Shown: piece after piece, positions 1-60,787 of the stretch | Numbering within the stretch: the stretch's first letter is position 1 | Layout of the letters: every line of letters begins with the position of its first letter | Assembly (NCBI GenBank): GCA_013151835.1 | Contig: JAADHK010000127.1 | Location: 1-60,787, forward strand | Reading direction: 5' to 3' | Origin: Deltaproteobacteria bacterium | GTDB lineage: Bacteria; Desulfobacterota; Desulfobacteria; Desulfobacterales; Desulfosalsimonadaceae | Length of the DNA: 60,787 bases | Notes under the pieces: model-generated | What the model saw: only the letters and a program-made list of their open reading frames with translations | Told to the model about the DNA's origin: nothing | Databases searched by the model: none | Program-made: the position numbers and the translations under genes

Positions 1-254
1 AGGACAACCGCCGGAGGCTCGGCCTGCTTCACGGATGTGTATTGCAAAGCCTGGGTGGCCTTGATGATGACCTGGGCCGTATCCCCCCCGTTTATCGTCT
101 CGATGCTTTTGATCATCCGCGAGGGCTGTGACGCCGTCTTATGTCCTTCCTGTTGCACGGGCATTGTCTTGCAACCGGCAAAGAACACGAGAAGCCATAA
201 AACCGGTAAAAGGCGCCAGATGTTTATCGCTGATTTCACATCTCGATCATGCAT
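1..254 (-). CDS. pilQ: Type IV pilus secretin PilQ, N-terminal fragment
   Basis: This is the first 84 codons of a gene that continues off the left edge. The product starts with basic residues, a hydrophobic stretch and a lipobox-like FFAGC, so it is probably an exported lipoprotein. The next segment (SIETINGGDTAQVIIKA) resembles the start of the AMIN domain that secretin PilQ uses to bind the cell wall. The ATG at 254 lies 2 bp after the pilP stop, so the genes are cotranscribed as pilMNOPQ. PilQ forms the outer-membrane channel for the pilus. The assignment rests on gene order and the lipobox/AMIN start, because the secretin domain itself is outside the window. Confidence 0.75.
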   Translation of the reverse strand, partial: MHDRDVKSAINIWRLLPVLWLLVFFAGCKTMPVQQEGHKTASQPSRMIKSIETINGGDTAQVIIKATQALQYTSVKQAEPPAVV

Positions 255-256
255 GT

Positions 257-943
257 TTATTCTCCGGGCTGTTTCTTAAGTTTTAATTCGATTTTTTTGG
301 TTTCAGTTTTTCCGAATATATTTTTGCTTTTTTCTTCAATAACGACCAGATTCTTTTCTATATTGGAAACCCGGCCGCCATTTTCGCCAATATAAGTCCC
401 TAATTTAACGATATAACCCTTACCTGAAGATTCCTGAACCAGGGCTATACTTTTATCCGAGAGTCTGAGAACCGCTGTGAGCGTCAACTGTCCGATTGCG
501 ATCCGTTCAAGGGGAGTCATGGGAACTCTTCCGGACAACTTCACCGGCCCCTCGCCGGTAATTTGAGGCTCCGGTTTGTGGAGGAAGGGAGCAAAGGGAT
601 CGATGCGTCCTTTCCTGGAATAAAGGTGTTGTTCACCTTTGAATAGCGATTCCGGCGCAAGTGCGACCGGGAGGGCGCCGACGGAAGAAACGGCTTTTTC
701 CGGCGGTCCGGCTACGGCAGTCTTGGACGCCGGTGTTTTGCCAACGGTTTTTTCCGTTTTCGCCACCTTCCCCGACACGGGAGCAGCTTTTGTCTTTTCG
801 GCCATGGCGGACGGGCGGACGATCTTTATCCTTCTACTGACATGCCGAACCGCAGCCAAGGCATCCCGGCTATTGCCGAATCCGGAATAAAGCGCCATCA
901 GGCAGAAAACTGTCGCTGTCACTATTAGAGACACATGCTTCAT
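257..943 (-). CDS. pilP: Type IV pilus assembly protein PilP
   Basis: This 228-residue periplasmic protein links the inner-membrane PilMNO platform to the PilQ secretin. It has an N-terminal hydrophobic export segment, a low-complexity Lys/Ala/Pro linker, and a C-terminal domain starting near RKGRIDPFAPF. That domain has the small beta-sandwich pattern of PilP (GxLTLTAVLR, IALVQESSGKGYIVKLG, EKNLVVIEEK). I chose the ATG at 943 over the in-frame ATG at 970 because GAGAGAAG precedes it at a suitable distance and the signal peptide then begins cleanly. No lipobox cysteine is visible, although PilP is often a lipoprotein. It sits between pilO and pilQ. Confidence 0.85.
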   Translation of the reverse strand: MKHVSLIVTATVFCLMALYSGFGNSRDALAAVRHVSRRIKIVRPSAMAEKTKAAPVSGKVAKTEKTVGKTPASKTAVAGPPEKAVSSVGALPVALAPESLFKGEQHLYSRKGRIDPFAPFLHKPEPQITGEGPVKLSGRVPMTPLERIAIGQLTLTAVLRLSDKSIALVQESSGKGYIVKLGTYIGENGGRVSNIEKNLVVIEEKSKNIFGKTETKKIELKLKKQPGE

Positions 944-1001
944 AATCTTTCTTCTCTCTTCCATGCTCATGCAAGAGCTTTAAATTTTTGCCCGCGCCCC
1001 G

Positions 1002-1628
1002 TTATTTCTTTTTTTTCTTTTTATCCTTGGTTTCAGACTTGGCAACAAACTTGTAAGTTACCGCCGTGCATCCGATACTCAACGGCCCTCCGGATGTTTT
1101 GGGGCTGCCGATGGAAAATTGGGTCACGTTGACTATCCTCGAGAGCCCTGCCAGTCGGTCGAAAAACATGCCCAGATCATGGTATGATCCTGAAAGCGAT
1201 GTTTTTATAGGGAGTTCTGCGTAAAAGTCCTTTTTAATCTCTGCCTGGGGCTCAAAAAGGAGAAACGTCAGGCCGGCTTTTTTACCGGCCTGGGATATTC
1301 CGGTCAAGAGGGAGGGGATTTCATCGCTGTTGGGCAATGCCTGAGAAATTTCGTGAAATCTCGCTTTCGCATCCTCCATTTTATCCTTGAATTTATTGTA
1401 CTCACGGGCACTTCTCTTGGTTTTAGCGAGTTTTTCCTCATTTTGCCCGATTTCCTTGCCGAGACGCTCTATTTTTTCAATCCTCGGCATATAAAAGACC
1501 ATGACAAAAAGAGCAATGAGAGCAACAACGGCCCCGGCGGAAATAATAATTCTCTGAATCTTTGTAAGTTCCGCGATCTTCTGAAAAACAGGCTCTATGG
1601 AGTCCAGGGAAAAATTTATTTTCTTCAT
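1002..1628 (-). CDS. pilO: Type IV pilus assembly protein PilO
   Basis: This 208-residue inner-membrane protein heterodimerises with PilN in the pilus alignment complex. One transmembrane helix lies at about residues 25-47 (IIISAGAVVALIALFVMVF). A charged coiled coil (about 50-95) follows, then a ferredoxin-like periplasmic domain (FYAELPIKTSLSGSYHDLGMFFDRL) typical of PilO. The C-terminus is a lysine run. The start overlaps the pilN stop by 4 bp, which indicates translational coupling. Confidence 0.9.
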   Translation of the reverse strand: MKKINFSLDSIEPVFQKIAELTKIQRIIISAGAVVALIALFVMVFYMPRIEKIERLGKEIGQNEEKLAKTKRSAREYNKFKDKMEDAKARFHEISQALPNSDEIPSLLTGISQAGKKAGLTFLLFEPQAEIKKDFYAELPIKTSLSGSYHDLGMFFDRLAGLSRIVNVTQFSIGSPKTSGGPLSIGCTAVTYKFVAKSETKDKKKKKK

Positions 1629-2203
1629 TTTTTCTCAGCCTTATCTTTGGCCTTGTCGTTTTTCATCGCCATCTTGCATTTGATGCCGAATTGCTTCATA
1701 TCCACATTGAATTGTCGCGCCTGCCTGGAGCTTGTCAGCACAACGCTTTTAAAGCGCTTTGACCGCTCGATGCGTTTCATGAATACCGCTATGGTTTCAT
1801 TATCAAGTGCCACTCCTCCGATATCGAAATTATCCCCATTCAATTCAAGCTTTGTAATCTGCATGCGCCCGGGAACCACCATTTCCGTGAAGGCCGAAAG
1901 CAGTTGAGGCGGCTCTTTTCGATGGGTCTTTAGCTGGTCAACCACCTCTATTTTTTTGTTCAGAGCGTCGAGCTGTTTTTTAAATTCCTCAACCTTTGCC
2001 GCCTTTTTTTCGTAAACCCGGACTTCCTGCTTGATCGACGCAAGTCGGCTTTCACTCGAGTTAACTTTTTTACCCAGGATAATGTTTATACCGACGAGGA
2101 CAACAATCAAAAGAGATAGTGAAAGCAGAAAAACAGAAACCTGTCGCCGGATATTTTCCTTGGACCGGGCCGCACGAAATGGTAATAGATTGATTCGTAT
2201 CAT
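1625..2203 (-). CDS. pilN: Type IV pilus assembly protein PilN
   Basis: This 192-residue inner-membrane protein begins with the conserved PilN cytoplasmic peptide MIRINLLPFR, which docks into PilM. A transmembrane helix (about 25-43), a coiled coil and a periplasmic domain follow. The C-terminal tail is rich in Lys, Ala and Asp. The start overlaps the pilM stop and the stop overlaps the pilO start, each by 4 bp, so the three proteins are probably made stoichiometrically. Confidence 0.92.
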   Translation of the reverse strand: MIRINLLPFRAARSKENIRRQVSVFLLSLSLLIVVLVGINIILGKKVNSSESRLASIKQEVRVYEKKAAKVEEFKKQLDALNKKIEVVDQLKTHRKEPPQLLSAFTEMVVPGRMQITKLELNGDNFDIGGVALDNETIAVFMKRIERSKRFKSVVLTSSRQARQFNVDMKQFGIKCKMAMKNDKAKDKAEKK

Positions 2204-3261
2204 TTGTCGTCCACTTTTCTAACGGCAAGCCCCATGGATATGGCTGCCTGGGGTGCAATCTGTTTAAGAAACGCCTGATCCAGATTCTCAGCCTCGGTAT
2301 CAAACCCCTCAAAGGGATTTATGATTTTCACATCCGCAGATGTCTGGAGACCCAGGAGTTCACGGAATTCCCTGATATTTGCGCCACCGCCGCTCAATAC
2401 GATTTGCTTTATCTGATCGTCGGGATTCGTTGAATAGAAAAAATCAAGTGCCCGCCTTATTTCCCCGCACCAATCCGAAACAACCGATGAAACGATCTCC
2501 TTTAAATCCTGCCGGGAAATTTTATCCGTCTTTTCCGAGAACTTAATTTCTTCCGCATCCGTCATGGAACAATTCAAAAGGGAAACAATCTTCTGATTTA
2601 TCTGGCCGCACCCCAGGGAGACGTCCCGCATAAAAACAGATATATTGTTTTTTAATATATTTAAAGATGTTTTGCTGGCCCCGATATCTATCAGGGCGAC
2701 GTTTTCGCCTCCGGCTTCATAATTGACTTCATAGATGTTCTGAAGGGCAAATGCGTCGATATCGATAATGCACAGACTTAATTGCGACATGTCGATAAGA
2801 TTTATGTAGTCGTTTACCATGTCTTTTTTGGCCGCAACCAGCAGGACGTTCATCTGGTTGGGATTCTGCTCGTTCTCTCCCAGTATCTCAAAATCCAGGT
2901 TTACATCGTTGATGTCAAATGGAATATACTGTTCAGCCTCAAAATTCAGAGACTCGTACAACTGCTCTTCAGGCATATTCTGCACCGTGATATTCTTCAC
3001 GATTACCGAATACCCGCCAATGGAAATAGCCACATTTTTTGTCTTGAAATTATAAAGGCCATAGAGTTCACGAATCGCGTCGGAAACCACCTGTGGTTCT
3101 TTTATAACACCTTCTTCTATGGCTCCGGGGGCGATATCAATGGTTCCGAATCTTTTCAGCCCCCACCCCCGTTTGCCTTCAATTACCTCCGCAGCTTTTA
3201 TGCTTCTGGAGCCAATATCCAGACCGATTAGTTGTTCCTTATGTCCGAAAATCATAAGCAT
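2200..3261 (-). CDS. pilM: Type IV pilus assembly ATPase-like protein PilM
   Basis: This 353-residue cytoplasmic protein has the actin/FtsA-like fold and binds the PilN N-terminus. The phosphate-1 motif LIGLDIGSRSIKAAE is near the start, the second nucleotide-binding motif (VALIDIGASKTSLNIL) is mid-protein, and the adenosine motif (IVLSGGGANI) is near residue 290. Length is normal for PilM. It is the first gene of pilMNOPQ, and a sigma70-like promoter lies about 290 bp upstream. The start could also be the ATG two codons further in; neither has a strong ribosome binding site. Confidence 0.93.
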   Translation of the reverse strand: MLMIFGHKEQLIGLDIGSRSIKAAEVIEGKRGWGLKRFGTIDIAPGAIEEGVIKEPQVVSDAIRELYGLYNFKTKNVAISIGGYSVIVKNITVQNMPEEQLYESLNFEAEQYIPFDINDVNLDFEILGENEQNPNQMNVLLVAAKKDMVNDYINLIDMSQLSLCIIDIDAFALQNIYEVNYEAGGENVALIDIGASKTSLNILKNNISVFMRDVSLGCGQINQKIVSLLNCSMTDAEEIKFSEKTDKISRQDLKEIVSSVVSDWCGEIRRALDFFYSTNPDDQIKQIVLSGGGANIREFRELLGLQTSADVKIINPFEGFDTEAENLDQAFLKQIAPQAAISMGLAVRKVDDK

Positions 3262-3550
3262 CTCATGTTTATCGGGTTATTGATAACTGAAAAGTTCATC
3301 CGGATACGCACAAAAGAACCCGTTGTGTCCACATCTATCCGTTCCTGTAAAAACCGGGCCCGGCAAGTTCGGGCGTAGCAATAAAATGAGCCATGAAAAA
3401 AGTGGAAAAAGAAAATGGTGGATAAAAAACCTGAAAAAAATTTGACGGGAATAATTTTTCAAACCTGTCTCCTGTGCCAGTCCGTCGTTGAACAAACGGT
3501 TGAACAAACTATTGATGGCAAAACGGATACCCAGAGTTTTAACGGTGTTT

Positions 3551-3579
3551 ATTGTTACGTTAAATCGTTGTTATGTCAA
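3551..3579 (-). promoter_or_regulatory. Predicted sigma70 promoter for pilMNOPQ
   Basis: On the minus strand, TTGACA (3574-3579) is followed after exactly 17 bp by AACAAT (3551-3556, 4 of 6 matches to TATAAT). Transcription would start near 3544 and give a leader of about 280 nt before pilM. The rest of the 3262-3728 gap is A/T-rich and shows no convincing gene on either strand. Confidence 0.5.
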
Positions 3580-3728
3580 GACAATTATCAATTCTTTATT
3601 CAAAGCCGATATCTTGTATGCCATACCCGAGTGAAACCACTATATCCTGTAAAGAATATAAAGTAAAGAGACAAATGAAATCGTTTGTCCGCAGAACACC
3701 TTACCGATTTTTACCGAGGCGCATATGC

Positions 3729-5303
3729 TCACTTCAGGGCACTGTAAATCGGGTCAAAAGCGGCGGTTGCCTGCAACTCACAAAAAAGGTCCACGAGACT
3801 GGGGTCAAACTGCCGTCCCCGTTCGGAAGAGATTATATTGATCACGTCCTTATCCGGCATTGCTTTCCGGTAAGCCCGTTGAGAAATCATGGCGTCATAA
3901 ACATCCGCAACGGAAAGCATCCGTGCAAGAAAGGGTATCTCTTCACCGACCAGGCCATCCGGATAACCCATGCCGTCAAAACGCTCATGGTGATGTCGGA
4001 TGATCCGCTTTTCCCTGTCCCATAATCCCAATTGTGCGATAATATTTTCCCCTATGACCGGATGGGTCTTTATGGTTTCAAATTCTTCGGCCGAAAGAGA
4101 GCCCGGCTTCAGGAGGATATCGTCCCGGATGCCGATTTTCCCTATATCATGAAGCCTGCCGGAAAAATCGAGAACGTCTGTTTCGGCTTCGGAACATCCG
4201 TATGTTCGTGCCATGATTTTAGCCACCTTGGTGACTCGCGAAGAGTGCTCCTTGGTATATGCGTCTCTGGCTTCGACGGCTTTTACAAGGGCCGAAAGAG
4301 TTGAAAACAGATTGTCGTATATATTTTCATACAAAGCCAGATTTTCCACAAGGTAAGCTGCCTGGCGGACCATAAACCCGAGGTAGTAGATATCCTTTTC
4401 CGTAAAAACAAGCGCCGGGTCGTCCGAGGTTGCGGTAAGCACCCCGAACACGCTTTTGCGTATCTTCAATGGAATACCAACAAAGGAGTGAGCCGGATAA
4501 ACACCCGGTTTTTCAGCCCCCGGGGATAAAAGCAGGGGGGCCGCATCTTCAGCCACTTCGATCACAAGTGATGTAAAAGCATCCGGGTCTGCGGTTTCAA
4601 ACAGTGCGACGGTCTCGGCTACCCCGGAAAGCATAGTTTCATCGCCGGCGGCTTCGTATTTTGCAACCTCCGCAATCTTTACGGGTAGCTGGGCCGGACC
4701 GGTAACGATAAAAAACGACGCATGCAGGGCGGGTGTTATTTCGAGTGTAAGCCTGAGCATATGGTCAAATACTTGCGCCCCTGACTGTGACGGTACAAGC
4801 CCTGCCATTATCCGGTTTAAAACGCTTAACTCGGAAACCTTTGTCTCAAGCTCACGATTCAGGCTTTCAATTTGTCGCTTGTTTGCAACCTCCTTGTTTA
4901 ACAATATATTTTTAACAAAGAGTTCTCTTTCCCGCAAAACTCTTTTCAGGCAAAGGGTCATCTGGTTTAAGTTAACGGGCTTTATGAGAAAATCAACCAC
5001 CCCGTTTTTCAGGGTCTGAATGGTGTTATCAAGAGACGGAAAGCCGGTCATGACCACTACAGGGATAGTATTATCTTTTTTTCTGATATGTTCGGCCAGT
5101 TCAAGACCATCCATTTCCGGCATATTTATATCCGTAAAGCAACAATCCACCCGGTTTTTTTTAAGTGCTTCAAGCGCCTCAAAACCGTTTCCCGCCGTCA
5201 GCACCCGAAAACCCAGGTCCTGAAAATGTTCGGTTACGATTTCAAGAATGCTTTCTTCATCATCAACAAAGAGAATCGTTTTTTTATCGGAAAAATCCGG
5301 CAT
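3729..5303 (-). CDS. Response regulator with GAF-like middle region and HD-GYP output domain
   Basis: This 524-residue protein probably hydrolyses cyclic di-GMP in response to a sensor kinase. Residues 8-125 are a receiver domain with acidic residues VDDEE, phospho-acceptor Asp in FTDINMPEMDG and Lys in LIKPV. A coiled-coil linker follows, then a GAF-like region (about 155-310). The C-terminal HD-GYP domain retains LHDIGK, HHERFDG and GYPDG, so catalysis is plausible. No kinase gene is adjacent. It sits upstream of the pilus operon with a 467-bp gap, so a link to twitching is only suggestive. A TATAAT hexamer lies about 15 bp upstream of the start on its strand, without a clear -35. Confidence 0.9.
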   Translation of the reverse strand: MPDFSDKKTILFVDDEESILEIVTEHFQDLGFRVLTAGNGFEALEALKKNRVDCCFTDINMPEMDGLELAEHIRKKDNTIPVVVMTGFPSLDNTIQTLKNGVVDFLIKPVNLNQMTLCLKRVLRERELFVKNILLNKEVANKRQIESLNRELETKVSELSVLNRIMAGLVPSQSGAQVFDHMLRLTLEITPALHASFFIVTGPAQLPVKIAEVAKYEAAGDETMLSGVAETVALFETADPDAFTSLVIEVAEDAAPLLLSPGAEKPGVYPAHSFVGIPLKIRKSVFGVLTATSDDPALVFTEKDIYYLGFMVRQAAYLVENLALYENIYDNLFSTLSALVKAVEARDAYTKEHSSRVTKVAKIMARTYGCSEAETDVLDFSGRLHDIGKIGIRDDILLKPGSLSAEEFETIKTHPVIGENIIAQLGLWDREKRIIRHHHERFDGMGYPDGLVGEEIPFLARMLSVADVYDAMISQRAYRKAMPDKDVINIISSERGRQFDPSLVDLFCELQATAAFDPIYSALK

Positions 5304-5475
5304 TACAAGAACTTTCAGTATTATAGAAAAAACCCCTTGAGAATCCGATCTGCATCGTAAATGTCCGGCTGTCCGGCAGAAAAGAGGGTGCGCACTTGCC
5401 CAGGCGCCAACCTCTCATAAATCTAACTGCTTATCCTTCGTAAAGTCAAGCCTTAAGATGTTTTAGGGTTGTCTC

Positions 5476-5505
5476 TTGACAAAAAAAGACATAGATCGAT
5501 AAAAG
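5476..5505 (+). promoter_or_regulatory. Predicted sigma70 promoter for lysA
   Basis: TTGACA at 5476-5481 is followed after 18 bp by TAAAAG (5500-5505). The start codon of lysA is 67 bp downstream and has AAGGAG placed 9 bp before it. I looked for a lysine riboswitch in 5304-5571 and saw no recognisable core. Confidence 0.45.
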
Positions 5506-5571
5506 TAAATGATCGCCGCAGGCTAACCTGCCCGTCACAAACCAACACGGATTAATAAGGAGATACCCCTG

Positions 5572-6834
5572 ATGCCCATGACGGTAGATTTTAAGAAAAG
5601 GCTTTATCCGGGTTTGCCGGACATAGCCCGGCATTTCGGTACCCCGTTTCATATTTACGACGAAACCGGTATCCGCAAAACCGCGAGCACCGTAAAGGAA
5701 GCGTTTGCCGGGTTTGCAGGCTTTAAGGAGTTTTTTGCCGTAAAGGCTCTCCCTAATCCGGCAATTTTGAGCATTTTTTTTGATGAGGGGTTCGGCTTTG
5801 ACTGCAGTTCTGTTCCGGAGCTTATACTGGTCCGTAAGACCGGGGCAATAAAAGAGGATATCCTCTTTACTTCAAACAATACCTCGGCTGATGAGTTTAA
5901 GGAGGCTTTCGGTCATGGGGGCAGCCTCATCAATATTGACGACATTTCCCTTATTCAAAAATTACCGGGCATCCCCGACCCCGTCTCTTTTCGGTACAAT
6001 CCGGGACCGCTCAGAACCGGGAATGCCATCATAGGCAATCCGGTTGAGGCGAAATACGGCGTCAGCCACGACCAGATTGTCGATGCGTACAAAAAAATGC
6101 TTGATCTGGGATCACGGCGCTTCGGCCTGCACACCATGCTGGCTTCAAATGAACTCGACCATTCCTATCTTATTGAAACGGCCCGGATGCTCTTGGACCT
6201 GGCCGGGCGTCTTTCCGAAAAGCTGTCCATCCGTTTCGAATTTATCAATATCGGCGGCGGGATGGGAATTCCCTACCATCCCGGGGATAAGGCCCTTGAT
6301 CTTTCAGCCATGGTCGACGGCATACGGGCAGCCTTCTTAAAATTTTACGATAAGCAGGGATATGAACCGAATCTCTTCATGGAAAGCGGCAGGTATATGA
6401 CCGGCCCCCACGGCGTTCTTGTCACGCGGGTAATCAACAGAAAAGAGACATACCGGAACTATGTGGGCGTGGACGCATCCATGTCCGCCCTCATGCGGCC
6501 GGGCATTTACGGCGCTTACCACCATATAGATATTTACGGCAAAAGCGTGTCCGATGTCCCTGCGGAAACCGTTGATGTAGTGGGAGCCCTTTGTGAGAAC
6601 ATCGACAAATTCGCCATTCAGCGAAACCTACCGAAAGTACAAATCAACGATCTGCTGATAATCCACGATACCGGGGCTCACGGCCATGCCATGGGATTTA
6701 ACTATAACGGCCGGCTCAGGCCCAAGGAACTGATGCTGAAAAAAGACGGTACGGTGGAGCTTATCAGAAGAGAAGAAACGGTCGAGGATTATTTCGCAAC
6801 GTTAAACTTTGAAAAGGATGTGTTCAAGCCGTAA
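5572..6834 (+). CDS. lysA: Diaminopimelate decarboxylase
   Basis: This 420-residue fold-type III PLP enzyme makes L-lysine from meso-diaminopimelate. The PLP lysine is in FFAVKALPNP near residue 58. The glycine-rich phosphate-binding loop is NIGGGMGIPY, the C-terminal-domain substrate Cys is in GALCENIDKF, and the tyrosine-bearing GFNYNGRLRPKEL motif is near residue 380. The first ATG is chosen because AAGGAG precedes it at 9 bp. The dapL gene at 45 kb supplies the upstream aminotransferase. It stands alone, and a palindromic element begins 3 bp after its stop. Confidence 0.88.
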   Translation: MPMTVDFKKRLYPGLPDIARHFGTPFHIYDETGIRKTASTVKEAFAGFAGFKEFFAVKALPNPAILSIFFDEGFGFDCSSVPELILVRKTGAIKEDILFTSNNTSADEFKEAFGHGGSLINIDDISLIQKLPGIPDPVSFRYNPGPLRTGNAIIGNPVEAKYGVSHDQIVDAYKKMLDLGSRRFGLHTMLASNELDHSYLIETARMLLDLAGRLSEKLSIRFEFINIGGGMGIPYHPGDKALDLSAMVDGIRAAFLKFYDKQGYEPNLFMESGRYMTGPHGVLVTRVINRKETYRNYVGVDASMSALMRPGIYGAYHHIDIYGKSVSDVPAETVDVVGALCENIDKFAIQRNLPKVQINDLLIIHDTGAHGHAMGFNYNGRLRPKELMLKKDGTVELIRREETVEDYFATLNFEKDVFKP

Positions 6835-6837
6835 TAA

Positions 6838-6968
6838 TGATGGACTCGTAAAAAGTTCCATATGCAAGGCGCGGGAGCCGGGAAAGGGCGAAGGCGTACT
6901 TTTTGTACGCTGAGGCCGGCCTTTCCCGGCTCCCGCAACGCCGCAGATGGACTTTTTACGAGTCCGTC
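6838..6968. repeat. Palindromic element copy A (short form)
   Basis: This 131-bp imperfect palindrome lies between the convergent ends of lysA and pckA. The ends are TGATGGACTCGTAAAAAG and CTTTTTACGAGTCCGTC. The inner hairpin has a perfect 17-bp stem (6871-6887 pairing with 6920-6936) and a loop with GTAC-TTTTT-GTAC. No target duplication is visible at its flanks. Confidence 0.85.
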
Positions 6969-6973
6969 ATCCG

Positions 6974-8623
6974 TCAAATGTTAAAACCAAGGTTATCAAC
7001 ATCAAAGGTATCATCGACCGAAATAACCTGCGATAACGTTTTCCGCATCTCTTCCGGTACATTTTCCTCGAATTTCTCAAAATCCTTCATAAACTCGGCC
7101 ACAAGACGATTTGCCCGCATTTCGTATTCTCCCATATCCGCCGCCGCCTCCCTCGGGTTGAGGATTGCATCGGAAACAGCCTCATCCGGACAGTGCGTTG
7201 GTATTTCAAACTGGAAGAGAGGATCCATCTCATAGGGGACATCGGCTAATGCCCCTGAAACAGCTGAACGGACCAGCGCCCTGGTGGTTTCTATGGGAAT
7301 ACGGTCCGCCCGGGTGCAGGGTTCGCCGCTCCAGCCGGTATTAATAAGCCAGCAGTTAATATTATTGCCCACGATTTTCTCCATAAGTTTCTTGCCATAA
7401 AAAAAGGCGGGATGTGCAAGCGCCGTGTCACCAAAACAGACGTTAAACATTACCTGGGGTTCAACTTCTCCGGATTCCATCTGGGTAAACTTGGATGTAT
7501 ATGCTGACAAAAAGGCATAAACGGCCTGCTCGGGCGTAAGCCTCGCAATGGGAGGTAATACACCGAACGCATCGCAGGTCAGGAGGAAAAGATTTTTCGG
7601 GTGGGCAAACATCCCCTCGCGGATGGCGTTCGGGATATGGGTAATAGGGTAGGCGGCCCGGGTATTTTCCGAAAGGCTCCTGTCGGTAAAATCGACCTTT
7701 CGGGTATCCTGGCTTATGCTTATGTTTTCAAGCAAGGTCCCGAATTTGCGGGTACAATCATAAACAAGGGGCTGTTTTTCCTTCTGAATGTCCAGTATCT
7801 TGGCGTACCCTCCCCATTCAAGATTGAAAATTCCCTCATCCGTCCAGCCATGGCTATGGTCCCCAAGCAGGCGACGGGTCGGGTCCACCGCAAGGGTGGT
7901 CTTTCCGGTGTCTTCACGGCCGAGAAAGATCGCCACATCACCGTCATCACCCACGTTTGCAGAACACCGCATGCAGAAAACAGATTCGGGCATCGTATGG
8001 TTTGTCATGGTGAAAACCGCCTGCCTGATCTCCCCCGCATAGCCGGAGCCCCCGATGAGTATCATCTTTTCAGCCAGACTGATAATGACGAACGAGGCTG
8101 AATTAGTTCCGTCCAGTTCGGGAATGGAATGAAATCCCGGAACATGGACCACAGTGAATGCTGGTGTGAAGGTGTCGAGAAGGTGATCCTCCTTTATCTG
8201 GTAAAACATATTCCTGGCAAACAGAGAATGCCATGCCGTTTCGGTCACAACACGGATGGAAATCTGAAACTCCGGCGTACTTCCCACCAGGCAGTCCTGA
8301 ACATAGGCGTCCTTATTGTGCATGTAGGCCAGGAGGCGGCTGAAAATGGTATTGAAATAATTTTCAGACAATTCGTTTTTCTCATCACTCCAGAAGACCT
8401 TTTCGGCGCTGACCGCGTCTTTTACGATGAACCTGTCTTCGGCCGGCATTTCCGCATCATGGCCGGTCCTGACGGCGATTGCCCCCAGATGGGCTACCTG
8501 GCCCTCCCTGTTCTTGACAATCTCTTCGTAGAGCATGGGGGTGGTGAGGTTTCTCCTGATGCGCCTAAGGTGTTTTAATCCCAATGTTTCGATATCCGGT
8601 TTTTTCTGATTGTTTTCAGCCAT
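6974..8623 (-). CDS. pckA: Phosphoenolpyruvate carboxykinase (ATP)
   Basis: This 549-residue enzyme interconverts oxaloacetate plus ATP and phosphoenolpyruvate plus CO2 plus ADP, the entry to gluconeogenesis. The P-loop is FLGREDTGKTTLA, where most family members have GLSGTGKTTL, so the loop is slightly divergent. Metal/substrate segments GDHSHGWTDEGIFNLEWGG and the C-terminal LINTGWSGEP are present. AAAGGAG precedes the ATG. The stop lies 6 bp beyond palindromic element A. It is followed in the same orientation by no other gene. The long CoA-transferase lies 36 bp upstream and could be in the same operon. Confidence 0.9.
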   Translation of the reverse strand: MAENNQKKPDIETLGLKHLRRIRRNLTTPMLYEEIVKNREGQVAHLGAIAVRTGHDAEMPAEDRFIVKDAVSAEKVFWSDEKNELSENYFNTIFSRLLAYMHNKDAYVQDCLVGSTPEFQISIRVVTETAWHSLFARNMFYQIKEDHLLDTFTPAFTVVHVPGFHSIPELDGTNSASFVIISLAEKMILIGGSGYAGEIRQAVFTMTNHTMPESVFCMRCSANVGDDGDVAIFLGREDTGKTTLAVDPTRRLLGDHSHGWTDEGIFNLEWGGYAKILDIQKEKQPLVYDCTRKFGTLLENISISQDTRKVDFTDRSLSENTRAAYPITHIPNAIREGMFAHPKNLFLLTCDAFGVLPPIARLTPEQAVYAFLSAYTSKFTQMESGEVEPQVMFNVCFGDTALAHPAFFYGKKLMEKIVGNNINCWLINTGWSGEPCTRADRIPIETTRALVRSAVSGALADVPYEMDPLFQFEIPTHCPDEAVSDAILNPREAAADMGEYEMRANRLVAEFMKDFEKFEENVPEEMRKTLSQVISVDDTFDVDNLGFNI

Positions 8624-8659
8624 GACGACTCCTTTGACTTGGGGGTTTTCGTTCGGACT

Positions 8660-10849
8660 TTAGACGCTTCCCTGGCTCATCAGTGCGTAAACCACGAGCT
8701 TCTGCATCATCTTTTCTTTTGCCGACTTCGGCTCATCAAGGCCAAGCCTTTTTAGATAAGGCATGGCTGCCGGGGGTATAGTCCTGATCGTTATGGCCTT
8801 GCCAAGGCCCGCGATCTTTCCCATTCCCTCGGACATCTGGGCCTTCAAACCCTTTAATGCCTTACCGATGGTAAGTTCCTCCTCCGTAAAATCCGTCCCA
8901 AAAGGAAAGGGCGGGAAAAAACCCTTTTCCTTAAACAGGGCGATATCCTCCTCAAGCCGCTCCGGGGTGTTGTTTTTAAAACGATCCGGGATTTCATAAT
9001 CATTTGGTATTTTGTGTGATTCTTTTGCTTTTTGCAGCAGGCCCTCCTGGAAGCGCGAATCCGTAATATTCAAAAGCTGCATGATAATTTCCTTATCCAT
9101 CTTACCACGCAGATCGGCGATCCCGTACTCAGTGATAACAAAATCCCTTAAATGTCGCGGTATGGTGACATGACCATAATTGAAGACGATGTTGGAAACC
9201 GCTGATTTTCCAGAGCCTCTCACCCCTTTGCACATAAGGATCGAGCGGCCGTCGTGGAGTGCATGAGCCTGGGAAACAAAATTATACTGCCCGCCTACAC
9301 CGCTTACCATCTGACCGTTCTCCAGGCCGTCGGAAACGACCGCGCCTGAAAGCGTCACCATCAGGCAGGCGTTTACAAAACGACCGCGCCTCCTCTGGAG
9401 AGCCTTCAATTCCTCGCTTGCATACCGGTTGTTCGCATAAAGCTGATTTACGTTCAACACGCTGGTCATAAAGATTTTTTTCCGGTCTTCTTCACTCATT
9501 TCCCGGAGCTCCTTATAAAAGCCCTCGGGCCCGAGGAAAAAACCACCGTGAATCAGTATCCCGTTTTTAAGTTCGTCTCCCAGGCACGAGTTAATCACGG
9601 CATCCATGCTGGCCGGATCACCCAGATCGGCCGGGATCAATTGTTCCCCGCATTGAATTACTCCGTCCTTATATGTAAGACCATCCCTGAATATTCCGAA
9701 TTCACACAGAAAATTAAAATCATCTTCCGTAAGTTGCGGCCGAACGGCGCCTTCTTCGATCAGATACTCCAGCGTTTTTGGTGTGACCTTATCCTTTATT
9801 TTACCTTCATTGGCCAGCCGCTGAAGATGGATGTTATTGTATGTCTTTCGCTTAACAACCCCACTTTTTATAAGGTGCAGGTAGCCGTCAACAAGCATCT
9901 CCGTGGAACCGACTATCCCTTCGTCAAGGGCCTCCACCCCTCCGATTTTTTCGATAGCGCCGCCGAATTTATCAAGGATTCCGGTGTCGGACAGGAATCG
10001 CTGGTAATCGTTATTATGCATCTGCCTCATGATCAGGCCGTAACACAGGGCGTCACCCAGGGATCCAATACCGATCTGAAGAGTTCCGCCATCCTTGATT
10101 AATGTGCTGGCATACATTCCGATCATATAATCCGGCGTGGTGATCGACATTTTCGGGGCGCCGAAAAGACGGGAGTAATAATCGGGGGTATCTATAACCA
10201 TGTCATAAGCATCGGGCGCTAAAACCGCGTCCCCGTACATAAAGGGAAGATTCTGGTTCACCTGGGCCACAATGGCAATTTTATGGCCCTTTTTTTCCAG
10301 ATCCCGCATGGCGTCGGCGATATCTAAAGATACCTCCGGGTTACAACTCATGGAGAACATCGTCTGCCCGTCAATCTCCTTTTTGCAGACGATCTGGGCG
10401 ACCACGTTGACGCCGTTATCTATGGTATCGCGCCATGCATGGGTATAATTGGAGCTGATATAGTTCTGCTGGGCCGCATCCACGTTCACGTATGCCCCTG
10501 CTTTGCAGTAAAATTCCCTGAGCTCGACATTGGGGGGCAAGGCCTTTTTACGCAGATCCTTCATGTACTCGAGGTCGACGTAGCCTGAAAACATCCGCTC
10601 CACAAAAGGCCCGAGAAACCTCTGCTCCAGGTCACTCGCCCCTTTCGGCCGCTCAAGGGAAAGCGCCGTGCAGATAACCAGTTCTATGGAAGGATCCGCC
10701 TTGGCGCGTAAATAAATGGCATTGGCAAATTCGTTGGGCTTGCCCAGCCCCAGGGGGAGGCCCAGGACAATTTTTTTTCCTACCTTTGAAATAATATCGT
10801 CCACACATTTTTCAGCATCCTGATAATGTACCGGTCTGTCATTCCCCAT
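8660..10849 (-). CDS. Acetyl-CoA hydrolase/CoA-transferase family protein (long form)
   Basis: This 729-residue protein is much longer than the roughly 430-500 residues usual for acetyl-CoA hydrolase or 4-hydroxybutyrate CoA-transferases. The N-terminal half has the CoA-transferase start (KIVLGLPLGLGKPNEFANA) and ADAMRDL-type segments. The C-terminal half has GVGGQYNFVSQAHALHDGRS and the ITEYGIADLRGK motif typical of the family C-terminal domain. A substrate cannot be named. GGAGG precedes the ATG at 7 bp. It lies just upstream of pckA. A strong GC hairpin (10893-10911) sits in the 212-bp upstream gap, which otherwise shows nothing convincing. Confidence 0.8.
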   Translation of the reverse strand: MGNDRPVHYQDAEKCVDDIISKVGKKIVLGLPLGLGKPNEFANAIYLRAKADPSIELVICTALSLERPKGASDLEQRFLGPFVERMFSGYVDLEYMKDLRKKALPPNVELREFYCKAGAYVNVDAAQQNYISSNYTHAWRDTIDNGVNVVAQIVCKKEIDGQTMFSMSCNPEVSLDIADAMRDLEKKGHKIAIVAQVNQNLPFMYGDAVLAPDAYDMVIDTPDYYSRLFGAPKMSITTPDYMIGMYASTLIKDGGTLQIGIGSLGDALCYGLIMRQMHNNDYQRFLSDTGILDKFGGAIEKIGGVEALDEGIVGSTEMLVDGYLHLIKSGVVKRKTYNNIHLQRLANEGKIKDKVTPKTLEYLIEEGAVRPQLTEDDFNFLCEFGIFRDGLTYKDGVIQCGEQLIPADLGDPASMDAVINSCLGDELKNGILIHGGFFLGPEGFYKELREMSEEDRKKIFMTSVLNVNQLYANNRYASEELKALQRRRGRFVNACLMVTLSGAVVSDGLENGQMVSGVGGQYNFVSQAHALHDGRSILMCKGVRGSGKSAVSNIVFNYGHVTIPRHLRDFVITEYGIADLRGKMDKEIIMQLLNITDSRFQEGLLQKAKESHKIPNDYEIPDRFKNNTPERLEEDIALFKEKGFFPPFPFGTDFTEEELTIGKALKGLKAQMSEGMGKIAGLGKAITIRTIPPAAMPYLKRLGLDEPKSAKEKMMQKLVVYALMSQGSV

Positions 10850-11061
10850 TGATCATCCTCCGCTTTTCATTTATTTTCGATTCATACCCGTCCCGGCAAA
10901 GCCTGCCGGGCGTGAACACTGTTTACACCTGCGGGCACAAAAAAGGCTTTTGTCGCCGAGGAAAAATTTTTGCAATAACAGATTGTTGTGGGACAAGCTT
11001 GTACTTTTCCGTAAAAACTTGTCTATTTATAACAGTGAGTGTGCCGCGTGTAAAGAAAAAT

Positions 11062-12381
11062 TCACGAAGCATCAGACGGTTGCGGCCGACAAAGCCGTAA
11101 ACCATCGGCATAAATTTGTGCCACATGTCTTACACCAAAAGATCGCGGCGCGGTAATGGACAGGTCGGCAAGCTGAATCATGCAGGCCGGGCAGGAGGTT
11201 GCAACCACATCTGCTCCCGATCCCATAATCCTGTCTCTTTTCCGGTCCCCGAGTGAGCGGGAAATATCCGGAAATGACAGGCAGAAGCCTCCTCCCATGC
11301 CACAGCATGTGTCCGCATCCTTCATCTCAGCAAACCGGAAAGCATTGCTTGCACAAAGGAGTTTGCGTGGAGCCTCCATCACACCAAGGCTATTTTTCAG
11401 ATGGCAGGGATCATGGTAGGTGACAAGCGGTGAGGACGATCCTGTCTTCATTGGCGCCACGCCGATAATATCGATCATAAGCCCGCTGAAATCGATTGTT
11501 TTTTCTGAAATCCGTTTTAACCTGACATGGTTTTTGCTTCCGATTTGCCAGCCGCTCATCTCCGGCCAGATTTTCTTTATAACCGCCGTGCATGTTGCAC
11601 AACCGGTCACCAGCCAGTCGAAATCGTCCGGGTTGAATCTTTCCAGGTTCAATGCCACAAGGGACTGAAAAGATTTCATGTCACCGGATGAAAGGGCGGG
11701 AATTCCACAGCACCCCTGTCCTGCCGGCACGCTTATATCGGCTCTATGATATTTCAGTGCCTCGATCATTGCAACGGCGATATCCGGAAAAACCTTGTCA
11801 ATCAGACATCCCGCAAAAATGGCGACCCTGTGCCCTTTTACTTCCGTCGGCCGCTCCGGTATCTCCATCCTGTGAAAAGGAGTTATCGGAAGGGCCGGCA
11901 CCCAGCGGTTTATCAATAAAGGGGAAACCATGTTTTGACTGACGGGAGAGGATAAAAGGCCGGCCGGTCTTGTCACCAGCCATTGAAAGCGGGCGGCCCA
12001 GGCGGCCAGGCGATCGAACCGTTCGGGCCGGGCCAGCATCTGCCGGAATAAAACTTTTTTACCCAGCGAAAGCCCCATGTATTCGGCAAGGATCGATCTG
12101 GCCGCAATATAGGTTTGTGTAATTTTTATACCCCTGGGACACTCAGCCTCGCAGGCTCCGCATAAAAGGCAGCGGTCCAGCCGTTCCGAAACCCCGGCAG
12201 GATCATCAAAAAGATGTGAGGCCAGGCCGTCCAGAAGGAAAATTTTACCGCGGGCCGCGTCCGCCTCGTTCCCGGTCACCGAGTATACCGGACAGACGGC
12301 CTGACACAGCCCGCATCTGGTGCAGAGTGAAAGTGCCGCATCCAGAGCCCCAAGCATTGAAATTAAACTATTAATTGCCAT
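11062..12381 (-). CDS. (Fe-S)-binding heterodisulfide/glycolate-oxidase-type subunit
   Basis: This 439-residue protein has two 4Fe-4S motifs at the N-terminus, CTRCGLCQAVCP and CLLCGACEAECP. Two cysteine-rich CCG-type domains follow (GCLIDKVFPD...GCCGIP and HDPCHL...CCGMGGGFC, then SCPACMIQ). This is the architecture of GlcF and of lactate-utilisation Fe-S subunits, which pass electrons from a FAD-linked 2-hydroxyacid dehydrogenase. No FAD partner (GlcD-like) is adjacent, so the donor is unknown. It overlaps the acyl-CoA synthetase stop by 11 bp. A role in oxidising a hydroxyacyl intermediate is inference only. Confidence 0.8.
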   Translation of the reverse strand: MAINSLISMLGALDAALSLCTRCGLCQAVCPVYSVTGNEADAARGKIFLLDGLASHLFDDPAGVSERLDRCLLCGACEAECPRGIKITQTYIAARSILAEYMGLSLGKKVLFRQMLARPERFDRLAAWAARFQWLVTRPAGLLSSPVSQNMVSPLLINRWVPALPITPFHRMEIPERPTEVKGHRVAIFAGCLIDKVFPDIAVAMIEALKYHRADISVPAGQGCCGIPALSSGDMKSFQSLVALNLERFNPDDFDWLVTGCATCTAVIKKIWPEMSGWQIGSKNHVRLKRISEKTIDFSGLMIDIIGVAPMKTGSSSPLVTYHDPCHLKNSLGVMEAPRKLLCASNAFRFAEMKDADTCCGMGGGFCLSFPDISRSLGDRKRDRIMGSGADVVATSCPACMIQLADLSITAPRSFGVRHVAQIYADGLRLCRPQPSDAS

Positions 12382-13924
12382 ATTTTTCGCGCAGCTTCGG
12401 TTTTTCTATCTTGCCGGTGGGATTCCTGGAAACCTTATCAAAAAATATCCTTCCGGGACGCTTGTACCTTGGGAGGGCTTCACAGAAACGGAAGATATCA
12501 TCGGTATCGAGCCTTTTTCCTGTCTTTAGCTGAATGACCGCCGCCACGGCCTCGCCAAGCCTTTCATGGGGAACACCTATGACTGCGGCATCCATTATAT
12601 CGTCATGTGTCATGAGGAAATCCTCGATCTCCACAGGGAAAATATTCTCCCCGCCCGATATTATGATATCTTTTTTCCGGTCTATGAGCCATAAAAACCC
12701 TTCTTCATCCTTGCGGACAATATCGCCGGTATGAAGCCATCCTTTAGTCAGGGATGCTGCGGTGGCATCGGGGTTCCGGTAGTATTTTTCCATTACACCC
12801 GGCCCCTTTACCCATAGTTCCCCGGCTGTTTCATACGGGAGATCGTTTCCGATTTCATCTACAACACGACACTCCCAGTCAAAGCCGGGTACGCCGATTG
12901 CACCTATCTTATGCGTGTTCTCCACGCCAAGATGAACGCATCCCGGGCCGGTCGCCTCGGTAAGCCCGTAATTGGTGTCATATTCCTGTTCAGGAAAATA
13001 TCGCCTCCATTTCCTGATGAGGGTGGGCGGAACAGGCTGTGCGCCTATATGCATGAGCCGCCACTGGCCGAGCCTGAAATCGGCCGGGTCAAGATCGCTA
13101 TTTTCTATTGCAACGATAATATCATGGGCCCAGGGCACCAACAGCCAGACTATAGTAACCATTTCCTCTGAAACCGCATCTAAAATCCATCGTGGTTTTA
13201 CCCCCTTTAACAGCACGGTGGGAGCCCCCACCATAAAATTGCCGAACCAGTGCATCTTGGCCCCGGTATGATACAAAGGAGGGATGCATAAAAAATTATC
13301 CGCATGGGTCTGGCGATGATGATGATTTTCAACATAACAGGAAAATTCGAGCTGACGATGCGTTAGAAGAACCCCCTTGGGGACCCCGGTGGTTCCGGAT
13401 GTAAAATAAATCCCAGCCCTGTCCGTTAATAAAATATCGATATCCGGCTTTGTATTCCGGCTTACGGAAAGTAAATCGGCATGGGCCTGGGCATAAACAG
13501 GGCGTAATCCAGGCTGCCCCACAAAAATATAACTGGATACAGATCTGTCCAGCCCGGTCTTTACTGAATTAATCCGCTCTATGAATTCGGGGCCGAATAT
13601 CAGACATTTTGCACCGCTTAACAGAGCGCAATGGCTGATTGTTTCGGCTTCAAAACGAAAATTCAAAGGGACCGCCACGCACCCGGCGCTTAGTATGCCA
13701 AAATATATGGGGAGCCATTCCAGGCAGTTGGTCATGATGAGAACAACTCTATCGCCCTTTTTCAATCCTAGAGACACAAGGGCGCCTGCAAAACTATTTG
13801 CCTGAATATAAAAGTCCATCCAGGTAATTTCACGTCGGGTTCCCATCTTAGGATCACGCTCAACCAGGGCTGTTTCATCCGCAAACAGCCTGGCGTTTCG
13901 GGCGAGCATTTCAGGTAGCAGCAT
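12371..13924 (-). CDS. AMP-forming acyl-CoA synthetase (AMP-binding family)
   Basis: This 517-residue enzyme activates a carboxylic acid to its acyl-CoA through an acyl-adenylate. The P-loop-like motif is YFTSGTTGVPKGVLLTH. The adenylate motif is YGLTEATGPG, and the hinge and C-terminal catalytic region include WLHTGDIVRKDEEGFLWLIDRKKDIIISGG and a terminal PTGKIEK lysine. I chose the ATG at 13924, because GGATAAGGAG precedes it by 6-7 bp; the ATG at 13960 has none. The substrate cannot be deduced. It is coupled to the Fe-S subunit gene by overlap. Confidence 0.88.
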   Translation of the reverse strand: MLLPEMLARNARLFADETALVERDPKMGTRREITWMDFYIQANSFAGALVSLGLKKGDRVVLIMTNCLEWLPIYFGILSAGCVAVPLNFRFEAETISHCALLSGAKCLIFGPEFIERINSVKTGLDRSVSSYIFVGQPGLRPVYAQAHADLLSVSRNTKPDIDILLTDRAGIYFTSGTTGVPKGVLLTHRQLEFSCYVENHHHRQTHADNFLCIPPLYHTGAKMHWFGNFMVGAPTVLLKGVKPRWILDAVSEEMVTIVWLLVPWAHDIIVAIENSDLDPADFRLGQWRLMHIGAQPVPPTLIRKWRRYFPEQEYDTNYGLTEATGPGCVHLGVENTHKIGAIGVPGFDWECRVVDEIGNDLPYETAGELWVKGPGVMEKYYRNPDATAASLTKGWLHTGDIVRKDEEGFLWLIDRKKDIIISGGENIFPVEIEDFLMTHDDIMDAAVIGVPHERLGEAVAAVIQLKTGKRLDTDDIFRFCEALPRYKRPGRIFFDKVSRNPTGKIEKPKLREKYGN

Positions 13925-14053
13925 TAATGACTCCTTATCCACGATTCCCGGGCGCAACACAAAAAAAATGCGGCCTTACGCCGGCGGCTCCCGGAAGTGT
14001 TAGCAAAACCGGTCCAAAAGTCAACCTGAATGCCGTATCCTCCTCCTCTAAAA

Positions 14054-14096
14054 CAAAAGACCCGGTGCGGTTATATCCGCGCCGGGTCTTTTACAG
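14054..14096 (-). terminator. Intrinsic terminator, probably for grpE-dnaK
   Basis: On the minus strand, a 10-bp GC-rich stem (AAGACCCGGC pairing with GCACCGGGTCTT around ATATAACC) is followed by TTTTGTTTT. It lies about 200 bp beyond dnaK, on the far side of palindromic element B. The hairpin is also followed by TTTT on the plus strand, but no plus-strand gene feeds it. Confidence 0.65.
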
Positions 14097-14113
14097 CAAA
14101 TGGAAATAAAGAT

Positions 14114-14274
14114 TGACGGCGTCGTAAAAAGTCCCATCTACTGCGTTGTAGCGTTTTTTCAGTCACTCGAAAACTATATGTATGCCTTCATTCCTGAAAA
14201 ACCACTACGCCTTGTATATGGAACTTTTAACTTAGCCATCTTTTCCATGTTGAGAGACTTTTTACGAGTGCATC
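14114..14274. mobile_element. Palindromic element copy B (long form) with target duplication
   Basis: This 161-bp element lies just downstream of dnaK. Ends are TGACGGCGTCGTAAAAAGTC and GACTTTTTACGAGTGCATC. It is flanked by the direct repeat AAAGAT (14108-14113 and 14275-14280; identity extends to AAAGATTGA), consistent with a target-site duplication. The inner stem pairs GTTTTTTCAG (14153-14162) with CTGAAAAAC (14194-14202), a different sequence from the stems of other copies. The loop ACTATATGTATGCC is shared with copies D, F and J. Confidence 0.8.
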
Positions 14275-14294
14275 AAAGATTGAGAGATAATTCT

Positions 14295-16232
14295 TTACTT
14301 ATTATCTTCCTTCACCTCTTCATAATCCGCATCAACGACATCCTCGTCTTCTGCGGTACCTCCGGACTGTGACGTCTGGGGGTCTTCTTCTCCCGTCGGC
14401 CCCGCCCCCGCCTGGTCTCCGGCCTGGGACGCCTGCTGGTAAATAGTCTCTGCCAGCTTATGGGACACCTGGGTCAATTCCTCGGCAAGCCGACGAATTT
14501 CTTCTGCGTCATCACCTTCAATCGCCTTTTTCAGGCGTCCGGAAATTTCTTCGATATTCTGTTTTGTGGCGGCATCGACCTTGTCTCCGAGCTCTTTTAC
14601 GGATTTTTCGGTCGAGTAAATCATGGCATCCGCATTGTTTCTCGCTTCAACCAGTTCCCTCTTTTTCTTGTCCTCTTCCCCGTGCAGCTCTGCATCTTTG
14701 ATGAGCTGGTCGATTTCCTCCTGGGAGAGTCCACTGGAGGCCGTTATCTTTATGGACTGCTCCTTTCCGGTTCCTTTGTCCTTTGCTGAAACATGAACTA
14801 TACCGTTTGCGTCGATATCAAAGGTTACCTCTATCTGGGGAACACCACGGGGTGCCGCCGGAATATCCGCAAGCTCGAATCTTCCAAGGGTCTTGTTGCC
14901 CGGGGCCATTTCCCGTTCACCCTGGAGCACATGAATCGTCACGGCCCGCTGGCTGTCCTCGGCAGTGGAAAACACCTGGCTTTTCCGTGTGGGAATGGTG
15001 GTGTTCTTTTCTATGAGCTTTGTCATAACACCGCCCAGGGTTTCTATACCCAAAGACAGGGGTGTTACGTCCAGAAGCAGCACATCCTTCACGTCCCCGG
15101 ACAGGACGGCGCCCTGGATAGCCGCGCCAATTGCAACCACTTCATCAGGATTAACTCCCTTATGGGGCTCCTTGCCGAAAATCTTTTTTACCCGATCATG
15201 CACTGCGGGCATACGGATCATTCCGCCTACCAGAATAACCTCGTCGATATCGGAGGCGGAAAGACCCGCATCCTTTAACGCGGTTTTGCAGGGGCCTTCC
15301 AGCCTATCGAGAAGGTCCGAAACCAGGGATTCAAGCTTGGCCCTGGTCAATTTTACATTCATATGCTTGGGGCCGCCTGCATCAGCCGTTATAAACGGCA
15401 GGTTCACATCGGTCTGCATGGCGGTGGAAAGTTCCATCTTGGCTTTTTCCGCCGCTTCCTTCAGCCGCTGTAACGCCATTTTATCGTTTCTGATATCTAT
15501 ACCATTGTCTTTTTTAAACTCATCGGCCAGATAATCTATTACCCGGAGGTCAAAATCATCCCCCCCGAGATGGGTGTCGCCATTGGTCGATTTAACCTCG
15601 AAAACACCCTCCCCGATCTCAAGGATCGATACATCGAAGGTGCCGCCGCCAAGGTCAAAAACAGCTATTTTTTCGTCCGATTTTTTATCCAGCCCATAGG
15701 CGAGAGAGGCGGCCGTTGGTTCATTGATGATACGCAGGACATTCAGACCGGCGATCTTTCCTGCGTCCTTTGTGGCCTGACGCTGGCTGTCGTCAAAATA
15801 GGCAGGGACGGTAATCACCGCATCCGTTATCGTTTCCCCGGCATATTCCTCGGCAAACTGCTTTATATACGATAAAATAAACGAGGATATCTCGGCGGGA
15901 CTGTATTGTTTTCCACGCAAATTTATTCTGACGTCACCATTTGACGCCCGATCTATCTTATAAGGTAAATTTTTAATATCCCGCTGAACCTCGGCCGATT
16001 CAAATTTTCTCCCGATCAGGCGCTTTACCCCGAAAACCGTATTTTCAGGGTTGGTAATGGCCTGACGTTTTGCGATCTGTCCCACCAGCCGCTCATTATT
16101 GTCGTTAATCGCGACGGTGGAGGGCGTTGTCCGCCCGCCTTCAGGGTTTGTTATGACCTTTGTGTCCGACTGCTCCCGTATGGAAACACATGAATTGGTT
16201 GTACCCAGGTCAATTCCGATTACTTTAGCCAT
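14295..16232 (-). CDS. dnaK: Chaperone DnaK (Hsp70)
   Basis: This 645-residue ATP-dependent chaperone folds nascent and stressed cytoplasmic proteins with GrpE and DnaJ. The start [15 protein letters not shown] is the phosphate-1 motif. [22 protein letters not shown] and the linker [16 protein letters not shown] lead into the substrate-binding domain. The acidic tail ends in EEVKEDNK after a Gly/Asp-rich stretch. Length is normal. grpE lies 44 bp upstream. No dnaJ or hrcA is in the window, so the usual four-gene cluster is split here. Confidence 0.97.
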
Positions 16233-16276
16233 TGCTATGCCTCCTAATAATTTATTTCCATTATATCGTAAAAGCC

Positions 16277-16915
16277 TTAAGCGTCCTGCTCGCCGGACCG
16301 CCGGCTGCCGGGCCCTTTTTTTGAAACCACGACCATTGCCGGCCTGATAAGCCGATCATGCAGCATATATCCCTTTTGCATTTCATTTATTACAGTATTT
16401 TCGGGGTACTCATCTGTTTCCTCCTGCATGACCGCTTCATGAAATAAGGGATCAAATGGTTTTCCCATCGCTTCCACGGAGGTGACATGAAACTTCTTTA
16501 ACACCCGCAGAATCTCGTTTAAGGTCATTTCAACCCCTTCGATCAGACAGGCGCCTTCCGATGCCCTTTCGGGTTCCGACGCCATGATCGCCCTTTCAAG
16601 GTTGTCAACCACGGAAAGCAATTCCTTTATAAGGGTCTCGTTGGCGAATTTCCGCAGGTCATCCATATCGCGCAAGACCCGCTTTTTATAATTTTCAAAT
16701 TCCGCAGTCATGCGCAGCAGCCGGTCATAGTTTTCAGCGGCATTTGCCTTTTCAGCATCAAGCAATTCCTTTAAGGCATTTGCGTCGTTTATATCCTCCG
16801 GCACAGCGCCACCCTCGCTTCCCACCTTTATTTCCTCTGCCTCGCCATTTCCCGTCTGCGGCCTTGCCTCAGCCTCTTGTGCAGCGTCATAAACGGGCGC
16901 GTCTTTGTCCGTCAT
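16277..16915 (-). CDS. grpE: Nucleotide exchange factor GrpE
   Basis: This 212-residue protein releases ADP from DnaK. An acidic, disordered N-terminus precedes a long dimerisation coiled coil (about 45-125). The beta-wing domain carries [23 protein letters not shown] and [20 protein letters not shown] chose the ATG at 16915, where AGAAGG sits 7 bp upstream and the product begins with MTDKDA; the in-frame ATG at 16939 is an alternative. It is the first gene of grpE-dnaK. Confidence 0.93.
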
Positions 16916-16973
16916 TTTTCGACCTTCTCTGCGATTCAATCCTCGTGTCTCCTGAAAACATAAAATTCCAACG

Positions 16974-17029
16974 CGTTATAATTATGTTGGATTCTTTTTA
17001 CCCAACAACCTCAAGTCGTTATAATTATG
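16974..17029. promoter_or_regulatory. 13-bp direct repeats and promoter-like region upstream of grpE
   Basis: CGTTATAATTATG occurs at 16974-16986 and again at 17017-17029, 43 bp apart (about four helical turns). Between them is an inverted repeat, GTTGG...CCAAC. On the minus strand TTGTTG, 16 bp, CATAAT could serve as -35 and -10. The repeats look like operator half-sites. They do not match the CIRCE element (TTAGCACTC-N9-GAGTGCTAA). Confidence 0.4.
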
Positions 17030-17111
17030 CATAATCGTTGACGAAAAAATAAGAAGGAAAAAACATTTGTCAAGGGAGATGGCGTCGTAAAAATCTGACG
17101 GGGAAAAAAGA

Positions 17112-17366
17112 CCCGGTTGTGAACCCTTAATCGAACAGGCACGGAAGGGGTAAACCATAATTCGGCCGGGAACGATCCGCGACACAGACAAAATTACTTA
17201 TCGCTGCTTCCTTCCGGACCTGACGAGGTTCATAACCGTCTGTTGCACGGCGGCCGGCCGTAATGGATTACGGTATCCGCACGCTGCCCTCAAAAGGGTG
17301 TTCGGCCCCGCATAAAGCGGATTTCGGGTAGAGGGTACCGCTAACACCCCGCTTATCACAACCGGG
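17112..17366 (-). ncRNA. ffs: Signal recognition particle RNA, long bacterial form
   Basis: The minus strand carries the universal SRP domain IV signature GGTCCGGAAGGAAGCAGC (near 17205-17225), preceded by GAACCTCGTCA and followed by GATAAG. The 5' half holds an Alu-like region (GTGTTAGCGGTACCC, then AAATCCGC, then GGGGCCGAA). The ends pair perfectly over 11 bp (CCCGGTTGTGA at 17366-17356 with TCACAACCGGG at 17122-17112), and six T residues follow as a terminator (17104-17109). The length of about 255 nt and the Alu-like start resemble the large SRP RNA of Bacillus, not the 4.5S form. The RNA binds Ffh for co-translational membrane targeting. Confidence 0.9.
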
Positions 17367-17373
17367 AAACTTT

Positions 17374-17402
17374 ACTATATGCACTACGGCTCATCTTTTC
17401 AA
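17374..17402 (-). promoter_or_regulatory. Sigma70 promoter of the SRP RNA gene
   Basis: TTGAAA (17397-17402) and TATAGT (17374-17379) on the minus strand are separated by exactly 17 bp. The predicted start is near 17366, the first base of the terminal helix. Confidence 0.75.
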
Positions 17403-17457
17403 GCATGAAAAACCAAACTGAGTTGTTTTTTTTTCAACAATTGTTATTATATAAAAG

Positions 17458-18921
17458 ATGAAGACTGAGATGAATCAAAATAAAACACCTGCCAAAGGCC
17501 ATTTTATCCGACTGGCAGAAAAAACCATGTCTTCCTACGGCATGATTACTCAAAAGGATGCCGTACTTGTTGCTGTTTCAGGCGGTCCGGATTCCGTTGC
17601 CCTGCTTTATACTCTTGCGGACCTTGCGATAAAGTACGAACTCGGACTTGGAATAGCCCACCTGAACCACTGCCTGCGGGGGCATGAATCAGATGCCGAT
17701 GAAGTCTTTGTAACAACGCTTGCGAAAAAAATGGGAATTCCTCTTTACACTCAAACAACCGACATTGGAAAAGAATGCGCCAAAACCGGGGGCAACATAG
17801 AGGAAACAGGCAGGGATGCACGCTACAAATTTTTTTCCCGGATTGCATCAGCCCATGGTTTCAACCGGATAGCCCTTGGCCATAACCGGGATGACAACGC
17901 TGAACTGATTTTGATCAATCTGCTGCGAGGGGCCGGCGCAAAAGGACTTGGAGGAATACCTCCGGTGCGGGAAAACCTTATTCGCCCTCTTTTTGAAAGA
18001 TCTAAAAAAGAAATCATTTCCTTTTTAAAACAAATCGGGGTCCCGTATTCAATCGATAGCACGAACAATGAAAATATCTATCTCAGGAACAAAATCAGGA
18101 ATCAACTGATACCCGAGCTTGCAACGTACAATCCTAACATTATAGATACGTTATGCAGGCTCGGCAATGTATTTCGCGAGGAAGACGACTGGGTTGAACA
18201 ATTAGTTTCCGAATACCTGGCAAAATCCGTAATTGAAAAAGCCCCGGGTAATATCGCATTGTCGGCGCCAAGCCTCTGCTCACTACCCCCCGCAGCCTTA
18301 CGCCGGGTGATAAGACGAGCCGTAAGGCATGTTAAATCAGATTTACGACGCATATCGTTTAAACATATTGATTCGGCCATACACCTGCTTCAGACAAACA
18401 AAAAGGCCTCTCTCGACCTGCCGGGACAGATCAGGATATGGAAAAACGGGGAGGTTTTCGGCGTGAGACATGAAAAAAAAAGCTTGCGGTCTGCCCGGAT
18501 GTCCGGCAGAAAATCAGAAGTAAATTATAACATCATGGTAAACAAATCCGATGCCGTATCATCATCGGTATGGATTGCGGAGGCGGGGACCTGGATTTTT
18601 TTTTCCAGGGTAGCGGTTGCTCATCTTCCGCCAGTGTTTGAAAAAAATACTATAACTGGCTGGATTAACTGGGAAAAGGTAACTTTTCCGATCAGGATAA
18701 GAAATTTCAAGCCTGGTGACCGGTTCAGGCCTTACGGCCCGGGCGGGACGCAGAAGGTTTGCGATTTTCTTTGCAACAACAAGGTTCCTGTTGAAAAAAG
18801 AGCCGTTATCCCTATCCTTGAATGCAGCGACCATATTATATGGGTTGCGGGATTAAGAATTGATGAACGGGTAAAGACAGATTCATCCACCAGGTTTGTG
18901 CTTAAGGCGGAGATTGTGTAA
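17458..18921 (+). CDS. tilS: tRNA(Ile)-lysidine synthase TilS
   Basis: This 487-residue enzyme converts C34 of the AUA-reading tRNA-Ile to lysidine using ATP and lysine. The PP-loop motif VLVAVSGGPDSVALLY is near residue 37. HLNHCLRGHESDADE and GHNRDDNAELILINLLRG follow, and the C-terminal TilS domain has FKPGDRFRPYG. The first ATG is used, but the ATG four codons in is as likely, since neither has a strong ribosome binding site. ftsH follows by 35 bp, a common pairing. Confidence 0.93.
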   Translation: MKTEMNQNKTPAKGHFIRLAEKTMSSYGMITQKDAVLVAVSGGPDSVALLYTLADLAIKYELGLGIAHLNHCLRGHESDADEVFVTTLAKKMGIPLYTQTTDIGKECAKTGGNIEETGRDARYKFFSRIASAHGFNRIALGHNRDDNAELILINLLRGAGAKGLGGIPPVRENLIRPLFERSKKEIISFLKQIGVPYSIDSTNNENIYLRNKIRNQLIPELATYNPNIIDTLCRLGNVFREEDDWVEQLVSEYLAKSVIEKAPGNIALSAPSLCSLPPAALRRVIRRAVRHVKSDLRRISFKHIDSAIHLLQTNKKASLDLPGQIRIWKNGEVFGVRHEKKSLRSARMSGRKSEVNYNIMVNKSDAVSSSVWIAEAGTWIFFSRVAVAHLPPVFEKNTITGWINWEKVTFPIRIRNFKPGDRFRPYGPGGTQKVCDFLCNNKVPVEKRAVIPILECSDHIIWVAGLRIDERVKTDSSTRFVLKAEIV

Positions 18922-18956
18922 CTTTTTATTAAAACGTATTTGGAGGATGTATATAA

Positions 18957-20807
18957 TTGAATAACTCATTTAATAAGAACATTGCCCTTTGGATTATCAT
19001 CGTCCTGATATCCTTCATGGTGTACCAGATTTTCAACGCCCCGAAACAGAGTGAAAAAGAACTGACATATTCGGATTTTATCAGCAATGTCGAAGGCGGC
19101 CGTATCAAAGGGGTGGTAATTGAAAAGGATAAACTCATCGCAACCGAGGTAAACGGCAGCCATTTTAATGTTTATACCCCTAAAGACGACAAACTGATAT
19201 CTATTCTCAGGGAAAAGGGGATATCCATCAAGGTCAAACCGCCCCAACAGACGCCGTGGTTTATCTCCTTGCTGGCATCCTGGCTCCCCATGCTCCTGCT
19301 CATAGGGGTATGGATTTTCTTCATGCGCCAGATGCAGACGGGCGGGGGCAAGGCTCTTTCTTTTGGAAAGAGCAGCGCGCGGATGCTTTCGGACCAGGCG
19401 CCCAAGGTCATGTTTGAAGATGTCGCTGGCGTTGATGAAGCAAAGGAGGAGGTAGGGGAAATCGTTGATTTCCTGAAAAACCCCAAAAAATATACCCGGC
19501 TCGGCGGCCGGATTCCCAAGGGAGTGCTCATGGTAGGCGCTCCCGGGACCGGAAAAACGCTTCTTGCCAGAGCCATTGCCGGTGAGGCAGGGGTGCCTTT
19601 TTTCAGCATCAGCGGTTCCGATTTTGTCGAAATGTTTGTGGGCGTGGGTGCGTCCCGGGTAAGGGACCTTTTTATACAAGGGAAAAAAAATGCGCCTTGT
19701 ATTATTTTCATCGACGAAATCGACGCTGTCGGGCGGCAACGTGGCGCGGGTCTGGGCGGAGGCCATGATGAACGTGAACAGACCTTAAATCAGCTACTGG
19801 TGGAAATGGACGGGTTTGAATCAAATGAGGGCGTCATTCTGATCTCATCCACGAACCGGCCCGACGTGCTCGATCCGGCTCTTCTCAGGCCCGGACGCTT
19901 CGACAGACAGGTAGTCGTTCCCCTGCCGGACATAAAGGGCAGGACCGAGATAATCAAAGTTCATCTCAAGAAATGTCCCGCAGCCGATGATGTTGACCCA
20001 GGCATCCTTGCCAGGGGAACGCCCGGGTTTTCCGGCGCCGACCTTGAAAACGTGGTGAACGAGGCCGCGCTTACAGCGGCTAAAAAAGACAAGGATAAGG
20101 TGGATATGGCTGATTTCGAGGATGCCAAGGATAAGATATTCATGGGGCTTGAGCGTAAATCCAAGGTCATACGGGAAGAGGATCGAAAAACGACGGCCTT
20201 TCACGAAGGTGGACATGCCCTTGTGGCAAGATTCCTGCCTGAAACCGATTCCATCAACAAAATCACCATTATTCCACGAGGTCAGGCGGCTGGAGTCACC
20301 TGGTTTCTCCCCGAGGAACGGGATTTCATGTACAAAGACCAGCTTTTAAACGAGCTGTCCGTTGCCATGGGCGGCCGTGCAGCCGAGGAGATCGTTTTCG
20401 GGCGGATCAGCACGGGGGCGGCCAATGATATTAAAAGGGCAACGGAACTGGCAAAAAAAATGGTCCGAGTGTGGGGAATGAGCGATGCGCTGGGGCCGCT
20501 TTCGTTCGGGCAGCACGACGATCATATTTTTCTCGGGCGGGAAATTACGCAAAGCCGGGATTACTCCGAATCAACCGCCCAAAAGATTGATAATGAAATT
20601 TCGATTATCATATCTTCCAGCTATAAGCAGGCTAAATCAGTTTTAAAGGAAAACCTGGATATATTAAACAGTCTGGCCGAGCTTCTCCTTGAAAAGGAAA
20701 CCGTCACCGGCAAGGAACTCGACGATCTTATAAATAAAATGCGTCCGGATATGGAAATCGGTTCAAAGGTGAGTGAAAAAATCAAGGCGGGCGATGAAAG
20801 CGTATAA
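18957..20807 (+). CDS. ftsH: ATP-dependent zinc metalloprotease FtsH
   Basis: This 616-residue membrane-anchored AAA protease degrades misassembled membrane proteins and regulatory substrates. Two transmembrane helices (about 7-25 and 103-122) flank a small periplasmic domain. Walker A is GAPGTGKT, Walker B is [11 protein letters not shown], the second region of homology ends in RPGRFDRQ, and the zinc site is HEGGH. The start is TTG at 18957, with TTGGAGG 9-10 bp upstream; the nearby ATG at 18947 hits a stop after five codons. It overlaps folP. Confidence 0.96.
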
Positions 20808-21654
20808 GCTAAAATGGATGGACCATTCGCTTGAACTCGGCCACCGGACCCATGTCATGGGAATATTGAATGTCACGCCCGATTCATTCTCGGACGGCGG
20901 GAAATTTTCTGCCCTTGACAAGGCCATCTCCCATGCCGAACAGATGGTGATGGAGGGCGCCGATATCATCGATATCGGTGGAGAATCGAGCCGCCCGTTT
21001 TCCGAGCCCGTGTCGGCCGAAGAAGAGATGCGCAGGGTTCTGCCTGTAATCGAGCATCTGGCGCCGCGCTTAGATGTGCCCATATCCATCGACACGACAA
21101 AATCCGAAGTTGCAAGACGGGCCATTGAGGCCGGAGCATCTATAATAAACGACATCAGCGCACTCGGGATTGACGGTGAAATAGGGCGCGTTGCCGCAAA
21201 AACAGGCGCTCTTTTGATACTTATGCACATGCTTGGTTCTCCCAAAACCATGCAGATCCGGCCTGAATACACTAATCTTTTTGAGGAGATAAAAACATAC
21301 CTTGAAAAGGCCATTAAAAAAGCGGTCACAGCCGGTGTGCCGAAGGACAAAATCATTGTGGACCCGGGAATCGGTTTCGGCAAAACGACGAAACACAACC
21401 TCCAGTTGATTCACCATATAGATCGCATGGACAGATTGGACACACCGGTTCTTCTCGGACCATCCCGGAAAGCCTTTATCCGGAAGACAATCAGCGGCTG
21501 CGAGGAACTCCCTGTCGGCCATCCGGACATCGAATCCGGCACACAGGCGGTGATAGCCGCAGCGGCCATCAAGGGCATTCATATCGTCCGGGTTCACCGC
21601 GTCGCTGAAACACGAAAAACACTCAGGATAATCGATGCCATCCGAACGTCCTGA
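20794..21654 (+). CDS. folP: Dihydropteroate synthase FolP
   Basis: This 286-residue TIM-barrel enzyme condenses p-aminobenzoate with dihydropterin pyrophosphate. The motifs are GILNVTPDSFSDGG, DIIDIGGESSRPF, IIVDPGIGFGKT and the C-terminal VRVHRVAET. I chose the ATG at 20794, in phase after AAGGCGGGCG; a longer start at 20773 lies further inside ftsH. It overlaps both ftsH and the ybbR-like gene. Its pABA substrate comes from the pab genes at 46-49 kb. Confidence 0.93.
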   Translation: MKAYKLKWMDHSLELGHRTHVMGILNVTPDSFSDGGKFSALDKAISHAEQMVMEGADIIDIGGESSRPFSEPVSAEEEMRRVLPVIEHLAPRLDVPISIDTTKSEVARRAIEAGASIINDISALGIDGEIGRVAAKTGALLILMHMLGSPKTMQIRPEYTNLFEEIKTYLEKAIKKAVTAGVPKDKIIVDPGIGFGKTTKHNLQLIHHIDRMDRLDTPVLLGPSRKAFIRKTISGCEELPVGHPDIESGTQAVIAAAAIKGIHIVRVHRVAETRKTLRIIDAIRTS

Positions 21655-22594
21655 AACCCGCCCTGTGAGACACTCGTCCGAATACCGGAAATGGGTCTTG
21701 CTGACATGTCTCCTGCTTGCAGGCGCTCTGCTCTACTGGTCTGTTTCCTGTTTTTATGAAGGAAGGATAGTGGTCCGGGTGGCCCTGAAAAACATTCCTT
21801 CGTACCTTATGGTGACGGGCCGGCCGAATCCGGCCATTGAAATCCGGGTCCGCGGACCGGAATCGGTCATCAAAAAACTTAACGCAATGGACCTGGTTTA
21901 TACCATGGACGTGTCCGGCGGCAAAGCCGGACCTAACCGTATCCGTTTTGCGCGGAACCGGTTCCCGCTCCCGGACGGCATTGTCATTGAAGAGATTTAT
22001 GGACACGAGACAGTTGTCCATCTTGAAAAATCAGAGATCAAAACACTGCCGGTTCATCCGGTTTTGACCGGCAAACCGGCATTCGGCTATGCCGCCGGAA
22101 CCGTTACGGCAAAACCCGGGAACGTGACTCTCAAGGGGCCTGAAAAAATAATGGAAAAACTGGCGGGAGTCAATGGGTCCATAGTTGACATCACCGGTTT
22201 ATCAGAACCCGTCACGCGAACCATCTCTCTCGAACTTCCGGAAAATGTACTGGTTATCAGCCCTGATCCCCCTTTTTTGGCATATATTGATATCCACAAA
22301 AAAATTATTGAAAAAAAATTCCGCAACCTTACGGTTTATGGTAAAAATTGTCCCTATGATTTTGTAATACGTCCTGAAAAAGTGGAGATTACGATTTCAG
22401 GCCCGCTGCTGAGTCTTGCCGGGAAGGGATTGGAAAAGGCTATGCATGTATATGTCGACATGGAAGGCCTTAAACCCGGAATATATGTTAAACCCGCCAC
22501 TATCCGCCTGCCGGAGGGAGTTTCCCTGGCCGTCGCCGACCCGAAACTCTTTACAGTGGAAATACGCGCGCCGGAAAAAAAGGAGAGAAAATAG
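21635..22594 (+). CDS. YbbR-domain protein (CdaR-like)
   Basis: This 319-residue protein has one N-terminal transmembrane helix (about 20-42, WVLLTCLLLAGALLYW) and an extracytoplasmic part made of about three YbbR-type repeats (VRVRGPESVIKKL, TLKGPEKIMEKL, TISGPLLSLAG). YbbR proteins such as CdaR regulate the c-di-AMP cyclase CdaA in Firmicutes. It overlaps the folP end by 20 bp. The cdaA gene often found between folP and ybbR is absent here, so a partner is not apparent. Confidence 0.85.
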   Translation: MPSERPETRPVRHSSEYRKWVLLTCLLLAGALLYWSVSCFYEGRIVVRVALKNIPSYLMVTGRPNPAIEIRVRGPESVIKKLNAMDLVYTMDVSGGKAGPNRIRFARNRFPLPDGIVIEEIYGHETVVHLEKSEIKTLPVHPVLTGKPAFGYAAGTVTAKPGNVTLKGPEKIMEKLAGVNGSIVDITGLSEPVTRTISLELPENVLVISPDPPFLAYIDIHKKIIEKKFRNLTVYGKNCPYDFVIRPEKVEITISGPLLSLAGKGLEKAMHVYVDMEGLKPGIYVKPATIRLPEGVSLAVADPKLFTVEIRAPEKKERK

Positions 22595-22597
22595 TTC

Positions 22598-23365
22598 ATG
22601 CTGATGGTAATGGACATCGGAAACACCCATACGGTTATCGGTATTTTTCATAAGAACCGAATGCTTTATAATTGGAGGATTCATACAGATCCAAAACTCA
22701 CCGAAGACGAACTTAACATACTTTTCTCCCATTTCTTCGCTCAAAGCAGTATTGCACCGGAACAAATTGAAAAAACAATCATATCCTGCGTGGTTCCTCC
22801 CATAATGAATACCATGGATTCCTATTGCATAAGATATTTAAAAATAAAGCCCACATGGATTACTCCCGCGTTGATCGATATGCCGATCCTTTATCACAAC
22901 CCCGAGGAGGTGGGGGCGGACAGATTGGTCAATGCGGTCGCGGCGTTTGATAAATACAGACAGAGTCTTATCGTAATAGATTTCGGAACCGCCACGACTT
23001 TTGACTGCATATCCGAAGCAGGCGCCTATATAGGAGGAGCCATTGCACCCGGAATCGGGATATCGGCGGAGGCCCTTTTTCAGCGGGCATCGAAGCTTCC
23101 AAGAGTGGAGCTGTTTAACCCGCCCAAAAGCGTTATCGGAAAAGAAACCACAGCCAGCATGAAATCCGGCCTGTTATATGGATATGCGGAAATGGTAGAC
23201 GGAATGATAAGAAGGATTAAACGGGAAATGGCGCCCGACTGCCCGTATGTGATTGCAACAGGGGGACTTTCAGGGATTATCAAGAGTATTTCTTCCGGGA
23301 TCGAAGCCCTGGAGCCGGATTTGACCTTGGAAGGGCTAAGAATCATAAGCACGACGACTTCCTGA
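22598..23365 (+). CDS. coaX: Type III pantothenate kinase CoaX
   Basis: This 255-residue enzyme phosphorylates pantothenate, the first step to coenzyme A. The actin-like ATPase motifs MDIGNTHTVIGIF, VIDFGTATTFDC and YIGGAIAPGIGISAEALF are intact, as is GADRLVNAVAAF. It follows the ybbR-like gene with no gap. The last few codons and the TGA stop lie inside palindromic element C, so the original C-terminus may have been altered by that element. Confidence 0.93.
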   Translation: MLMVMDIGNTHTVIGIFHKNRMLYNWRIHTDPKLTEDELNILFSHFFAQSSIAPEQIEKTIISCVVPPIMNTMDSYCIRYLKIKPTWITPALIDMPILYHNPEEVGADRLVNAVAAFDKYRQSLIVIDFGTATTFDCISEAGAYIGGAIAPGIGISAEALFQRASKLPRVELFNPPKSVIGKETTASMKSGLLYGYAEMVDGMIRRIKREMAPDCPYVIATGGLSGIIKSISSGIEALEPDLTLEGLRIISTTTS

Positions 23366-23479
23366 AAAGTCCGTCTGCGGCGTTGCGCTTCGCCGGGAAA
23401 GTGCTCGACGTACAAAAAGTACGCCTCCGCCTTTCCCTGCTCGCGCGCCTTGCATACGGAGCTTTTCAGAAAGTCGTCG
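23352..23479. repeat. Palindromic element copy C (short form)
   Basis: This 128-bp imperfect palindrome has ends CGACGACTTCCTGAAAAG and CTTTTCAGAAAGTCGTCG, a divergent version of the family ends. The interior has GCGTTGCG, a GGGAAAG/CTTTCCC stem, a GTAC-AAAAA-GTAC loop and GCCTTGCATACGG. It contains the end of coaX. Copy D follows after 16 bp. Confidence 0.75.
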
Positions 23480-23495
23480 GGGTTTGCCCGGTTCT

Positions 23496-23625
23496 TGATG
23501 GCTGTCGAGTAAAAGTTCCATATACAAGGCGTAGTATTTTTCCGGGCACGAAGGCATACATATAGTATTCCGAGCGCCGGGAAAAATGCTACAACGCAGT
23601 AGATGGGACTTTTAACGACGCCATC
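23496..23625. repeat. Palindromic element copy D (short form)
   Basis: This 130-bp element runs from TGATGGCTGTCGAG to CGACGCCATC. Its inner arms ATTTTTCC (23536-23543) and GGAAAAAT (23580-23587) pair with each other but differ from those of copies B, F and J, while the loop GGCATACATATAGTATTCC is shared in reverse. Its terminal TGA supplies the stop of the small minus-strand frame beside it. Confidence 0.8.
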
Positions 23626-23791
23626 AGTCCATGCCCATCTCTTTTTCGATGCGTTTAATTTCAGCCCTGATTGCGGCTTTTTCCTCATCGGAAACAGATT
23701 CGGTACATAGGCGTCGGTTCAGGGAAAGGAGTATCATTTCCACCCGATATTGCCTGCAGGTATATTGTTGTTGTGTCTGTTTTCCAGCCAA
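23624..23791 (-). CDS. Possible small protein downstream of the zinc-ribbon/receiver gene
   Basis: A short frame (55 residues from TTG at 23791, or 37 from ATG at 23737) follows the zinc-ribbon/receiver gene, overlapping its end by a few bases. The C-terminal half is charged and probably helical (SDEEKAAIRAEIKRIEKEMG). The stop codon is the first TGA of palindromic element D. I do not recognise the family. It could be a real small gene of the pilT cluster or a chance frame. Confidence 0.35.
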   Translation of the reverse strand: MAGKQTQQQYTCRQYRVEMILLSLNRRLCTESVSDEEKAAIRAEIKRIEKEMGMD

Positions 23792-23796
23792 GGGAA

Positions 23797-24471
23797 TTAT
23801 ATCCTGCCGGTTTTTTTCATGCTTTCCCTGTATACAGCATAAAAGAGGTCTTTCTCGCTGATCCCGCGGCTCAATATCCTGTCAAGACTCCCAATATCCT
23901 TAGGATTTATGGTTACGTTCACGCTCTTCAAAAAAGCCGCCATGTTATCCATCGTTTTATATCGTTTGGTCAGGAGTCCCACATAAATATTACGGCGAAT
24001 TGTCATATTCAGACGTTCCAGATAAATCAGTATTCCGTTTGAGTCGGGATGACTGCCGTCAAAGGATTCATCGATCAGGATCAGGTCATAAAGGTGGTAT
24101 TTCATACTCCGCAAAGCACTGCGAAGATTTTCAGCCGCCGTAACATGATAATCCATGATCTCCAGAACGTTTTTTATTTTCTTCACCAGTCCTGTATCCG
24201 ATTCACAGATCATGGCCGTTTTTCCCTCTTCCTCCAGGAAATCAAAGGGCTTATCCTCGCTGTCATACCCGCTGTCGAGCCCTGGAATGACACCCTCGTC
24301 GGGCTTACCCGAAGACATTTCCACAAAGCCGCCGGCATCCCATTTCTCCTTCATGTCAATGGAAATTTTTGACTTGCAACCCGGGCACCGGATTGAAACA
24401 GCTTTCCCTTCCGGCAGTTTTTCATCCGGAACAACAATCTTCTTGTTGCAGTTTTTACAAGTAATTTCCAT
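23797..24471 (-). CDS. Zinc-ribbon protein with receiver-like domain
   Basis: This 224-residue protein starts with a two-CxxC zinc ribbon (CKNCNKKI...RCPGCKSK, the MJ0042-type motif). A receiver-like domain begins near residue 87 (AMICESDTGLVKKIKNVLEIMDY, then DLILIDESFDG). The usual Asp pair near the start of a receiver is replaced by ESD, and the phospho-acceptor position reads LIDES, so phosphorylation is uncertain. It lies 5 bp after the second PilT-type gene in the same direction and may regulate retraction. Confidence 0.75.
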   Translation of the reverse strand: MEITCKNCNKKIVVPDEKLPEGKAVSIRCPGCKSKISIDMKEKWDAGGFVEMSSGKPDEGVIPGLDSGYDSEDKPFDFLEEEGKTAMICESDTGLVKKIKNVLEIMDYHVTAAENLRSALRSMKYHLYDLILIDESFDGSHPDSNGILIYLERLNMTIRRNIYVGLLTKRYKTMDNMAAFLKSVNVTINPKDIGSLDRILSRGISEKDLFYAVYRESMKKTGRI

Positions 24472-24476
24472 TTATA

Positions 24477-25646
24477 TCATTTCCTTGTTTTTCCGTAGCT
24501 TAGATCGATTTCCAAGTCATCAATATCGGTAGTTGCCTCTCCCCGTTTGTTTTTTACACCGTCTATACCGCGGCCGACGATCGACTTTCTCGACGCATAG
24601 CCCAGGGCCGTCTCCTCTGTAATTTGACCTTTTTCAAATAGATGAACAATGTAATTGTCAAAAGTAGTCATGCCGAACGCAGTCCCGGCCCCCATAATTT
24701 CATAGAAGGTTTTACCCTCTGATTCACCGTTTAAGACAGCGTCCTTTACCCTGAGATTGGTTCCCAGAATTTCAAATGCAGCTACCCTGCCTCCTCCGGA
24801 TTTAGGGAGCAGCCGCTGGCAGACAATCCACCTGAGGGTATCGGCGAGCCTGATACGAACCTGGTTCTCATCCTCGGTGCCGAACATGCCGAGGACACGG
24901 TTAATGGTCTGCCCCGCATCAACGGTATGAAGGGTAGCAAGGACAAGATGACCGGTTTCGGCGGCGGTGAGGGCGATCTCAACGGTCTCGCGGTCCCGTA
25001 TTTCTCCGACGAGAATAACCTTGGGCGCCTGCCTGAGCGCGGCCCGCAGCCCATTTGCAAAATTATCAAAGTCCTTACCGAGTTCACGCTGGTTGAAGGT
25101 TGCCTTTTTATGGGTGTGGACAAATTCCACGGGATCTTCAAGAGTTACGACATGTACGGACTTGTTTTTGTTAATTTCCTCGAGCATCGCTGCAAGGGAG
25201 GTTGTCTTGCCTGTGCCGGTGGCGCCGGTAACAAAGACGATTCCGTTTTTTTCCTTTGCAATGTCATAAAACGGTTGCGGCAGTTTAAGCTCCCTGATGG
25301 TGGGAACCCGGGTTTCAAGCTGGCGCAACACGATTGAATAATTACCTGATTGTGAAAAAACATTAACCCTGAACCGGGCCTTGCCGGGCAGGCTGTGGGA
25401 AAGGTCGCACGAACCTGTTGTGAGAAGGGATTCCGTAAGCCGCCGATCGTTATTGATGAGGTTTAAGGCGAAAATCTCCGTTTGAAACGGAGTCAATGTC
25501 TTTAAGGCCGGCTTAATCTCGACCGGGACCAGTTCCCCAAAGGATTCCACCTGCAGGGGCTTTCCGACGGTCAGATTGAGATCCGAAACACTCTGGTGAG
25601 AATCGAGCATTGAGGTAAGGACATGATCAATCTCCTGGTTTCTCAT
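24477..25646 (-). CDS. PilT/PilU-family pilus retraction ATPase, second copy
   Basis: This 389-residue hexameric ATPase family member has Walker A GATGTGKTTSLAA, the Asp box VVTLEDPVEFVH, Walker B VILVGEIRDRETVEIAL and the His box ETGHLVLATLHT. It lacks the canonical AIRNLIRE motif of PilT; AAFEILGTNLRVKDAVLNGE is at that position, which suggests a PilU-like accessory role. AAGGAGGAG precedes the ATG. It follows pilT by 25 bp. Confidence 0.88.
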   Translation of the reverse strand: MRNQEIDHVLTSMLDSHQSVSDLNLTVGKPLQVESFGELVPVEIKPALKTLTPFQTEIFALNLINNDRRLTESLLTTGSCDLSHSLPGKARFRVNVFSQSGNYSIVLRQLETRVPTIRELKLPQPFYDIAKEKNGIVFVTGATGTGKTTSLAAMLEEINKNKSVHVVTLEDPVEFVHTHKKATFNQRELGKDFDNFANGLRAALRQAPKVILVGEIRDRETVEIALTAAETGHLVLATLHTVDAGQTINRVLGMFGTEDENQVRIRLADTLRWIVCQRLLPKSGGGRVAAFEILGTNLRVKDAVLNGESEGKTFYEIMGAGTAFGMTTFDNYIVHLFEKGQITEETALGYASRKSIVGRGIDGVKNKRGEATTDIDDLEIDLSYGKTRK

Positions 25647-25671
25647 GCTTCTCCTCCTTTGATGAGTAAGC

Positions 25672-26754
25672 TTAAGCCTCGGTGAAATCTGCGGGCGGCG
25701 CCTTTAAAAGCGGCCGGAAAGTAGACTTGTCATTTGACTTGGCATAGGCGGCATCCGCGCTGATCCATCCCTTGTTATACAAATCCATTATGCCGTCATC
25801 CAGAAGCTGCATGCCGTATTTCCTGCCCGTCTGCATGGATGAGGCTAACTGGTGCGACTTTGCTTCCCTGATAAGATTCCTGACGGCAGGCGTTGCAATA
25901 AGGATTTCAAGCGCCGGACATCGGCCCTTCCTGTCTACCCGCTTGAAAAGTACCTGGGCGATAATCGCACGTATTCCATCGGATAGGGTTGAACGGATCT
26001 GGGCCTGCTGCTCGGCAGGGAAGACCTCGATAATGCGGTCAACGGTCTTCATGGCGCTCGATGTATGAAGCGTGCCGAAGACAAGGTGCCCGGTCGATGC
26101 GGCCTCTATGGCAAGTGAAATGGTTTCCAGATCCCGCATTTCACCAACCAGAATAATATCCGGGTCTTCGCGGAGCGCACCGCGGAGCGCCGCGCTGAAG
26201 GATTTAGTGTGAACCCCGACTTCACGCTGATTTATGATACAGCCTTTGCTTTGATGGACGAATTCAATGGGGTCTTCAACGGTAATTATATGATCTTTAC
26301 GTACCCTGTTGGCCTCGTCTATAATAGCGGCCAGGGAGGTCGATTTCCCGCTCCCGGTGGGTCCGGTCACTATCACAAGCCCCCTGGGTAAAGAAGCGAG
26401 ACGGGATACGACAGGGGGGAGGCCGAGCTGTTCCACAGTCATGATGTTATTTGGAATCTCCCGGAAAACGGCGCCTACCCCGTTGCGTTGCATAAAAAGG
26501 TTGGCACGGTACCTGGCAAGCCCGGGAATCTCATATCCGAAATCAGCATCCCCTGTTTCTTCAAAGACCTTGATTTTCTCCTCAGGGGTTATCTCGTAGA
26601 GCATGCCGCGCAAATCGTCATTGTTTAACGCCTTGTACTTTACACGCTCAATTTCACCACGGATTCTCAAGGCCGGCTGCTGGGTCGCCGCCAGATGAAG
26701 GTCTGATGCACCCTGGTCGTTCATCAACTTAAAAAAGGCATCTATTTTTGCCAT
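25672..26754 (-). CDS. pilT: Twitching motility retraction ATPase PilT
   Basis: This 360-residue ATPase powers pilus depolymerisation. It has an N-terminal PAS-like domain, Walker A GPTGSGKSTSLAA, Asp box ITVEDPIEFVHQ, Walker B IILVGEMRDLETI, His box STGHLVFGTLHTSSA, and the PilT signature PAVRNLIREAKSHQ. AGGAG precedes the ATG. It leads an operon pilT, second pilT-type gene and zinc-ribbon/receiver gene; the pilMNOPQ platform is 22 kb away. Confidence 0.94.
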   Translation of the reverse strand: MAKIDAFFKLMNDQGASDLHLAATQQPALRIRGEIERVKYKALNNDDLRGMLYEITPEEKIKVFEETGDADFGYEIPGLARYRANLFMQRNGVGAVFREIPNNIMTVEQLGLPPVVSRLASLPRGLVIVTGPTGSGKSTSLAAIIDEANRVRKDHIITVEDPIEFVHQSKGCIINQREVGVHTKSFSAALRGALREDPDIILVGEMRDLETISLAIEAASTGHLVFGTLHTSSAMKTVDRIIEVFPAEQQAQIRSTLSDGIRAIIAQVLFKRVDRKGRCPALEILIATPAVRNLIREAKSHQLASSMQTGRKYGMQLLDDGIMDLYNKGWISADAAYAKSNDKSTFRPLLKAPPADFTEA

Positions 26755-26818
26755 TGATATCTCCTATGGGCAGCTCCCGAAATGAATACCGTTAAAAAGA
26801 TTGTGAACCGGGAATACA

Positions 26819-27118
26819 CTACACCAATGTGCGCGAAAGCTCAAGGATGCTTTTTACCAAAAAATCCCTTAAAAAAATTATAGCGAGAAAAACGATTATG
26901 GGTGAAAAATCAAGCCCGCCGTACACCGTTGGTATGCGTGCCCGTATTCTGTACAGCACCGGGTCGGTAACCTGGTTGATAAAACGGACAATGGGATTGT
27001 ATGGATCGGGATTTACCCATGACAATACGGCCTGGGCAATTATGATCCACATATAAAGGGTTAATACGATATCTAAAACCTGGGCCATTGCGTGTAAAAA
27101 ATTTCCAAGTATAAACAT
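26819..27118 (-). CDS. YggT family membrane protein
   Basis: This 99-residue inner-membrane protein has two hydrophobic segments (about 8-30 and 70-92) separated by the family motif SWVNPDPYNPIVRFINQVTD. YggT proteins are linked to cell division and osmotic response, but no molecular role is settled. It lies upstream of pilT and is divergent from proC, which is often its neighbour. Confidence 0.88.
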   Translation of the reverse strand: MFILGNFLHAMAQVLDIVLTLYMWIIIAQAVLSWVNPDPYNPIVRFINQVTDPVLYRIRARIPTVYGGLDFSPIIVFLAIIFLRDFLVKSILELSRTLV

Positions 27119-27160
27119 TATGAATTTAACCTCAACGCCGGATTTTTTTGCATAACTCTT

Positions 27161-27480
27161 GGCGGATTAGTAAAAAGTTCGTCAGATATCTCTCGCCAAG
27201 ACGCAGAAGCAAACAAGATGCTTTTATAAAAAACTTTGCGCCCTTAGGGCCCACGCAAAAATAACTTCACATTTTAAGTGCCGATGCATCCCGCCTGGCT
27301 GCGTTGCGAAAGCTCGGAATATTCCCGATACTGCACTTTCGCGCCTTGCCAGCCGGGCGCCTCAACACCAAAAATCTGTGAACTTATTCCTGCGCGAGCC
27401 CTTAGCGAGATTTGAGAAAAAAAATTGCTGACTGCAAAAACACCGCTGCGCGGGATAAACAGCTTTTTACGAGTCCATCA
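27161..27480. repeat. Composite palindromic element E with a nested second-family element
   Basis: The outer ends (GGCGGATTAGTAAAAAG and CTTTTTACGAGTCCATC) are diverged ends of the main family. Inside, 27247-27401 (155 bp) is a different palindrome. Its arms read GGGCYCRCGCARRAATAA and then STTCACA in both orientations, and its centre is TCGGAATATTCCCGA between GCGTTGCGAAAG and CTTTCGCGCCTTG. The trinucleotide TTA flanks it on both sides. This accounts for almost all of the 480-bp gap between yggT and proC. Confidence 0.7.
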
Positions 27481-27600
27481 GCACGTAGAATAAATAATAA
27501 CCGGGCAATAAGTCAAGCGCTTTCATTTCGCATACAAATGAACATTGACTTGCAGCCTCGCCTGCCTTATATTTTAGGTTCACCTTTTAAAGGAAAAAAT

Positions 27601-28446
27601 ATGGGCTTAAACGATATAAAAACCGGTTTTATCGGTGCCGGAAACATGGGCGGCGCCATGATAGGGGCGCTTGTACGAGCAGGTGTATCTCCATCTCAAA
27701 TTCTTGTTACAGACAAAAGAGATGATTACGCAAAAAGCCTTGGAAAATCTTACGGGATCAGAGTTTTTTCGTCCAACACGGAAATTGTCCAAAAATCCGA
27801 TATCGTGGTGCTCGCGGTCAAACCACAGGTCATGGACGATGTTTTGGATGAGTTTCTTGCCGCCGGTTCCTTTGGACGCCCTGATGCAAGAAAAATACTA
27901 ATCTCAATTGCAGCGGGTATACCCATAAGCCGGATCGAAAGAGCCGTGCCTGAAAATGCCAGGGCGAACGTCCCGATTATAAGGGTAATGCCAAACACCC
28001 CTGCCTTGGTTGGCGCGGCAATGTCCGCCATGTGCGCAAACTCTTTCGCAAACAACGAGGACATTGACACGGTAAGAAAAATCCTTTCAACCATGGGAGA
28101 CGTCATTATTTGCCCGGAAAGACTCATGGACGCGGTTACCGCTGTTTCAGGGTCCGGACCGGCATATTGCTTCTACCTTGCCGAAGCCATGATCCAGGCG
28201 GCAAAGGAGCTTGGTTTTTCAGACAAAGAGGCCCGTCAGCTGACCTTGTCAACCATACTCGGTTCAGCCCGTCTCATGTCGGCGGAAAAGGATGACCCGG
28301 AAGTCCTGCGCAAAAAGGTGACATCTCCTGGTGGAACCACTGAAGCCGCCGTCGGGGTCCTTGAGGATAATGGTGTTAAACAAACAATCATTTCGGCTAT
28401 CAAGGCGGCCGCAAAAAAGTCCCACCAGCTCAGCAAATCCGAATAG
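27601..28446 (+). CDS. proC: Pyrroline-5-carboxylate reductase ProC
   Basis: This 281-residue enzyme makes L-proline by NAD(P)H-dependent reduction. The Rossmann motif GFIGAGNMGGAMIGAL is at the N-terminus. VLAVKPQ, RVMPNTPALVG and the C-terminal signature VTSPGGTTEAAV are intact. I start it at the ATG at 27601, preceded by AAAGGA; the open frame extends 63 codons upstream into repeat element E, but that part is unrelated to the family. Confidence 0.95.
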   Translation: MGLNDIKTGFIGAGNMGGAMIGALVRAGVSPSQILVTDKRDDYAKSLGKSYGIRVFSSNTEIVQKSDIVVLAVKPQVMDDVLDEFLAAGSFGRPDARKILISIAAGIPISRIERAVPENARANVPIIRVMPNTPALVGAAMSAMCANSFANNEDIDTVRKILSTMGDVIICPERLMDAVTAVSGSGPAYCFYLAEAMIQAAKELGFSDKEARQLTLSTILGSARLMSAEKDDPEVLRKKVTSPGGTTEAAVGVLEDNGVKQTIISAIKAAAKKSHQLSKSE

Positions 28447-28496
28447 CTGCTTTTTTCCACAAGGCTCCTGTTCACAATCACGGGTGAATTTCGATT

Positions 28497-29198
28497 ATGT
28501 TTTCTGAACCGGTTTCTTTTGTTTCGGCCTTTGTCGCAGGGCTCCTGTCGTTTCTCTCCCCCTGCGTGCTTCCCCTTATACCGGCCTATTTCACATTTAT
28601 TACGGGATACTCCATAGAGGAGTTGACCGAAAAACCGAGCGTTAAAATCAGGCGTGACGTTCTTTTATCCACGCTCTTTTTCATCGCCGGGTTTTCTCTG
28701 GTTTTTATCCTCATGGGTGCGCTGGTTTCCTTTATAGGAGACGCCGTCACTCAATACAGGGATGCCATCCGGATCATAGGGGGCATTCTCATAATTTTTC
28801 TGGGCATCCATATGACCGGAATTATCCGATTTAAAAAACTGGATGTTGAAAAACGGATTCATCTGGAAAAACGGCCCCTGTATTTTATCGGGCCCTTTAT
28901 CGTGGGAATGGCCTTTGGCGCGGGTTGGAGCCCATGCATAGGCCCGCTTCTCGGATCAATACTGGCAATCGCCGCCAGTCGTGAAACTATCTGGCAAGGC
29001 GTTGCGCTGTTATCCGTTTACGCTGCGGGCCTCGGGATACCCTTTATGATAATCGCCTTTTTTATTCAATTTCTTCTGGGCATTATTAAAAAAGCATCCG
29101 GTGCCATGCGGTATATCAATACCGTTGCGGGCATACTGATGATACTTGTCGGATTTCTGCTTTTAACAGACCAAATGGCCTTTTTTATCAATATTTAA
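28497..29198 (+). CDS. ccdA: CcdA-type thiol-disulfide transporter (DsbD-like membrane protein)
   Basis: This 233-residue protein has about six membrane helices. The two conserved cysteine motifs FLSPCVLPLIPAYF and GWSPCIGPLLGS are the redox pair that carries electrons from thioredoxin across the membrane. The thioredoxin-like gene 15 bp downstream is its likely extracytoplasmic acceptor. Likely roles are cytochrome c maturation or envelope disulfide reduction. Confidence 0.9.
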   Translation: MFSEPVSFVSAFVAGLLSFLSPCVLPLIPAYFTFITGYSIEELTEKPSVKIRRDVLLSTLFFIAGFSLVFILMGALVSFIGDAVTQYRDAIRIIGGILIIFLGIHMTGIIRFKKLDVEKRIHLEKRPLYFIGPFIVGMAFGAGWSPCIGPLLGSILAIAASRETIWQGVALLSVYAAGLGIPFMIIAFFIQFLLGIIKKASGAMRYINTVAGILMILVGFLLLTDQMAFFINI

Positions 29199-29213
29199 AC
29201 TACGGGGTGATTC

Positions 29214-29684
29214 ATGCATAGAAGCTATAAATACATAGTTGTTACATTAACCATACTTTCTTTCCTTTTTATATCCGGCCCGGCGCGATCCGACACCGGT
29301 AAAATTCACTGGCTTTCATATAAGGAGGGTATAAAAAAAATAAAGGCCGAACATAAAAAAGGTTATGTCCATTTCTATACGAGCTGGTGTACTTATTGCA
29401 AACTAATGGATAAACAGACTTTTAACGACAAGAAGGTAATAAAGTATTTAAACGAAAATTTTATCGCCATACGTGTCAATGCGGAAGATAAGGCCAACAG
29501 GGCAATAGTCCGGCGTTACTCTGCATATCAATATCCATTTAACATTTTCTTTAACGAAGACGCTTCCGGCATCGGAAACCGACCCGGCTTCATTCCCCCG
29601 GATATGTTTATCTCCATACTTAAATACCTCCATACAGACAGCTATAAAAAAATTTCTTTTTCAGATTATACAGAAAAGCAATGA
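29214..29684 (+). CDS. Secreted thioredoxin-like protein
   Basis: This 156-residue protein has a signal peptide (about residues 1-26) and one thioredoxin fold with active site SWCTYCKLMDK, resembling DUF255/SoxW-type thioredoxins. The cis-Pro region reads YPFNIFF. It is expected to be periplasmic and to receive electrons from the adjacent CcdA-like protein. The stop overlaps the Nudix gene start by 4 bp. Confidence 0.82.
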   Translation: MHRSYKYIVVTLTILSFLFISGPARSDTGKIHWLSYKEGIKKIKAEHKKGYVHFYTSWCTYCKLMDKQTFNDKKVIKYLNENFIAIRVNAEDKANRAIVRRYSAYQYPFNIFFNEDASGIGNRPGFIPPDMFISILKYLHTDSYKKISFSDYTEKQ

Positions 29685-30280
29685 TATCCGGAAAAACGTT
29701 TTACGCGCTCAGGAGACTTGTTGAAAATAGCGGTACCATGACCGCTCCCGACAGCAACGCCCGTCATTTTGCCAGTGTTGTTTTACCTGTTTTCGAGAAA
29801 AACAGCATACTGCATATCCTTGCGATTCTGAAGGCCGATAACGGCGGATACCCATGGAGCAATCAGGTGGCCCTTCCCGGCGGGCATATTGATAAAACAG
29901 ATACGAACGCCCTTTTTGCGGGCTTAAGGGAATTAAAAGAAGAACTCGGTATAACACCGCCGCATATCATACCCGTAGGCTCCATGGGACATTTTCAGAC
30001 CATCTTGAATACCGACATAGAGGTTTTTGTCGCTACATGGGATGCGTATGATGATGAGGTAGCCTTTGATAGGAAGGAAATCTCCGAGATTTTTCATATC
30101 CCGCTACCCGAACTTGCCGACCACCATGCGTCTGCCGGCTTTTCAGGCCGAATTCCTCCCATTGATGAGCTTATCTATCCTTTTCAAGGACTTGAGATAT
30201 GGGGAGTAACGGCTAGGATCCTCCATTTTTTTATTGAAGGCCTGTTACCGGATTTTTTTCAGACACCGAACGCAAGTTGA
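29681..30280 (+). CDS. Nudix hydrolase, CoA-pyrophosphatase-like
   Basis: This 199-residue protein has ALPGGHIDKTDTNALFAGLR followed by ELKEELGI, the NUDT7/YeaB-type Nudix box, in which LRELKEELGI keeps the metal-binding glutamates. It probably cleaves CoA or a related nucleotide pyrophosphate. The family is normally about 190-200 residues. The TGA stop is also the first three bases of a solo palindromic-element end (TGACGACTCCGTAAAAA, 30278-30294). Confidence 0.8.
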   Translation: MISGKTFYALRRLVENSGTMTAPDSNARHFASVVLPVFEKNSILHILAILKADNGGYPWSNQVALPGGHIDKTDTNALFAGLRELKEELGITPPHIIPVGSMGHFQTILNTDIEVFVATWDAYDDEVAFDRKEISEIFHIPLPELADHHASAGFSGRIPPIDELIYPFQGLEIWGVTARILHFFIEGLLPDFFQTPNAS

Positions 30281-30310
30281 CGACTCCGTAAAAACCTGTA
30301 AATCCGTCAA
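30278..30310. repeat. Solo end of the palindromic element family
   Basis: TGACGACTCCGTAAAAA matches the left end of copy H, but no inner hairpin follows. It contains the stop codon of the Nudix gene. Similar solo ends are at 17078-17095 (GATGGCGTCGTAAAAA) and 57234-57258 (TGATGATTTCGTAAAAAG). Confidence 0.5.
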
Positions 30311-30348
30311 AATTTTTCATCGTGTCCACGAGCCTGACTTAGCAAAAA

Positions 30349-30394
30349 GCACAATATATAGATTTTTTTCTTGACAGGCATCAATATATTGTTA
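30349..30394 (+). promoter_or_regulatory. Paired NrdR boxes upstream of nrdD
   Basis: Two sites match the NrdR core CWATATATWG exactly: CAATATATAG (30352-30361) and CAATATATTG (30382-30391). They are 30 bp apart, about three turns, as expected for cooperative NrdR binding. The second lies inside the promoter spacer. NrdR represses ribonucleotide reductase genes when dATP is abundant. No nrdR gene is in the window. Confidence 0.8.
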
Positions 30395-30398
30395 TATA
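30371..30398 (+). promoter_or_regulatory. Sigma70 promoter of nrdDG
   Basis: TTGACA (30371-30376), a 16-bp spacer and TATATA (30393-30398). The downstream NrdR box occupies the spacer, so binding would block polymerase. Confidence 0.7.
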
Positions 30399-30473
30399 GG
30401 TAAGCCATAAACGTTCCAGAAAGCATATGCGCTCATTATCTAATCACCGGGATTGAAGAGGAAAGGACAACAG

Positions 30474-32570
30474 ATGTTTACACAAATAAAAAAAAGAGAT
30501 GGCCGGGTTGTTGACTTTGACGGATCCAAAATAACAGCAGCCCTGGCCCGTGCCGGAAAGGCATCGGGTGAATTCAATGGGCAGATTGCCAAACGATTGA
30601 CTCTTCAGGTTTTGACCCTGGCCCATGAAATGAATCTCGACAAACCGCCGGGAGTTGAAGAAATTCAGGATATAGTAGAACGCGTCCTTATTGAATCCCC
30701 ATACTTCCAGGCTGCCAAGGCCTATATCATTTACCGTGAGCAGCATGCCCAGTTACGAAGTATCACCACCAAGGCGAATATTGACCTGGTGGAAAACTAT
30801 GTTCAGAAACTTGACTGGAAGATAAAAGAAAACAGCAATATGAGTTTTTCTCTTCAGGGCTTGAACAACTATATTTCCTCGGATATCACGGCTGAATACT
30901 GGCTTAACCGGATTTACCCTCCTGAAATAAGAAATGTGCATAAAAATGGCGACCTGCACATTCATGACCTCAGCCTATTGTCCATATACTGTGTGGGATG
31001 GGACTTGCAGGATATTTTGAAAATGGGGTTCATGGGTGTTCCCGGCAAGGTGGAAAGTGCTCCACCCAAACACCTGAGATCCGCCCTGGGACAAATCGTA
31101 AACTTTTTCTATACCCTTCAGGGTGAGGCTGCCGGGGCACAGGCGGTATCCAATTTCGACACGCTGCTGGCACCCTTTGTCCGGTACGACAACCTGTCTT
31201 ATCGCGAGGTAAAGCAGGCCCTACAGGAGTTTGTTTTTAACATAAATATTCCGACCAGAGTGGGATTCCAGACCCCTTTTACAAATATTACCATGGACCT
31301 GGAAGTCCCCTCAACGCTAAAGGATTCACCCGTGATTATCGGCGGAGAATTCAAATCTGAAACCTATGGCGAATTTCAGACGGAAATGGACCTGATTAAC
31401 CGGGCCTTTGCGGAAGTCATGATTGAAGGTGACGCCCGTGGCCGAGTCTTCACTTTCCCCATACCTACTTATAATATCACCGCCGACTTTGACTGGGACA
31501 ACCCCAACCATGAAAACATATGGAAGATGACGGGAAAATACGGCATCCCTTATTTCTCTAATTTCGTCAACTCGGACATGTCTCCCGAGGATGCACGCTC
31601 CATGTGTTGCCGTCTCCGCCTTGACAATCGTGAATTACAAAAACGGGGCGGCGGACTCTTCGGTGCAAATCCCCTTACCGGTTCCATTGGTGTTGTAACC
31701 ATTAATTTGCCCCGGATTGGTTTTGTCTCCGCGACAAAAGATATTTTTTTCAAGCGGATTGAGCAGCTTTGCGATATTGCCAAGCAAAGCCTTACAATAA
31801 AAAGAAAAATACTCGAACATTTTACCGAACAAGGTCTGTACCCGTACTCCATGTTCTATCTCAGGGCCATAAAGGAGCGGACCGGTGGGTATTGGACAAA
31901 CCATTTTTCAACAATCGGTATAATGGGTATGAATGAGGCGTGTGTCAATTTCATGGGCGAAGATATAGGACAGCCCGAAGGCCAGGCTTTTGCAATAGAA
32001 GTTCTCGATTTTCTTCGTAAAAAACTTGAAAAGATACAGGCTGAAACGGGCGAAATCTTCAACCTCGAAGCCACTCCAGGCGAGGGGACTGCTTTCAGAC
32101 TGGCGATGATAGACAAGCAGATGTACCCTGAAATCATTTGCGCAAACGAAACGGATTTCCGCGAAAGCGAGGCGAATCCGTTTTACACAAACTCAAGCCA
32201 GCTTCCGGTAAATTATACCAATGACCTGTTTGAAGCGCTTGAGCTTCAGGATGAATTACAGACAAAATATACAGGCGGAACTGTCTTCCATATCTTCCTC
32301 GGAGAAGAGATTCATGACTTTGAATCGACAAAAAACCTGGTCCGCAAAATCACGGACAATTTTCATATGCCCTATTTTACACTCACTCCCACGTTTTCCG
32401 TCTGCTCGAACCATGGTTATTTATCCGGTTGTCACGAGAAATGCCCCAGGTGTCATACTGCAACGGAAGTTTATTCCCGGGTCGTGGGCTATCTCAGACC
32501 CGTCAAGCAATGGAACAACGGAAAACAAGCGGAATTTTATATACGAAAAACTTTTAAACTTGCATCCTGA
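30474..32570 (+). CDS. nrdD: Anaerobic ribonucleoside-triphosphate reductase NrdD
   Basis: This 698-residue oxygen-sensitive glycyl-radical enzyme makes dNTPs from NTPs. An ATP-cone starts at MFTQIKKRDGRVVDFDGSKI and carries the allosteric site. The C-terminal zinc site is CSNHGYLSGCHEKCPRC. The glycyl-radical loop is RVVGYLRPVKQWNNGKQ, where RVCGY is more usual. I chose the ATG at 30474, after AAAGGAC; the frame is open 7 codons further upstream. nrdG, its activase, follows by 2 bp. Confidence 0.95.
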   Translation: MFTQIKKRDGRVVDFDGSKITAALARAGKASGEFNGQIAKRLTLQVLTLAHEMNLDKPPGVEEIQDIVERVLIESPYFQAAKAYIIYREQHAQLRSITTKANIDLVENYVQKLDWKIKENSNMSFSLQGLNNYISSDITAEYWLNRIYPPEIRNVHKNGDLHIHDLSLLSIYCVGWDLQDILKMGFMGVPGKVESAPPKHLRSALGQIVNFFYTLQGEAAGAQAVSNFDTLLAPFVRYDNLSYREVKQALQEFVFNINIPTRVGFQTPFTNITMDLEVPSTLKDSPVIIGGEFKSETYGEFQTEMDLINRAFAEVMIEGDARGRVFTFPIPTYNITADFDWDNPNHENIWKMTGKYGIPYFSNFVNSDMSPEDARSMCCRLRLDNRELQKRGGGLFGANPLTGSIGVVTINLPRIGFVSATKDIFFKRIEQLCDIAKQSLTIKRKILEHFTEQGLYPYSMFYLRAIKERTGGYWTNHFSTIGIMGMNEACVNFMGEDIGQPEGQAFAIEVLDFLRKKLEKIQAETGEIFNLEATPGEGTAFRLAMIDKQMYPEIICANETDFRESEANPFYTNSSQLPVNYTNDLFEALELQDELQTKYTGGTVFHIFLGEEIHDFESTKNLVRKITDNFHMPYFTLTPTFSVCSNHGYLSGCHEKCPRCHTATEVYSRVVGYLRPVKQWNNGKQAEFYIRKTFKLAS

Positions 32571-32572
32571 CC

Positions 32573-33268
32573 ATGATTATCGGTGGTCTTGAAAAGATAT
32601 CCCTGATCGATTATGCCCCAAAGCTGTCGTGTGTTATTTTTACCATGGGGTGCAATTTCAGATGCCCGTACTGCCATAATGCTCAATTGGTACTTGCAAG
32701 AGAAACTCAAAAATTAATTGATGAAAAATTAATTTTTGAGTTTCTCGAAAAAAGGAAAATGCATCTGGACGGAGTGGTCATTACGGGCGGAGAGCCAACA
32801 TTGCAGCCTGATTTGCCTGATTTCGCCGCACGTATAAAAGAGATGGGTTTTCTAGTCAAACTTGACACAAACGGGAGCAATCCATCCCGGCTTCTCAAAA
32901 TGATAAGCCTTGGCCTCCTTGATTATATTGCCATGGATATAAAAACAGACCCGGCGCGATACACAAAAGAAGTGGGAGCGGCATGCAGTCCGAAAGATAT
33001 CGTTGCATCAGCCCACATGATTATTGAGTCCGGCCTTAAGCATGAATTCAGGACTACATGCGTTACTCCCATAATTAATTCAGAAGCCATTAAAACGATT
33101 GCCAAGATTGTTAGCGGAGCAGATCAATACGCTTTACAATCCGCTCATATGGATAATATTCTTGAACCGGATTTTTTTGCCGGGAAAAACCGCTGCTCCA
33201 CGGAGGATGAAATGGAGGAATTCAAACAGATACTGTCTCCAGCGGTCAAAACTTGCGTAATCCGCTGA
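32573..33268 (+). CDS. nrdG: Anaerobic ribonucleotide reductase activating protein NrdG
   Basis: This 231-residue radical SAM enzyme generates the glycyl radical on NrdD. The cluster motif is CNFRCPYCHN and the SAM-binding GGEPTL follows near residue 64. It lies directly after nrdD. A perfect 20-bp inverted repeat with a 7-base loop (32700-32746) lies inside the coding region, encoding a charged helix after the cluster. That is unusual in coding DNA and could form a strong mRNA hairpin. Confidence 0.93.
   Translation: MIIGGLEKISLIDYAPKLSCVIFTMGCNFRCPYCHNAQLVLARETQKLIDEKLIFEFLEKRKMHLDGVVITGGEPTLQPDLPDFAARIKEMGFLVKLDTNGSNPSRLLKMISLGLLDYIAMDIKTDPARYTKEVGAACSPKDIVASAHMIIESGLKHEFRTTCVTPIINSEAIKTIAKIVSGADQYALQSAHMDNILEPDFFAGKNRCSTEDEMEEFKQILSPAVKTCVIR
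32700..32746 (+). repeat. Perfect 20-bp inverted repeat inside nrdG
   Basis: Arms are 32700-32719 (starting GAGAAACTC) and 32727-32746 (ending GAGTTTCTC) with loop GATGAAA. Every position pairs. The arms are A/T-rich in the middle, so the sequence is not related to the TGAYGG element family. Confidence 0.9.
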
Positions 33269-33304
33269 TATGGCTTTCAGATTTTAACCAAGCATTTAAC
33301 AAAC

Positions 33305-33499
33305 ATGACGCTTATTCAAATACTAAAAATCATCTGTCTTTTCGCAGCAGCCGTAATACTCGGAAATATGTTTCTGGATGAAGTGAAAAATGCGCGGATT
33401 GAGCATAAGCCATGGTACGCGCCATACCTAACCATACCGGGATTGCTGATTATCATTGCCATCCTCCTGCCGTTGCTCATCAGGCTCCTTGAATCTTAA
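33305..33499 (+). CDS. Small two-helix membrane protein
   Basis: This 64-residue frame has two hydrophobic segments (about 6-22 and 44-62) around a short polar loop (DEVKNARIEHKPWYAPYLT). I do not recognise a family. It starts 36 bp after nrdG in the same direction and may belong to that operon. Its size and consistent helix pattern favour a real gene over a chance frame. Confidence 0.6.
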   Translation: MTLIQILKIICLFAAAVILGNMFLDEVKNARIEHKPWYAPYLTIPGLLIIIAILLPLLIRLLES

Positions 33500-33519
33500 A
33501 AACTTTCCCACACTAATAC

Positions 33520-33679
33520 TGATGGCGTCGTAAAAAGTCCCATCTACTGCGTTGTAGCGGGTCGCGAAATACTCGGAATACTATATGTATGCCTCCGCTT
33601 TCGCGACCACTACGCCTTGTATATGGAACTTTCTACTTAGCCATCGTAACCGGGTTGTCTGACTTTTTACGAGACCATC
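33520..33679. mobile_element. Palindromic element copy F (long form) with target duplication
   Basis: This 160-bp element has ends TGATGGCGTCGTAAAAAGTC and GACTTTTTACGAGACCATC. The direct repeat AATAC (33515-33519 and 33680-33684; identity extends to AATACTGA) flanks it. The stem arms are GGTCGCGAAA (33560-33569) and TTTCGCGACC (33599-33608). It is almost identical to copy J in the opposite orientation. The tail between hairpin and right end (about 33631-33660) is present only in long copies. Confidence 0.85.
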
Positions 33680-33684
33680 AATAC

Positions 33685-33810
33685 TGAGGGCTCGTAAAAA
33701 GCTTCATATGCAAGGCGCACGAGTCGGGAAAGGGCGAAAGCGTGCTTTTTGTACGTTGAGTTCTTTTTCGACTCGCGCAACGCCGCAGATGGACTTTTTA
33801 CGAGTCCGTC
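33685..33810. repeat. Palindromic element copy G (short form)
   Basis: This 126-bp element directly follows F. Its ends are TGAGGGCTCGTAAAAAG and CTTTTTACGAGTCCGTC. The inner arms include CGAGTCG (33720-33726) and CGACTCG (33769-33775). The right end encodes the last codons and TAA stop of the minus-strand gene beside it. Confidence 0.8.
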
Positions 33811-34166
33811 AAAGTCTTTCCTTCTCTTTTAAGCAGGTCCCTGTACCAGCACGCGAAATCAAACATGCCCAGAAACTTCTCGTCTTCATTTATTATGCCG
33901 AGGCATAAATCAAATGCGCCTTTTCTGTAGTCATTTCCATGTGAATCCAGATTCCGATCATTATTTGCATCCATGAAGTAAAAAAATTCCCGTATCAGCA
34001 TCTGTGAAGTTCTTCGGGTTTTGTCCATTCTCATGTCTATGGGATCATTTGGCTTTTCAAATGGGTCCCAACTTTCATACCCTTTTTTCATGATATGTTT
34101 CTGACGGCGTGGCGACATGGAGTCATAAATCGCTTTTTTGAGGTCTTCGCTGTTATGATTCTCCAT
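33798..34166 (-). CDS. Uncharacterised acidic protein downstream of YkgJ-like gene
   Basis: This 122-residue soluble protein is of unknown function. It contains SPRRQKHIMKKGYESWDPF and DKTRRTSQMLIREFFYF segments, which do not match a family I know. I chose the ATG at 34166 because AAGGAG lies exactly 9 bp upstream; this start overlaps the YkgJ-like gene stop. The last four residues (LTDS) and the stop are encoded by element G, so the ancestral C-terminus was probably different. Confidence 0.65.
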   Translation of the reverse strand: MENHNSEDLKKAIYDSMSPRRQKHIMKKGYESWDPFEKPNDPIDMRMDKTRRTSQMLIREFFYFMDANNDRNLDSHGNDYRKGAFDLCLGIINEDEKFLGMFDFACWYRDLLKREGKTLTDS

Positions 34167-34845
34167 CTTTTGCATCTCCTTTTTCTTTTTCCTTATTTGC
34201 ACTTCCGAGATATTCGGCATCGTATTCGGTTAAAAGCGCCATTGAAAGCGGCACAAGGACTTCGGACAACTTGTCATGCTTTGACCCTATGGCAAGTACA
34301 AGCTCTTCGGAAATTCGGAGTAATTGGTCATGAATTGCATCCATATTAATCGTAGGATATGATTTTCCCCGCTCAAAACCAGCCATGCCACATGTCCGCC
34401 CTTTTCCGCCGATGGCAAGGGGTGCCCCGTAAATTTTGCAGGCAATAGGGCGGTATGGATAAAGCCCGCATCTGTCCTGTTCGGTTAAAAGAGGGCATTT
34501 TATCTTCTCCCTGGCCATATTCTCAACCACCATGGTTTCATCCTTTCCATCCTGGACGGCCTTGAATGCAGCTTTTTTGAGACGATAAATTTGACGGTTT
34601 GCATTATTCGCCTTTTCCAGCATAGCTGTCTTTTCTTCTTCTGCAAAGATTTCGTCAAAACGACGTTTTATGTAAAGCGCTTCTATCAGTGTAAGATCAA
34701 AAAGCGCATAACAGCAGTCCGTACAGCCGGGACGGCACCGGACCATATCAGGGAAATTCTCCCGAATCTTTTGAAACGCCATGGCGGCATTTTCTGCCAT
34801 AGTCTCATATTTTTCAAAAAAAACTGATAAATCAGTAACGCTCAT
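34153..34845 (-). CDS. YkgJ family cysteine-cluster protein
   Basis: This 230-residue protein has the zinc/iron-chelating cysteine signature: CRPGCTDCCYA near residue 39, then CPLLTEQDRCGLYPYRPIACKIYG near 117. The metal and function are not established for the family. It has an AGGAG ribosome binding site and overlaps the downstream gene by 14 bp, indicating a two-gene operon. Confidence 0.82.
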   Translation of the reverse strand: MSVTDLSVFFEKYETMAENAAMAFQKIRENFPDMVRCRPGCTDCCYALFDLTLIEALYIKRRFDEIFAEEEKTAMLEKANNANRQIYRLKKAAFKAVQDGKDETMVVENMAREKIKCPLLTEQDRCGLYPYRPIACKIYGAPLAIGGKGRTCGMAGFERGKSYPTINMDAIHDQLLRISEELVLAIGSKHDKLSEVLVPLSMALLTEYDAEYLGSANKEKEKGDAKDGES

Positions 34846-34962
34846 CGTGTTCTCCTATTTGCGTTGCCGCAATATTTATTGACATCCGTTCACTGTTAGC
34901 GGTTGCCGGTTAACGGCGTTGTTCATCAACTGTCAATTGGTAACCATGACGGGTCCGTTTAT

Positions 34963-34978
34963 TGTTTCACGTGAAACA
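34963..34978. other. parS centromere site
   Basis: TGTTTCACGTGAAACA is a perfect 16-bp match to the conserved bacterial parS site bound by ParB. It lies in the intergenic region after mnmE, at the end of the rpmH-rnpA-yidD-yidC-jag-mnmE operon, which is usually near the replication origin. parA and parB are not in the window. Confidence 0.93.
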
Positions 34979-35011
34979 AATCCAACTATACCAAAAGAGG
35001 GACATGGGCAC

Positions 35012-36436
35012 TTATTTCCCCACACAAAAATTATTAAAAATTGAATCAAGGATATCGGGTCGAAGCACATCCCCGATAACTTCCCGAAGGGAGTCCTCCG
35101 CTGTAAAAAGGTCTATGGCCGCAAGTTCGACAGTCGAACCGGAATCTAATGCCTTGATCGCAGAATCAAGATGTATAACAGCGGTCTCAAGAGCCTTTTT
35201 CTGTCTAAGGTTCGGTACGATACGATCGTGAGCAACTGAGCTTGCAGAAAAAACAATGTCCGCAATCATATTTCTTAACTCATCTATGCCCGTATCCTGA
35301 ATGCATGAGGTGTGTACTAGATAAGGCTCTTTAAAAAGGCGGGGCGTTATAAATTCATGTTCCGTCTCGGGAATATCCCATTTGTTTACAACAACAATCC
35401 TCCTTTTCCCTTTTTCTTCCAGCAGGTCAAAAAGGCACATCACGTCATCATCAAAAGGTTTTGATGCGTCAACAACAAACAAGACTATATCCGCTTTCGT
35501 AATAACCTTATTTGCGTTCTCAATGCCGAGAGTCTCAATGGGGCCGGCCTCGGTCCTGAACCCGGCGGTGTCTGCAAGTACAATGGGAATCCCCTTTGAA
35601 ACCATGGACGCTTCAATAAAATCCCGGGTTGTACCGGGGATATCTGATACAATCGCCCTTTCTTCATGAAGCAACCGGTTCATAAGACTTGATTTTCCAA
35701 CATTGGGGCCTCCTGCTATAACGACGGAAAGGCCTGTTCGGAAGAAATTACCCGCATGGTGATGCTCGACTAGTTGTTTTAAGGGATTTAAAACAGCTTC
35801 CGTAAGCTTGATTGCGACTTCATGACAATCTGTTTCTCCATCCATGTCGTCAGGGAAATCTATGCCTGCTTCTATCGGAACCCGCAGATCATAAAGCATA
35901 CTAATTAACTTTTTGATGGAATCACGGAATAATCCTGAGATATGAGCCATTGCAATACCTGCGGCAGCTACCGATTTTGCCGATATCATATCCATCACAC
36001 CCTCGGCTTCGGTAAGGTCGATACGCCCGTTTAAAAAAGCTCGCCGGGTGAATTCTCCAGGATCAGAAAGGCGAACGCCCTCATGGCCGATTATCAGGTT
36101 CAGTATCCGTTTCAGAATAACGGGACCGGCGTGCGCCTGAATCTCGACGACATCTTCTCTCGTGTAGGATCGTGGGGAGGGCATAACGGCCAGAAGAACC
36201 TCATCATACACATGGCCATCCTTGCGTGTATCCACTATGTGACCATAATGGAGCCGCCATGGCCGAAAAAAAAAGGGCTGTGTTTCACCATCATCGGATT
36301 GATTGCAGGATGTTACCGGCGGGGGGCCATTACGAAAGATTCTTGAGGCAACAGGAATGGCTTCGGGGCCTGAAATCTTGATGATTCCAATACCACCAAG
36401 ACCATGAGGGGTGGCGATTGCTGCTATGGTGTCCAT
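35012..36436 (-). CDS. mnmE: tRNA modification GTPase MnmE
   Basis: This 474-residue protein, with MnmG, makes the 5-carboxymethylaminomethyl modification at U34 of several tRNAs. The N-terminal domain begins DTIAAIATPHGLGGIGIIKISG. The G domain has GGPNVGKSSLMNRLL, DIPGTTRD, DTAGFR and NKWD. The C-terminus is FCVGK, where the family consensus is FCIGK; the catalytic cysteine is kept. It is the last gene of the origin-type operon. Confidence 0.96.
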   Translation of the reverse strand: MDTIAAIATPHGLGGIGIIKISGPEAIPVASRIFRNGPPPVTSCNQSDDGETQPFFFRPWRLHYGHIVDTRKDGHVYDEVLLAVMPSPRSYTREDVVEIQAHAGPVILKRILNLIIGHEGVRLSDPGEFTRRAFLNGRIDLTEAEGVMDMISAKSVAAAGIAMAHISGLFRDSIKKLISMLYDLRVPIEAGIDFPDDMDGETDCHEVAIKLTEAVLNPLKQLVEHHHAGNFFRTGLSVVIAGGPNVGKSSLMNRLLHEERAIVSDIPGTTRDFIEASMVSKGIPIVLADTAGFRTEAGPIETLGIENANKVITKADIVLFVVDASKPFDDDVMCLFDLLEEKGKRRIVVVNKWDIPETEHEFITPRLFKEPYLVHTSCIQDTGIDELRNMIADIVFSASSVAHDRIVPNLRQKKALETAVIHLDSAIKALDSGSTVELAAIDLFTAEDSLREVIGDVLRPDILDSIFNNFCVGK

Positions 36437-36468
36437 TTTGCTTTTCCGGATACAGTATTGGCGGGTGT

Positions 36469-37335
36469 TTACGACCCATTGCCTTTCTTTTCTTTCTGTT
36501 TTTTAGGAACGCTCTTTTTTTTCGGTATAATCAAAAGCTTACGGAGCTCCCCCTCTCCTACGCTATGAGTCCGTATGCCCTTGTTGTTTTTGAGGGTCAA
36601 GTGAACTACCCGGCGCTCCTGGGCGCTTATCCGGTTAATGACCATGGTCTTGCCCGTACGCTGAGCCTTTTTTGCAAGGCTTGAGGCAAGCGCCTTAAGA
36701 TCACCCTTTCGCTTTTCAATATATCCCTCTATATCAACATCAACACGAATTTTTGATCCGAATTTTTTAGCGATACCTTTATCAATAATATACTGCAACG
36801 CATCAAGGTTCTGCCCTCGCTTTCCGATCAGGCGAGCGGAATCGCCACCTTCAATGACAAAACAGGGAGGGGAGGATGCGTTGCCACCGCACCCGACGGA
36901 TATGACGGAATCCGGTGATATAAGCTGAATAACCCGCTCTATCAAAGGTTGAACCCATGCACAGACTTCATCGTAGTCCACTTCGACGGGTTCCTGGTCA
37001 ACAATTAAATCCTCCTCAGTGCTTTCCGGATCGGGTGCCTGGCCCAGGGCTTCATCCACAAGTGCGATTACGTCCAGAGAGGCTTCTTCCGAACAAAAAT
37101 CCAGATTCCCGTTGTCGGCTTCAGGTTCTCCAACGTCGGTTGGCGTTAACTTAGGAATTTGGGAAACCAGAACCCGAATCAACGCTTTTTTTACGCCGAC
37201 CAGGCCGAAAATACCACTGGACCCATGAGAAATGATATCGTATTTCAATTCGCTTCGGGTCTTATTCAACGAATCGCAGGCTTTCTGTACTGCGTCATCT
37301 ACGCTATTGGCCTCAAAGTCAATAAAATGGCTCAT
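36469..37335 (-). CDS. jag: RNA-binding protein Jag (KhpB)
   Basis: This 288-residue protein has a Jag-N domain (about 1-50), a Glu/Asp-rich linker, a KH domain (VEGGDSARLIGKRGQNLDAL, about 165-185) and a C-terminal R3H domain (MVINRISAQERRVVHLTL). The basic tail is lysine-rich. It binds RNA and is linked to cell-envelope control in other bacteria. It lies between yidC and mnmE, a conserved order. Confidence 0.92.
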   Translation of the reverse strand: MSHFIDFEANSVDDAVQKACDSLNKTRSELKYDIISHGSSGIFGLVGVKKALIRVLVSQIPKLTPTDVGEPEADNGNLDFCSEEASLDVIALVDEALGQAPDPESTEEDLIVDQEPVEVDYDEVCAWVQPLIERVIQLISPDSVISVGCGGNASSPPCFVIEGGDSARLIGKRGQNLDALQYIIDKGIAKKFGSKIRVDVDIEGYIEKRKGDLKALASSLAKKAQRTGKTMVINRISAQERRVVHLTLKNNKGIRTHSVGEGELRKLLIIPKKKSVPKKQKEKKGNGS

Positions 37336-37351
37336 TAATAATGCCTCCCGG

Positions 37352-39037
37352 TTAGACTATTTTTCGTGTTATATAATATTGTTGGGAGATAGAAAGGATG
37401 TTGTTTACCATCCAGTAAAGGACCAGGCCCGATGGGAAATTGATAAAGATCACCGTGAAAATAACGGGCATTAACATCATGAATTTTGCCTGTGTTGGAT
37501 CCCCGGGCGGCGGAGACATTTTCTGCTGCAAAAACATCGTCAACCCCATAATAATAGTCAGAACCGGTATTCCATATGGAGGTGTCATCATGGGAACGGC
37601 AAAATTGAAATGAAAAAGTCTGTCCGGAGCCGCCAGATCATTAATCCAGAGCAGAAAGGGTGCATGCCGCAACTCAATGGCGGCATAAAGCATGCGGTAG
37701 AATGCAAAAAAGACGGGTATCTGAACCAACATGGGAAGGCAACCGCTCATGGGATTGACCTTGTAGGTCCGGTACAGTCCCATTACTTCCTCGTTCATCC
37801 GCTTTTTATCATCCTTATATTTCTGACGGATTTCAGTCATAAGGGGTTGAAGCTTCTTCATTTCCGCCATGGATTTGTAGCTTTTATTGCCAAGTGGCCA
37901 GAAAAGAAGCTTGAAAAAAATGGTTAAAAGGATGATGGCGACCCCGTAATTGGGAATCAGGTGGTTATAAATCATGTTCATTGCCCAGAGACACGGCTTG
38001 GCGATCAAATCAAAAAAACCGAAATTAACGGCCTTTTCAAGGTTGTGGCCCACGGTTTTAAGAGTTGTTATGCGTTTCGGACCAAGGTAAAGGGAAAACG
38101 AATAGGACTCCTCATTTTGCGGTCCAAGCGGTTTGATTGTATTGATATGATCTATTTCAAGGAGTCCGTCTGAATTGACCGCGATATGAACCTTTGATTT
38201 TTCGGACTTTTTTGGAATCAGGGCGACCATGAAATACTGGTCCTCAAGCCCTGCCCATGAAATGATCCCGGCAAAATCACTCTTTTTTTCGAGTTTCTTG
38301 ATTTTTATTTCTTCAAGCTTATTGTCGAGGTAAATAGACGGGCCCTGAAAAGAGTAGCGGTTTTCATGGTCCGGGGTTGCAAGTTCAAGGGATACGACCA
38401 GAGGAGCGTTGATCACCTCCGGCGAATTATTCACCAGCCGGACATCCACTTCGATCTGATAGCTTCCGGGCCTGAAAACAAAGTTTTTTTCAAGTGTCAA
38501 ACCATCAGGAGTTTTGAAGTAAAAGGAGAGGGTTTCGGGCATGTCGCGGACCGTCAAATGGTCTGATGCATTTTGTGCCGTAAAAACAGCTCCGGAAAAA
38601 ACCGGGGCATACCGGCCCGAAAGGCCGACAATGGGAAGAATCCCCTTACCTTCCTTAAAAAGAACCTTATCCGGAGAATTTGGGGCTGCGGTTTCACGAT
38701 ATTTTTTTAAAACAAATCGCGTTATGGCCCCGGCCCTTTCAGAAAATTCAGCCTCATAAAAATCATTTTCAACAAGTATCCGTCTGTCCGGACGGCTTTC
38801 GAGACTTGGCTGACTGGAAGCTGTAGTGGGGAAAACCGGCTTGGCCGACTCCTCCATTGATTTCACGGGGGGTGCCACGGGAGCAGGTTCTTTCCCATCC
38901 TCATTTGTCTTTTCCACAACAACCGATTTTGTCCTTACCGGCGGAGTTGGAGCTTTTTTTTCAACAAATAAGGCATTCCAGATTACAAAGACGAGAAATG
39001 AAAGTACGATTGCAAGCAGCAGGCGCGCCTGTTCCAT
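37352..39037 (-). CDS. yidC: Membrane protein insertase YidC
   Basis: This 561-residue insertase has an N-terminal transmembrane helix, a large periplasmic beta-sandwich domain (about 60-340) typical of Gram-negative YidC, and a C-terminal five-helix core. The core contains PLGNKSYKSMAEMKKLQPLM, MSGCLPMLVQIPVFFAFYRML and FPSGLVLYWMVNNILSISQQ. Together these confirm a diderm cell. AAAGGAG lies 11 bp upstream of the ATG. Confidence 0.96.
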   Translation of the reverse strand: MEQARLLLAIVLSFLVFVIWNALFVEKKAPTPPVRTKSVVVEKTNEDGKEPAPVAPPVKSMEESAKPVFPTTASSQPSLESRPDRRILVENDFYEAEFSERAGAITRFVLKKYRETAAPNSPDKVLFKEGKGILPIVGLSGRYAPVFSGAVFTAQNASDHLTVRDMPETLSFYFKTPDGLTLEKNFVFRPGSYQIEVDVRLVNNSPEVINAPLVVSLELATPDHENRYSFQGPSIYLDNKLEEIKIKKLEKKSDFAGIISWAGLEDQYFMVALIPKKSEKSKVHIAVNSDGLLEIDHINTIKPLGPQNEESYSFSLYLGPKRITTLKTVGHNLEKAVNFGFFDLIAKPCLWAMNMIYNHLIPNYGVAIILLTIFFKLLFWPLGNKSYKSMAEMKKLQPLMTEIRQKYKDDKKRMNEEVMGLYRTYKVNPMSGCLPMLVQIPVFFAFYRMLYAAIELRHAPFLLWINDLAAPDRLFHFNFAVPMMTPPYGIPVLTIIMGLTMFLQQKMSPPPGDPTQAKFMMLMPVIFTVIFINFPSGLVLYWMVNNILSISQQYYITRKIV

Positions 39038-39173
39038 AAAATTAAAAACTCCTTTTAACTGGTTTTACGGGCGGAAAAATTGGCGGACAAGGCAAAAGGG
39101 AATAATAGTCAAAAACCGCAAGCGCCCGCTTGCGCTAAGAAAATCGCATGGCAAGTCAAACTTAGATTTCATC

Positions 39174-39395
39174 TCAGCCCGGCGGAAGGTTTTTGTCCGG
39201 GACCGGATCAACTCCCCCCGAATGAAACGGATGGCAACGCAATATACGCCTGACCGCAAGATATCCGCCCTTGATAAGACCATACCTGGTGATGGCTTCA
39301 TAAGCATATTCAGAACAGGTAGGATAGAATCGGCAGCACGGCCCGAAAAGGGGTGAAAGCACAGCCTGGTATATTCTTATAAAAAATAAAACCAA
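39174..39395 (-). CDS. yidD: Membrane protein insertion efficiency factor YidD
   Basis: This 73-residue protein carries the YidD signature [15 protein letters not shown] and [21 protein letters not shown]. The start is TTG at 39395, 2 bp after the rnpA stop. An in-frame ATT four codons upstream, with GGGGGGA close before it, is an alternative start. It lies in the normal position between rnpA and yidC, with a 136-bp gap before yidC. Confidence 0.9.
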
Positions 39396-39399
39396 GTGT

Positions 39400-39768
39400 T
39401 TAATGATATCCCCCCTTGATTTTTGAAAAAAGCTTTTTCAATGAAGCCTGCAGGCGTCCCGATGAAATGTCGGCCGACGGCTTTTTTGCAATCACGTTTA
39501 AATCCCAATTCCCTTCGATCACGAAGCGATTATGCCTGAAAGCCTCTCTTGCAGCCCTTTTAATCCTGTTTCTGACCACTGCATTTCCTACCCGCCGGGT
39601 TACCGTTATTCCAAGTCGATTATGGTCGTATTGCCCCGGCAAAAAAGCGATGATAAAATAGAGGTCGGCAACAGAACGGCTCCTCCGCGCCCCCTTGTTT
39701 TTGGATAACTGTATAAAATCCGCCCTATTAAGAAGCCTATTCGCTTTAGAAAACCCATATTTTTTCAT
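39400..39768 (-). CDS. rnpA: Ribonuclease P protein component RnpA
   Basis: This 122-residue basic protein binds RNase P RNA for tRNA 5' processing. The RNR motif is [20 protein letters not shown] and the N-terminus has [13 protein letters not shown]. It overlaps or abuts yidD and follows rpmH by 73 bp. Confidence 0.95.
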
Positions 39769-39841
39769 GCATGAACATACCTGCCTGCGTCCACATTCCG
39801 GTTTTAACCCATATTTTGGTTTTGATTTGAATGGCTAAGCG

Positions 39842-39976
39842 CTAAACCGCCAGCCGCTTCCGTCCCTTTGCCCTGCGTCGTTTAATTACTTTCCGGCCAT
39901 TTTTAGTGGCCATCCGTGTAAGGAAACCGTGGGTCCTTGCTCGTTTAACCCTGCTTGGCTGATAAGTTCTTTTCAT
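39842..39976 (-). CDS. rpmH: 50S ribosomal protein L34
   Basis: This short 44-residue basic protein starts [18 protein letters not shown] and continues [20 protein letters not shown]. These match L34 throughout. AAAAGG precedes the ATG. It leads rpmH-rnpA-yidD-yidC-jag-mnmE. dnaA, the usual upstream neighbour, is absent; rng lies there instead. Confidence 0.97.
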
Positions 39977-40054
39977 TTTATATTACCTTTTGTTGGCTGT
40001 ATTCGTAAAATTTCAATCTCCCTGCTGACATAAATCCAAACCCTTAACCTAAAA

Positions 40055-40083
40055 AAAATATCGATGTCTCGCCTTATTGTCAA
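40055..40083 (-). promoter_or_regulatory. Sigma70 promoter of the rpmH operon
   Basis: TTGACA (40078-40083) and TATTTT (40055-40060) on the minus strand are separated by 17 bp. The leader to rpmH is about 75 nt. I saw no cluster of DnaA boxes here. Confidence 0.65.
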
Positions 40084-40117
40084 GCAAAAATACGCATACC
40101 TCACAGTTTTTATTAGA

Positions 40118-41695
40118 CTACGAGTCCGCTTTCCTTAAATCCTCAACAATCTCATATTGCTCCAGATGAAAATCCGGGGCCGGATAAATACAGATATCGG
40201 CCTTTGTCCGGGCTTCGAGCCTTGATACAAGTTCCCTTTCCTCGCCCAAAAGCAGCTTGGCTATCACGTGGTTGACCTTTAATCGTATGCGATGTGCACA
40301 CATATCGGTTGATCGTCGCTTTATATCCCGGTAAATATTGTAACAGATGCTCTTCTTCGAAAGCAGAGTCCCCTCTCCCTCGCAATAAAAACAGGGTTCG
40401 CACAGCATTCTGGGCAGGGCTTTAACCACGCGCTTGCGTGTCATCTGGATTAACCCCATGTCCGACATGGGAAGAACATTTGTCCTGGCCTTGTCCTTTA
40501 CAAGCGCCTCTTTTAGTAAATTATAAACTTTTTCCTGGTTGGCTTTAATCTCCATATCTATGAAATCTATAATAATAATTCCACCGAGATTCCTGAGCCT
40601 GACCTGGTATGCTATTTCCTTTAAGGCTTCAAGGTTTGTTTTTAAAATCGTTTCTTCAAAATTGCGTTTTCCCACATACCTGCCCGTATTGACATCTATG
40701 GAGACCAGGGCTTCCGTGTTTTCAATAATTATATACCCCCCGCACTTAAGCCAGACCTTTTTCTTCAAGGCACGTTGAATATCGACCTCAAGATTATATA
40801 AATCGAAAATCGGTTCTTCGCCGGTATATAGAGTCACTGAATCTTTTAATCTGGGCATGAATTTTGAAATAAAAGAGGAAACCGATTTAAAGACCACCGG
40901 TGAATCGATTGTGACCTTGTCCGCTTCGTGGGTCAGAAGATCCCGTACACAACGCAGGGTAACGGTGAGCTCCTGATGAAGAAGCGAAGGTGCGGAAGCT
41001 GTCTTGTTTTGTTCCACAATATCGTTCCAGAGGTTACTTAAAAAAGCCATCTCCCGGGCCAAAACCTCTTTTTCCACCCCTTCACCGGCGGTCCGAACAA
41101 TATAACCGTATTGTTGCTCACGCAGACCCTCAACGAGTTCCTTTAAGCGCAGGCGTTCCTCTTCATCCGTGATCCTCCGGGATATTCCCACATGATCCAC
41201 CGTGGGCATAAGGACCAGAAAACGTCCCGGCAGTGAAACATAGGTTGTCAGCCTGGCGCCCTTGCTTCCTATGGGAGACCTGGCGATCTGGGCAAGCATT
41301 TCCTGGCCGTCGTGTATGAGCGTCTCTATGGGAGGTTTATCTTCAACCTCCTCCGGGCCGGTGTCCTCCATGGGATCGACCTCTTCCGGATCGGTCATAT
41401 TGTTTCCAGGTATATCTCCATCCTCGGGGTCTTCCTTAATAAAATTTTTTACCCGGGGCGATGTCCGGCCGTTTAAAACCTCGTCCACATAAATAAATGC
41501 GGCCTGATTTAATCCAATATCGACAAATGCGGCCTGCATTCCCGGCAAGACCCTCTGAACACGGCCTTTATAAATGTTGCCGGAAATATTGGATTCATCC
41601 TGCCGATCTATGTAGAGTTCGACTATATTGCCATTTTCAAGCACTGCCACCCGGATTTCCGGGCCGTCGGCATTGATTACAAGTTCCTTATACAT
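40118..41695 (-). CDS. rng: Ribonuclease G (RNase E/G family)
   Basis: This 525-residue endonuclease processes rRNA and mRNA. The S1 domain (FVDIGLNQAAFIYVDE) carries an acidic insertion (about 75-120) rich in Asp, Glu and Pro. Metal-site segments VSIDVNTGRY and IIIDFIDME are intact, as is the zinc-link motif CEPCFYCEGEG. It lacks the long C-terminal scaffold of RNase E. The radical SAM gene lies 22 bp upstream, a frequent pairing. Confidence 0.93.
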   Translation of the reverse strand: MYKELVINADGPEIRVAVLENGNIVELYIDRQDESNISGNIYKGRVQRVLPGMQAAFVDIGLNQAAFIYVDEVLNGRTSPRVKNFIKEDPEDGDIPGNNMTDPEEVDPMEDTGPEEVEDKPPIETLIHDGQEMLAQIARSPIGSKGARLTTYVSLPGRFLVLMPTVDHVGISRRITDEEERLRLKELVEGLREQQYGYIVRTAGEGVEKEVLAREMAFLSNLWNDIVEQNKTASAPSLLHQELTVTLRCVRDLLTHEADKVTIDSPVVFKSVSSFISKFMPRLKDSVTLYTGEEPIFDLYNLEVDIQRALKKKVWLKCGGYIIIENTEALVSIDVNTGRYVGKRNFEETILKTNLEALKEIAYQVRLRNLGGIIIIDFIDMEIKANQEKVYNLLKEALVKDKARTNVLPMSDMGLIQMTRKRVVKALPRMLCEPCFYCEGEGTLLSKKSICYNIYRDIKRRSTDMCAHRIRLKVNHVIAKLLLGEERELVSRLEARTKADICIYPAPDFHLEQYEIVEDLRKADS

Positions 41696-41717
41696 TTAGT
41701 ATTCCCCGATTATTTTT

Positions 41718-44216
41718 TTATTCACCGGCCAGCTTGATAACCCGAAGAGAATTCAGCTCTGTTTCAGACAGGCCGAAAATGGAACGGATAACCATATCTG
41801 GCCGGATCGATCCCTGCGCGGAATTATCTATCTGTAAAATCAGGCAGGAATCATTTAGCCGCTGCATATGGCGAATCCGTTTTTTTAAATCCATAACCCG
41901 CTCGCCTCCCTTTTTTGTTTTTTTCTTAACCTCAAACACCGGGGTATTTGTAAATTTTTCGACCGGGCCTTCCCCGAACACAGGCCGAATGCTATCCACC
42001 CTGTAAGTTACCAGATCCGGGGGATGCGATTTTTCCTTTATAGATACGATTCGACAGCCTGAAATTTTTAATCCTTCCGGCAGTTCGGCATTTATGCCGC
42101 TTGCAAGCCGAGCTGGTTCAACAGGCGCCGCAACGGTAATGTAAAAACGCTCACACAGACTTTCAACCCCTATGGGCAGGGCGTCTTCAAAGGTTATTTT
42201 CGGCTTTGGATGAAAACCGGATGAAAACTTCAGAATGACTCCGGCACGCCTAAGGGCACGCAGAATAACATTCATCTGCTCAATATGCCCGAAAAATCGC
42301 GCCAGTTCCCGGCGTGAAAAAGTAACCTCCACACGCTGCCATGCGACTTGTTTTTTTTCGGCAATACGGACCGGGGCCGGCCTTAAATCAGGATTAGCGG
42401 GTCTGGGCATAATGGTCTTAAAATCACAGGCCCCACATCCGCCGCATTCGCCTTCCCGGCAATCTTCCGTTTGTTCTCCACAAAGGGATCGTTCGTATTC
42501 TTTTACCAGATAAGCCTTTGATGCTCTTGTATCAATATGATCCCAGGGCAGGGGCTCATCAATTGAACGGGTCCGGAGATAGAATTTCGAATCTATCCCC
42601 GTGGCCTCCATGGCGTTTAACCACGCCGGAAAATCAAAGGAATCCGACCACCCGTCAAAGCGGCATCCCTTTTCATACGCCGCGACCAGAAGCGAGGACA
42701 ATCTTCTGTCTCCCCTGGCCCAGATTCCTTCCATCATACTTGTTTCAGGGTGCTGCCACTTGAACCCCACCCCGGGCACCTTAAGCCGACGGCGAAGATA
42801 GTTGATTTTATCCCGTGAAGTATCAAGGTCGATCTGGGAACACCACTGAAACGGAACATGGGACTTGGGAATAAAGGTCGCGACACTCACATTTATCTTT
42901 CCGTGCCGGGCTTTTACCCCGGAAATTCTGCGAAGACGCATAACCAGGTCGACGATTCCCTCAATATCTTCGTCCGTCTCGGTGGGAAGCCCCACCATGA
43001 AATAGAGTTTGACCAGATTCCAGCCCATCTCAAAGGCTGCGGAAATAGTATCAAAAATCTCTTTTTCACTGATATTCTTATTTATGACAGCCCGAAGACG
43101 CAGGGTCCCGGCCTCGGGCGCAATGGTAAAGCCGGTTTTGCGCACCTTCCGGATCATACCCATGACACCGGGGGTAAGGGTTCCCGCCCGGAAAGACGGA
43201 ATTGAAACCGCTATGTGGTCTTCGGCATAACGTGAAATAAGGGATTCCATGAGCGGGGCCAGGCAGGCATAATCGCCGGTACTCAAAGAGAGCAGGGAGA
43301 TATCTTCGTAACCCGTTGCTAAAAGGGCGCGCCGTGTAAGTTCCAGAAGAATCCCCGGTGAACGTTCGCGCACGGGCCGGTAAATCATCCCGGCCTGGCA
43401 GAACCGGCATCCGCGCGTACACCCTCGGGTAATCTCCAGCCTGAGCCGGTCGTGAACCGGGCGTCCGAAGGGAAGTATGGGTGAATCGGGAAAAAGGGCC
43501 TTATCAAGGTCCGCCACGATGGCCCGCCGGACCCGCTCATAACCTTGCCTCAACGGTTTGACAAACTGAAAGCCTTCGGGAGTGTAGTTAGGCTCGAAAA
43601 AAGACGGGACATATACCCCTTCAATCCCGGCCCAGGCGACGAGCAACGCCTCGCGGTCACGGGTTGAATCTTCCTTCCATTTTCGCCATGCGCGGGCCAT
43701 TTCGAGAATAACGGTTTCTCCGTCTCCGATAACCATGGCGTCAAAAAAATCGGCCATGGGCTCGGGATTTACCGTACACGGCCCTCCGGCAATAATAAAA
43801 GGATGCGTATCATCACGGTCCGCAGCTAAAAAAGGTATGCCCGCAAGGTCTAATATCATCAGGACATTGGTATAATTGAGCTCATAGAGGAGGCTTACCC
43901 CTATGATGTCAAAGCCCGCCAGCGGAGTATGCGTTTCTATGGAGCACAGGGGCAGATGGGAGGATTTCAAATACCCGGCCATGTCCCGACCCGGCGCAAA
44001 AACCCGCTCCGCCGCAATCCTTTCCTGTTGATTCAATATATTATAAAGAATCTGGATGCCGAAATGAGAGGTCCCGATCTCATATAAATCCGGAAAGGCA
44101 AGGACGATGCGCAGGTCCACGCTTTTCGGATCTTTTTTTATCGAATTGATCTCGCCCCCGAGATATTGACTCGGTTTTTCGACATAAGGCAGTATGTCAT
44201 TTATTGATTTAAACAT
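41718..44216 (-). CDS. Radical SAM protein of the TIGR03960 type fused to a DUF2344-type domain
   Basis: This 832-residue protein has a B12-binding-like N-terminal domain, then a radical SAM cluster CTRGCRFCQAGM near residue 262. A zinc-binding patch CREGECGGCGACDF lies near 575-590. The C-terminal domain (FFGHIEQMNVILRALRRAGV, then SSGFHPKPKITFEDALPIG) is DUF2344-like. In other genomes these are one or two proteins next to rng. The product is unknown; RNA modification is a common guess, not shown here. Confidence 0.85.
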   Translation of the reverse strand: MFKSINDILPYVEKPSQYLGGEINSIKKDPKSVDLRIVLAFPDLYEIGTSHFGIQILYNILNQQERIAAERVFAPGRDMAGYLKSSHLPLCSIETHTPLAGFDIIGVSLLYELNYTNVLMILDLAGIPFLAADRDDTHPFIIAGGPCTVNPEPMADFFDAMVIGDGETVILEMARAWRKWKEDSTRDREALLVAWAGIEGVYVPSFFEPNYTPEGFQFVKPLRQGYERVRRAIVADLDKALFPDSPILPFGRPVHDRLRLEITRGCTRGCRFCQAGMIYRPVRERSPGILLELTRRALLATGYEDISLLSLSTGDYACLAPLMESLISRYAEDHIAVSIPSFRAGTLTPGVMGMIRKVRKTGFTIAPEAGTLRLRAVINKNISEKEIFDTISAAFEMGWNLVKLYFMVGLPTETDEDIEGIVDLVMRLRRISGVKARHGKINVSVATFIPKSHVPFQWCSQIDLDTSRDKINYLRRRLKVPGVGFKWQHPETSMMEGIWARGDRRLSSLLVAAYEKGCRFDGWSDSFDFPAWLNAMEATGIDSKFYLRTRSIDEPLPWDHIDTRASKAYLVKEYERSLCGEQTEDCREGECGGCGACDFKTIMPRPANPDLRPAPVRIAEKKQVAWQRVEVTFSRRELARFFGHIEQMNVILRALRRAGVILKFSSGFHPKPKITFEDALPIGVESLCERFYITVAAPVEPARLASGINAELPEGLKISGCRIVSIKEKSHPPDLVTYRVDSIRPVFGEGPVEKFTNTPVFEVKKKTKKGGERVMDLKKRIRHMQRLNDSCLILQIDNSAQGSIRPDMVIRSIFGLSETELNSLRVIKLAGE

Positions 44217-44225
44217 ACGGCAGTC

Positions 44226-44987
44226 TTACTGCATGCTCGCCTGGACGAATTCAAGGGTTGCGCGGACATCGTCACGGAAAAAGCAGCTTAACCCCTCATG
44301 CCAGTCCTCTTCTTCCAGTTTTTTTTGAATCCTTCGGGCCGTATCCATTCTCATCAATTGCTTCATCCGTATAAAAGGCCTGTTCGGGGTGTCGATCCAC
44401 GAGGAAACAACCTGCACGGCCCGGTCAATAAGCTGGTCTTCTTCCACGATTTCATCCACGAGCTTCATCTCAAGCGCCTGGTTCACATCATACATATTGC
44501 CGAAAAACATTACGTCCCTGAATTTGAGGCTTGAGTCAAATCCGAAGCGCATGACCTCGTCCTGGGCAAAGGTTAAGGGAAGCCCTATCTTTATTTCGGA
44601 CATACCGATTTTAATTTTGGGATGGTTTTTCACAATCCGGTAGTCCGCAGCCATGGAATAGATCAGGCCGGCTGCGGCGGCATGCCCGTTTATGGCTGAA
44701 ACCACGGGCTTTTTACAGGTAAAAAGGGACAGAAGCACTTGTTCTTCAAAATCAAAAAAATCGTTTGCCTCTTTTTGATCCTTGAAATTGATAAAGATCG
44801 GGAGATCAAATCCGCTTGAAAAAAACCGGCCCTCACCGGTTAGAATAATTCCCTTGGGAGACGGGTTTTCATTTACCTCGTCCACGATTTCCTTTAATCG
44901 TTTCAATATTTCGAAATTGATGGGATTGGTTTTACCATTTTTAAATTTTACGATCTTTATGTCGTTTATAATACTTTCTTCGAACAT
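44226..44987 (-). CDS. Enoyl-CoA hydratase/isomerase family protein
   Basis: This 253-residue crotonase-fold protein has the oxyanion segments GRFFSSGFDLP (about residue 55) and SAINGHAAAAGLIYSMAADYRI (about 100). The second catalytic glutamate of hydratases lies near IGMSEIKIGLPLTFA, but precise activity is uncertain. AAAAGGAG precedes the ATG. The gene stands alone, 10 bp from the radical SAM gene. Confidence 0.82.
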   Translation of the reverse strand: MFEESIINDIKIVKFKNGKTNPINFEILKRLKEIVDEVNENPSPKGIILTGEGRFFSSGFDLPIFINFKDQKEANDFFDFEEQVLLSLFTCKKPVVSAINGHAAAAGLIYSMAADYRIVKNHPKIKIGMSEIKIGLPLTFAQDEVMRFGFDSSLKFRDVMFFGNMYDVNQALEMKLVDEIVEEDQLIDRAVQVVSSWIDTPNRPFIRMKQLMRMDTARRIQKKLEEEDWHEGLSCFFRDDVRATLEFVQASMQ

Positions 44988-45185
44988 ACTTTTCTCCTTT
45001 TCCTGATATCGTCAAAAATTAATACATTTATGCAAAATGGCCATTGTGTCAATAGGAAAGGTTTTACGTTCCCCGCACAAAAATCGGAATTACATCTTGA
45101 TCATACAATATATCCGGGTTATCTATGCTCGAAATAAAGATGACCTTAATATGATGAACAATAATATCTGCGGAAAGGATATCAC

Positions 45186-46418
45186 ATGATACGCATAAAT
45201 GAAAATTACATGCTGCTCCAGGCATCTTACCTTTTTTCAACCATTGCCCGGAAAATATCTGAATTTCAGGAGAAAAACCCGGACGCTGAAATCATCCGTC
45301 TCGGCATTGGAGACACCACCCGGGCATTGCCTGACGCGTGCATCAAGGCGTTTCACAGGGCCGTGGACGAAATGGCGCAAGACGCCACGTTCAGGGGTTA
45401 CGGGCCTGAACAGGGCTATCCGTTTTTAAGGGAAAAAATTGCGGCACACGACTACAGGGACCGGGGAATGGATATCTCCGCAGACGAAATATTCATAAGC
45501 GACGGCGCAAAGTGTGATACCGGAAATTTTCAGGAAATCCTTTCCCCGGACATCCGGGTGGCGGTTCCCGACCCGGTCTACCCCGTCTATGTTGACACCA
45601 ACGTTATGGCCGGCCGCACCGGTGGATACAAAAACGGCCGTTATGAAAATCTTGTCTACCTGGAATGTACGGAAAAAAATAATTTCATACCTTCCCTGCC
45701 CGAAGAACCGGTTGATCTCATCTATCTCTGTTTTCCCAACAACCCGACCGGGGCTGCCATAACAAGAGAGGAACTTGCCAAATGGGTTGATTATGCGGAA
45801 CAGAACCGCGCATTGATACTCTATGATGCCGCATACGAGGCATTTATCCGCGATGAAACCCTTCCAAAAAGTATTTACGAAATTAAAGGGGCCCGAAAAG
45901 TCGCGGTGGAATTTAAAAGCTTTTCCAAAACCGCCGGGTTTACCGGAACACGATGCGCCTATACGGTTGTGCCCAGGGAATGTTCGGCCTGGGATGAAAA
46001 CGGCAAGCCCCACCCGTTGCACGCACTCTGGAACAGGCGGCATTGCACCAAGTTCAACGGAGTCTCCTACCCGGTACAGCGTGCCGCCGAGGCGGTTTAT
46101 ACAAACAAGGGGCAAAAGCAGGTTGCCGCGATTATCGCCGGGTATATGAAAAACGCCGACAGGATCCGCCAGGAAGTGGATGAACTTCGGCTCCCTTATG
46201 CCGGCGGGCTCCACTCACCATATATCTGGATAAAAACATGCGGGAATTCATGGGAGTTTTTTGACATGCTCCTGGAAAAAGCCAGGGTCGTCTGCACCCC
46301 GGGCGAGGGATTTGGATCATGCGGAAAAGCATTCATCAGATTGAGCGCTTTTAACGATTACAAAAGCGTTGACACAGCCATGCGAAGATTTTCCGCTGCG
46401 GTAAAACATGGTGGATGA
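45186..46418 (+). CDS. dapL: LL-diaminopimelate aminotransferase DapL
   Basis: This 410-residue fold-type I PLP enzyme converts tetrahydrodipicolinate directly to LL-diaminopimelate. The N-terminus ([20 protein letters not shown]) and [12 protein letters not shown] are typical of Dap[25 protein letters not shown] and the PLP lysine in [17 protein letters not shown] are intact. It pairs with lysA at 5.6 kb. A TTGATC-17-TATCTA element is a weak possible promoter upstream. Confidence 0.93.
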
Positions 46419-46438
46419 CTTTATAAAAATCGAGCAGG

Positions 46439-48706
46439 TTATGGCAATTTCTTTGAAAGCTCCCTGCAGAGCGGACCCGCATCCGCCGTCGGGCTCCCGT
46501 CAACCGACAAAACCGGCGCCGGGCCCATGAGTGAATTTGTGACAATAACCGCCCAGTCCATATCCAGCTCCCGGCGCATTACCGGTTTTGAATAAATGGT
46601 ATACCCCATGCCGGACAGGATCTCCACAATCCGGCCTTCCATGATCCCCGGCAGAACATGGGGCGATTCCGGCCGTATCACTCTTTTTCCCTTTACCATA
46701 AGGATATTGCCGGTCCCTGTTTCGGATATGGTGCCGTCGGGATTTATAATCAGGGCCTCGTCGGCTCCTCTTTTTTTTGCCCATTTATTTGCAAGAAAAT
46801 AAAAAAGATAATTCAGGGTCTTATGATCGGCAAGAGGACTCTGCCGGGGGTGGGGAAAGGAAGCGAGATCAAGCCCCGGTTTTTTTATCGTATCAAGGCG
46901 ATGTATGTATGGCCTTGCCGAAACCCAGATTCCGTGGTCATACCGAACGGTCTCACCTGTTCCAAAGGTTGCCGTAATCTTTATTGCCGCAAGGCCGTTT
47001 GTGAGGCGATTTGCAATGAGCACCCGTGAAATTATCTCCTCAAACGACAGATCCGGCCGATGGGTCTCGAAAAGCGCGTCCCATGTTTTGTAAAACCGCT
47101 CCAGATGCGCCTCTAAAAACTCGGGTTTCCCGTCTTTTACCCTTATGGTTTCGAAAAAACCGTATCCGTATGCCGCGCCCTTGTCAAAAAACGGAACCAT
47201 TGCCTTTTCTTCTTTTACCACGAGACCATTTTGCCAGACAAAACAACACGGCGCGGCCTTTTTCCCCCGCCCTTTGAAGATATCCATGACCGCCCGACCC
47301 TTGTGAAGGGTCTCCTCGTATTCGTCTCCCGGATCGGAGTCCTGGACAACGCCGCCGCCCACTGAAAAATATAGCCGGCCCTTATATATGGTTGCCGTAC
47401 GGATGGCGATGGAAAGGTCCATTGTATCATGGAAACCGATGTATCCGACGGATCCCGTATAGATATGCCTGCGCGTGGGCTCCAGCTCGTCTATGATCTC
47501 CATGGCCCTGATCCTCGGGCATCCGGTAATTGAACCGCTAGGAAAGGCGGCATAAAGAAGATCGACTATATTTGCTCCGTGGGCGAGTTTCCCTTTTATT
47601 ACGGATACAAGGTGAAAAACATTTTTATAGGCCTCAAGTCGCTTGTGCTCCGTCACGCGCACGGATCCCCGCTCGCAGACCCGTCCCAGATCGTTTCTCA
47701 TGAGATCCACGATCATGGAAAGCTCTGCATCGTCCTTTTTGCTTTCGGCCAGGGCCTGTTTCATTTCATTGTCTTTTTCCGGGGTTTCACCCCTGGGCCT
47801 GGTTCCCTTTATGGGACGGGCTTCAACCATGGAGCCCCTGACCTTTAAAAACCTTTCCATGGACGTGGACACAACATGATGGTCCCCGGCATTTACATAG
47901 GAAAAAAACGGGGCCGGGGCTGCGGCAAAAAGCGCTGCAAACAACGCAAACGGTTGTCCGGAAAAATCGGTTTCAAAACGCTGTGACAGATTCACCTGAT
48001 AGATGTGTCCGGCAGCGATATAATTTTTGATTTTTTCGACTGCCGCCATGTATGAATCCCGATCAAACGGGGACGCAAAGCCGGCCGATCCGCCGAAAAA
48101 TGTTTTCTGAACGGGTGCTGGAGATTTAATGACGGAAAAAAACCAGTCGCGTGCCTGCTTGACACCTTTTTCACCCAGGCTTTTGATCTTTGGGAGATGA
48201 AGCCGGCATTTGCCGGAGCTCTTGTCACATACGACCAGGATTGAGGGGGCATACAGACAGGCAAGGGGAAGATTTAGATCGTCCACACTCGTGCGCGGCA
48301 GTTTTTCTATGTAATCCTTCAGGTCATAGGAGAGGTAGCCGAAAAGCCCGGCTGCCACCGGCATTGCAGCCCCGCCCGGATCAATCGCAAAATAACGCAC
48401 GATATCTCCAATCAGGCTGAGCGGATTTTCACGGCTTGCCAGGGATTTTTCTCCTGCCCCGTTTTCCAGACAAATGATCGTCTCTTCCTTCCTTGCGGTA
48501 AAACAGAGCCATGGTCTTGCGGCAAGAATATGATATTGTGAGCAGTCAAGGTCTCCGCCGCTTGCCAGCACCACGGTGCCCGGAAGATCCGCAAACCTTT
48601 GTGCCATATCGATAAAAGGCATGCCCGAAAAAATGTCCTCGCTGTAGACGGTCTCTATTTTCCCCATATGTTCCAGAAACTCTTTCAATTGGGCGTCCTT
48701 CCACAT
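46439..48706 (-). CDS. pabB: Fused aminodeoxychorismate synthase component I and lyase (PabB-PabC)
   Basis: This 755-residue protein joins two steps of p-aminobenzoate synthesis. Residues about 1-490 are the PabB chorismate-binding domain, with the active lysine in EARPIKGTRPRG and motifs MIVDLMRNDLGRVCERG and SGSITGCPRIRAMEI. Residues about 500-755 are a PLP lyase of the PabC type (FFDKGAAYGYGFFETIRV, catalytic Lys in DHKTLNYL, SETGTGNILMVKG). The pabA stop overlaps its start. The product feeds FolP at 20.8 kb. Confidence 0.93.
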   Translation of the reverse strand: MWKDAQLKEFLEHMGKIETVYSEDIFSGMPFIDMAQRFADLPGTVVLASGGDLDCSQYHILAARPWLCFTARKEETIICLENGAGEKSLASRENPLSLIGDIVRYFAIDPGGAAMPVAAGLFGYLSYDLKDYIEKLPRTSVDDLNLPLACLYAPSILVVCDKSSGKCRLHLPKIKSLGEKGVKQARDWFFSVIKSPAPVQKTFFGGSAGFASPFDRDSYMAAVEKIKNYIAAGHIYQVNLSQRFETDFSGQPFALFAALFAAAPAPFFSYVNAGDHHVVSTSMERFLKVRGSMVEARPIKGTRPRGETPEKDNEMKQALAESKKDDAELSMIVDLMRNDLGRVCERGSVRVTEHKRLEAYKNVFHLVSVIKGKLAHGANIVDLLYAAFPSGSITGCPRIRAMEIIDELEPTRRHIYTGSVGYIGFHDTMDLSIAIRTATIYKGRLYFSVGGGVVQDSDPGDEYEETLHKGRAVMDIFKGRGKKAAPCCFVWQNGLVVKEEKAMVPFFDKGAAYGYGFFETIRVKDGKPEFLEAHLERFYKTWDALFETHRPDLSFEEIISRVLIANRLTNGLAAIKITATFGTGETVRYDHGIWVSARPYIHRLDTIKKPGLDLASFPHPRQSPLADHKTLNYLFYFLANKWAKKRGADEALIINPDGTISETGTGNILMVKGKRVIRPESPHVLPGIMEGRIVEILSGMGYTIYSKPVMRRELDMDWAVIVTNSLMGPAPVLSVDGSPTADAGPLCRELSKKLP

Positions 48707-49575
48707 GCAAGGGCAAAGTCCGGGCTTTGGTCAAAAAGCAGGGCATCGGCATGGATCCGCCTGTTTGAAAAAAGGGTCTTTGCAAGGGGTCCGGTTGCGA
48801 GAAAATTTTCGACCATTATAAATCCGCATTCAGTCATGAAGCTTTCCGGATGAAACTGAACTCCGAATATTTTATTATCCTGGTCTGCGATTCCCATTAT
48901 CACGTTGTCTTCGCTTTTCGCGCAAATGGAAAGGCGGGTGTTTGAAGAGTCAACGGCAAGGGAATGGTAACGGGCTGCGGTAAACGGCTCGGGCATGCCC
49001 GCAAAAATACCGGTATTGTCATGAAACACGCGGCTCGTCTTGCCGTGAACGGGAACAGGAGCACGTATTGTCCTGCCCCCAAAGACGGCATTGATACACT
49101 GCATTCCGAGACAAACCCCTAAGATCGGTATTCGGCCGGCTGCGGCTGAAATTAACCTGGTTGATATCCCGCTGTGATCCGGACCTTTAGGCCCCGGGCT
49201 GATCAAAAGGTAGTCGGGGCGCTTTTCAATTACAAAGTCCACCTCGATCCTGTCCGCCCGAAATACCTCTATGGCAAGGGGATACTCCATGAACATCTGG
49301 ACCAGATTATGGGTAAACGAGTCATAGTTGTCGATCACGATAAGTTTTGACGACTCCGTAAAAAGTCCGTCTGCGACGTTGCGCTTAGCCGTAAAGGGCC
49401 TCAACGTACTCCAAGTACGCCTCGCCCCTTCCCGGCTTGCGGCGCCTTGCATACGAAGCTTTTTACGAAGCTGCCGGCCGGCTTTTCGGGTAGGTGCGGC
49501 CCTTTTTTGCGCGTTAAATTTTCGACTTTTTACGAGTCCATCAAGTTTCGCGTTATTTATTGTTTTCATCTTCAA
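48685..49575 (-). CDS. pabA: Aminodeoxychorismate synthase glutamine amidotransferase PabA with in-frame element insertion
   Basis: The class I amidotransferase core begins IVIDNYDSFTHNLVQMF and has the nucleophile motif PILGVCLGMQCINAVFG and the His-Glu pair in FGVQFHPESF. It supplies ammonia to PabB. The normal PabA is about 190 residues, but this frame is 296. The extra 67 residues come from palindromic element H, which interrupts the N-terminus: MKMKTINNAKL is followed by 65 element codons and then KLIVID resumes. Removing the element and one AAGTTT copy rejoins the frame. A GTG at 49338 could instead start a 217-residue protein downstream of the element. Confidence 0.8.
   Translation of the reverse strand: MKMKTINNAKLDGLVKSRKFNAQKRAAPTRKAGRQLRKKLRMQGAASREGARRTWSTLRPFTAKRNVADGLFTESSKLIVIDNYDSFTHNLVQMFMEYPLAIEVFRADRIEVDFVIEKRPDYLLISPGPKGPDHSGISTRLISAAAGRIPILGVCLGMQCINAVFGGRTIRAPVPVHGKTSRVFHDNTGIFAGMPEPFTAARYHSLAVDSSNTRLSICAKSEDNVIMGIADQDNKIFGVQFHPESFMTECGFIMVENFLATGPLAKTLFSNRRIHADALLFDQSPDFALACGRTPN
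49348..49542. mobile_element. Palindromic element copy H (long form) inserted in pabA
   Basis: This 195-bp element has ends TGACGACTCCGTAAAAAG and CTTTTTACGAGTCCATC. The direct repeat AAGTTT flanks it (49342-49347 and 49543-49548), exactly 201 bp apart, which is a multiple of three. The inner hairpin has the family loop (GTACTCCAAGTACGCC). An extra tail lies before the right end, and the minus-strand pabA frame stays open throughout. Confidence 0.85.
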
Positions 49576-49596
49576 TTTTCAGTATTAAGGATAAAC

Positions 49597-49637
49597 CATA
49601 AAAAAAACGCCACCCAAAAGTCTGGATGGCGTCCGCC
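49597..49637 (-). terminator. Intrinsic terminator upstream of pabA
   Basis: On the minus strand, GACGCCATCC pairs with GGGTGGCGTT around the loop AGACTTTT and is followed by eight T residues. It would end a transcript entering from the 49.64-49.81 kb gap. No gene is annotated there on the minus strand, so the transcript is unexplained. Confidence 0.7.
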
Positions 49638-49806
49638 TGTTTCATAACTCGATTTCAAACATATATTTTTATGCCATATAAATAAATCCTTATTATAAAT
49701 CAAGGAAAAACTCGCCGCATGCGGATGCCCGATTTCCCCGACCGCCTGTACCGGTTGCAAATATTGCTAAAATACCAATAATCACCATGTATTAAATCGT
49801 TTCGAC

Positions 49807-49835
49807 TTGACAAGTCATCTTGATACGCATATGAT
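49807..49835 (+). promoter_or_regulatory. Sigma70 promoter for the OmpA-type lipoprotein gene
   Basis: TTGACA (49807-49812) and TATGAT (49830-49835) are 17 bp apart. The -35 sits inside the palindrome GACTTGACAAGTC, so the opposite strand also carries TTGTCA. The rest of 49638-49906 shows only a 31-codon minus-strand frame without a ribosome binding site. Confidence 0.7.
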
Positions 49836-49906
49836 TATCAACCGTGCAATTCGGGAAAAAAATCATCCCCCGGTGTTTTCAGGGGATAACCTTAAGGGAA
49901 TACGAC

Positions 49907-51037
49907 ATGAAAGCAAAAATTCTGATCGCGGCACTTTGCCTTCTTTTCTCCATAACCGGGTGCAAGACTTTTCAGACAGCTTATTTCGGTGTTGAAGACA
50001 AAGCGGTTTATACGCCCCCGGAGTTTGCCCAGACCGTTGAAACCGTCGAAAAGGCGAAAAAAGACGCATTTGTTCATTATCAGAAACAGAAGATACAGTC
50101 CGCGATGGCCCAGGGAAAATCCGCATCCGATATATACTGGGCCTGTCACGATGTTACGGCAAAGGCAGTCCTTGCCCAGGCCCGCAAATCGGCCTACCAG
50201 TCGGAGATGTTCCACCCCCAGCCTCCTCCCCCCACCGCGAACAGCGCCTATTCAACCATACCTCCGCCGGAAACGCCGGACAGCCTCCGGCCGGACGCTC
50301 CCTTTGCCGGTATTAAGGCGCTTCCGCCCGAGCTGAAACTTGGATCAGTAGGTTTTGATTTCAACTCGGCCGGTTTGAAGGAAAATGAACTTCCCGCGCT
50401 GGACAAAAAAGCGCCGATTATGATCGCCCATACCCTGTATGAAATCGCGGGCCATACCGATGCGCTCGGCAAGGATTCCTACAATCAAAAGCTTTCTGAA
50501 AAAAGGGCCGCCAACGTAAAGAAATACCTGACGTCAAAGGGTGTTCCGGAAAAAAAGATGGTCTCCACGGGATACGGGGAAGCAAGCCCCGTTGCCACGA
50601 ACAGCACTGAAGCCGGCCAGGCTAAAAACCGACGGGCTGAAATCCGGGTTCTCCCGCCTTTGTTTCCGAACCAAACACTAACCGATCCGGGCGCGCTTCC
50701 CGCAGGCACCACCATCGAGCTGGTGAATTTTTCTTTTGGATCAAACAGGCTGCTTCCCGTGTACGAGCCGGTGTTGGACCGGGTCGCAAAACTTCTTACA
50801 AAGAACCCCGGGGCGAATATGGAAATCGCGGGCTTTGCCGATAACACCGGGCCTGCCCGCATCAACCGAAGTATCTCGAAAAAACGTGCGAAAATAGTAT
50901 TTAAATACCTTGCGTCAAAGGGCGTAAAAAAATCAAGGCTGCGGATCACGGGTTACGGAGAAAAATATCCCCTGGTTAATAATGATACGGCAAAAAACAG
51001 GTCGTTAAACCGGAGGGTCGAAATCCGGACCCGGTAG
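49907..51037 (+). CDS. Lipoprotein with two OmpA-like peptidoglycan-binding domains
   Basis: This 376-residue protein starts with a lipoprotein signal (LCLLFSITGC, Cys at 18) at the ATG at 49907, preceded by AAGGGA. A helical region with a DUF4398-type look (residues about 30-100) and a Pro-rich linker follow. Then come two tandem OmpA-type domains, SVGFDFNSAGL...GHTDALGKDSYNQKLSEKRA and FSFGSNRLLPVY...GFADNTGPARINRSISKKRA. Both keep the Asp and Arg that contact meso-diaminopimelate. It probably anchors the outer membrane to the wall. Confidence 0.88.
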   Translation: MKAKILIAALCLLFSITGCKTFQTAYFGVEDKAVYTPPEFAQTVETVEKAKKDAFVHYQKQKIQSAMAQGKSASDIYWACHDVTAKAVLAQARKSAYQSEMFHPQPPPPTANSAYSTIPPPETPDSLRPDAPFAGIKALPPELKLGSVGFDFNSAGLKENELPALDKKAPIMIAHTLYEIAGHTDALGKDSYNQKLSEKRAANVKKYLTSKGVPEKKMVSTGYGEASPVATNSTEAGQAKNRRAEIRVLPPLFPNQTLTDPGALPAGTTIELVNFSFGSNRLLPVYEPVLDRVAKLLTKNPGANMEIAGFADNTGPARINRSISKKRAKIVFKYLASKGVKKSRLRITGYGEKYPLVNNDTAKNRSLNRRVEIRTR

Positions 51038-51065
51038 AAAAACGGCCCGATTAAAAACTGATGGC

Positions 51066-51096
51066 AGAAAAAAGCGTGTGAAAACACGCTTTTTTC
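51066..51096 (+). terminator. Bidirectional intrinsic terminator after the OmpA-type gene
   Basis: AAAAAAGCGTGT and ACACGCTTTTTT form a perfect stem around GAAA, 28 bp after the stop. Confidence 0.9.
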
Positions 51097-51157
51097 GTTA
51101 ACCGGCCTGAATTCGTTATGTTGAAACGAACTTTTTTGAAGCCTGTCCAAATTTAAA

Positions 51158-51227
51158 GCACCTCTGTTGACAACCTCATCAGCCTCAATTATAATTACAC
51201 ATATATTCATATATTAAAAAGAGGTGC
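51158..51227 (+). promoter_or_regulatory. Consensus promoter and inverted repeats of vapBC
   Basis: TTGACA (51167-51172), a 17-bp spacer and TATAAT (51190-51195) match the sigma70 consensus perfectly. The palindrome ATATATTCATATAT follows the -10. GCACCTCT (51158-51165) and AGAGGTGC (51220-51227) form an inverted repeat that brackets the promoter and covers the ribosome binding site. These fit autorepression by a ribbon-helix-helix antitoxin. Confidence 0.75.
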
Positions 51228-51231
51228 GCTA

Positions 51232-51465
51232 ATGGGTCAAGTAACGATATATCTTGAAAATGAAATTGAAAATAAAATGAAAATAGCCGCTAAAACAAGC
51301 CGGTTATCCGTCAGCAAATGGATTGCAAACATCATTAAGGAAAAAATATCAACGGAATGGCCACAAGATATAGTCATCCTGGCGGGAAGCTGGCAAGATG
51401 ATTTCCCGTCATTGCAGGAAATCCGCTCGACTCATGGAGTTGATTCAAGTCGTGAGGCATTGTAA
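51232..51465 (+). CDS. vapB: VapB-type antitoxin
   Basis: This 77-residue protein has a ribbon-helix-helix start (MGQVTIYLENEIENKMKIAA, then RLSVSKWIANIIKE). The C-terminal tail (WPQDIVILAGSWQDDFPSL) would occupy the toxin active site. AGAGGTG precedes the ATG. It is 2 bp upstream of vapC and the pair is autoregulated in the known family. Confidence 0.85.
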   Translation: MGQVTIYLENEIENKMKIAAKTSRLSVSKWIANIIKEKISTEWPQDIVILAGSWQDDFPSLQEIRSTHGVDSSREAL

Positions 51466-51467
51466 AA

Positions 51468-51860
51468 TTGTATATTCTTGACACCAATACCTTAATTTAT
51501 TTCTTCAAAGGCATGGGCAACGTTGCAGACAACTTACTATCTAAGCAGCCTAAAAACATATTAATCCCATCAATTGTGCTTTATGAGCTTGAAGTGGGAA
51601 TCGCAAAATCGACAAAACCTGACAAAAGAAAAAGCCAATTGAAAACCTTTGTATCACGTGTCAGCATTTCTCCCTTTGGAGAAAAAGAAGCAAAAGCCGC
51701 AGCAATAATAAGGGCCGATCTTGAAAGCAAGGGTACGCCAATCGGCCCCTATGATACGCTTATTGCCGGTATTGCCTTAAGTGCCAATGCAACGCTTGTT
51801 ACCCATAACACAGATGAATTTAAAAGAATCAAAAGCTTAAAGATTGAAGATTGGTATTAG
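51468..51860 (+). CDS. vapC: VapC-type PIN-domain toxin
   Basis: This 130-residue PIN ribonuclease starts with TTG at 51468. It keeps the acidic metal site: Asp in YILDTNTLIYF, Glu in YELEVGIA, Asp in GPYDTLIAG, and a terminal DEF. VapC toxins usually cleave tRNA or rRNA. The vapBC pair sits between the OmpA-type gene and the frameshifted DHH gene. Confidence 0.9.
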   Translation: MYILDTNTLIYFFKGMGNVADNLLSKQPKNILIPSIVLYELEVGIAKSTKPDKRKSQLKTFVSRVSISPFGEKEAKAAAIIRADLESKGTPIGPYDTLIAGIALSANATLVTHNTDEFKRIKSLKIEDWY

Positions 51861-51919
51861 TTTGGGCTGTGGCCCGAATTAAAGGCGCAATACAGGAGAT
51901 ACGTCATTGCTATCAGTAG

Positions 51920-52916
51920 TTGAAAAACCCCATGAGTGCTAAAAAAAAGCTAAACAGGCTTCTTGACGCCTTTACCGGGTCCGACCATGTGCTGATTCTT
52001 ATAAATGCGGACCCGGACGCCATTGCCAGCGCCATGGCCCTGGTCAGGATTCTGCGCCGCAGGGTGACCCAGATAACAATTTCCAATATCAACACCATAA
52101 GCCGGCCCGACAACCTGGCCATGATAAGATTGCTTGACGTCACGCTCATCCACGCATCCAAGATTGAGCCCTGTCATTACACGAAATTTGTAATCACCGA
52201 CTCTCAGCCGGACCACAACGAGGCTTTTTCGGGCTTTGATTTTTCAGTTGTAATAGATCACCAAGCCCACCGGTTATCAGGCCCCTGTTTCCGATATCAG
52301 GCCTGAATACGGCGCCAATGCCAGCATCCTTACCGAATACCTGAAAGCCGCCGGCATAAAACCGTCCCAGAAGCTGGCAACCGCGCTTTTTTATGGAATA
52401 AAGACAGATACCAACGATTTTGAACGCGCTGGGGTCGCGGCGGACATGCGGGCCTTTCAACACCTCTTCCCCCTTGCAAATACCTATCTTGCCCGGCGGA
52501 TCGAGCAGGCGGACCTGCGCCTGCCCTATATCGATTATTTCAAGCAGGCCATAGATAACAGGGATATCGCCGGAGACCGGTTTTTCGTCCATCTCGAGGA
52601 TGTGGAAACCCCGGATATACTCGTCCTGGTGGCCGATTTTTTCCTGAGAGTCAATACGGTTACATGGAGTATTGTCTCGGGTGTGTATGAAGACCGCATC
52701 GTTATAATCTTTCGCAACGACGGCCTGAGAAGGGATGCGGGAAAGGTGGCGGCCCGTGCTTTCGTCCGTTTCGGCACGGCCGGGGGGCACAAAAGCATGG
52801 CCAGAGCCGAGTTTTTATTAAACGAAATTGCAACACAGGTTGATATAAATAGACCAGACAAACTCGGGAGTTGGATAAAAGAGAGGGTTGACAGGCTTTT
52901 GGTGAAAACAACGTAG
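51920..52916 (+). pseudogene. DHH-family phosphoesterase, frameshifted at the DHH motif
   Basis: Two frames together make a DHH/DHHA1 protein of about 331 residues. The first (TTG at 51920 or ATG at 51932) has LINADPDAIASAMALVRI and reads to VVIDH; the second continues KPTGYQAPVSDIRPEYGA and ends with the DHHA1 motif GTAGGHKSMARAEF. Between them, GATCACCAAGCCC at about 52257-52269 is 2 nt shorter than an Asp-His-His-Lys-Pro coding version. The first frame stops at 52306. It is either a pseudogene or a sequencing error; the interior is otherwise intact and undecayed. Confidence 0.8.
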
Positions 52917-53002
52917 ATACTACGGCGGGACAAGAAGTTGACGGGGGATGGACGTATTTACGCCGAGGCGGGCACATGAGCCTGCCCCTACGGAAGGGAT
53001 TG

Positions 53003-53782
53003 ATGAAATTGACAAAAGATGGCGCAATACACCTTACCATACTGGGTTCGGGCACCTGCGTACCGTCGCTTTCTCGCAGCGCCTGTTCCGTTTTTTTAAA
53101 AACCAACGGTCAAAACATACTCATCGACGCCGGTCCCGGCACCATGCGCCGGCTTCTGGAAGCCGGGATATCCATTTTTGATATTGATTTTTTCTTTTTA
53201 AGCCATTTTCATCCCGACCACTGCGCCGAAATGGTCCCGTTTCTTTTCGCCAACCGTTATCCGGACATGGGGAAGAGAGGAAAAAAGCTGACCCTTTGCG
53301 GAGGGCCGGGTTTTTCTTCTTTTTTTAACGGGCTGAACGAAATATTTAATAAATGGATAGAGCTTCCCGGCATGCTGGAGACTATGGAGTTGACACCGGG
53401 GCGATATGCGTTTAAGGGTTTTGAACTTGAAGCGGCTGCCGTAAATCACCGTCCTGAGAGCCTGGCTTTCAGGGTTACGAGCCAAAGTAAGGCTACCGTC
53501 GTCTATTCGGGGGATACGGATTTTTCCGAAAACCTGATCGGGCTGTCAAAAAACGCGGACATTTTGATTTGTGAGTCGGCCCTGCCCGATGGAATAAAGG
53601 TTGCCGGCCACATGACTCCCGGACTTGCCGGTAAGACAGCAACGGCCGCCAAGGTAAAGCATCTGGTTCTGACTCATTTTTACCCTGAATGTGACAACGT
53701 TGATATCAAGGCCCAGTGCAGGAAAACCTATGCGGGCCCCCTGACCCTGGCCGAGGATCTGATGACCTTGACGGTTGGGTAG
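53003..53782 (+). CDS. MBL-fold metallo-hydrolase, RNase Z-like
   Basis: This 259-residue protein starts with HLTILGSGTCVPSLSRS and has the metal motif FLSHFHPDHCAEMVPFL, then VVYSGDTDFS and HLVLTHFYPE. Its pattern matches RNase Z-like hydrolases, but substrate and role are open. I start it at the ATG at 53003, preceded by GGAAGGG; a longer start at 52976 lacks a good site. It follows the DHH gene by 86 bp. Confidence 0.85.
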   Translation: MKLTKDGAIHLTILGSGTCVPSLSRSACSVFLKTNGQNILIDAGPGTMRRLLEAGISIFDIDFFFLSHFHPDHCAEMVPFLFANRYPDMGKRGKKLTLCGGPGFSSFFNGLNEIFNKWIELPGMLETMELTPGRYAFKGFELEAAAVNHRPESLAFRVTSQSKATVVYSGDTDFSENLIGLSKNADILICESALPDGIKVAGHMTPGLAGKTATAAKVKHLVLTHFYPECDNVDIKAQCRKTYAGPLTLAEDLMTLTVG

Positions 53783-53818
53783 CGTTAATTCGAGATATTT
53801 TAAAGGCAAAACCAAGGC

Positions 53819-53912
53819 TGACGGCATCGTAAAAAGTTCCATCCACTGCGCTGCGGCGTGCCGGGAAGGGACGAGGCGCAACACGGCAGACGGGTTTTTT
53901 ACGAAGTCGGTA
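53819..53912. repeat. Palindromic element copy I (degenerate)
   Basis: This 94-bp copy starts TGACGGCATCGTAAAAAG and ends TTTTTTACGAAGTCGG. The inner hairpin is truncated (CCACTGCG, then GGGAAGGGACGAGG). It lies directly before the precorrin-2 dehydrogenase gene. Confidence 0.65.
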
Positions 53913-53922
53913 AGGAAGAAAA

Positions 53923-54579
53923 GTGAAATACTACCCCATCATGCTCGACATACGGGAAAAAGACTGCCTGGTCGTAGGCGGCGGTAACGTGGCCTTAAGA
54001 AAGGTGGCCGGCCTTGCGGCCTGCGGCGCCAGGGTCACGGTTGTAAGTGATTCGTTCCTCAGCGAATTTGCTGAACTTGAAGGTAACGACAATATTTTTC
54101 AAATCTGCCGGCCCTATGTTGAATCAGACTTAAACGGCCGGTTTATGGTCATAGGGGCCACAGACAATGAAAACCTTAACCGTGAGATTGCAAAATCCGC
54201 CGGGGAAAAAAGGGTGCTGTGCAATATCGCCGACCTTCCGGACGCTTGCGATTTTATCCTGCCGTCCATTGTCTGCCGCGGCGACCTGATCGTCTCTGTT
54301 TCAACTTCGGGAGCAAGCCCGGCATTTGCCAAAAAATTAAGAAAAGACATTGAAAATATCTGCGGTGAGGAATATGGCATTTTTCTACGGCTCATGCGGC
54401 GGATCAGAAAAAAGGCCCTTGCATCCGAACACGCTCCCGAAGAACATAAAGGCCAGTTTGAAACCCTGATTAAAAGCGGCCTTCCCGAAATGATCCAACA
54501 GGGCGATATAAAAGGTATCGACCGGATGCTTTATGATACTTTCGGCCCGGGATATGAATATGAAAGCCTGATGGAATAG
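53923..54579 (+). CDS. Precorrin-2 dehydrogenase / sirohydrochlorin ferrochelatase (Met8/CysG-N type)
   Basis: This 218-residue enzyme oxidises precorrin-2 to sirohydrochlorin and may insert iron to give siroheme. The NAD-binding motif is CLVVGGGNVALRKVAGL near residue 17, with NIADLPDACDFILPS and STSGASPAFAKKLR. The methyltransferase half of CysG is absent. The start is GTG at 53923, with GGAAG before it. It begins a cluster with ccsA/hemX and hemA. Siroheme serves dissimilatory sulfite reductase and the alternative heme route in sulfate reducers. Confidence 0.9.
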   Translation: MKYYPIMLDIREKDCLVVGGGNVALRKVAGLAACGARVTVVSDSFLSEFAELEGNDNIFQICRPYVESDLNGRFMVIGATDNENLNREIAKSAGEKRVLCNIADLPDACDFILPSIVCRGDLIVSVSTSGASPAFAKKLRKDIENICGEEYGIFLRLMRRIRKKALASEHAPEEHKGQFETLIKSGLPEMIQQGDIKGIDRMLYDTFGPGYEYESLME

Positions 54580-54608
54580 GAATTCAACGCACTGCGGCAG
54601 AGGCGACT

Positions 54609-55436
54609 ATGACAACAAATACACTATTAATCCCGGCCCTGATGCTTTACCTGGCCGGTTCGGCAGGCTATGTTTTATTCTTCTTAGTGCAAAAGGAATC
54701 CTGGTACAGAGCCGGTTTCATATCCGTGCTGGCCGGTTTTTTGTTTCACACCTGCGCCATAGGGTATAAATATGCACACGGCGGCAGGCTCCCTGTTGCA
54801 AATCTTCATGAAACGATTCTCTTTGCGGCCTGGATTCTTGCCGGTTTCTTTATCCTTATCCGTTACCGGGGCAGGGTAAAAATACTCGGCGTTTTTGCGG
54901 TACCCCTCGTAGCCCTGATGACAGGGGCCGCCATCCTTTTACCCGATACCATAGTAAACCTTAAAACCCCGTTTAACAGTATCTGGTTATTTATTCACAT
55001 AATACTGATCTTCACGGGTGAGGCGGCTCTGGCCCTGGCCTGCGGCACCGCGATTCTATATCTCATCCAGGAACGCGCCATCAAGACAAAGAGCAACCGT
55101 TTCTTTTTTAAAAGACTCCCCTCTCTTGAAATGCTGGACAGCACGGGTTACGCATTTATCGTCGGCGGGTTTACCGCGCTCACCATAGGCCTGATCAGTG
55201 GTTTCGTATATGCCCGCCAGGCATGGGGTCATTTCTGGTCATGGGATCCAAAGGAGGTCTGGTCGGGGATATCCTGGCTGATTTACGCAGCTCTCCTGCA
55301 TGAACGTATTGTTGCCGGGTGGCGGGGAAGAAGGGCCGCCATTTTAGCAATTGCGGGATTTATTATCCTGGTTTTCACATTTCTGGGCGTAAGCCTCTTT
55401 CTCGGAGGGCATCACTATGAATTCACGAGGTGGTAA
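54609..55436 (+). CDS. CcsA/HemX-type cytochrome assembly membrane protein
   Basis: This 275-residue protein has about eight membrane helices. The heme-handling WWD-like motif reads WGHFWSWDPKEVWSGISWLIYA and conserved His residues precede and follow it (GGRLPVANLHETI, LLHERIVAGWRG). In this position, just before hemA, HemX-type proteins are common. Whether it acts on cytochrome c or on HemA levels is not decided. It overlaps the hemA longer frame. Confidence 0.88.
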   Translation: MTTNTLLIPALMLYLAGSAGYVLFFLVQKESWYRAGFISVLAGFLFHTCAIGYKYAHGGRLPVANLHETILFAAWILAGFFILIRYRGRVKILGVFAVPLVALMTGAAILLPDTIVNLKTPFNSIWLFIHIILIFTGEAALALACGTAILYLIQERAIKTKSNRFFFKRLPSLEMLDSTGYAFIVGGFTALTIGLISGFVYARQAWGHFWSWDPKEVWSGISWLIYAALLHERIVAGWRGRRAAILAIAGFIILVFTFLGVSLFLGGHHYEFTRW

Positions 55437-55437
55437 C

Positions 55438-56739
55438 ATGCCCTCCGGGCCGAACCGGGAAAAAGCCCGTATCGTTATTGCCGGAATAAATCACAACACG
55501 GCCCCACTTGAATTGCGCGAGAAACTGTCTTTTTCGAACGGGGAAACCGTTGAGGCTATCCTTGAACTGAAATCCATGGTCGAAATCAGGGAGGTTATAA
55601 TAATCTCCACGTGCAACCGGATGGAAGTGATGATGACAGCCGATGACCCCGACAAGGCGGTTGCCCGATTCAAGGCATATCTTTCATCCACCCGGTCCAT
55701 GCCGCCTGCCGACTTTGAGGGCGCGTTATATATCCATAAAGATGACGAGGCCGTATCTCATATATTCAAGGTGGCCGCAAGTCTCGACTCCATGATCGTC
55801 GGAGAACCGCAGATCCTCGGCCAGCTCAAGCAGGCGTATCAATCCGCCGTTGGTGCAAAGGGCACCGGCGTCATACTGAATCGTGTTATGCACAAGGCAT
55901 TTTTCACGGCAAAGTGCATCCGGAGCGAGACGGGTATCGGCAGCAGGGCCGTATCCATAAGTTACGCGGCAGTCGAGCTTGCCAAAAAAATCTTCGGGCG
56001 GCTAAACGAAAAGACCATTTTACTCATAGGAGCAGGAGAAATGGCCGAGCTTGCCGTGGCTCACCTGATTCACAACCACGCGGACGGCCGCCGGTACATT
56101 GCAAACAGGACGTTTGCCACTGGCGAAGCACTTGCCAGGAGATTTAACGGCCAGGCCATACGGTTTGAAGAAATAGAAGATACGCTTGTTTCCGCCGACA
56201 TAATAATAAGTTCCACCGGAGCGCCCGGGTTTATCATCAACGCCAAGAAGATCAAGCCGGTAATGCGGGCCAGGAGAAACCGACCCCTGTTTTTCATCGA
56301 TATTGCCGTCCCGAGGGACATTGATCCCGGCATAAACCGCATAGATAACGCGTATGTTTATGATATAGACGATTTAAACGGTGTGATCGATGAAAACATG
56401 GACGCACGGCACAAGGAATCCATCAAGGCGGAAAGGATAATCGACCAGGCGGTTATCCGGTTCAGGCAATGGTACGACGGCCTGGATATCGTTCCCACGG
56501 TAAAGGCGCTTCATGATCGGCTTTCTTTCATTGCGGATGCTGAAATTAAACGTACACTTCCCGGGCTTGACAAATTTTCCGAAACCGACGCCCTCGCCCT
56601 TAAGCGGATGACGGAAGCCATGATTAAAAAATTTCTCCACCACCCCACCCTTTTTCTAAAAAACACCGGCTCTCACACCGACAAGGCCCTTTATCTCGAT
56701 ATAACCCGCCGTCTTTTTCATCTCGAACCGGATGAGTAA
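55438..56739 (+). CDS. hemA: Glutamyl-tRNA reductase HemA
   Basis: This 433-residue enzyme reduces glutamyl-tRNA to glutamate-1-semialdehyde, the first tetrapyrrole step. The motifs are IVIAGINHNTAPLELREKLSF, the catalytic Cys in IISTCNRMEV, EPQILGQLKQAY and the NADPH motif LIGAGEMAELA. I chose the ATG at 55438, preceded by GAGGTGG; a start at 55417 lies inside the upstream gene. hemC/hemB are not in the window. Confidence 0.95.
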   Translation: MPSGPNREKARIVIAGINHNTAPLELREKLSFSNGETVEAILELKSMVEIREVIIISTCNRMEVMMTADDPDKAVARFKAYLSSTRSMPPADFEGALYIHKDDEAVSHIFKVAASLDSMIVGEPQILGQLKQAYQSAVGAKGTGVILNRVMHKAFFTAKCIRSETGIGSRAVSISYAAVELAKKIFGRLNEKTILLIGAGEMAELAVAHLIHNHADGRRYIANRTFATGEALARRFNGQAIRFEEIEDTLVSADIIISSTGAPGFIINAKKIKPVMRARRNRPLFFIDIAVPRDIDPGINRIDNAYVYDIDDLNGVIDENMDARHKESIKAERIIDQAVIRFRQWYDGLDIVPTVKALHDRLSFIADAEIKRTLPGLDKFSETDALALKRMTEAMIKKFLHHPTLFLKNTGSHTDKALYLDITRRLFHLEPDE

Positions 56740-57139
56740 CAACAGGCTTTAAAATCATCCTGGTTGTCGGGGGAAACAAGAAAAAATCCATTTGCCGTTT
56801 CCCGTCTTCCGCAGCAAAGAAACCAGATGTCAATCGCTTGCCGATAGCAAGCAGTAAAAGAGTTGTCTTTAGATGACTGGACAATGTTTCAATACGACCA
56901 TTTATAAAAAAAGATCATTATGATTTTACTGGTAATATGTCCACGCCCCTGTCCTATAGCCATCCCCCGAATATAAAGACGCCTCAGATGATACAGGGCC
57001 TGTTCAACGAATAATTTATATTCTATACAAAATATATATATCTTTTGCATAGAATATAAATTTCAAACAAATATCAAAGCATTGGCTTGTTAACTAAATG
57101 TTTTGATGCAAAAAATGCCTTTACCGAGCTTCTTAAGCC

Positions 57140-57167
57140 TTGACATATATATTGAATGCAATATAAA
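57140..57167 (+). promoter_or_regulatory. Sigma70-like promoter and repeated motif upstream of ectABC
   Basis: TTGACA (57140-57145), a 16-bp spacer and TATAAA (57162-57167). A repeated motif TTGRATGCAAWATA overlaps it at 57152-57165 and recurs at 57194-57207; a looser copy is at 57102. An A/T-rich inverted repeat (ATTTATATTCTAT, ATAGAATATAAAT) lies near 57014-57062. The remaining 56740-57100 is non-coding with no recognised feature. Confidence 0.55.
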
Positions 57168-57320
57168 AATCACTATTAAAAAAATAAATTTAATTGGATG
57201 CAAAATAATATAAATGAACAGCCAATTGTTTTTTGATGATTTCGTAAAAAGCCGGGATTCGGGTTCTTGAAAGCGGCGACAGGGAAAACCTAAATAAAAA
57301 AAAGAAAGATGTTAAATAAG

Positions 57321-57482
57321 TGATGATCTCGTAAAAAGTCAGGCAACCCGGTAAAGATGGCTAAGTAGAAAGTTCCATATACAAGGCGTAGTGGTGTCGC
57401 GAAAGCGGAGGCATACATATAGTATTCCGAGCATTTCGCGACCCGCTACAACGCAGTAGATGGGACTTTTTACGACGCCATC
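57321..57482. mobile_element. Palindromic element copy J (long form) in the ectABC leader
   Basis: This 162-bp element is nearly identical to copy F in reverse orientation. Ends are TGATGATCTCGTAAAAAGTC and GACTTTTTACGACGCCATC. The flanking direct repeat is AATAAG (57315-57320 and 57483-57488; identity extends to AATAAGT). The arms GTCGCGAAA (57396-57404) and TTTCGCGAC (57434-57442) pair. It lies between the likely ect promoter and the ectA start. Confidence 0.85.
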
Positions 57483-57525
57483 AATAAGTAAAGTATAGAT
57501 TTTTCAGTTGCATACTTGCAAGAAA

Positions 57526-58059
57526 ATGAAAAGCAGGGGAGAAAGTTTTGAGAGCAAAAAACAGCCGCAAAAAAACGGCGTTGTTTTTCGAACCCCAAAA
57601 ATACCAGATGGCAAATATTTTTGGGAAATCGCTAAGACATCCAAAGTATTGGATGTCAACTCACTATACCACTATCTGATTATCTGCCGCCATTTTGGCA
57701 AAACATGCATCGCCGCTGAAAAGCAAGGGCATGTTATCGGATTTGTCACAGCCTATATCCCACCGGGCTCACCGGATTCATTATTTGTCTGGCAGGTGGC
57801 AGTTGATGAAAAGGAACGCGGTCAGGGCGTCGGCCTCAAAATGCTGACAAATGCGTTTAACAACTTGAAAGAATTAAATATTAAAAATATGGATACAACT
57901 ATCACGCCTTCTAATCAAGCATCAATTAACCTTTTTACCGCAGTGGCCAGAGAGTTGAACCTACCTTTTGAATTTGAGAAAGAATTCTTTTCAGCGACAA
58001 CTTTTGGACAAAATAACCATGAACCGGAAATACTCTTTCATATCGGATCGGGTTTTTAA
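57526..58059 (+). CDS. ectA: L-2,4-diaminobutyrate acetyltransferase EctA
   Basis: This 177-residue GNAT enzyme acetylates diaminobutyrate in ectoine synthesis. The acetyl-CoA motif is QVAVDEKERGQGVGLKML and the C-terminal ATTFG is typical of EctA. RTPKIPDGKYFWEIAK and SLYHYLIICRHFG match the family N-terminus. I start it at the ATG at 57526; a TTG at 57508 is in frame. It begins ectABC. Confidence 0.9.
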   Translation: MKSRGESFESKKQPQKNGVVFRTPKIPDGKYFWEIAKTSKVLDVNSLYHYLIICRHFGKTCIAAEKQGHVIGFVTAYIPPGSPDSLFVWQVAVDEKERGQGVGLKMLTNAFNNLKELNIKNMDTTITPSNQASINLFTAVARELNLPFEFEKEFFSATTFGQNNHEPEILFHIGSGF

Positions 58060-58089
58060 TGAATTTGTATAATTAAAGAAAGGAGTTAC

Positions 58090-59364
58090 ATGAGAATTTT
58101 TGAACAGATTGAATCACGCGTCAGGGGGTACGTCAGATCTTTTCCGGTAATATTTGAATCATCTGAAGGGTCGCTTATGATTGATGAATCCGGAAGACAA
58201 TACATCGATTTTTTTGCCGGAGCCGGCACGCTCAATTACGGCCATAACAATGAACGCATCAACAATGCGTTGATTGAATATATCAAGAATAAGGGTCCGT
58301 TTCACACTCTGGATATGGCTACCACGGCTAAAAAGAAGTTTTTGACAAAACTTAATGACACTATTTTGCAGCCGCGAAACCTTGATTACAAGGTTCAGTT
58401 TACCGGCCCCACGGGTACCAATACGGTGGAAACAGCAATAAAACTGGCTCGGATGATCAAGGGGCGGTCAAACATTGTTTCGTTTACCAATGGATATCAT
58501 GGCCTGACCATGGGGTCCCTTTCCATTACCGGAAATACCTTTTATCGTGATGAGGCATATATCAGCCGGTCAAATGTCAGCTTTATGCCATATGACAGTT
58601 ATCTGGGCCCTGATGTCAGCACCATGGATTATTTCCGGAAACTGCTGGCTGATAACAGCAGCGGCCTTGATTTACCGGCTGCTGTGATTGTCGAGACTAT
58701 CCAGGCGGAGGGCGGAGTTAACATTGCCAGCTCGGAATGGCTCAGGGAGCTGGCTGTGGTGTGCTATGAGTTTGATATCCTGCTTATTGTTGATGATATT
58801 CAGGTGGGCAATGGACGCGCTGGCGATTTTTTCAGTTTTGAGGAATCAGGTATTAAGCCCGATATGGTGACCCTGTCCAAGGCCATCGGCGGCGGTCTGC
58901 CCATGGCGCTGCTTCTTTTTCGTCAGGACCTGGACCAGTGGAAACCGGGAGAGCATACCGGAACATTCCGGGGCAACAATCTGGCATTTGTGGCGGCCTG
59001 CGAATGTCTTCAATACTGGGATAATATGGATCTGGGTAATGCGATCAAACATAAATTCAAGATAATGAAAAAAGGAATTGAGGCGATTGTTAAAAAATTT
59101 CCTGAACTCAATGCGGCAGTTCGGGGTCGCGGCATGATCTTCGGTCTTGAAATTCCGGAAAGGGGATTTTGTTCACAGATTTCTGAACGATGTTTTGAAA
59201 ATGGTCTGATCATTGAGCTTGCCGGTGCGGATGACCAAGTGCTTAAGTTTCTGCCGCCGCTGGTCATTGATGAAGAAACCCTTTTAAAGGGCATTGCCAT
59301 TGTCGAGCAATCCATTGGCGAACTTGTTGAAGAAAAAAAGGGGAAACTCACAGGAGAAATGTAA
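58090..59364 (+). CDS. ectB: Diaminobutyrate--2-oxoglutarate aminotransferase EctB
   Basis: This 424-residue PLP enzyme makes diaminobutyrate from aspartate semialdehyde. The N-terminus MRIFEQIESRVRGYVRSFP is characteristic of EctB. FFAGAGTLNYGHNN, GPTGTNTVETAIKLAR, IVDDIQVGNGRAGDFF and the PLP lysine in TLSKAIGGGLPMALLL are present. GGAG precedes the ATG. Its stop overlaps the ectC start. Confidence 0.95.
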   Translation: MRIFEQIESRVRGYVRSFPVIFESSEGSLMIDESGRQYIDFFAGAGTLNYGHNNERINNALIEYIKNKGPFHTLDMATTAKKKFLTKLNDTILQPRNLDYKVQFTGPTGTNTVETAIKLARMIKGRSNIVSFTNGYHGLTMGSLSITGNTFYRDEAYISRSNVSFMPYDSYLGPDVSTMDYFRKLLADNSSGLDLPAAVIVETIQAEGGVNIASSEWLRELAVVCYEFDILLIVDDIQVGNGRAGDFFSFEESGIKPDMVTLSKAIGGGLPMALLLFRQDLDQWKPGEHTGTFRGNNLAFVAACECLQYWDNMDLGNAIKHKFKIMKKGIEAIVKKFPELNAAVRGRGMIFGLEIPERGFCSQISERCFENGLIIELAGADDQVLKFLPPLVIDEETLLKGIAIVEQSIGELVEEKKGKLTGEM

Positions 59365-59753
59365 TGTTAGTCAGGACGCTGGAAGAGATTATCGGATCAG
59401 AAAATGATATTGCCGCAGAAACCGGAACATGGGCAAGTCGGCGTATGCTTTTGAAGAAAGACGGCATGGGGTTCTCATTTCATGACACCACTATATTTGC
59501 CGGTACTACAACTCTCATCTGGTATAAAAATCACCTGGAGGCGGTTTATTGCGTGGCTGGTGAAGGTGAGTTGCAACTTATTGAAACCGGAGAGATTTTT
59601 AAAATTAAGGACGGTACCATGTATGCTTTAAACAAGCATGAGAAACATTATTTGCGGGCTTTTTCGGATATGCGGATGATCTGCGTGTTTAATCCACCGT
59701 TGACAGGCAAAGAGGTCCATGACAAGGAGGGAGTTTACCCGTTGGTAGAATGA
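59364..59753 (+). CDS. ectC: Ectoine synthase EctC
   Basis: This 129-residue cupin cyclises N-acetyl-diaminobutyrate to ectoine. The motifs MLVRTLEEIIGSENDI, WASRRMLLKKDGMGFSFHDT, EAVYCVAGEGELQ and KHEKHYLRAF match EctC. No ectD hydroxylase or ask aspartokinase follows. Confidence 0.95.
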   Translation: MLVRTLEEIIGSENDIAAETGTWASRRMLLKKDGMGFSFHDTTIFAGTTTLIWYKNHLEAVYCVAGEGELQLIETGEIFKIKDGTMYALNKHEKHYLRAFSDMRMICVFNPPLTGKEVHDKEGVYPLVE

Positions 59754-59863
59754 TCCGAATTTTCAATTTTACCGCACCTGAGGTGTCAACTGACATACCA
59801 CACAGATGACTATAAAATACTCACAATGGAGATTGTTGCCGGACGAAAAAAGGATACGCATAA

Positions 59864-60394
59864 ATGAACAACAAGAGTAAGGAGCAACCTTTATCAAAAG
59901 AGGTTTTAATTGCGCTTCGACGGATTATGCGGGCCATTGACCTGCATTCCAAGTCGCTCGTTAAAAAATATGGCATAACCGGACCTCAGCTTGTTATCCT
60001 GCAAGAGCTGTCAGGACACAAGGAAATTTCTGTCGGAGAATTAGCCAAAACAGTTAGCCTGGGGCAGGCAACGGTAACGGGCGTTTTGAATCGTCTTGAA
60101 AAAAGAGGGTATATTGCCAGAAGGCGTAGTGAAAAAGACAAACGACGTGTTTTTGTCAGAGCCACCGAAACGTGTCAAAAATTACTCGATGAAGCGCCTT
60201 CCCCTCTTCAGGAAACATTTTTAAATCAATTTGAGAGGCTGCAAAATTGGGAACAGCATATGGCCTTAAGCGCTCTTCAGCGAATGGTTGTAATGATGGA
60301 TGCTAAAGCAATAGACGCGGCTCCCATACTTGCAACAGGCCCGGTGAATTTTTCTACTGGCGAATCGCGAGATTACGGCCCGCAATCAAATTAA
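59864..60394 (+). CDS. ectR: MarR-family regulator, EctR-like
   Basis: This 176-residue winged-helix protein has ALRRIMRAIDLHSKSLVKKY, the helix-turn-helix SVGELAKTVSLGQATVTGVL and the wing RRRSEKDKRRVFV. The start and position match EctR1-type repressors of ectoine operons, although those are usually upstream of ectA. A CTGACA-17-TAAAAT promoter lies in the 110-bp gap. Control of ectABC is inferred from position. Confidence 0.8.
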   Translation: MNNKSKEQPLSKEVLIALRRIMRAIDLHSKSLVKKYGITGPQLVILQELSGHKEISVGELAKTVSLGQATVTGVLNRLEKRGYIARRRSEKDKRRVFVRATETCQKLLDEAPSPLQETFLNQFERLQNWEQHMALSALQRMVVMMDAKAIDAAPILATGPVNFSTGESRDYGPQSN

Positions 60395-60463
60395 GTGTGT
60401 ATCCGGCATCAAACAACAGGCTCATATATCCACGCATATCTCCGGCGCCATTGGGCCATGAGA

Positions 60464-60703
60464 TCAATGCAAAAAGTTCTTGATAAAATAATTTCTGACC
60501 CCGCTGTCAGAAAAATAGATTTTGGGCATTTTGACCAGTTCCTTATTCCGGTTGCTAAACCACGGGGGGTGTACGGAAACAAGGAACGTCTCCTTTAAAA
60601 TTTCAATGTAATTCTTTACTGTTTTTTCATCAACTCCGGATACCTGAGCCATTTCACGGTATTTGACTTCCTGCCCGTTATTAACAGCGATGTGCCGGAT
60701 TAA
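60464..60703 (-). pseudogene. Fragment of an AAA ATPase with a DUF4143-type C-terminus
   Basis: About 80 codons match the middle of DUF4143-type ATPases: YREMAQVSGVDEKTVKNYIE, LKETFLV and KIYFSDSGVRNYFIKNF. The frame ends in a stop after FLH. Upstream, beyond a G-rich run (60705-60716), it meets a TAG at 60722 with no N-terminal ATPase domain. It is a remnant, probably left by rearrangement. The last 80 bp of the window show no clear gene. Confidence 0.6.
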
Positions 60704-60787
60704 TGGGGTGGGGGGGCAAGTCTACTCTTGACTTATTTAAATTTTAACAAGAGACAAGAACAGACTCAACCTCCAAATTCAACTCAT

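Follow-up and report, generated by a model that had tools for sequence, protein, structure and literature searches.

An isolated frameshift at the DHH motif of a DHH-DHHA1 gene in a Desulfosalsimonadaceae genome

The described systems closest to the gene reported here are the nanoRNase/pAp phosphatase NrnA and TmPDE of T. maritima, to which the relatives of this gene are alike in their DHH domain and GGH motif. In NrnA, metal 1 is bound by the first histidine of the DHH motif and the second histidine is free for substrate contact, as stated in an excerpt of PMC5593865. In a DHH-DHHA1 enzyme of Deinococcus (the RecJ-like protein of D. radiodurans), alanine at 'these residues' almost completely inactivates the protein; in the excerpted text of PMC11229311 the phrase follows the metal ligands and the second histidine, and from this wording we infer that the second histidine was among the residues substituted. 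The locus described below differs from NrnA and TmPDE in that its closest intact relative (L007) falls far below the NrnA cut-off and in that the broken copy itself is without an intact DHH motif.

We analysed a window of 60,787 nucleotides (bases 1-60787 of contig C80) from a genome of 3.33 Mb in 147 contigs that is 97.6% complete. Reading of the sequence revealed a DHH-DHHA1 phosphoesterase gene at 51932-52916 on the forward strand that is split into two frames. By reading and alignment, the first part (51932-52261, +) covers the DHH domain from its N-terminal side, including the NADPD and DSQPD motifs, up to the Asp-His of DHH. Its frame, open from 51920 or 51932, reads ...FSVVIDH up to 52261, with Asp-His encoded at 52256-52261, and then adds 14 unrelated codons before the TGA stop at 52304-52306. 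The alignment suggests that the ATG at 51932 is a likelier gene start than the TTG at 51920. The second part (52263-52916, +), delimited by reading, alignment and frame scan, is open in the +1 frame and holds the rest of the DHH domain together with a DHHA1-like domain; it reads KPTGYQAPVSDIRPEYGA...GGHKSMA..., its protein starts with KPTGYQAP, and the first start codon in this frame is the ATG at 52446. Between the halves a single base, 52262, belongs to neither of them. At the break point (52256-52265, +; reading and alignment) the gene thus lacks two bases, at the second histidine of DHH, compared to intact relatives. No base run at the site exceeds three, and the chance of a break landing in the nine bases of the motif is about 1% (9/985 nt), a figure calculated post hoc.

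A coding-frame scan trained on the long ORFs of the same genome placed the frame switch at 52238/52257. Because of this placement, and because the two halves have their matches in the same genes of relatives, they are more than a chance overlap of ORFs. These results bear out the original prediction in its coordinates, in a 2-nt deficit at the DHH motif and in two otherwise clean halves, both of which are open and match relatives, with GGHKSMA present in the C half. It had also read Asp-His-His-Lys at the junction, which the relatives contradict: DHH is followed by Pro, Glu, Asp, Ser or Thr in these genes and never by Lys, so that DHHK is no motif of the family. An antisense ORF of 198 aa (52194-52790, -), which was scored as coding, extends across the break. 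This ORF probably shadows the DHH gene and could mislead automatic annotation.

The C half was searched against 60 genomes, made up of its own, 35 further members of its family and 24 from its order, the genomes compared representing other genera of that family and order. At E 0.001 it was matched in 56 of the 60 (55/59 others), a few of these matches being weak or cut by contig ends, and same-family matches showed 48-68% identity with E values of 2.1e-25 or better. This search found no second copy of the broken gene in its own genome. Genes of 32 relatives were taken for alignment, comprising 29 loci from the C-half search (L007-L035; lower-ranked matches were left out) and three loci from named records (L036-L038, on a contig labelled Desulfatirhabdium butyrativorans MAG and two Halodesulfovibrio contigs). 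DHH and GGH lie in a single frame in all 32, one of which (L009) is truncated by its contig end, and the break arrangement is carried by none. When the two halves were joined by X and aligned with these relatives, the junction columns had no gap compared to L007. Internal stops in the C-half matches of two genomes (G013 and G021) proved to be the normal stops of the proteins, the match extending one codon beyond. A search with the N half gave matches in 32 of the 36 family genomes, own included (31/35 others); 29 of the 31 matches in other genomes were strong (E 2e-34 or better), those in G029 and G026 being weak. The strong matches had 60-74% identity, no stops within the match, and open frames of 201-385 aa compared to 128 aa here. 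Together, these results establish a frame break in the assembled sequence and its absence from the relatives examined, the orthologues being intact and the frame broken here only (32/32 relatives; 29 strong matches).

We found that the N half reached 22.2 bits with the Pfam DHH model, below the cut-off of 28.1, the second histidine of D-H-H being lost from the broken copy; the same gene scored above the cut-off in all four relatives scanned. The Pfam DHHA1 model did not match the C half though GGHKSMA is present, and it reached E 0.001 in one of the four relatives (25.8 bits, cut-off 25.9), the GGH motif itself being present in 32/32. Neither half matched NCBIfam NF053633 (NrnA). On L007, the single intact relative scanned with NCBIfam, this model gave 21.2 bits against a cut-off of 350, and no NCBIfam model exceeded its cut-off. 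For the relative L008, the best solved-structure match was TmPDE (5o1u, E 3.5e-5; 5o4z, named TM1595, E 2.1e-4), in the DHH region. The relatives L007-L038 form an unnamed DHH-DHHA1 subfamily, whose genes are often neighbours of an RNase Z-like hydrolase and of siroheme/CcsA/HemA genes. Among the titles examined on NrnA and DHH phosphoesterases, none dealt with this gene, which does not prove its absence from print.

Elsewhere in the genome, four other places carry a DHH domain and four a DHHA1 domain above the Pfam cut-offs. An intact DHH-DHHA1 paralogue of 325 aa lies on contig C33, between rbfA and truB and near infB, rpsO (recognized by eye) and pnp; the rbfA-truB location is one that we take to be typical of nrnA. 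Its best match was the NrnA model, at 108.6 bits below the strict cut-off of 350, and across 175 residues it was 27% identical to one of the intact relatives of the broken gene. A search of the genome for an Orn-type backup gave no RNase_T match, and a search for a defence link gave no PADLOC match for the four proteins submitted. These sequence comparisons make the broken gene a second and divergent DHH-DHHA1 paralogue of putative phosphoesterase function. Should the C33 gene carry out the turnover of nanoRNA or pAp, loss of the broken gene alone would not end it. The suggestion that its loss may matter for signalling is weakened by the intact NrnA-like gene on C33 and by L007 falling under all NCBIfam cut-offs.

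The neighbourhood was surveyed in stretches from 20 relatives, with detection at E 1e-8. The usual next gene encodes a metallo-beta-lactamase-fold protein (52976-53782, +), RNase Z-like by a profile match below the model cut-off, which is found downstream in 16 of the 20. Beyond it lie the other usual neighbours, siroheme-synthase-like, CcsA-like and HemA genes (53923-56739, +; open frames, profile match), detected in 19/20 relatives, while PabB is upstream in 14/20. The gene order DHH, metallo-hydrolase, siroheme-synthase-like, CcsA and HemA is widely kept. The PabB-like protein of the window (46439-48706) has a C-terminal PabC-like stretch (94.1 bits with the aminodeoxychorismate lyase model, cut-off 176.85). 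An ectoine cluster, ectA-ectB-ectC, is located at 57508-59753 and is followed by a 176-aa ORF (59864-60394) that resembles a MarR-type regulator by eye.

A VapBC-like toxin-antitoxin pair (51232-51860, +) immediately precedes the broken gene, with 59 bases between its end and the TTG at 51920. The toxin was assigned by a PIN / VapC match (NF047863, 138.3 bits against a cut-off of 140) and the antitoxin, which had no family match, by position and size; the pair was not detected in the stretches of the 20 relatives. One might guess that its arrival altered expression of the DHH gene, relaxing its constraint. A short PIN-domain-like fragment, recognized by eye on C33 (about 26.4-26.7 kb; L064 6398-6713) and without a start near its beginning, is a possible VapC relic.

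Since the second frame has stayed open and similar to its relatives, we considered programmed ribosomal frameshifting or transcriptional slippage yielding a full-length protein, the former having been offered in the original prediction. Enumeration of the single +1 and -2 shifts within the overlap (codons ending 52255 to 52303) revealed that none restores D-H-H. Furthermore, no long slippery run is present at the site, and no examined relative shares the arrangement. Neither the conserved arrangement nor the restored signature motif of a programmed frameshift was thus found, and recoding is very improbable. A recoded full-length product would be without the second histidine and, by the histidine roles in NrnA and the D. 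radiodurans enzyme given in the excerpts of PMC5593865 and PMC11229311, would probably be inactive too. It is harder still to credit that recoding yields a DHH-DHHA1 protein of this kind, catalytically dead and ligand-binding, which the lineage retains for a regulatory role. The later ATG at 52446 in the second frame would allow the two halves to act as separate proteins, or the N half to take on a new role. However, the frame switch falls inside the DHH domain, and a C protein begun at 52446 would lose about 60 conserved residues, making such a division of labour highly implausible.

The age of the break was estimated from protein trees of the two halves and five neighbouring control genes, with 14 to 20 relatives each. 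The terminal branch of the sequence itself made up 5.5% of total tree length for the N half and 9.2% for the C half, compared to 6.8% for the metallo-hydrolase, 9.3% for the siroheme-synthase-like protein, 7.5% for CcsA, 8.7% for HemA and 9.2% for PabB. The shares of both halves are thus at or below, or like, those of the neighbouring genes, which points to a recent break or to an error absent from the organism; an old pseudogene was rejected, the shares being unremarkable compared to the controls. In otherwise invariant columns, the N half departed at 1/110 and the C half at 5/213 (2.3%), whereas the controls departed at 0.8-1.2% (metallo-hydrolase 2/257, siroheme-synthase-like 2/218, CcsA 3/272, HemA 5/427 and PabB 6/486). 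The C-half departures per column, about twice those of the controls, weakly favour a loss of somewhat greater age over an error, with five events only. The C half ranked first of 21 in departure count, and HemA and PabB were likewise first in theirs. Overall, these sequences bear no clear trace of relaxed constraint.

If the break is an error, the gene and the enzyme of the organism would be intact and the two-base gap would stem from the assembler, low coverage or mixed strains. Assembly quality was assessed with the coding-frame scan, a seven-state model with hexamer scores trained on the same sequence, over 240,799 bases (the window and 180,012 further bases). The scan gave 47 same-strand frame switches, which were judged, where not read individually, solely by whether the stop of the first frame lay more than 20 bases past the switch. 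Two passed, one in the DHH gene and one on C33 (near 9.4 kb), the second of which proved to be the boundary of two ordinary genes; a switch on C50 near 17.9 kb was likewise dismissed as a boundary of ordinary neighbouring genes. A third place that was read, on C33 near 26.4 kb, turned out to be the short PIN-domain-like fragment described above. No other clear frameshift was found in the 240,799 bases, at a sensitivity of 168 of 300 simulated two-base deletions (about 56%; 56/100 in each of three runs), so that nearly half of true breaks could escape. This sensitivity control replaced an earlier one that required no start codon near the switch and was too strict (switch visible in 41/60, passing in 4/60). 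Because no base run at the site exceeds three and the scan gave no other clear frameshift, the assembly does not look indel-prone. These two observations speak against a consensus or assembly error, although a single error would still be compatible with both; one clear break in 240,799 bases could be a real pseudogene or equally a rare error. On the other side, the branch shares resemble those of intact neighbours, most of the family retains the gene, the genome is fragmented into 147 contigs, and many putative pseudogenes stem from assembly errors, according to an excerpt of PMC11017572. A consensus error accounts for a recent-looking, isolated break equally well, and we regard it as a substantial possibility short of probable. 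Slippage in a CAC-CAC repeat, as proposed from the sequence, fits poorly, since the loss of one triplet unit, at three bases, would leave the frame unchanged.

We cautiously favour, as somewhat probable, an ordinary frameshift in which a recent inactivating deletion struck the DHH-DHHA1 gene of one lineage. A two-base deletion would have hit a conserved, single-copy gene and left a young pseudogene, and the break would be present in the cells. The product would stop soon after the motif, without DHHA1, and would be inactive; such a loss of function fits the alanine substitutions in the Deinococcus enzyme, as worded in the excerpt of PMC11229311. The loss may be tolerated because the NrnA-like paralogue on C33 remains. 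Tolerated loss is less expected because the N half is kept in all 18 family genomes with completeness of 90% or more and contamination of 5% or less, own included. Of the three origins originally proposed, recent inactivation and an assembly or consensus error both stand, while the programmed shift finds no support, none of the enumerated single shifts restoring D-H-H.

Taken alone, the broken gene matters little; its annotation should name a frameshifted DHH-DHHA1 gene and warn of a possible assembly error. The point worth keeping is an uncharacterised DHH-DHHA1 gene whose neighbours, in most of the 20 relatives, are an RNase Z-like hydrolase and the siroheme/CcsA/HemA genes. There is no sign of a new mechanism. 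Like frameshift pseudogenes and like the false pseudogenes of assemblies, the locus has one small indel in an otherwise normal gene, in one assembly only, and it differs from ordinary frameshift pseudogenes solely in the position of the break on the signature motif of its family.
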